The notes under the pieces were generated by a model. That model was not told the DNA's origin. It ran no database searches and worked only from the letters and a program-made list of their open reading frames with translations. Shown in pieces: positions 1 through 22,211 of a stretch of 22,211 bases of DNA (positions are counted from its first letter, which is position 1; every line of letters starts with the position of its first letter). The position numbers were made by a program, and so were the translations under genes. Origin of the DNA: a virus; the IMG/VR virus record IMGVR_UViG_3300022934_000221, positions 1 to 22,211 of that record, one strand, 5' to 3'.

Positions 1-2
1 TA

Positions 3-494
3 ATGGCACTTTCTAAGATAACAAATGATGGAGTAACTGGGCTGTCTATTGATAGCACTGGTCGTGTGTTAATGCCTCAAAAACCTTTGCTTGTTGCTAA
101 ACTGACTACAGGGAATGACCAAGATAGCGTAAATCCATATACTTATGGTGCGTTAGACATTCATTGGGACGCTGTAGAAATTAATCAGGGTAATTGTTAT
201 TCATCATCAACAGGGGTTTTCACCTGTCCTGTAGATGGTATCTATAATGTTAGTTTTATGTATATAACAAATAACGATTTAGCCGCCCAAGTTGCATCTG
301 GAATTTATAAAGAAGGGGTATTGCAAGCACAGGGCTATACTTATGCACATTCTACCGCCCACGAATTAGTTTCAGCATCCATTGATTTAGATTGTGTAGC
401 AACAAACGAAATATCTGTAAGGTTAATTTCGGGCAACATATATATTGATACTGTAGGCACACATAACAATTTTTGTGTGAAGCTAGTGGGGTAA
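3..494 (+). CDS. C1q-like tail/adhesin protein
   Basis: 163 aa. The N-terminus (residues 1-28) has the LSIDSTGRVLMPQKP pattern shared with later genes at 1163, 1724 and 2249, probably a common anchor to the tail. The rest looks like a C1q/TNF-type beta jelly roll: FTCPVDGIY (residues 73-81) matches the F-x-CP-x-x-GxY signature of C1q domains, and the C-terminus FCVKLVG fits the closing strand. It would form trimers and act as a receptor-binding or capping part of the tail fibre. Bases 1-3 read TAA and overlap this ATG, probably the stop of the preceding gene. Fold assignment is by motif only; the structural role is inferred from position. Confidence 0.8.
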   Translation: MALSKITNDGVTGLSIDSTGRVLMPQKPLLVAKLTTGNDQDSVNPYTYGALDIHWDAVEINQGNCYSSSTGVFTCPVDGIYNVSFMYITNNDLAAQVASGIYKEGVLQAQGYTYAHSTAHELVSASIDLDCVATNEISVRLISGNIYIDTVGTHNNFCVKLVG

Positions 495-496
495 TT

Positions 497-721
497 ATGG
501 CTAATTATAAAGATATTAACGCAAATTGTTTTGCGCCTGACGCTAAAGAAACATCTGATGCTATCTTAAAAGCAACCGACTGGACACAGCTACCAAACAA
601 CGGTCTAACAGATTCTTGTGTTACAGCATTTAACGAGTATCGCACAGCTATCCGCACCATCCGGCGGACTAATCCAGACAACCCGACTTGGCCTGACGCG
701 CCTAGCGAGGAGTGGGCATAA
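497..721 (+). CDS. Phage tail assembly chaperone-like protein
   Basis: 74 aa. The central and C-terminal pattern TDWTQLPN...FNEYRTAIR...PTWPDAPS is characteristic of the phage tail assembly chaperone family (PF16778, Phage_tail_APC), in which a DW-Q/L, a YR-x-x-LR and a final WP-x-x-P are conserved. Members assist tail-fibre folding or assembly and usually sit beside fibre genes, as here. The ATG at 497 begins the conserved protein; a possible start at 473 inside the preceding gene would add only eight residues with no support. The stop overlaps the next ATG as TAATG. Family recognised from motif memory, not from a search. Confidence 0.75.
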   Translation: MANYKDINANCFAPDAKETSDAILKATDWTQLPNNGLTDSCVTAFNEYRTAIRTIRRTNPDNPTWPDAPSEEWA

Positions 722-1185
722 TGGCATACATAGGAAAAACACCTGTAGGCGGTGGGTTTAATAAACTATCATTCCCTGCTGCCTCTGCTACAGACACCTA
801 CGCTCTTACGCTAGGTGGTTCAGCATACTTTCCAGAGACTGCAAATCATCTAATAGTATCTCTAAACGGTATTATTCAAGCCCCTCAGGACAGTTTCACA
901 GTCAGTGGAAGCAATCTTGTATTTGCTGAAGCTTTGACTACTAACGACACAATAGATTTCATTGTGGCTCTTGGGGATGTATTTGATGTAGGTTCTGTGA
1001 GCGATGGAACAATCACAGCTAGTAAAATATCTAGCAACTTAATTCGTAACGGTATTCGTATCAACACAGGGACACTGTCAACAAACACAACTATTGCTGC
1101 GTCAGAACGGGGCATGATTGCTGGTGCGTTGACGATAGATAACAATGTTACACTTACAGTAAATGGGGAGCTTACAATTGTCTAA
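721..1185 (+). CDS. Tail fibre-like structural protein (AYIG...LNG type)
   Basis: 154 aa from the ATG at 721. The N-terminal MAYIGKTP and the segment LIVSLNGIIQAPQDSFTVSGSNLVF (residues about 43-67) are typical of short tail or fibre proteins of marine phages. The middle SVSDGTITASKISSNLI is a repeat-like linker also common there. The C-terminus (about 122-154), rich in Thr, Ile and Val, looks like a beta-solenoid or trimeric needle end. It overlaps the previous stop (TAATG), and its last bases hold the next gene's ATG at 1163. It probably belongs to the fibre or adhesin complex; no enzymatic motif is seen. Confidence 0.75.
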   Translation: MAYIGKTPVGGGFNKLSFPAASATDTYALTLGGSAYFPETANHLIVSLNGIIQAPQDSFTVSGSNLVFAEALTTNDTIDFIVALGDVFDVGSVSDGTITASKISSNLIRNGIRINTGTLSTNTTIAASERGMIAGALTIDNNVTLTVNGELTIV

Positions 1186-1714
1186 ATTATATGTAAACAA
1201 CATTTACTCTAAGACTGGTGCGTCAGAGGCTATTAATATTGACAGTGATGGGCGTGTGACTACACCAGCTAGGCCAGCGTTTTTAGCCTATAGAAATAGT
1301 GGGGCAAGTGCTACGCTAACCGAAGGAAATTACCATCAAATTTTTCCTTTTGATGCAGTTGAATTTGACATAGGTGGTAATTACAACACGACAAACTACA
1401 ACTACGTTTGCCCTGTAGACGGTGTTTACTTTTTTGCTCTTAATGCACGGATTGATGGTGCTGGGGGTAATTATGTAAGGGGAATAATTTACAAAGGTGA
1501 TGACGCCGCGACACAGACAAACCCCCACAGCCAACACGGAGATGCTTTATTTTCTATCAACGGGGCCTTTGCTACAAATTATGAAACCATAAATGTTTCT
1601 GGTGTTTTGCAATGTAGCGCAGGTGACAAGGTTACAGCAATGGGCGGTCATAACACTGACACGCTTATTTATCTTAGCGGTGAATCACAATTTAGCGGAT
1701 TTTTAGTAGGTTAG
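1163..1714 (+). CDS. C1q-like tail/adhesin protein
   Basis: 183 aa from ATG 1163. The anchor-like N-terminus (INIDSDGRVTTPARPAFLAY, residues 24-43) parallels the gene at 3. The C1q-like signature YVCPVDGVYFFALNA is at residues 81-95, and the end FSGFLVG fits a C1q closing strand. The ATG at 1163 overlaps the upstream gene by 23 bases and has no clear Shine-Dalgarno. A TTG at 1178 lies seven bases after GGGGAG (1165-1170) and gives MSKLYVNNIY, which aligns better with the neighbours' N-termini, so the true start may be 1178. Likely a trimeric receptor-binding part of the tail. Confidence 0.8.
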   Translation: MGSLQLSKLYVNNIYSKTGASEAINIDSDGRVTTPARPAFLAYRNSGASATLTEGNYHQIFPFDAVEFDIGGNYNTTNYNYVCPVDGVYFFALNARIDGAGGNYVRGIIYKGDDAATQTNPHSQHGDALFSINGAFATNYETINVSGVLQCSAGDKVTAMGGHNTDTLIYLSGESQFSGFLVG

Positions 1715-1723
1715 GGGGCGGAT

Positions 1724-2242
1724 ATGGCATCAATAATTAATGTTGACCAAATCGGTCATAGTTCTTCAGGAACCACGGCACTTGAGATTGCAAGCAATGG
1801 TCTTGTTACACATCCTCAACGACCAATCTTTTCAGTGAGAGGTAATGGCGGTAGCACATCATTAACAGCGGCAGATACAAACTTTGATTATATAAGCACT
1901 TGGACAACTACAGACATCAACGTAGGCGGTCTGCTAAACGCAGGTGGATATGCACAAGTACCTACTGGATTTGGTGGTATCTACCAAATCACTTGGATTA
2001 CTAACTCACAACAAGGTACTTTAAACTTCAATTCTGCAGAGATGCATCACTATGATGGGTCAACTTACACCAATTTGATGCGCCATTTTGGTAACAACGA
2101 TTATTCAAATTACAGCACAGGCACCACGTTTTTCTATCAGTTAGACGAAGGTGACATAATCTATGCTGGATTCGATGACCGATATTCGGAACCTAGCGCA
2201 GAGGATGCCCGTAGTAACTTTTCAATGATGTTTGTGGGGTAA
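1724..2242 (+). CDS. C1q-like tail/adhesin protein
   Basis: 172 aa. The N-terminus MASIINVDQIG...ALEIASNGLVTHPQRPIF is the same anchor type as in the genes at 3 and 1163 (a hydrophobic-x-I-x-S-x-G-x-V-x-x-PQ-x-P pattern). The rest is beta-rich; VPTGFGGIYQITW (about residues 85-97) occupies the position of the C1q F-x-CP-x-x-GxY strand but lacks its Cys, and the end FSMMFVG resembles the other family members. It is preceded by AGGGGGCGG just before the ATG, a strong ribosome binding site. Probably a divergent paralogue in the same tail structure. Confidence 0.75.
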   Translation: MASIINVDQIGHSSSGTTALEIASNGLVTHPQRPIFSVRGNGGSTSLTAADTNFDYISTWTTTDINVGGLLNAGGYAQVPTGFGGIYQITWITNSQQGTLNFNSAEMHHYDGSTYTNLMRHFGNNDYSNYSTGTTFFYQLDEGDIIYAGFDDRYSEPSAEDARSNFSMMFVG

Positions 2243-2248
2243 TTAGAT

Positions 2249-2821
2249 ATGACAAGCATACTTAAAGTCTCTTCAATTCAAGACCCCCAAAACAGCAACA
2301 CAGCGTTGTCTGTAGATAGCAGTGGGCGTACTCGTATTCATCAAAACTCCACCGCTACATCTAACTACGCAACATCAGGTGCTTGGGAAATATCTGGTGT
2401 TCCTGATTGGGCAAACAAAATAAAGTTTATAGGTTACAGGCTGTCTCCCGATACTGACGGCGACACTTACTTTAGGGTAACAGTTGGCGGCTCTGCTGTT
2501 CAAGGTACTGCATACAAATACTCACATGCTCGATTAAACAATGCAGCGGCAGTCGTAGTTACTGATAGAAGTGCTGGTCATTCTCAAATTCAAACCGAAG
2601 GCTTTGGTGCTGTTAATAATTTGTTTAACTGGATTATAGAAATCTATAAACTAGATACTAACATCTATAACTTTTCGGCAACTATAGCAAATCACACATA
2701 CGGCACTTATTACATCGCTCAAGCTGGCACTATAGAAACAAGCGGTGCTATTGATGGCGTTCAGTTGATTGCTTCGGCTGGCAATTTTGACAGCGGCAAA
2801 GCACGGCTTTTCTGGGAGTAG
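2249..2821 (+). CDS. Tail protein sharing the adhesin anchor but with another C-terminal domain
   Basis: 190 aa. The start MTSILKVSSIQDPQNSNTALSVDSSGRT matches the anchor of the preceding C1q-like genes, but the C-terminal part (about 40-190) is different: beta-rich, with WEISGVPDWANKIKF near its start and a closing IDGVQLIASAGNFDSGKARLF. This kind of beta-sandwich occurs in marine phage tail or fibre proteins; the ligand is unknown. It lies six bases after the previous stop and seven before the next gene, clearly within one operon. Anchor conserved and head exchanged suggests domain shuffling. Structural role inferred from context. Confidence 0.7.
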   Translation: MTSILKVSSIQDPQNSNTALSVDSSGRTRIHQNSTATSNYATSGAWEISGVPDWANKIKFIGYRLSPDTDGDTYFRVTVGGSAVQGTAYKYSHARLNNAAAVVVTDRSAGHSQIQTEGFGAVNNLFNWIIEIYKLDTNIYNFSATIANHTYGTYYIAQAGTIETSGAIDGVQLIASAGNFDSGKARLFWE

Positions 2822-2827
2822 ATTGAC

Positions 2828-3313
2828 ATGGGATTAATACGTCTAAAATCAAGCAATTTTCCTAGTGGGTCTGTGTTGCAAACAGTATCCAACACACCTT
2901 TTTCTACAAATACTAATACTGCAAACTCTACTACCTCTGCAGTAGACGCTTCTGGGTTTTCAGCATCCATTACTCCAATAAGCACTTCTAGCAAAGTATT
3001 AGTAATGTTTACGGCAAGAGTTGATAATTCTAATGACACTAACGTTAACAACAGAGGTACTATCTGGCTTGCGAGAGGGTCAACTCTTATTGCATCAAGA
3101 TTTGTTGGTGTTTATCAGGGCGATGGAAGTCCATCTAACAGAAACAATTATAATGCAGTGTCGCTTACCATACTAGATACTCCAGCAACGACTTCTTCAG
3201 TTACATACAAGATACAAACCGCATCTGCCGCTACATCAAATACAATGACTATCTATGGTGATATAAGTGATTATGAGCAAGCATCTCTTGTTTTGATGGA
3301 GATTGCTGGCTGA
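2828..3313 (+). CDS. Beta-rich tail/virion protein
   Basis: 161 aa. It has a low-complexity Ser/Thr/Asn-rich stretch (residues 18-45), then ITPISTSSKVLVMFTARVD (about 49-67), a pattern common in short marine phage tail proteins, with beta strands and no catalytic motif. The N-terminus MGLIRLKSSNFPSGSVLQ differs from the anchor shared by the genes upstream, so attachment may be different. Its TGA overlaps the next ATG (TGATG at 3311-3315). Probably the last structural gene before the lysis block. Confidence 0.65.
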   Translation: MGLIRLKSSNFPSGSVLQTVSNTPFSTNTNTANSTTSAVDASGFSASITPISTSSKVLVMFTARVDNSNDTNVNNRGTIWLARGSTLIASRFVGVYQGDGSPSNRNNYNAVSLTILDTPATTSSVTYKIQTASAATSNTMTIYGDISDYEQASLVLMEIAG

Positions 3314-3516
3314 TGCGACAGGTACAGGAAATCTCACCAGAACTGCGAGTAGCCTTAGACTTAGAAGCACACGAAAAAGAATGTGCAATACGTTACTCAG
3401 CCGTAGAAGAAAAACTATCTGGTCTCGACAAAAGATTGTGGAGACTGGAAGCAATGATTATGGGGTCAACTGTAATTATGGTTGGCCTTGCAGCTACCTT
3501 ACTTACAAAACTGTAG
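3313..3516 (+). CDS. Small coiled-coil membrane protein, possible holin-type
   Basis: 67 aa. Residues about 15-47 form a charged amphipathic helix (HEKECAIRYSAVEEKLSGLD) with coiled-coil character, followed by one hydrophobic segment (about 48-65, IMGSTVIMVGLAATLL) ending in a single Lys. This resembles the architecture of XhlA-like hemolysin/holin-associated proteins, but similarity is only architectural. Its ATG overlaps the stop of the preceding gene, and the next gene starts ten bases after it. Its place at the head of the lysis block fits a role in membrane permeabilisation; this is inference. An overlapping frame from 3303 is a shadow. Confidence 0.65.
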   Translation: MRQVQEISPELRVALDLEAHEKECAIRYSAVEEKLSGLDKRLWRLEAMIMGSTVIMVGLAATLLTKL

Positions 3517-3525
3517 GAGAAAGCC

Positions 3526-3993
3526 ATGTTAGCGGAACTGGCGGCTGCTAATGCCGCATTTGCGATTATAAAGCAAACTCTATCGAATGGTAAGGAATTA
3601 GTTGACGCTGGCAAGGCTATCTCTCAGTACGTAGATGCCAAAGAAACTTTACAGTCTAAAGCCAACAAGAAGAAAAACTCTTTTTGGAATAAAGTTGGTG
3701 GTAACTCAGGTAGTGACCTAGAAGAATTTATGGCTTTAGAGAAACTTAAACAACAGGAAAACGAACTACGTGAGGCTATGCAGCTTTACGGTAGGGCAGG
3801 ATTGTGGCAGGATTGGGTTAGGTTTCAGGCAGAAGCACGAACCCGTAGGATTGAAGAACAGAAACAAGCAGCAAAAGAGAAACAACAGTTTATTGACAAC
3901 TGTGTTGTGGCTTTCTATTGGTCAGTTTGTATAGGATTAGGTCTAGCTGCACTAGGTATTATCTTGTGGGTTATTAAGGAGAGTATAAAGTGA
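3526..3993 (+). CDS. Membrane-anchored coiled-coil protein, unknown function
   Basis: 155 aa. An Ala-rich N-terminal helix (1-35) is followed by a long charged region with coiled-coil potential (about 64-122, rich in Glu, Lys and Gln) and a single C-terminal transmembrane segment (about 126-150) ending in KESIK. It is preceded by GGAGA nine bases before the ATG. The last codons overlap the GTG start of the next gene. I do not recognise a named family; it lies in the lysis block of a T7-like genome, so a virion membrane or lysis-accessory role is possible. No catalytic motif is visible. Confidence 0.7.
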   Translation: MLAELAAANAAFAIIKQTLSNGKELVDAGKAISQYVDAKETLQSKANKKKNSFWNKVGGNSGSDLEEFMALEKLKQQENELREAMQLYGRAGLWQDWVRFQAEARTRRIEEQKQAAKEKQQFIDNCVVAFYWSVCIGLGLAALGIILWVIKESIK

Positions 3994-4334
3994 TACTAGG
4001 AGTAGTACAAGCCGTGGCTGGTCTAGCCAGTACATGGATGGAAGGTAAGGTTGAGACACAGAAAGCCAAAGTAGCAGTAGCAAAGAAGGTTGCTGCTGGT
4101 GAAATGGATTGGAACCAGACTATGGCAGAGGCTTCTGCGTCAAGCTGGAAGGATGAGTGGCTAACAATTTTGGTGAGCATACCCCTAATACTAGCTTTTA
4201 CAGGGCATGAAGATATTGTTCAACGTGGCTTTGAGGCGTTAGACAGTATGCCAGACTTCTATAAAACTGCTGTAGGCGTTGTATTCGCAGCAAGCTTTGG
4301 TGTTCAACAACTTACTAAGATGTTCAAGAAATAG
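3990..4334 (+). CDS. Putative holin (GTA holin 3TM-like)
   Basis: 114 aa with GTG start. A short hydrophobic N-terminal helix (1-17), an amphipathic charged stretch (18-50), the motif SSWKDEWLTILVSIPLILAF (51-70) and a last hydrophobic helix (about 92-107) match the layout of the three-segment holin family first described in gene transfer agents (PF11351), in which a SWKDE-type motif precedes the second membrane helix. It would make lesions in the inner membrane to release the lysozyme encoded at 4483. The GTG overlaps the upstream TGA (GTGA) after AAGGAGAG, a good ribosome binding site. Family call from motif memory. Confidence 0.65.
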   Translation: MILGVVQAVAGLASTWMEGKVETQKAKVAVAKKVAAGEMDWNQTMAEASASSWKDEWLTILVSIPLILAFTGHEDIVQRGFEALDSMPDFYKTAVGVVFAASFGVQQLTKMFKK

Positions 4335-4342
4335 AGGTAACT

Positions 4343-4486
4343 ATGAGCCTATACGAAAACATTAACAAACGTAAGAAAGCTGGTACTAGCAGACCTAAGA
4401 GTAAGTCTACTATCAGTGCTAAGTCTTACGCTAACATGAAAGCTGGTTTCCCTAAAAACACAGATAAGTATAAGAAAAAACCATGA
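4343..4486 (+). CDS. Small basic conserved marine phage protein
   Basis: 47 aa, strongly basic (14 Lys, 2 Arg): MSLYENINKRKKAGTSRPKS then STISAKSYANMKAGFPK. This short SLYxNINKRKKAGTSR pattern is familiar from many marine phages, near lysis or structural genes; its function is not known to me (a DUF6321-like label may apply). The charge suggests binding to nucleic acid or an acidic partner. AGAGGTAA precedes the ATG, and the end overlaps the lysozyme ATG (ATGA). Confidence 0.75.
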   Translation: MSLYENINKRKKAGTSRPKSKSTISAKSYANMKAGFPKNTDKYKKKP

Positions 4487-4902
4487 ACTATACCCAACTA
4501 ATTCAACAACTTAAACGTCACGAAGGATTGAGGTTAAAGCCCTACAAATGCACAGCAGACAAGCTTACTATCGGTGTTGGAAGAAACTTGGAAGATGTAG
4601 GCATCTCAGAAGAAGAAGCAGAGATGTTGTTGATAAACGACATAGAGAGGGCAACAGACCAACTCATACTGACATTTCCTTGGACAGAAGACCTAGACAC
4701 GGTACGTTTTCAAGCCCTTATCAACTTTACCTTCAACGTAGGGATAGGGACAGTAGGCAAGTTCGTAAACGCAATGGCTCTGCTAAAGGACGGAAAGTTC
4801 GATATGGCAGCAGAGGAGTTCCTCAATTCAAGATGGGCGAAGCAAGTAGGCCAACGCTCACAGGAAGTAGCTGAACAAATACGTACAGGAGAGTGGCAAT
4901 GA
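4483..4902 (+). CDS. Endolysin, T4-type lysozyme (GH24)
   Basis: 139 aa. It cleaves the glycan strands of peptidoglycan for host lysis. The N-terminal RHEGLRLKPYKCTADKLTIG (12-31) is the GH24 active-site region: E14 corresponds to catalytic E11 of T4 lysozyme and T29 to T26. The position of T4 D20 is Cys (C23), as in a number of phage GH24 enzymes. FQALINFTFNVGIG (about 77-90) is the second conserved block. No signal peptide or SAR helix is seen, so export probably depends on the holin-like gene upstream. Its ATG overlaps the previous TGA, and its own TGA overlaps the small-terminase start. Confidence 0.93.
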   Translation: MNYTQLIQQLKRHEGLRLKPYKCTADKLTIGVGRNLEDVGISEEEAEMLLINDIERATDQLILTFPWTEDLDTVRFQALINFTFNVGIGTVGKFVNAMALLKDGKFDMAAEEFLNSRWAKQVGQRSQEVAEQIRTGEWQ

Positions 4903-5114
4903 ACCAAAAACAACAGATGGATGATTTACACGCTGCTGTTACCGCTGACCTCTTGGCACGTGTACGTAGTGGGGAAGCCACTGCAAGTGAGCTTTCAGTA
5001 GCTGTCAAATTTTTGAAAGACAACGGTGCGTCACTAGATGTCATCACTGCTGAAAGCCCTATGGCTAACCTGCTTGAGAACCTACCGTTTGACGTAGCGG
5101 AGAGTGTACAGTGA
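4899..5114 (+). CDS. terS: Small terminase subunit (T7 gp18-like DNA packaging protein A)
   Basis: 71 aa from ATG 4899 (AGGAG eight bases before). All-helical; RSGEATASELSVAVKFLKDN (24-43) is the pattern seen in short T7-like terminase small subunits (PF11123, DNA_Packing_2). It would recognise the concatemer junction and recruit the large subunit. Order matches T7: lysis gene, small terminase, a membrane protein at the 18.5 position, large terminase. It is shorter than T7 gp18 (89 aa). A GTG at 4893 is possible but adds only two residues. Linked by ATGA upstream and GTGA downstream. Confidence 0.78.
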   Translation: MNQKQQMDDLHAAVTADLLARVRSGEATASELSVAVKFLKDNGASLDVITAESPMANLLENLPFDVAESVQ

Positions 5115-5419
5115 CTAAGGTAGAGAGAGAAGTTGCTGCAAGAATGAATGATAGTACAGAGATTACAATACCTTTACGTAATCTTGTATCTATGATTGCA
5201 GCAGCTAGTATTGCTACGTGGGCATACTTCGGCTTAACAGAACGGATTAGCTTTCTAGAACACAACCTTGAATTAACTATGCAAGAGGTTGAAGAAAATG
5301 ATGAGTGGATTGATAACTTTCAACCACCTAAATCTGTGCAGGACACTGTTAGACGTGTACATGAGCTAGAAGTAGAAATAGAAAAGATGAAGACTTTTTT
5401 ATCAGGGGGTAGGACATGA
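5111..5419 (+). CDS. Membrane protein at the T7 gene 18.5 position, possible i-spanin
   Basis: 102 aa with GTG start overlapping the previous TGA. A short N-terminal basic/polar part containing RMNDSTEITIPLRNL (11-25) precedes one transmembrane helix (about 23-42), then a charged, coiled-coil-like C-terminal region (44-97). One N-terminal anchor plus a periplasmic coiled coil is the layout of an inner-membrane spanin, and T7 places its i-spanin gene 18.5 in this same slot between small and large terminase. No outer-membrane lipoprotein partner with a lipobox is seen nested or adjacent, so the call is tentative. The RMNDSTEI...PL motif is familiar from marine phages but uncharacterised. Confidence 0.6.
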   Translation: MTKVEREVAARMNDSTEITIPLRNLVSMIAAASIATWAYFGLTERISFLEHNLELTMQEVEENDEWIDNFQPPKSVQDTVRRVHELEVEIEKMKTFLSGGRT

Positions 5420-5727
5420 GAGGACATAATGCTAGTTTAACAGCTAAGAATGTTACACTTCCTGCTGACCAATCTTGGTTAAAAATACTAGACGATAACG
5501 TCACTCGTATGTACTTGTGTATACAAAATGACCACGATGCACACTCCATTACTGTAGGGTTTAGTGATAACAATACACCACCCACAACAGGGTTAAATAT
5601 TAAAGGGTCAGCACAAGTAGGAGACCTTGATGCTACGTTTCAGTTTAATGTAGCACCTCTTAATGCTGTGTGGGCCAAAGTAAATGATGCTCACGCACAT
5701 ATTGTACAGGTGATATATGATGACTAA
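5416..5727 (+). CDS. Beta-rich hypothetical protein, possible virion accessory
   Basis: 103 aa. It reads as alternating beta strands with turns (VTLPADQSWLKIL, MYLCIQNDHDAHSITVGF, FNVAPLNAVWAKV) without membrane segments or catalytic motifs. The R-x-Y-x-x-IQN pattern is common in small beta-sandwich phage proteins sometimes found on virions. GGGGTAGG precedes the ATG, which overlaps the upstream TGA. It lies between the spanin-like gene and the large terminase, where T7 has gene 18.7; no sequence relation to 18.7 is claimed. Confidence 0.65.
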   Translation: MRGHNASLTAKNVTLPADQSWLKILDDNVTRMYLCIQNDHDAHSITVGFSDNNTPPTTGLNIKGSAQVGDLDATFQFNVAPLNAVWAKVNDAHAHIVQVIYDD

Positions 5728-5836
5728 ACACGTCTGCAAACACTGTAAGAATGTGCAGTACATACCCAAGCTATTTGAGGGTATTAAGCTACTATGCTTT
5801 GTATGTACAAATAAAATAGTGTTTAATCGCTCATAG
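5717..5836 (+). CDS. Small zinc-ribbon protein
   Basis: 39 aa starting at ATG 5717 (or the adjacent ATG 5720). Two CxxC pairs, CKHC (residues 7-10) and CFVC (27-30), spaced as in a zinc ribbon. AGGTGA lies three bases before the start. It overlaps the previous gene's last codons by eleven bases. Such tiny zinc ribbons are frequent in phages and may bind nucleic acid or protein; function unknown. Confidence 0.6.
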   Translation: MMTKHVCKHCKNVQYIPKLFEGIKLLCFVCTNKIVFNRS

Positions 5837-5852
5837 AAGCTCACTGACAGGC

Positions 5853-5916
5853 CTTAGAGCCTTGAGAGGTATATACCCACCATGAAGCAGCAACAAGCCT
5901 TCCCTGAGGCTCTAAG
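5853..5916 (+). repeat. Inverted repeat around the large-terminase start
   Basis: CTTAGAGCCT (5853-5862) and AGGCTCTAAG (5907-5916) are perfect 10-base complements; two G-U pairs could extend the stem inward. The 44-base loop contains the likely ribosome binding site GAGAGGT and the terminase ATG at 5882. In RNA this could form a hairpin presenting or modulating the start site. The stem is long enough to notice but could be chance. Confidence 0.4.
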
Positions 5917-7567
5917 AGACTTTAGGAACTTTACATACCTAGTATGGCAGCATCTTGGACTACCAGAGCCTACACCAGTACAGTACGACATTGCGAACTA
6001 TCTGCAACACAGTCCCAAGCGTTGTATTATCGAAGCCTTTCGTGGTGTAGGTAAGTCTTATATTACTGCTGCCTACGTAGTTCACCAGCTACTGCTAGAC
6101 CCACAGCTAAAGTTTATGGTTGTGTCAGCGTCTAAGGCACGTGCTGATGACTTCTCTACGTTTACACAGCGTATTATTATGGAACTGCCCATATGCCAGC
6201 ATCTAGTGGCTAAAGAAGGGCAAAGATGGTCTAAGATAGCGTTTGATGTCGCACCAGCTAAAGCATCTGGTAGCCCTTCTGTAAAGAGTGTGGGTGTTAC
6301 TGGACAGCTTACAGGTAGTCGTGCTGACATCATCATTGCTGATGACGTAGAAGTACCCAATAACTCTATGACACACATGATGCGTGAGAAGTTGTCAGAG
6401 ACTGTTAAGGAATTTGACGCTGTTCTCAAGCCTGAGGGTAAGATTATCTATCTAGGTACGCCTCAAAACGAGATGAGCTTGTATAACGTGCTGTTGGGGC
6501 GTGGATACGACATGAGGGTATGGCCTGCACGGTATCCTACCCTAGAACGAGCAGAGAAGGCCTATGGGGGCAGGTTAGCACCTTTCCTGTATGAAACCCT
6601 ACAAGAAAAGCTAGAGGCCGTGTACGGGCTTCCTACGGACGATAAACGATTTGACGACACAGACTTACTAGAAAGAGAACTAAGTTATGGTAGAAGCGGT
6701 TTTGCTCTGCAATTTATGCTGGATACTAGCCTCAGTGATGCAAATAAATATCCGCTTAAACTAAGTGACTTGATTGTATACTCATGTGATAAAGATTCTG
6801 CACCTGAAAAGATGGTGTATGGTATCATGAAGCCCATGTCAGACATTCCTAACGTGGGTTTAAGTGGCGATAAGTTCTATGCGCCAGAAGATACAGTAGG
6901 CAGGGCTGCATACACAGGCTCAGTGATGGCTATTGACCCATCAGGTAGAGGTAGTGACGAGACTGCTTACTCGATTGTGAAGATGTTGAATGGTTTCTTG
7001 TATGTTGTAGACTGTGGTGGTGTTGAGGGTGGTTACTCTGATACAACGCTACAGCATCTGACAGACTTGGCTAAGATACATCAAGTAAACACTGTGCTGA
7101 TTGAGAGTAACTTTGGTGACGGGATGTTCACTGAGCTACTCAAGCCTTACATGTTGAAGACTTATCCAGTAACTCTGGAAGAGGTAAGGCACAATACACA
7201 GAAGGAACAGCGTATTATTGACACGTTAGAGCCTGTTATGAACCAGCATAGGTTAGTTATAGACCCTAAGGTAGTACAAAAGGACTATGACAGTGTACAG
7301 AACATGCCCCCTGAAAAGGGTATTAAGTACATGCTTACCTATCAGATGACTAGGATTACTAAACAACGTGGAGCATTAGCACATGACGATAGACTTGACG
7401 TTCTTGCTATGGCAGTGCAGTACTGGACAGAGCAGATGGCTGCTGATGCAGATACAGAAATACGAACAAGAAAAGAAGAACTACTTGATAATGAACTAGA
7501 AAAGTTCATGGGACACCTTAACATGGGACACAAAGATAGTCGTCAGGATGGGTGGATTCAAATCTAA
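5882..7567 (+). CDS. terL: Terminase large subunit (T7 gp19-like DNA maturase B)
   Basis: 561 aa, close to T7 gp19 (586 aa). It pumps DNA into proheads and cuts concatemers. ATPase domain: Walker A-like FRGVGKS (53-59), Walker B IIIADD (150-155), coupling motif YLGTP (190-194). Nuclease domain: VMAIDPSGRGSDE (348-360) with metal-binding D352, VLIESN (405-410) with E408, and HDDRLDVLAMAV near 503 with the last acidic residues. The start codon has only a weak GAGAGGT twelve bases upstream and lies in a possible hairpin. It is the last late gene, followed by a repeat and a strong terminator. Confidence 0.96.
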   Translation: MKQQQAFPEALRDFRNFTYLVWQHLGLPEPTPVQYDIANYLQHSPKRCIIEAFRGVGKSYITAAYVVHQLLLDPQLKFMVVSASKARADDFSTFTQRIIMELPICQHLVAKEGQRWSKIAFDVAPAKASGSPSVKSVGVTGQLTGSRADIIIADDVEVPNNSMTHMMREKLSETVKEFDAVLKPEGKIIYLGTPQNEMSLYNVLLGRGYDMRVWPARYPTLERAEKAYGGRLAPFLYETLQEKLEAVYGLPTDDKRFDDTDLLERELSYGRSGFALQFMLDTSLSDANKYPLKLSDLIVYSCDKDSAPEKMVYGIMKPMSDIPNVGLSGDKFYAPEDTVGRAAYTGSVMAIDPSGRGSDETAYSIVKMLNGFLYVVDCGGVEGGYSDTTLQHLTDLAKIHQVNTVLIESNFGDGMFTELLKPYMLKTYPVTLEEVRHNTQKEQRIIDTLEPVMNQHRLVIDPKVVQKDYDSVQNMPPEKGIKYMLTYQMTRITKQRGALAHDDRLDVLAMAVQYWTEQMAADADTEIRTRKEELLDNELEKFMGHLNMGHKDSRQDGWIQI

Positions 7568-7601
7568 AGTTACAACCTAGACAAGACCCCCTTTAACTAT
7601 A
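7564..7601 (+). repeat. 38-base element, inverted copy of the RNA polymerase leader
   Basis: These 38 bases begin with CTAAAGTTACAACCTAG at the terminase stop codon and run through AAGACCCCCTTTAACTATA. Their reverse complement recurs at 11990-12027 with 36 of 38 bases identical (mismatches at the 15th and 19th positions). The first 17 bases also recur in direct orientation at 14459-14475. The 3' part doubles as the left arm and loop of the terminator at 7583-7623. Confidence 0.9.
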
Positions 7602-7623
7602 GCTTTAAGTAGGGGGTCTTTTT
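7583..7623 (+). terminator. Strong intrinsic terminator after the large terminase
   Basis: AAGACCCCCT (7583-7592) and AGGGGGTCTT (7611-7620) form a perfect 10-bp stem, with a further possible TTTAA/TTAAG pairing in the 18-base loop region, followed by TTTTT (7619-7623). It sits 15 bases after the terminase stop and closes the late operon, comparable in position to the end-of-genome region of T7. Confidence 0.88.
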
Positions 7624-7657
7624 ACTTATGCTTCGGCTCAAAGATTAAGGCAAGATT

Positions 7658-7846
7658 ATGGAAGTTATCTGGACTTTACTGCTTACTGTGTGTTCTGATG
7701 TCAGTTGTTTGACACAGGATGTACAATGGTTTGACACACAAGCAGCCTGTACTGAGATGAAGATAGTGCATGAAGAGTACCCACCTGATGGTCACTGGAA
7801 GTCAATAGACTTTGTATGTACAATCAAAGGTGCTACACAGACTTGA
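7658..7846 (+). CDS. Small Cys-containing protein with hydrophobic N-terminus
   Basis: 62 aa. MEVIWTLLLTVC is a short hydrophobic start that could be an export signal or anchor; four Cys (residues 12, 17, 31 and 54) and an aromatic-rich body follow. The pattern W-x-L...C...C...W-x-x-x-x-C...F-x-C resembles small exported proteins found in phages and bacteria, of unknown function. AAGGCAAG lies just before the ATG. It stands alone after the late terminator and before the gene-free interval. The gene at 10737 has a loosely similar layout. Confidence 0.55.
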   Translation: MEVIWTLLLTVCSDVSCLTQDVQWFDTQAACTEMKIVHEEYPPDGHWKSIDFVCTIKGATQT

Positions 7847-7857
7847 CTGTCAGAAAA

Positions 7858-7887
7858 ATGACAGAAAAATCTGAGGGGGTATATAAT
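7858..7887 (+). promoter_or_regulatory. Candidate sigma70-type early promoter
   Basis: ATGACA (7858-7863, five of six to TTGACA), an 18-base spacer and a perfect TATAAT (7882-7887). It lies just after the stop of the gene at 7658, directs transcription rightward toward the early genes, and its -10 region overlaps the left arm of the GGGGGTAT/ATACCCCC inverted repeat. Host RNA polymerase promoters are expected at this place in T7-like genomes. Confidence 0.45.
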
Positions 7888-7910
7888 ATTAGTAGATGCG
7901 CGATACCCCC
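7875..7910 (+). repeat. Inverted repeat GGGGGTAT / ATACCCCC
   Basis: GGGGGTAT (7875-7882) and ATACCCCC (7903-7910) are perfect 8-base complements separated by 20 bases, spanning the -10 box and expected start of the candidate promoter at 7858. It may be an operator or a start-proximal RNA hairpin; no U-run follows, so it is not a standard terminator. Confidence 0.6.
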
Positions 7911-7932
7911 ACATACCTTATAATTATAACAC

Positions 7933-8035
7933 GTCAAACAATGCTTGTCAATGTCAAACATTTGACAACAGTGTCATTAATTTGACGCAAAACATGTTCA
8001 ACATTGTTTGACATGTGTCAGAATTTTGACATGTC
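7933..8035 (+). repeat. Cluster of TGTCA/TGACA palindromes
   Basis: Contains GTCAAACAATG (7933-7943) inverted as CATTGTTTGAC (8002-8012), the palindrome TGTCAAACATTTGACA (7952-7967), TGACATGTGTCA (8009-8020) and GACATGTC (8028-8035). TGTCA or TGACA occurs ten times between 7848 and 8079. Such reiterated half-sites suggest a DNA-binding protein site array (replication initiator, terminase recognition or regulator). The pentamer is also fairly common elsewhere in this genome, so the palindromic pairing matters more than the count. Confidence 0.6.
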
Positions 8036-8051
8036 TCTGTCTCTCTCTATC

Positions 8052-8104
8052 TGTTCTTGTTATGTTCTCAAACATGTCAAACAAACTAGAACATAACCAG
8101 AACA
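8052..8104 (+). repeat. 17-bp inverted repeat (16/17) in AT-rich region
   Basis: TGTTCTTGTTATGTTCT (8052-8068) and AGAACATAACCAGAACA (8088-8104) are complementary at 16 of 17 positions around a 19-base centre that includes ACATGTCAAAC. It is followed at once by TATATATAATTATAA (with a TATAAT at 8113-8118) and A/T tracts. It could be a cruciform, an operator next to a promoter, or part of an origin or terminal-repeat end. Confidence 0.7.
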
Positions 8105-8338
8105 TTCCTATATATAATTATAAGGTGTAAAAATTTTTTTAAAAATTGTGCATTTTTTTGTTGTGTTTATTTTCTGCCTATGCCATTATCAAATCATCGA
8201 AAGGGCAACGGTGTTAGCGCACATTCGATACGGTCAAAAGAGAGAGCATAAGCGATACGTTCAACCTTGCTAGACCATAGACTAAAGGCCAGCCTATAGG
8301 TCAATAGAATTAGGCTACACGATAGACTAGGATTGTTT

Positions 8339-8384
8339 TGGTAGTTTTCTACTAGTCTGTATGAGATATAACTGAAAACTACCA
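8339..8384 (+). repeat. 11-bp hairpin-forming inverted repeat
   Basis: TGGTAGTTTTC (8339-8349) and GAAAACTACCA (8374-8384) are perfect complements with a 24-base loop. No T-run follows on the + strand, so it is not a typical terminator. It lies 15 bases before the candidate promoter at 8400. Confidence 0.6.
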
Positions 8385-8399
8385 CTGAATAAAAAAGAC

Positions 8400-8429
8400 T
8401 TGACTATCGAATACGAATAAGAATAGACT
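8400..8429 (+). promoter_or_regulatory. Possible sigma70-type promoter
   Basis: TTGACT (8400-8405, five of six), an 18-base spacer and TAGACT (8424-8429, four of six to TATAAT). It would transcribe rightward into the structured stretch before the first early gene at 8680. Weaker match than the candidate at 7858. Confidence 0.3.
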
Positions 8430-8593
8430 AAAACAACATTGAGGCGGAGATAGCGTTAAAAGTTTACAAAGTTTAAGCGTACCAACGCAAGCCAAGTAAA
8501 CTAGCTACCAAAGAGAAGCCTATAAATCCCATGTCAGTGAAAGGGCTGGCTATAGAGCTATGATTGAGTTACATAGTCAAAGGTCTGGTGCCA

Positions 8594-8635
8594 AGCTAGG
8601 CGTGGGCGGGATAGCAACCGTAAAAACGCCTAGCT
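8594..8635 (+). repeat. 10-bp hairpin upstream of the first early gene
   Basis: AGCTAGGCGT (8594-8603) and ACGCCTAGCT (8626-8635) are perfect complements around a 22-base loop. It is GC-richer than the surroundings and lies 45 bases before the ATG at 8680, so it would be in the 5' leader of the early mRNA. Possibly an RNA-processing site (T7 early RNA is cut by RNase III at hairpins) or a structured leader. Confidence 0.6.
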
Positions 8636-8679
8636 ATTACAAGGTGCAATGGTGCGCCTATGTAGCAAGGGAGTAAGCT

Positions 8680-8880
8680 ATGAAAACCAAGACTATCAAA
8701 CTATTCGGCAAGACTGTAGCAGTAGTAGGTAAGCGTCCACGGGTTAGCAAGTACCGTTTTGGTGTGAGCAGTGGTAGCACGTTTATGGGATTGCATACAG
8801 GCAAGGTTAGTCGGTACTTACATGTACCAATGTTTGCTAACCGTACGTTTGGCGGGGTTGCAGATATCAAACACACTTGA
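8680..8880 (+). CDS. Small basic early protein, unknown
   Basis: 66 aa, basic (MKTKTIKLFGKTVAVVGKRP then RVSKYRFGV), with no membrane segment or Cys. AAGGGAG lies eight bases before the ATG, a strong ribosome binding site. It is the first gene after the gene-free junction and so probably among the first expressed, where T7-like phages keep host-takeover genes. No family recognised. Confidence 0.65.
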   Translation: MKTKTIKLFGKTVAVVGKRPRVSKYRFGVSSGSTFMGLHTGKVSRYLHVPMFANRTFGGVADIKHT

Positions 8881-8890
8881 CACATAGGGG

Positions 8891-8913
8891 ACAACAGTGC
8901 TAGTTACTGTTGT
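8891..8913 (+). repeat. 8-bp hairpin between first and second early genes
   Basis: ACAACAGT (8891-8898) and ACTGTTGT (8906-8913) form a perfect stem with loop GCTAGTT. No T-run follows, so it may be an RNA-processing or stability hairpin rather than a terminator. Confidence 0.6.
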
Positions 8914-8939
8914 ACCTTGTAATAGCTAGGGAGTAGACA

Positions 8940-9524
8940 ATGACTGTAGCAAACATACTGGCAATTTATAAGCTTGCCAATGCAGACGAAGTTAAGCATG
9001 GTATGACATGGTATCATGTGGCTAAGTGTGAATGTCAAAAGATGGCAGACAGGCACGACATACCATTGCATATTGCAGTGGGTGTAGTGGCGGCACTATC
9101 ACCTAACAACAAGTGGGACAGAAACATAACCAATGCTGATGACTTGATAGGTGCGTTTATGCGTGGTGACCATATCGAATCGGTAAAGGTGAGTACATAC
9201 CACACAATGAGAGCCAAGGCGTGGGGCATACTAGAGGCCATGCCAGACTATAGTGAGACCAAGACTATACTCAATGGGCAAAAGATAGTATGCTTTTATG
9301 AAAATATCATGGGCGAGGATACTTGCACCATTGATGGGCATGCCAGAAACATTGCGTATGGTGAGCGAGTAGGCTTGACAGATGACAAGACTAACATTGG
9401 CAAGAAAGAGTATGCCATGTTGCAAGATTTATATAGACATGCGGCAAAGCAATGTGGTATCAAAGCATATGAGATGCAAGCTATCACATGGGTGGCATGG
9501 CGTAGGATTCACAACATAGGGTAA
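8940..9524 (+). CDS. HhH-GPD-like protein of unknown function (phage early gene)
   Basis: 194 aa, mostly helical. Conserved-looking blocks: GMTWYHVAK (21-29), VVAALSPNNKWDRNI (49-63), ILNGQKIVCFYENIMGED (110-127) and TIDGHARNIAYG (130-141). The arrangement of an LxGxKxxxFYxNI turn followed by a T-I-D-x-H-A strand/helix echoes the helix-hairpin-helix plus catalytic Asp (VDTHV) of base-excision DNA glycosylases such as endonuclease III, without the iron-sulphur Cys. This ALSPxxxWxxN protein type recurs in many phages as uncharacterised. It could act on host or modified DNA; that is inference. GGGAG lies seven bases before the ATG. Confidence 0.75.
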   Translation: MTVANILAIYKLANADEVKHGMTWYHVAKCECQKMADRHDIPLHIAVGVVAALSPNNKWDRNITNADDLIGAFMRGDHIESVKVSTYHTMRAKAWGILEAMPDYSETKTILNGQKIVCFYENIMGEDTCTIDGHARNIAYGERVGLTDDKTNIGKKEYAMLQDLYRHAAKQCGIKAYEMQAITWVAWRRIHNIG

Positions 9525-9534
9525 GGACTGGAAA

Positions 9535-9645
9535 ATGTTTATCATTGACTTAGTATTGATAATAGTGGTAATGCTTATAGGCATAGCACTAGGACTAGCA
9601 GGGTTGGCATATGCTGACATGATTAACCAAGCGTTTAAGGATTAG
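9535..9645 (+). CDS. 36-residue single-pass membrane peptide
   Basis: 36 aa: a nearly continuous hydrophobic stretch (residues 6-26, VLIIVVMLIGIALGLAGLAY) followed by a polar tail ADMINQAFKD. AAGGA lies nine bases before the ATG, and the next gene begins four bases after its stop. A small membrane peptide of the early region, unknown function. Confidence 0.55.
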   Translation: MFIIDLVLIIVVMLIGIALGLAGLAYADMINQAFKD

Positions 9646-9649
9646 GACA

Positions 9650-9871
9650 ATGAGAGTAACCAAAAGAATGTTAGAAGTTAGACTAGGCCGTATTAACAGG
9701 CGACTAGGTACAGACTATTGGCTAGGTAATGCGCCACACTATGGTGGCTGGCACATGACTGCCAACAAGGGTAGCACTATCATCTATGGTAGAGTACCAC
9801 CAAGAGAGATGCTAACCTACCTTGACGGACTAATCACAGGCATGGACATGATGGAAGGGGCATACAAATGA
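9650..9871 (+). CDS. Conserved small phage protein, unknown function
   Basis: 73 aa: a basic N-terminal helix MRVTKRMLEVRLGRINRRLG, then YGGWHMT (31-37) and a C-terminal helix after VPPREMLTYLDGLITGMD. The combination of an N-terminal LEx(R/V)xxRxN helix, a YGGW core and a (V/I)PxREL..L..FI.G end is a familiar phage hypothetical protein. Ribosome binding site AGGA is close to the ATG; the stop overlaps the next start as ATGA. Confidence 0.65.
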   Translation: MRVTKRMLEVRLGRINRRLGTDYWLGNAPHYGGWHMTANKGSTIIYGRVPPREMLTYLDGLITGMDMMEGAYK

Positions 9872-10197
9872 CACTAGTAATTAACAACAGAGACTATGAC
9901 GCACCACAAGAACACCTTGTCGAATCACTAGGGGTGTTGCCCTATTGGGTGACTGAGGCTGTCTTGTTTCAAGAAGATAACCTAGAAGAATATCTAGAGA
10001 AGCGGTACGGCTACCCATTACACAAGTTCAATGGTACTGTGGCAGAAGGTGGCACATATAGCAGTGAGTATGACGAAGACCCTGACATGCCATATGTAGG
10101 CAAGATGCAGACGCACAAGGGTACAGTATACTTTTATCCGTATGCTATGGTAGCAATACCAACTGATGACGGTTACACAGTGACGAGGATGGACTAA
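9868..10197 (+). CDS. Hypothetical acidic early protein
   Basis: 109 aa, acidic, with LEEYLEKRYGYPLHKFNGTV (38-57) and a beta-rich C-terminal half (VYFYPYAMVAIPTDDGYTV). No Cys, membrane segment or known motif is visible. Coupled to its neighbours by ATGA upstream and TAATG downstream. Unknown function. Confidence 0.6.
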   Translation: MTLVINNRDYDAPQEHLVESLGVLPYWVTEAVLFQEDNLEEYLEKRYGYPLHKFNGTVAEGGTYSSEYDEDPDMPYVGKMQTHKGTVYFYPYAMVAIPTDDGYTVTRMD

Positions 10198-10421
10198 TGA
10201 CTGGACATTGCATAGAAAAACCACCAGAAAAAACATGGGCTAGTGCCAAGCTATATCGGTGTGACTTATACGACACACGCTGGCCTGTATGCGGCACACG
10301 TTTAGTGTGGGTAGTAGTAGGCAGGAAGTGGGTGAGGTTTTGCACACCCATACAGCGAGACAAGTGGAAGATTAGACGCAGTGAGTGGGACAAGATACCA
10401 AGCGAGGAGTATATAAAATGA
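10197..10421 (+). CDS. Hypothetical small basic protein
   Basis: 74 aa, rich in Trp (6) and Arg/Lys with four Cys; the middle LVWVVVGRKWVRFCTPIQRD suggests a small beta-barrel-like or sheet protein followed by a charged helix (KWKIRRSEWDKI). TAATG links it to the gene before and ATGA to the one after. No family recognised. Confidence 0.55.
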   Translation: MTGHCIEKPPEKTWASAKLYRCDLYDTRWPVCGTRLVWVVVGRKWVRFCTPIQRDKWKIRRSEWDKIPSEEYIK

Positions 10422-10744
10422 ATAGGACTTTACAACTAGAAGTAGATGACAGACACAAGCTATCTATAGCACAGTCCATAGAGGATGGTGAAGTCAGGCA
10501 TGAGGTAGCATTGATGCGCTACAAATATAACAACAAAGGCTATGATATTGTTGAGGTCATAGAGGTATATGACATACAGGAATTGTTTGACTTAATCTGT
10601 GAGGCATACAGTGGTGACTTCAGCATATGGGAAAACCAGTACGAGGTGCTGTTAGATTTAGACGTTGACAACGACAACCAACCTATGCTAGAACTTATCA
10701 TAGACAACGACAGTGACTGGCCTGAGGATAGAGCAGATGACTAG
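10418..10744 (+). CDS. Hypothetical strongly acidic early protein
   Basis: 108 aa from ATG 10418 (a start at 10385 would overlap the previous gene by 37 bases with little support). Very acidic, especially the C-terminus (LDLDVDNDNQP, DNDSDWPEDRADD). Acidic proteins of early T7-like regions sometimes mimic DNA to block restriction or host polymerase; here that is only a possibility from charge. ATGA overlap with the upstream gene. Confidence 0.55.
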   Translation: MNRTLQLEVDDRHKLSIAQSIEDGEVRHEVALMRYKYNNKGYDIVEVIEVYDIQELFDLICEAYSGDFSIWENQYEVLLDLDVDNDNQPMLELIIDNDSDWPEDRADD

Positions 10745-10916
10745 TATGATTGGAACATGGGTGCTTGCCTGTATGGGTACGATAGCAACCGAATCAGTAC
10801 AGCTAGAGATATGGTCAACACATGACAGACTGAGTGAGTGCCACATGGCATCAACTGAGCGAGGGTTAGACCATGTAAACCAGCAGTGCTATTGTGTGGA
10901 GAGGACTGATGACTAG
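10737..10916 (+). CDS. Small Cys-containing protein with hydrophobic N-terminus
   Basis: 59 aa from ATG 10737; ATG 10746 and 10713 are alternatives, and GAGG about ten bases upstream favours 10737. MIGTWVLACMGTIATE is a moderately hydrophobic start; later Cys occur as SECHM and QQCYCV. The layout (hydrophobic start, W, spaced Cys, short length) resembles the protein at 7658, suggesting small exported proteins of one type, but the sequences are too short to prove relation. Its last bases contain the next gene's start. Confidence 0.45.
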   Translation: MTSMIGTWVLACMGTIATESVQLEIWSTHDRLSECHMASTERGLDHVNQQCYCVERTDD

Positions 10917-11046
10917 ACAAGAGTTTTGGGAATGGATGAAGACTTGCCCAGCAGGGGAGAACGCTGACCCATCGGGTTGGTTTCTAGCTGAAGACATGGG
11001 TGATGAGTGCCGTGTATTCTTTTACTTTAATGAGGATGAGGAGTAA
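10909..11046 (+). CDS. Hypothetical small acidic protein
   Basis: 45 aa: MTRQEFWEWMKTCPAGENAD, then SGWFLAEDMGDECRVFFYFN and an acidic end. The FWEWMKTCP start followed by a W-F...V-F-F-Y-F strand reads as a compact small protein. GAGAGGA precedes the ATG by a few bases; it overlaps the previous gene by eight bases in another frame. Unknown function. Confidence 0.5.
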   Translation: MTRQEFWEWMKTCPAGENADPSGWFLAEDMGDECRVFFYFNEDEE

Positions 11047-11049
11047 GCC

Positions 11050-11223
11050 ATGAAAGACAAGGCATACCTAGCGGCAGAGTTTGACTATTACATGATACCC
11101 AAAGAGGAAGACAGGATAAACTACTTAGCTAGTCTGTATGTAAAGCTTTACAATGCAGGGCTGATGGACTATAAAAACTATCCAGAAGAATTGTTTGGGG
11201 ATGATGATGAGCATGTACATTGA
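11050..11223 (+). CDS. Hypothetical small acidic protein
   Basis: 57 aa, starting three bases after the upstream stop, with GAGGAGTAA just before the ATG. Helical and Tyr-rich (eight Tyr), acidic end FGDDDEHVH. The next gene starts inside its last codons. No family recognised. Confidence 0.5.
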   Translation: MKDKAYLAAEFDYYMIPKEEDRINYLASLYVKLYNAGLMDYKNYPEELFGDDDEHVH

Positions 11224-11407
11224 TACATACTGCAAGGATGTATACACTGACGACAGGCTAGTATCTACTGTCAAAAAATTGACAGAGTTACAGGTCAAGA
11301 TACAGGATGCAGAGTGGGAAGGGCAAGACGTAGCTGTCATGAGACAGGAGCTACGCAGACTGAAGCAACAACATGAGGAGGGTGTAGAGTTTACACCAAG
11401 GTTCTAA
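11207..11407 (+). CDS. Hypothetical coiled-coil early protein
   Basis: 66 aa from ATG 11207; neighbouring ATG codons at 11201, 11204 and 11213 are equally possible, with GGGG at 11197-11200 as the ribosome binding site. The residues from about 18 to 58 (LVSTVKKLTELQVKIQDAEW, then MRQELRRLKQQHEEG) form a long charged helix with heptad character. TAATG links to the next gene. Unknown function. Confidence 0.5.
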   Translation: MSMYIDTYCKDVYTDDRLVSTVKKLTELQVKIQDAEWEGQDVAVMRQELRRLKQQHEEGVEFTPRF

Positions 11408-11655
11408 TGTGGGTGACACCAATACACAAGGCAGTGATGCAGACTAGACGGAGACAAAACATGGTAAACTATAAGCACCAAGAAAGACGCAACAAGTACG
11501 ATGATGCCTACATTATGGGCTATCACAATGGCTATCATGGGTTGACTTATGACAACCAGTATGATAAGAAAGAGCAACCTCAGTATCATATCAAGTTTAA
11601 GATGGGGTATGTGCAGGGGGAATTGATGCGTACTAAAGAAGGGACAGAGCAATGA
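11407..11655 (+). CDS. Hypothetical basic, Tyr/His-rich protein
   Basis: 82 aa. A basic N-terminus (AVMQTRRRQNMVNYKHQERR) is followed by a YxxAYxxGYxNGY-type stretch (DDAYIMGYHNGYHG, about 32-45) and an end FKMGYVQGELMRTKEG. The GYxNG element recurs in small phage proteins of unknown role. A later in-frame ATG is possible as the start. It overlaps the upstream TAA and, by ATGA, the downstream gene. Confidence 0.5.
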   Translation: MWVTPIHKAVMQTRRRQNMVNYKHQERRNKYDDAYIMGYHNGYHGLTYDNQYDKKEQPQYHIKFKMGYVQGELMRTKEGTEQ

Positions 11656-11831
11656 GCATGGGATATAAGAACTGTATGCACTGTAGTGGTGAGGCTGAAG
11701 CCTTGTACGCAGTGGATGGAATGATTGAGTACTACTGCCCTGAATGTCAGATGCAGTGGGCAGAAGAACCAGCAGTAATCAGTGAGACACCATTTCAAAA
11801 GTGGATGTTAGAAAACTATGGAGAGTATTGA
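11652..11831 (+). CDS. Small zinc-ribbon protein
   Basis: 59 aa with two CxxC pairs, CMHC (residues 8-11) and CPEC (29-32), the spacing of a zinc ribbon, then a short acidic helix ending WMLENYGEY. ATGA overlap with the gene upstream and TGATG with the gene downstream. Zinc ribbons of this size in early phage regions may contact RNA polymerase or nucleic acids; not proven here. Confidence 0.6.
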   Translation: MSMGYKNCMHCSGEAEALYAVDGMIEYYCPECQMQWAEEPAVISETPFQKWMLENYGEY

Positions 11832-11986
11832 TGGATGCACTACTTCTAGTATGGATAACATGTATGCTTGCCATTGCAGTGGTTGGTATGTTAGGTGACT
11901 ACGAAGCAGTAACAGGTGTACAGTTTGTAGTGATGTTGGCTGGTGTACTGGTCATTGGTATGGCAGGTATGATAGCCGTAGTTTAA
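11831..11986 (+). CDS. Small two-helix membrane protein
   Basis: 51 aa from ATG 11831: two hydrophobic helices (about 3-20, LLLVWITCMLAIAVVGM, and 29-50, FVVMLAGVLVIGMAGMIAVV) separated by GDYEAVTG. The overlap with the upstream stop (TGATG) and the tight hydrophobic start favour this codon over the one at 11801. Last gene of the early small-gene block, just before the RNA polymerase leader. Function unknown. Confidence 0.55.
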   Translation: MDALLLVWITCMLAIAVVGMLGDYEAVTGVQFVVMLAGVLVIGMAGMIAVV

Positions 11987-11989
11987 GTA

Positions 11990-12027
11990 TATAGTTAAAG
12001 GGGGTCTTATCTTGGTTGTAACTTTAG
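11990..12027 (+). repeat. RNA polymerase leader: inverted copy of the terminase 3' element
   Basis: The reverse complement of these 38 bases matches 7564-7601 at 36 positions. It contains AAAGGGGGT (11997-12005), the ribosome binding site, and the TTG start codon (12012) of the RNA polymerase N-terminal frame, so the translation start itself is complementary to the end of the terminase transcript. The 17 bases 12011-12027 are also complementary (16/17) to 14459-14475 after the polymerase. Confidence 0.9.
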
Positions 12028-12809
12028 AAACAAACAAAGACCTATTTGAACACCAGCTTGAGTTAGAAGCAGACATGCTGACAGGTGGCATACAACGCTT
12101 CAGGAAAGCCAGAGACAGGGCTATCGAATCAGGCAGGGAGACACACATGCCACACGGTAGAGCCATTGTAGCACGTATCGTGGGCGATGTAGCACAGGGT
12201 GTACGAGAGTACCTAGCTAACCCAAGCAACCCATCACGTGACATAGCGTGGAAGCGTATCAACGAGATGGATGCAGAGCAGGTAGCATACTTGAGTGTGG
12301 TGTCCATGGTTGACAGCATCAGCAGGAAGAACACACTACTGTATGTAGCTCGTACCATTGGTACTAACATTGAGATGCAAGACAGGCTAGACAGGTGGAT
12401 ACATGCCGAAGGTAACGTAGCTCGTAACACAATCAAAGAAGCTATGAAGAAAGCCTATGGTGCTAGACGCTATGGCCTGACACACAAGATGAACAAGGAC
12501 GGTTACGAAGAATCAGCATGGCTCAAGTCAGAGCGTGTGCATGTGGGCTTCAAGATGGTTGACCTAATCATACAGTGTACAGGTATCATCAAGCTAGACA
12601 CACAACAGACTGAGCGTAAACGCAGAGCCACCTACGTTGTACCTACTGAGGGTACACTGGAATTTATACAGGCTTTCAATGAGTACATAGAGGTATCAAG
12701 ACCACGCTACCTACCATGTGTGGTGACACCCAAGCAGTGGACAGATGTACAGGGTGGTGGGTATCATGGTCACGACATAGATGAACTACCAATAGTGAGG
12801 CGCAAATGA
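12012..12809 (+). CDS. T7-like RNA polymerase, N-terminal part (separate frame)
   Basis: 265 aa with a TTG start, seven bases after AGGGGGT; homology begins only about a dozen residues in, so no later start fits. It aligns along the T7 RNA polymerase N-terminal domain: RFRKARDRAIESG matches T7 ARFRKMFERQLKAG; SAWLKSERVHVGFKMVDLII, STG-like CTGIIKL and CVVTPKQWTDVQGGGYHG match T7 WHKEDSIHVGVRCIEMLI, STGMVSL and CVVPPKPWTGITGGGYW. This domain binds promoter and nascent RNA. The frame stops after LPIVRRK, about T7 residue 300, and the rest continues in the overlapping frame at 12806. Likely both products assemble into one enzyme; a missing base in the sequence is the main alternative. Confidence 0.9.
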   Translation: MVVTLETNKDLFEHQLELEADMLTGGIQRFRKARDRAIESGRETHMPHGRAIVARIVGDVAQGVREYLANPSNPSRDIAWKRINEMDAEQVAYLSVVSMVDSISRKNTLLYVARTIGTNIEMQDRLDRWIHAEGNVARNTIKEAMKKAYGARRYGLTHKMNKDGYEESAWLKSERVHVGFKMVDLIIQCTGIIKLDTQQTERKRRATYVVPTEGTLEFIQAFNEYIEVSRPRYLPCVVTPKQWTDVQGGGYHGHDIDELPIVRRK

Positions 12810-14455
12810 GTTTGAAGACACACCTACGCAGACTAAGAGAGCAGGACTTGTCGCAGGAGTATGCTTGTCTTAACTCTTTGCAACAAACTGAGTGGCGTAT
12901 TAATCAATCGTTGTTGCAGGTTATACGTACCCTGTGGGACAACGGACAGGAATGGGGCAAGCTGCCAGCAAGGGATGATGTACCACTACCAGAGTACCCC
13001 TTCGACAGAGACCCCAAAGAGTTGACTGAGAGTGAGAGGGAATTGTTCCGTGCATGGTCACGACAGAGGAACCACATCTACTCCCTTAACAACCGAAGTG
13101 TGAGCAAGCGCATACAAGTAGAGAGAACCTTGCAGATTGCAGAACAGTTTGCACAGTACGACAGGTTCTACTATGTGTGGCAGAATGATTTCAGGTCACG
13201 CAAGTATGCAAGTAGCACCTTCCTCTCACCTCAGTCTGCTGATTGGAGTAAGGCACTGCTTGAGTTTGGCTATCCAATGCCCATCAAGAATTGGGATGAT
13301 GCACGTTGGTTGTGTATTCATGGGGCTAATCTCTATGGCAATGACAAGGTAACTCTAGACCAGCGTGAGACATGGGCTTGGGAATACGCAGAGATGTGGG
13401 CGCATCGTGTTGTGTCCAACCCATACGAGTGTGGTGTGTGGCGTGAAGCTGACAAGCCATTCCAGTTCCTAGCTTGGTGTTACGAGATGTCAGGCCTGAT
13501 GAAGCAGGGTTGGGGATACGAGACACGCCTACCTGTATCAGCAGATGGTAGTTGTAATGGATTGCAACACCTCTCTGCCATACTCAGGGACAGTCATGGT
13601 GGTGTAGCTACCAACCTTGTGCCATCAGACCTACCTCAAGACATCTACACACAGGTGGCAGACAAGACTATCGCACGTGTACAACAGGATGAAACAGAAC
13701 TAGCACGTAAATGCTTGGCCTTTGGTATAGACAGGAAGCTTGCCAAGCGTCCAGTAATGATAGTACCGTACTCAGGTACACGTCACGCCTGTCGTGCCTA
13801 CATAGAGGAAGCTATGCGAGAGAAGATAGACAGTGGTGGGGACAACCCATTCGGTGATGACTTGTTTGATGCGTCATCGTATCTGTCTAGACATGTGTGG
13901 GATTCAATCAGTGAGGTGATTGTATCTGCTCGTAAGGTGATGGACTACATCAAGGATGTGGCTGATGTGTATGCCAGCATGGGTAAGCACATGGAGTGGG
14001 TCACACCAACAGGATGGATTGTGTTACAACAGTATAGTGAGGTGCAACAAAAGAGAATCAAGACACACATCAATGGGGAGATAGTATCCTTATCCTTTCC
14101 CAGAGATAAACCAAACTCTGTGAACAGGCAGAGGACAGGGCTAGGCAGTAGCCCTAACTTTATCCACAGTCTGGATGCAGCAGCTATGACTAAGACAATC
14201 AACAAGGCTAACAAGCTAGGCATACAGGACTTTGCTATGGTGCATGACAGCTATGGTACACACAGTCCGATGATGCCCCTCTTGTCTGAGGTATTACGCG
14301 AAGAGTTTGTTGAGATGTATGAGCAACATGATGTCTTGACTGAGTTGAGACAACATGCTATAAGGGTACTTGGTACTGAAGATATACCAATGCCACCAGC
14401 TAGGGGTGAATTAAATTTGCGTGACATATTAGAATCACAATATTTCTTTGCGTGA
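12806..14455 (+). CDS. T7-like RNA polymerase, catalytic part (separate frame)
   Basis: 549 aa, continuing from the frame at 12012. All catalytic elements are present: SADGSCNGLQH with D247 (T7 D537), FGIDRKLAKRPVMIVPY with R310, K314 and Y322 (T7 R627, K631, Y639), SPNFIHS with the conserved His, MVHDSYG with H480 and D481 (T7 H811, D812), and the C-terminal NLRDILES...FFA like T7 FAFA. The specificity-loop region (about 400-440) is diverged, so promoters should differ from T7. The ATG overlaps the N-terminal frame as AAATGA, preceded by GTGAGG, fitting stop-restart coupling. Transcribes phage middle and late genes. Confidence 0.95.
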   Translation: MSLKTHLRRLREQDLSQEYACLNSLQQTEWRINQSLLQVIRTLWDNGQEWGKLPARDDVPLPEYPFDRDPKELTESERELFRAWSRQRNHIYSLNNRSVSKRIQVERTLQIAEQFAQYDRFYYVWQNDFRSRKYASSTFLSPQSADWSKALLEFGYPMPIKNWDDARWLCIHGANLYGNDKVTLDQRETWAWEYAEMWAHRVVSNPYECGVWREADKPFQFLAWCYEMSGLMKQGWGYETRLPVSADGSCNGLQHLSAILRDSHGGVATNLVPSDLPQDIYTQVADKTIARVQQDETELARKCLAFGIDRKLAKRPVMIVPYSGTRHACRAYIEEAMREKIDSGGDNPFGDDLFDASSYLSRHVWDSISEVIVSARKVMDYIKDVADVYASMGKHMEWVTPTGWIVLQQYSEVQQKRIKTHINGEIVSLSFPRDKPNSVNRQRTGLGSSPNFIHSLDAAAMTKTINKANKLGIQDFAMVHDSYGTHSPMMPLLSEVLREEFVEMYEQHDVLTELRQHAIRVLGTEDIPMPPARGELNLRDILESQYFFA

Positions 14456-14458
14456 TTT

Positions 14459-14475
14459 CTAAAGTTACAACCTAG
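14459..14475 (+). repeat. Third copy of the CTAAAGTTACAACCTAG element
   Basis: CTAAAGTTACAACCTAG, identical to 7564-7580 and inverted (16/17) relative to 12011-12027. It lies three bases after the RNA polymerase stop and 34 bases before the SSB ATG. Both direct copies follow a stop codon closely, in the 3' untranslated region of a phage gene. Confidence 0.9.
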
Positions 14476-14509
14476 CCAACTACAACTAGCATAACAGGAG
14501 TTACAAAAT

Positions 14510-15133
14510 ATGCTGAAGATTAAAGGCAATGCAAAGTGGGCAAAAGTATTTGAAGCTGACTACCGTTTCGTACCAGAAGGTGAGTATTCAATTCAAGTAA
14601 CCATGCCTGAAGAGCAAGCAGCAGAAGTGTGTGAACAGCTAGACAACATGGCGCAAGCCAAGCTTGCCGAAGCTGTCAAGGACAATCCAAAACTCAAGAC
14701 TGTCCTGTCCACACGTAAGTCATACGAGGCAGAGACTGACGAGAACGGGAACCCAACTGGCAACCTGTTGTTCAAGGCCAAGATGAAGTCACGTATCAAG
14801 TCACGTGATGGTCAGACCTACACCCAACAGCCAATGGTTGTTGATGCCAAGCGTACCCCAATGCAGGGTAACACACTGGTAGGTAATGGTTCGCTGGTAA
14901 ACATTGCAGTCGAGCCTATCCCATACGTGATGCAGTCCACCAAGCAGGTAGGTGTATCGCTTCGCCTCAAGGCAGTGCAGGTCATTGAACTTGTGGAGTA
15001 TGGTGGGTCAGGTGCTTCGTCTATCTTCGATGAAGAGGATGGATACATTACAGCAGCAGTATCTAAGGATAACGCAGCAGATGTGTTCGCTTCAGAGGAT
15101 GGTCAAGCTAATGCCAACGAAGGGGACTTTTGA
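14510..15133 (+). CDS. Single-stranded DNA-binding protein (T7 gp2.5-like)
   Basis: 207 aa (T7 gp2.5 is 232). It coats single-stranded DNA at the fork and interacts with DNA polymerase and helicase. It occupies the gp2.5 position between RNA polymerase and endonuclease I. The body has an OB-fold-like beta pattern (EGEYSIQVTMPEE, NLLFKAKMKSRIKS, GSLVNIAVEPIPYV, GVSLRLKAVQVIEL), and the C-terminus is acidic and ends in Phe (EDGQANANEGDF), the tail that in T7 mediates protein contacts. AGGAG precedes the ATG. Its last codons overlap the endonuclease start. Confidence 0.88.
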   Translation: MLKIKGNAKWAKVFEADYRFVPEGEYSIQVTMPEEQAAEVCEQLDNMAQAKLAEAVKDNPKLKTVLSTRKSYEAETDENGNPTGNLLFKAKMKSRIKSRDGQTYTQQPMVVDAKRTPMQGNTLVGNGSLVNIAVEPIPYVMQSTKQVGVSLRLKAVQVIELVEYGGSGASSIFDEEDGYITAAVSKDNAADVFASEDGQANANEGDF

Positions 15134-15476
15134 GGCAAGGGTCATCAGTGACCTTGATGAACGTGGCGTTTCATATCAGTATGAGCCAGAGAAACTGGCC
15201 TACTATGTGGAGCGTCACTACATCCCTGACCTAGCAGTAGGCACTATGATTGTAGAACTGAAGGGATACTTCAGGCAGGACGCACAACGAAAGATGAAAG
15301 CTGTCAAGGCACAGCATCCACAGTTGGACGTGCGCTTCGTATTCCAAAAGGCTGACGCTACAATACAAGGAGCCAAGAAGAGAAAGGATGGGTCAAAGAT
15401 GACCTGTGCAGAATGGGCAGAACGTAATGGTTTTCAATGGGCAGAAGGAACAGTACCTGAGGAGTGGATAAAATGA
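15111..15476 (+). CDS. Endonuclease I, Holliday junction resolvase (T7 gp3-like)
   Basis: 121 aa from ATG 15111 (ATG 15099 would add four residues). It resolves branched DNA and degrades host DNA. The catalytic set of T7 gp3 is present: E8 in FEARV, D40 in YIPDL, and E49 and K51 in VELKGY (T7 E20, D55, E65, K67). The segment KAQHPQLDVRFVF matches T7 REQHPELDIRIVF, and the end AEWAERNGFQWAEG...PEEWIK matches T7 GEFCEKHGIKFADK...PAEWIK. It starts 23 bases inside the SSB gene in another frame and ends with ATGA into the next gene. Confidence 0.93.
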   Translation: MPTKGTFEARVISDLDERGVSYQYEPEKLAYYVERHYIPDLAVGTMIVELKGYFRQDAQRKMKAVKAQHPQLDVRFVFQKADATIQGAKKRKDGSKMTCAEWAERNGFQWAEGTVPEEWIK

Positions 15477-15637
15477 CACCAGTACAGATTTTAGATAATG
15501 AAGACATAGTTAATCAAGTAGCAGATATTTACATGGCATGGCCTAAGAGAGAGTTAATAAGTGAAATCCTAGAGTACATGTCAGTTGATGACTTAAATAA
15601 AATAGCACAAGACTTTCAAGTGGATGTGAAACAATGA
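15473..15637 (+). CDS. Hypothetical small acidic helical protein
   Basis: 54 aa: MTPVQILDNEDIVNQVADIY, then MAWPKRELISEILEYMSVDD and LNKIAQDFQVDVKQ. All-helical, acidic. ATGA overlaps on both sides place it firmly in the replication operon between endonuclease I and primase-helicase. No family recognised. Confidence 0.6.
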   Translation: MTPVQILDNEDIVNQVADIYMAWPKRELISEILEYMSVDDLNKIAQDFQVDVKQ

Positions 15638-15897
15638 GTTTGATTGAAACAAAAGATGAACTAACAACTGAGATTACGTCAGAGGTTGATGTGATGGTAG
15701 ACCTGTACTCAACAGGACTGTCCACCAGTATCTACATTGATGACGAACTATTCTCAGATGATGTGACATGGGAACAGATGGCAGAGAACATCCTTGAAGA
15801 TATAAGGGATGATGTCTACGAGGCCGATGACATTGATGACATAGTACATGGATTACAGTACATCATAAATGAGATTATCAATGCAATCGGAAAGTGA
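15634..15897 (+). CDS. Hypothetical acidic protein
   Basis: 87 aa with about 25 Asp/Glu, for example DDELFSDDVTWEQMAENILE and DIRDDVYEADDIDDIVHGLQ. No Cys or membrane segment. The start overlaps the previous stop (ATGA), and its end overlaps the primase-helicase start. Its charge suggests a protein partner or DNA mimic, but function is unknown. Confidence 0.6.
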   Translation: MSLIETKDELTTEITSEVDVMVDLYSTGLSTSIYIDDELFSDDVTWEQMAENILEDIRDDVYEADDIDDIVHGLQYIINEIINAIGK

Positions 15898-17485
15898 GTT
15901 CGTAAGGCATGAAGCCTGTCCTCACTGTGGCAGTAGTGATGCCAATGCTTTATACACAAACGGCAATCACTACTGCTTCTCATGTGAGACACTAACTTAT
16001 GCTGATAAATCAGAGGATGCGATGGCTTTGTTTGAGACAGATGGCACAGTGTTCCTTGACTTGGAGTTCCAAGAACTAACCAAGCGAGGTATCACCGAAA
16101 AGACTTGTAAGTTTTGGGGCTATGGTATCTCAACTTACAAAGGGCAGAAGGTACAGGTAGCTAACTATCGCTCACGTGATGGTCAGTTACAGGCACAGAA
16201 GGTACGCTTCCAGAGCAAGGACTTCTCTGTCATAGGTAGCATGAAGAATGTATCACTGTATGGTGAGCATCTATGGCGTGATGGTGGTAGGTTCATTACT
16301 ATTACAGAGGGTGAACTTGATGCCCTCTCACTCAGTCAGGCCTTGGATAACAAGTGGCCTGTCGTATCGCTACCATCAGGCTGTACGTCAGCCAAGAAAG
16401 CGATAGGTAAATCTATCGAATGGTTATCAGGCTTTGAGTATATTGTACTTATGTTTGATAACGATGAGGCAGGACAGAAAGCAGCGAGAGAGTGTGCGTC
16501 TGTGTTGCCACCTAACAAGTGTAAGATAGCCACACTACCACTGAAGGATGCCAACGAGATGTTGGTAGCTGGACGTGTCGGTGAATTGATTGATGCGTTC
16601 TGGTCAGCTAAGACCTTCAGACCTGATGGTATCGTAGCTGGTACTGATGTCTGGGACTTGGTTATCAGTACTGATGACAAAGAATCAGTTGGCTATCCCT
16701 ACGCTGGGGTGCAGGAGAAGACAGGTGGCTGTCGTAAGGGTGAGATTGTAACGCTCACTGCTGGTAGTGGCATAGGTAAGTCACAACTAGCAAGAGAGTT
16801 TGCACACAACTTCATTCGACATGGTAAGACGCTAGGCTACATAGCACTAGAGGAGAACGTAAAGCGTACTGCTTTGGGGTTGATGTCTATCGAACTTAAC
16901 AAGCCACTACATCTGCATGGTAACGATGTACCTGAAGAGGATATGCGTCATGCTTTTGACAACACAGTTGGTTCTGGCAGGGTGTACCTGTATGACCATT
17001 GGGGCAGCACTGATAGCGATAACCTACTATCCAAGATACGCTACCTCGTTCATGGCTGTGGCTGTGAGTACATTGTCCTTGACCATATTAGTATCGTTGT
17101 ATCTGGTCTTGAAGGGGGCGATGAGCGTAGGATAATCGACAACACTATGACCAAGCTACGTGCGTTGGTTGAGGAGTTGAACTGTGGGATGATACTCATC
17201 TCTCATCTGAAGCGTCCATCTGGTGACAGAGGACATGAGGATGGCGCACAGACTAGCATGTCTCAGCTACGTGGTAGTGCTGCGATTGGTCAACTCAGTG
17301 ACATTGTAATAGGATTGGAAAGGAACCAACAAGACAAAGACAATTCAAACATCAGTCAGGTCAGAGTTCTAAAGAACAGATGGTCTGGCGATACAGGATT
17401 ATGTTGTTCACTAGAATACATACCAGCTACTGGACGTATGACAGAGACATACTTCTCTGGTGAAGAGGATGACATAGAATTTTAG
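15881..17485 (+). CDS. Primase-helicase (T7 gp4-like)
   Basis: 534 aa from ATG 15881 (T7 gp4A is 566); ATG 15869 would add four residues and has no better ribosome binding site. Order of domains: zinc-binding C13, C16, C32, C35 (CPHC...CFSC) for primase site recognition; TOPRIM primase with TEGELD (142-147) and FDNDEAG (192-198); RecA-type helicase with Walker A GSGIGKS (295-301), Walker B VLDHIS and LISHLKRP. The acidic C-terminus EEDDIEF ends in Phe, like the T7 tail that contacts DNA polymerase. It forms a ring that unwinds DNA and lays primers. Overlaps the upstream gene by 17 bases. Confidence 0.96.
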   Translation: MQSESEFVRHEACPHCGSSDANALYTNGNHYCFSCETLTYADKSEDAMALFETDGTVFLDLEFQELTKRGITEKTCKFWGYGISTYKGQKVQVANYRSRDGQLQAQKVRFQSKDFSVIGSMKNVSLYGEHLWRDGGRFITITEGELDALSLSQALDNKWPVVSLPSGCTSAKKAIGKSIEWLSGFEYIVLMFDNDEAGQKAARECASVLPPNKCKIATLPLKDANEMLVAGRVGELIDAFWSAKTFRPDGIVAGTDVWDLVISTDDKESVGYPYAGVQEKTGGCRKGEIVTLTAGSGIGKSQLAREFAHNFIRHGKTLGYIALEENVKRTALGLMSIELNKPLHLHGNDVPEEDMRHAFDNTVGSGRVYLYDHWGSTDSDNLLSKIRYLVHGCGCEYIVLDHISIVVSGLEGGDERRIIDNTMTKLRALVEELNCGMILISHLKRPSGDRGHEDGAQTSMSQLRGSAAIGQLSDIVIGLERNQQDKDNSNISQVRVLKNRWSGDTGLCCSLEYIPATGRMTETYFSGEEDDIEF

Positions 17486-17507
17486 CTACTTTAGCTACTT
17501 TAGCTAC
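17481..17507 (+). repeat. Three tandem copies of TTTAGCTAC
   Basis: Three exact 9-base units (17481-17489, 17490-17498, 17499-17507) spanning the stop of the primase-helicase and the leader of DNA polymerase. Because the unit is nine bases, each TAG is in the same frame, giving three consecutive in-frame stops for the helicase. May be polymerase slippage or a binding site. Confidence 0.9.
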
Positions 17508-17521
17508 TGCGGAGACAGAGC

Positions 17522-19231
17522 ATGGAATACATATGGGATATTGAGGCTGACCACCTGCTGGATGAAGTAACTACAGTATGGTGTAATGTCTTCAGAAATA
17601 TTGAGACAGATGAGGTACACACCTTTGACCCAACACAGACACAAGAAGCCATGGACTTTATGGACAGTGAGGTTACAACCCTCATTGGACACAACGTCTT
17701 TGACTATGACTTGCGTGTGATGAAGAAGCTACACGACTACACCTTCAAGGGTAACGTGATAGATACGTTGGTATACTCTAGAACTATCTGGCCTGATGTT
17801 AAAGAGATTGACTTCAAGCTTCATGCTAAAGGTTTACTACCACAGAAACTAATTGGTAGTCACAGCCTGAAAGCATGGGGACATAGACTAGGAGAATTAA
17901 AAGGTGATTACAATACTGGCAGCGAGAGCTTTGCAGCATACACCACTGACATGCTCGACTACTGCATCCAAGACACAGCAGTCACAGCAAAGTTATATCG
18001 TAAAATTACTGAAAAAAATTTTAGCAAAGAGGCACTAGACCTTGAGACTGAAATCCACACACTGCTGATACAACAGCAGGAACATGGGTTTGACTTCGAT
18101 ACCAAGTCTGCTCAGAAACTATATAGTAAACTAGCCCAGCGTAAAGCAGACATCGAAGCTGAGTTAGTCGAAACCTTTGAGCCTACTGTCGTAGAGCTAA
18201 AGACCAAGACAAAGACTATCCCATTCAACCCTGCGTCACGTCAACAGATTGGTGACAGGCTGATGAAGCGAGGCTGGAAGCCAGAGCTTATGACAGACAG
18301 TGGTTTGCCTAAGGTAGATGAGAATGTACTAGCTAGTATCGACATGCCAGAGGCTAGGTTACTGAGCGAGTACCTACTACTGAACAAACGTATCGGTCAA
18401 ATAGCTACAGGTAAACAAGCGTGGCTGAAGATGGAGAAGGATGGTAAGGTACATGGTAGAGTTAATCACATGGGTGCTGTCACCTCTAGGTGTACACACT
18501 CAAACCCCAACATGGCACAGGTTCCTAGCGTTGGTTCACCCTATGGTGAGGAGTGTAGAGCCTTATTCAAAGCACCTGCTGGTTACAGTCTGTTGGGCAG
18601 TGATGCTTCTGGCCTTGAGTTGCGCTGTCTTGGGCATTACATGGCTGCTTATGATGACGGTGCTTACGCCAATACAGTAGTGACTGGTGACATACACACA
18701 CAGAATCAGGAAGCTGCTGGTCTGCCTACTCGTTCCAATGCCAAGACATTTATCTATGGATTTTTGTATGGTTCAGGTGATGAGAAGACAGGCAAGATAA
18801 TAGGCAAGGGTGCAAAGGAAGGTAAAGCAATCAAGAAGAAGTTCTTGTCAAAGCTACCTGCCCTCAAGTACCTACGTGATGCAGTGTCCAAAGCTGCTGA
18901 CGAGCGTGGCTGGATTAAGGGATTGGATGGACGTATCATACCAATCAGGCATAGCCATGCTGCACTGAACACTTTACTACAAAGTGCTGGTGCTATAATC
19001 TGTAAGACATGGTACGTGTTCATAGCACGTGCTATCAAGGAAGCAAACTTGGACGCACAGATTGTAGCGTTCATTCATGACGAAGTACAACTAATAGTAA
19101 AGAAAGGTCAGGAAGATGAGACAGGCAGACTTATTCAGCAATGTATGCGAGATGTCGAACAGCACTTTGGATTCAGATGTCAACTCGACAGCGAGTACAA
19201 GTACGGAAGAAACTGGGCTGACACCCACTAA
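17522..19231 (+). CDS. DNA polymerase, family A (T7 gp5-like) without thioredoxin-binding loop
   Basis: 569 aa (T7 gp5 is 704). Replicates the genome with 3'-5' proofreading. Exonuclease: D6 and E8 (WDIEAD), HNVFDYD (57-63), D151 (CIQD). Polymerase: motif A GSDASGLELR with D361, motif B RSNAKTFIYGFLYG with K408 and Y412, motif C FIHDE with D520. Y412 is at the E. coli F762 position, as in T7. Between FEP (219-221) and FNPASR (235-240) only about 13 residues remain where T7 has its roughly 75-residue thioredoxin-binding domain, so processivity must come from elsewhere. The 3' end overlaps the next gene by 116 bases. Confidence 0.96.
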   Translation: MEYIWDIEADHLLDEVTTVWCNVFRNIETDEVHTFDPTQTQEAMDFMDSEVTTLIGHNVFDYDLRVMKKLHDYTFKGNVIDTLVYSRTIWPDVKEIDFKLHAKGLLPQKLIGSHSLKAWGHRLGELKGDYNTGSESFAAYTTDMLDYCIQDTAVTAKLYRKITEKNFSKEALDLETEIHTLLIQQQEHGFDFDTKSAQKLYSKLAQRKADIEAELVETFEPTVVELKTKTKTIPFNPASRQQIGDRLMKRGWKPELMTDSGLPKVDENVLASIDMPEARLLSEYLLLNKRIGQIATGKQAWLKMEKDGKVHGRVNHMGAVTSRCTHSNPNMAQVPSVGSPYGEECRALFKAPAGYSLLGSDASGLELRCLGHYMAAYDDGAYANTVVTGDIHTQNQEAAGLPTRSNAKTFIYGFLYGSGDEKTGKIIGKGAKEGKAIKKKFLSKLPALKYLRDAVSKAADERGWIKGLDGRIIPIRHSHAALNTLLQSAGAIICKTWYVFIARAIKEANLDAQIVAFIHDEVQLIVKKGQEDETGRLIQQCMRDVEQHFGFRCQLDSEYKYGRNWADTH

Positions 19232-19625
19232 GAAGAACAGAAAGAAGTTTGACTTAGATTTAGAGTACGGTAAGGTTCGTGAAAAAATGGTTGCCGACAT
19301 GCTTCAAGATAAAAAGATTGAAGTAAAGTCTGAGAGAGGTATGTGGATGCGTACTGGTAACATAGCTATTGAGTTTGAAAGTTATGGTAAACCTAGTGGT
19401 ATTGCTGCTACTGAATCTGACTATTGGTTTCACAACCTGTGTGTAGAGGATGAGGTATTTGCTACGCTAGTATTCAAAACTGATAACTTAAAAAAGATTA
19501 TCAGTCAGCTAGATTATGTGAAGGTTGTGAAGGGTGGAGATAATTGGGCATCAAAGATGTACCTGTTAAATCTTCAAAAGCTTTTCTCAAGTGATGTGTT
19601 TAAGGCGTTTAAGAATGGACTTTGA
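19116..19625 (+). CDS. PD-(D/E)XK-like nuclease family protein
   Basis: 169 aa from ATG 19116 (AAAGG eight bases before); ATG 19152 is an alternative. The first 43 residues, coded inside the DNA polymerase gene, are Ser/Thr-rich and probably disordered. The conserved body begins KKFDLDLEYGKVREKMVADM (43-62), then KIEVKSERGMW with E69 and K71, NIAIEFESYGKPSGI (82-96) and ATESDYWFH (98-106). This FDLDL...IEVK...N-x-x-x-E-x-E-S-x-G-K-P-S-G-I pattern is a widespread phage protein with an E-x-K core like PD-(D/E)XK nucleases. Likely role in DNA processing or recombination; activity is inferred. Confidence 0.75.
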   Translation: MRQADLFSNVCEMSNSTLDSDVNSTASTSTEETGLTPTKKNRKKFDLDLEYGKVREKMVADMLQDKKIEVKSERGMWMRTGNIAIEFESYGKPSGIAATESDYWFHNLCVEDEVFATLVFKTDNLKKIISQLDYVKVVKGGDNWASKMYLLNLQKLFSSDVFKAFKNGL

Positions 19626-19830
19626 TTTCTTCTTTAAGCTGGTACTGACTGCATCGTTCTTTGGTGTGAGCATTTGCTTGTGTATCAAGTGGGTTGTAGA
19701 ATCATACCTAGATTACATACAAGTCAAGACTGGCATACGAGTGGCTACCATTCAGAGCATGAAAGATAGCTTGGAACTAGAAGAGAAGTTAAACAAGAGA
19801 GGTAATGACGATGACCCTACTGCTTATTGA
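19615..19830 (+). CDS. Small membrane protein, unknown
   Basis: 71 aa from ATG 19615 (AAGG nine bases upstream). One hydrophobic segment (about 4-27, DFFFKLVLTASFFGVSICLC) is followed by a charged helical tail (about 35-64, with SMKDSLELEEKLNKRG). It overlaps the upstream nuclease stop and the exonuclease start, so it is translated within the replication operon. Membrane tethering of replication is one idea; no family recognised. Confidence 0.6.
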   Translation: MDFDFFFKLVLTASFFGVSICLCIKWVVESYLDYIQVKTGIRVATIQSMKDSLELEEKLNKRGNDDDPTAY

Positions 19831-20536
19831 TGGTGACATCATAGCATACAAAGCAGCAGCATCAGCAGAAACACCCATTGATTGGGGTGATGGACTGTGG
19901 ACGTTGCATAGCTTTGAACCTGACGTGGCGATACGTATCACTGACCAGATTACTAAGCTGGTTGATGAAGCACCTGTACAAGATTGCATCGTGGCTCTGT
20001 CAGACAAAGATAACTTTCGTAAAGAACTTGTCCCATACTACAAGGCTAATCGTAAGAACACACGCAAGCCTATGTTGTTGCAGTGGGCTAGACAATACAT
20101 GATGGATAACTACAACACAATTATATACAGGAGATTAGAAGCTGATGATGTTCTTGGAATATTGGGTACATCAAACCCTGACACTATTATCTGGTCTGAA
20201 GACAAAGACCTACTCACTATACCAGCAAGGCATTGGATTAATGGTGAGGTGGTTACAATCACTGAAGCAGAAGCTAGTTACAATTTCTTTTTCCAAACTC
20301 TGGTTGGGGATAACACAGATAACTATAGCGGCTGTCCAACTGTTGGTCCCAAGACTGCTAATAAACTTCTGTCTTCTGGTTGCAGATGGGATACAGTGGT
20401 TGATGCGTTTAAGAGTAAAGGTCTATCTGAAGAAGTTGCCCTCGAAAACGCTAGGTTAGCACGTATCCTACGTGATGGTGAGTACAACACAGACACAGGA
20501 GAGGTCACACTATGGCAACCCACGAAGCCTATATGA
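19811..20536 (+). CDS. 5'-3' exonuclease (T7 gp6-like, FEN/PIN superfamily)
   Basis: 241 aa from ATG 19811, eight bases after GAGAGG; the ATG at 19805 is too close to it. Removes RNA primers and degrades host DNA. Metal-binding residues appear in order: LLIDGDIIAYKAA (D7, D9), RRLEADDVLG (Glu-Ala-Asp-Asp), WSEDKDLL, and LVGDNTDNYSGCPTVGPKTA, the helical DNA-binding and metal region. YYKANRKNTRKP is the conserved arch-like basic stretch. It is shorter than T7 gp6 (300 aa). Overlaps the preceding membrane-protein gene by 20 bases and the next by 25. Confidence 0.94.
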   Translation: MTLLLIDGDIIAYKAAASAETPIDWGDGLWTLHSFEPDVAIRITDQITKLVDEAPVQDCIVALSDKDNFRKELVPYYKANRKNTRKPMLLQWARQYMMDNYNTIIYRRLEADDVLGILGTSNPDTIIWSEDKDLLTIPARHWINGEVVTITEAEASYNFFFQTLVGDNTDNYSGCPTVGPKTANKLLSSGCRWDTVVDAFKSKGLSEEVALENARLARILRDGEYNTDTGEVTLWQPTKPI

Positions 20537-20811
20537 GAGCTAAAGCATTAGAAGAGCAGTGGAAGAGTGAAGACAGGGACATGGTAAACAGTCCCCCACA
20601 CTACACCACTGGTAAGATTGAGACATGGGACTACATCGTGGATGTGATTGGTGAGTATGAATCTATCTCTGTAGCTCATGCCCAAGTACTGAAGTATCTA
20701 GGCTCACGTCTGTGGAACAAGGAGAACCCTATCCAAGATGCTGAGAAAGCTAGGTGGTATCTAGATAAGATGATTGAACTGATGAAGAAAACAGATGGAG
20801 TGAACTGGTAA
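20512..20811 (+). CDS. DUF3310 protein (T7 gp1.7 nucleotide kinase-related domain)
   Basis: 99 aa. The motif VNSPPHYTTGKIETWDYI (25-42), then VAHAQVLKYLGSRLWNKENP (54-73) and EKARWYLDKMIELM, defines DUF3310 (PF11753). The domain forms the C-terminal part of T7 gp1.7, a nucleotide kinase, and occurs alone in many phages. With MazG and ribonucleotide reductase following directly, a part in nucleotide metabolism is likely. The ATG lies inside the exonuclease gene, and the stop overlaps the next start (TAATG). Confidence 0.9.
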   Translation: MATHEAYMRAKALEEQWKSEDRDMVNSPPHYTTGKIETWDYIVDVIGEYESISVAHAQVLKYLGSRLWNKENPIQDAEKARWYLDKMIELMKKTDGVNW

Positions 20812-21134
20812 TGATGAACTTTTATGAGTACCAACTTAACGCATTGAGGACAGCAGTATACCCTAAGAAGTATTCTATCTCATACCCTGCCTTGGGTCTA
20901 GCTGAAGAGGCAGGTGAGGTATGTGGTAAAATTGGTAAAATGATGCGTGATAACATTCCAATCCAAGACCAGAAGAAAGCCATTGCATCAGAAATGGGTG
21001 ACGTACTGTGGATGCTTGCAGCACTAGCCCATGACTGTGGCCTGTCATTGCAGACCATTGCAGAGATGAACGCAGAGAAACTAAAGAAGCGACAGGAAAA
21101 GGGTACGCTACACGGAGAGGGAGATGACCGATAA
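20811..21134 (+). CDS. mazG: MazG-like nucleotide pyrophosphohydrolase
   Basis: 107 aa, the length of a single MazG-like domain (PF03819 type). The metal-binding pattern is clear: GLAEEAGEVCGKI with E32, E33 and E36, and SEMGDVLWMLAAL with E61 and D64. It hydrolyses NTPs or dNTPs to monophosphates; in marine phages it has been proposed to alter (p)ppGpp or clean the nucleotide pool. ATG 20811 overlaps the previous TAA; ATG 20814 is an alternative. Followed by TAATG into ribonucleotide reductase, so the three nucleotide genes are coupled. Confidence 0.92.
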   Translation: MMNFYEYQLNALRTAVYPKKYSISYPALGLAEEAGEVCGKIGKMMRDNIPIQDQKKAIASEMGDVLWMLAALAHDCGLSLQTIAEMNAEKLKKRQEKGTLHGEGDDR

Positions 21135-22211
21135 TGGATAGTTACCAATCGTATATACATGCCAGCCGATATGCACGATGGCTAGAAGATAAAGGAAGAC
21201 GTGAGACTTGGGAAGAAACTGTAGACCGTTGGTGGAACTACATGACTGACAAGTTTCCAGCCCTTGAGCAGAGGCAGGATGTCAAGGTTGCTATCCATGA
21301 CCTTGAGGTAGTACCATCTATGCGTACTATCATGACAGCAGGTGAGGCACTAGACCGTAACCAAGTAGCTGCATACAACTGTAGCTTCCTAGCTGTTGAT
21401 GACCCCAAGGCTTTCGATGAAGCTCTGCTTGTACTCATGTGTGGTACAGGTGTAGGCTTCTCTGTCGAGCGTCAGTTCATCAGCAAGTTACCTGAAGTAC
21501 CAGCAGAGTTACACGATACAGATGAGGTAGTCGTAGTAGCAGACAGCAAAGAGGGATGGGCAAAGGCACTACGTCAGATTATATCTCGCTTGTATGCTGG
21601 TGAGATACCTAAGTGGGATGTGTCTAAGGTACGTCCAGCAGGTGCAAGACTGAAGACATTCGGTGGACGTGCATCAGGTGCAGAGCCATTGGAGAACTTG
21701 TTTAAGTTTGCCATCAACACCTTTACCAAGGCAGCAGGACGTAAGCTCAACAGCCTTGAGTGCCATGACCTCATGTGTCAGGTAGCTGCTGCTGTAGTTG
21801 TGGGTGGTGTACGTAGGTCAGCCATGATTAGCCTGTCCAACCTGAGTGATGACCGTATGCGTCATGCTAAGATGGGTAACTGGTGGAATGACCAAGTAAA
21901 CCGTAGCTATGCTAACAACTCTATCAGCTTTACTGAGAAGCCTGACATGGGTAGCTTCCTACGTGAGTGGACATCTATCTATGAATCTAAATCAGGTGAG
22001 CGTGGTATCTTCAACCGTGAGGCAGCTAAAGCAAAGGCTGTATCTATCGGACGTGAGGCACGTGATGACTTCGGTACTAACCCTTGTGGGGAGATTAGTC
22101 TACGCAGCAAGCAGTTCTGCAATCTGTCAGAGGTTATCATACGTGAGACTGATGGTGTCGGTGAGCTAGTAAAGAAGGTAGAGATTGCTACCATCATTGG
22201 TACAATCCAGT
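21134..22211 (+). CDS. nrdJ: Ribonucleotide reductase class II, adenosylcobalamin-dependent (partial, 3' end missing)
   Basis: First 359 codons; the gene runs off the window with no stop. Converts ribonucleoside triphosphates to deoxy forms for phage DNA synthesis. N-terminal YARWLEDKGRRETWEETVDR and RTIMTAGEAL are typical of monomeric class II enzymes like that of Lactobacillus leichmannii. Key residues: C83 in AAYNCSF (redox pair), C318 in NPCGE (radical Cys, with E320) and C329 in QFCNLSEV (second redox Cys), with the same 11-residue spacing as C408/C419 in that enzyme. No ATP-cone is visible. The start overlaps mazG (TAATG). The host or medium must supply B12. Confidence 0.93.
   Translation, partial: MDSYQSYIHASRYARWLEDKGRRETWEETVDRWWNYMTDKFPALEQRQDVKVAIHDLEVVPSMRTIMTAGEALDRNQVAAYNCSFLAVDDPKAFDEALLVLMCGTGVGFSVERQFISKLPEVPAELHDTDEVVVVADSKEGWAKALRQIISRLYAGEIPKWDVSKVRPAGARLKTFGGRASGAEPLENLFKFAINTFTKAAGRKLNSLECHDLMCQVAAAVVVGGVRRSAMISLSNLSDDRMRHAKMGNWWNDQVNRSYANNSISFTEKPDMGSFLREWTSIYESKSGERGIFNREAAKAKAVSIGREARDDFGTNPCGEISLRSKQFCNLSEVIIRETDGVGELVKKVEIATIIGTIQ

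Follow-up and report, generated by a model that had tools for sequence, protein, structure and literature searches.

We found that the two arms of a 17-bp inverted repeat in the control region of an uncultured T7-like phage are, judged by their sequence, complete LexA (SOS) boxes of the alphaproteobacterial type; a hairpin or an origin is not the best reading of the repeat. The window (the whole stretch of DNA that was analyzed, 22,211 nt) is a 22.2-kb virus record with a T7-like gene order. We propose that the arms are probably two operators for the LexA protein of the host, which would repress the first promoter of the phage until DNA damage occurs; the LexA binding, the promoter, and the host in this proposal are predictions.

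The first-pass annotation had described a 17-bp inverted repeat with one mispaired position and a 19-base centre holding TGTCAAA, followed by TATAAT and by A and T runs. Each of these features was confirmed (Table 1). The arms TGTTCTTGTTATGTTCT (8052-8068) and AGAACATAACCAGAACA (8088-8104) pair at 16 of 17 positions, and TGTCAAA lies within the centre at 8075-8081. A search of the window for inverted repeats in which 16 or 17 of the 17 positions pair around a centre of 3 to 40 bases gave 8052-8104 as the single site. No inverted repeat of such quality came up when the full window was shuffled 100 times by dinucleotides or the local 400 bases 1,000 times. TTTGACA is enriched in the window (14 copies versus 4.5 expected), and five of the copies cluster at 7952-8081, four in the inferred terminal repeat and the fifth between the two arms.

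Table 1. Features in and around the box pair (positions in the window).
Feature	Position	Strand	Basis or remark
Terminase large subunit	5882-7567		Gene order: then the intergenic control region, small early ORFs, the RNA polymerase genes, and further ORFs
Terminal repeat, 167 bp	7882-8048	+	Limits inferred by homology with T7 (160 bp) and HTVC019P (162 bp)
Left LexA-type box, GTTC TTGTTAT GTTC	8053-8067	+	Core of left arm; only plus-strand GTTCN7GTTC in the window
Centre of inverted repeat	8069-8087	.	Sequence and length differ between relatives
Right LexA-type box, GTTC TGGTTAT GTTC	8089-8103	-	Core of right arm; only minus-strand GTTCN7GTTC in the window
TATAAT, candidate -10 of a rightward host promoter, the first one past the terminal repeat	8113-8118	+	Sequence
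A and T runs after the -10-like sequence	8125-8165	+	Sequence; local GC 0.35
First early ORF candidate	8680-8880		After the A/T tract and the conserved leader RNA

Each arm is a GTTC-N7-GTTC direct repeat, and the two arms are the only such sites on both strands of the whole window. GTTCN7GTTC is the SOS box of Caulobacter (PMC9578287), and the phage arms share exactly the motif and spacing of this alphaproteobacterial LexA/SOS box as found in Caulobacter crescentus. At 15 of 15 positions, the left box equals a LexA box that has been reported in Caulobacter, that of ccna_01391 and ccna_02355 (PMC12700426). About 97% of Caulobacter SOS promoters have one box (PMC12700426), whereas here there are two inverted boxes, and they are on a phage. 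By chance, 0.61 GTTC-N7-GTTC sites are expected on average and two or more sites occurred in 15 of 100 shuffles, so that a single site is not rare; a pair within 60 bases was found in 1 of 300 shuffles. We also scored the window with a matrix derived from alphaproteobacterial lexA promoters. The right box scored 19.4 bits, the best in the window, and the left box 19.2 bits, versus 9.6 bits for the next unrelated site; the matrix contains the tetrads by construction, and the information that it adds comes from the flanks and spacer only. Among 32 alphaproteobacterial lexA upstream stretches (the best 30 of 107, plus two added from another set), 24 carry at least one GTTC-N7-GTTC box, versus 0.18 expected from shuffles. 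Relative to rightward transcription, the right box has the orientation of most lexA promoter boxes.

The phage has a single-subunit RNA polymerase (RPOL_N and RNA_pol profiles in two adjacent ORFs) and TerL relatives in Autographiviridae, and we classed it as T7-like (Autographiviridae type) on these grounds. Its TerL is nearest to that of roseophage CRP-125 (61%), with Pseudomonas phage LUZ100 equally close; the best isolate matches of its DNA polymerase are roseophages and pelagiphages, and its RNA polymerase is less than 40% identical to those of all isolates listed. We found no DNA matches to 7400-9000 among phage isolates. Of 142 Alphaproteobacteria genomes drawn, 107 have lexA. We infer that the host belongs to the Alphaproteobacteria. 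A genome-contig scan for prophage returned one 90% relative in a single-cell assembly labeled Poseidoniales, which we did not take as the host.

We found no match to the integrase (PF00589), S24 (PF00717), or HTH_3 (PF01381) profiles in 11 family records (eight of 39 to 42 kb, two of about 25 kb, and the window; four of the 11 are fragments), and the family was thus not classed as temperate. Likewise, no repressor was found among ten window proteins compared with PHROGs and ten compared with Pfam. Because none of these searches returned an integrase, S24, HTH_3, or own-repressor match, the natural reader of the boxes would be host LexA. It is unlikely that the arms are instead operators of another phage or host protein with the same half-site. 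Such a protein would fit with the early genes of the window, most of which match no family of known function, and LexA binding is itself a prediction; against it stand the exact alphaproteobacterial LexA form of the boxes, including the flanking T and the published 15-mer, and the lack of HTH_3 and S24 matches in the 11 family records. One early gene (8940-9524) belongs to DUF7178/phrog_3842, whose function is unknown.

We placed the box pair on the phage genome by aligning the window with T7 and HTVC019P. The T7 repeat begins after AAAATCTGAGTGACTA and the HTVC019P repeat after AAAATTATGAGGGGGTA; the window equivalent, which gives the left cut, is AAAATCTGAGGGGGTA. At the right cut, the window has GTCTCTCTCT before the cut and ATCTGTT after it. 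Just before ATCTGTT, the 160-bp T7 repeat ends in GTGTCTCTCTGTGTCCCT and the window reads CTCTGTCTCTCTCT. The terminal repeat is present as one copy in the assembled records, and its limits are set by homology and not by its being seen as a repeat. The box pair begins 4 bases past the right end of the inferred terminal repeat, which would put it about 170 to 220 bases from the left end of the virion genome, with the left box starting at about base 172. The left ends of T7, LUZ100, and HTVC019P show the layout predicted here, a terminal repeat and then a host-promoter region and early genes, and the host promoters of LUZ100 lie right of its terminal repeat, as the box pair does here. Exact LexA-type boxes were absent from the end regions of T7, LUZ100, HTVC019P, ProddE, and CRP-125, and in eight isolates (these five, RHEph01, CRP-114, and Lo5R7ANS) no site close to an end scored more than 11 with the matrix. 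HTVC019P has a one-mismatch LexA-type site of 11.0 bits (L115, 207-221), about 45 bases right of its terminal repeat, which may be due to chance.

The first-pass annotation had suggested that the repeat might be an operator of an early promoter with its -35 element in the right arm. The operator is supported: the arms are alphaproteobacterial LexA boxes by sequence, the pair is kept in box-bearing relatives, and it lies at the left end before the early genes. The case for the -35 is weak. TATAAT lies 10 bases right of the right box and has no good -35 with it; the hexamer 17 bases before it is AACATA (8090-8095), which by our own count matches TTGACA at 2 of 6 positions, and a promoter scan did not list the site. 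In several relatives, the distance from the right box to a TATA-like box is 20 bases, versus 5 to 8 bases otherwise. A rightward sigma-70 match at 7858-7887 (11 of 12) was dropped as the main early promoter of an entering genome because the left cut splits its -35 (left) from its -10 (right); its AAAATCTGAG belongs to the cut region in the alignment with T7 and HTVC019P. A perfect leftward sigma-70 match (7923-7951, minus strand; TTGACA, 17, TATAAT, with TG before it; 12 of 12) lies within the inferred terminal repeat.

To follow the arms in relatives, we searched viral contigs for the right-cut motif alone, a scan that was not selected for boxes. This gave at least 107 loci with 93 distinct downstream sequences, of which 53 are in the family (two text rules, at least 95 bases), 3 are too short (L057, L233, and L275), and 37 are outside the family. 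Among the matches listed, the left box is at its fixed place in 10 of the 53 distinct family sequences, and all 10 have a second box. In the other 43, again among the matches listed, we found no box of any kind in 95 bases. Conservation of both arms had been named as a check on the repeat: carriers of the left box keep the pair, and most relatives among the matches listed lack it. A separate count, which used one text rule and includes loci chosen for the left box, gave 49 in-family sequences, of which 18 have two boxes, 1 (L022) has one distant box, and 30 have none.

In a scan selected on the left box, a second box was present in 26 of 26 stretches, inverted in 24 and direct in 2. The direct second boxes are those of L101 and L106, where they lie 57 bases on, beyond a TATAAT. 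The start-to-start distance of the boxes in 18 distinct sequences is 36 in 13, 34 in 2, and 33, 24, and 57 in one each. The tetrads are constant, and the spacers and centre vary. Since the second box can be direct and not inverted, it appears that protein sites are kept and not a palindrome.

The same comparison bears on two other readings of the repeat. A hairpin or palindrome used by terminase for maturation of the genome end would suit arms that stand 4 bases right of the inferred right cut. It is very improbable all the same, since among the matches listed the cut motif is conserved in the 43 of 53 relatives that have no arms, and since the direct second box of L101 and L106 can form no hairpin. 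We rejected a hairpin or packaging palindrome on both counts. The first-pass annotation had also raised a replication origin with an easily melted stretch, for which the A/T-rich stretch (GC 0.35) and the enriched, clustered TTTGACA could speak. We found no support for an origin and hold it to be the least probable of the readings: there is no GC-skew switch here, and the arms are missing from those same 43 of 53 relatives among the matches listed.

We also mapped the boxes on a TerL tree of 55 rows, which were left from 86 with TerL once duplicates were removed. With boxes in 17 rows, the tree requires 7 changes, and well-supported branches force 3 of them. On these sequences, near relatives gain and lose the box element or exchange it.

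Several other features of the window were recorded. The T7-like RNA polymerase is split into an N part (12012-12809, RPOL_N) and a C part (12806-14455, RNA_pol) that overlap at ATGA, with the split point at T7 residues ~298 to 305. All 40 family rows (at least five contigs are counted twice) have the split, and the polymerase is in one frame in 7 of 7 distant relatives; our literature search found no natural split T7-like polymerase. A conserved and structured leader RNA (8196-8277) follows the box pair. Its first stem was found in 18 of 22 sequences, where it has 6 or more uninterrupted pairs and 12 distinct arm pairs; its second stem covaries, and it has the invariant core AAAGA.AG.GCA...AACC.TGCTAG. 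Rfam gave nothing above gathering scores at 7500-9000, and single leader sequences fold no better than shuffles. As a guess, the leader is perhaps an antitermination or processing signal. The 18-mer TCTAAAGTTACAACCTAG occurs in three copies with at most one mismatch, at 7563-7580 (plus strand), 12011-12028 (minus strand), and 14458-14475 (plus strand), versus 0.04 expected. The copies are located around the ends of the terminase and polymerase genes, two of them lie within a 46-base inverted repeat (7563-7608 and 11983-12028), and they are perhaps phage promoters or parts of terminators. A 21-base inverted repeat (8629-8649 and 8910-8930, 95% complementary) flanks the first early ORF candidate.

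The phages known to be run by LexA, such as GIL01 and 186, are temperate. Host LexA runs the lytic switch of GIL01, 186, and others, as described in PMC9437464, and these phages have host LexA sites in a control region, as is proposed here. Phages of the GIL01/186 type have antirepressor, co-repressor, or lytic genes under LexA, whereas here the phage is T7-like and the boxes are at the genome end. PMC9437464 also describes "lytic deferment" in phages of Alphaproteobacteria, where a host regulator is likewise proposed to postpone phage expression without lysogeny; there it is CtrA and the cell cycle, and here it would be LexA and DNA damage. LUZ100 has an integrase and a MarR-type regulator (PMC10134795), unlike the family studied here, which has no integrase match in the 11 records searched. 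PMC12345140 describes binding of a phage protein to the promoters of recA and lexA. The use of LexA by phages is already known, but our literature searches listed no T7-like phage with LexA boxes in its early region, and none that uses LexA while lacking its own repressor.

We also considered that the boxes might titrate LexA. In that case, replicated genomes, each with two boxes, would soak up LexA and turn on the repair and nucleotide genes of the host. The boxes are perfect and belong to a genome that reaches high copy number, and SOS genes rise in one pelagiphage infection, by a phage outside this family (PMC12753301). Titration nevertheless seems improbable, as it would call neither for a constant position 4 bases beyond the terminal repeat nor for exactly two boxes there every time.

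We favor repression of the first promoter by host LexA. In an undamaged alphaproteobacterial cell, host LexA would sit on both boxes and hold down the first early transcript, and the phage RNA polymerase encoded downstream would be held down as well. RecA-driven cleavage of LexA, brought on by DNA damage, UV, or another phage, would then open early transcription and, after it, expression of the phage polymerase. This suggests that an apparently virulent phage may let the host SOS response time the first reading of its genes. In T7, the first transcript made by host polymerase also pulls the genome into the cell. Because the box pair lies about 170 to 220 bases from the leading end, LexA would block this first host-polymerase transcript. 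It is conceivable, although we consider it doubtful, that host LexA gates infection itself, so that a phage without its own repressor would wait partly injected or silent in healthy cells until damage, or a coinfecting phage that raises the SOS response, licensed entry and lysis.

T7-like phages are the textbook case of immediate lysis. If the LexA-gated early promoter is real, it would be a damage-sensing switch in an apparently virulent phage without lysogeny genes, and outbreak of the phage would be tied to sunlight damage and to other phages. Since near relatives gain and lose the box module, gated and ungated phages would exist side by side, and such close relatives would be natural comparison pairs.
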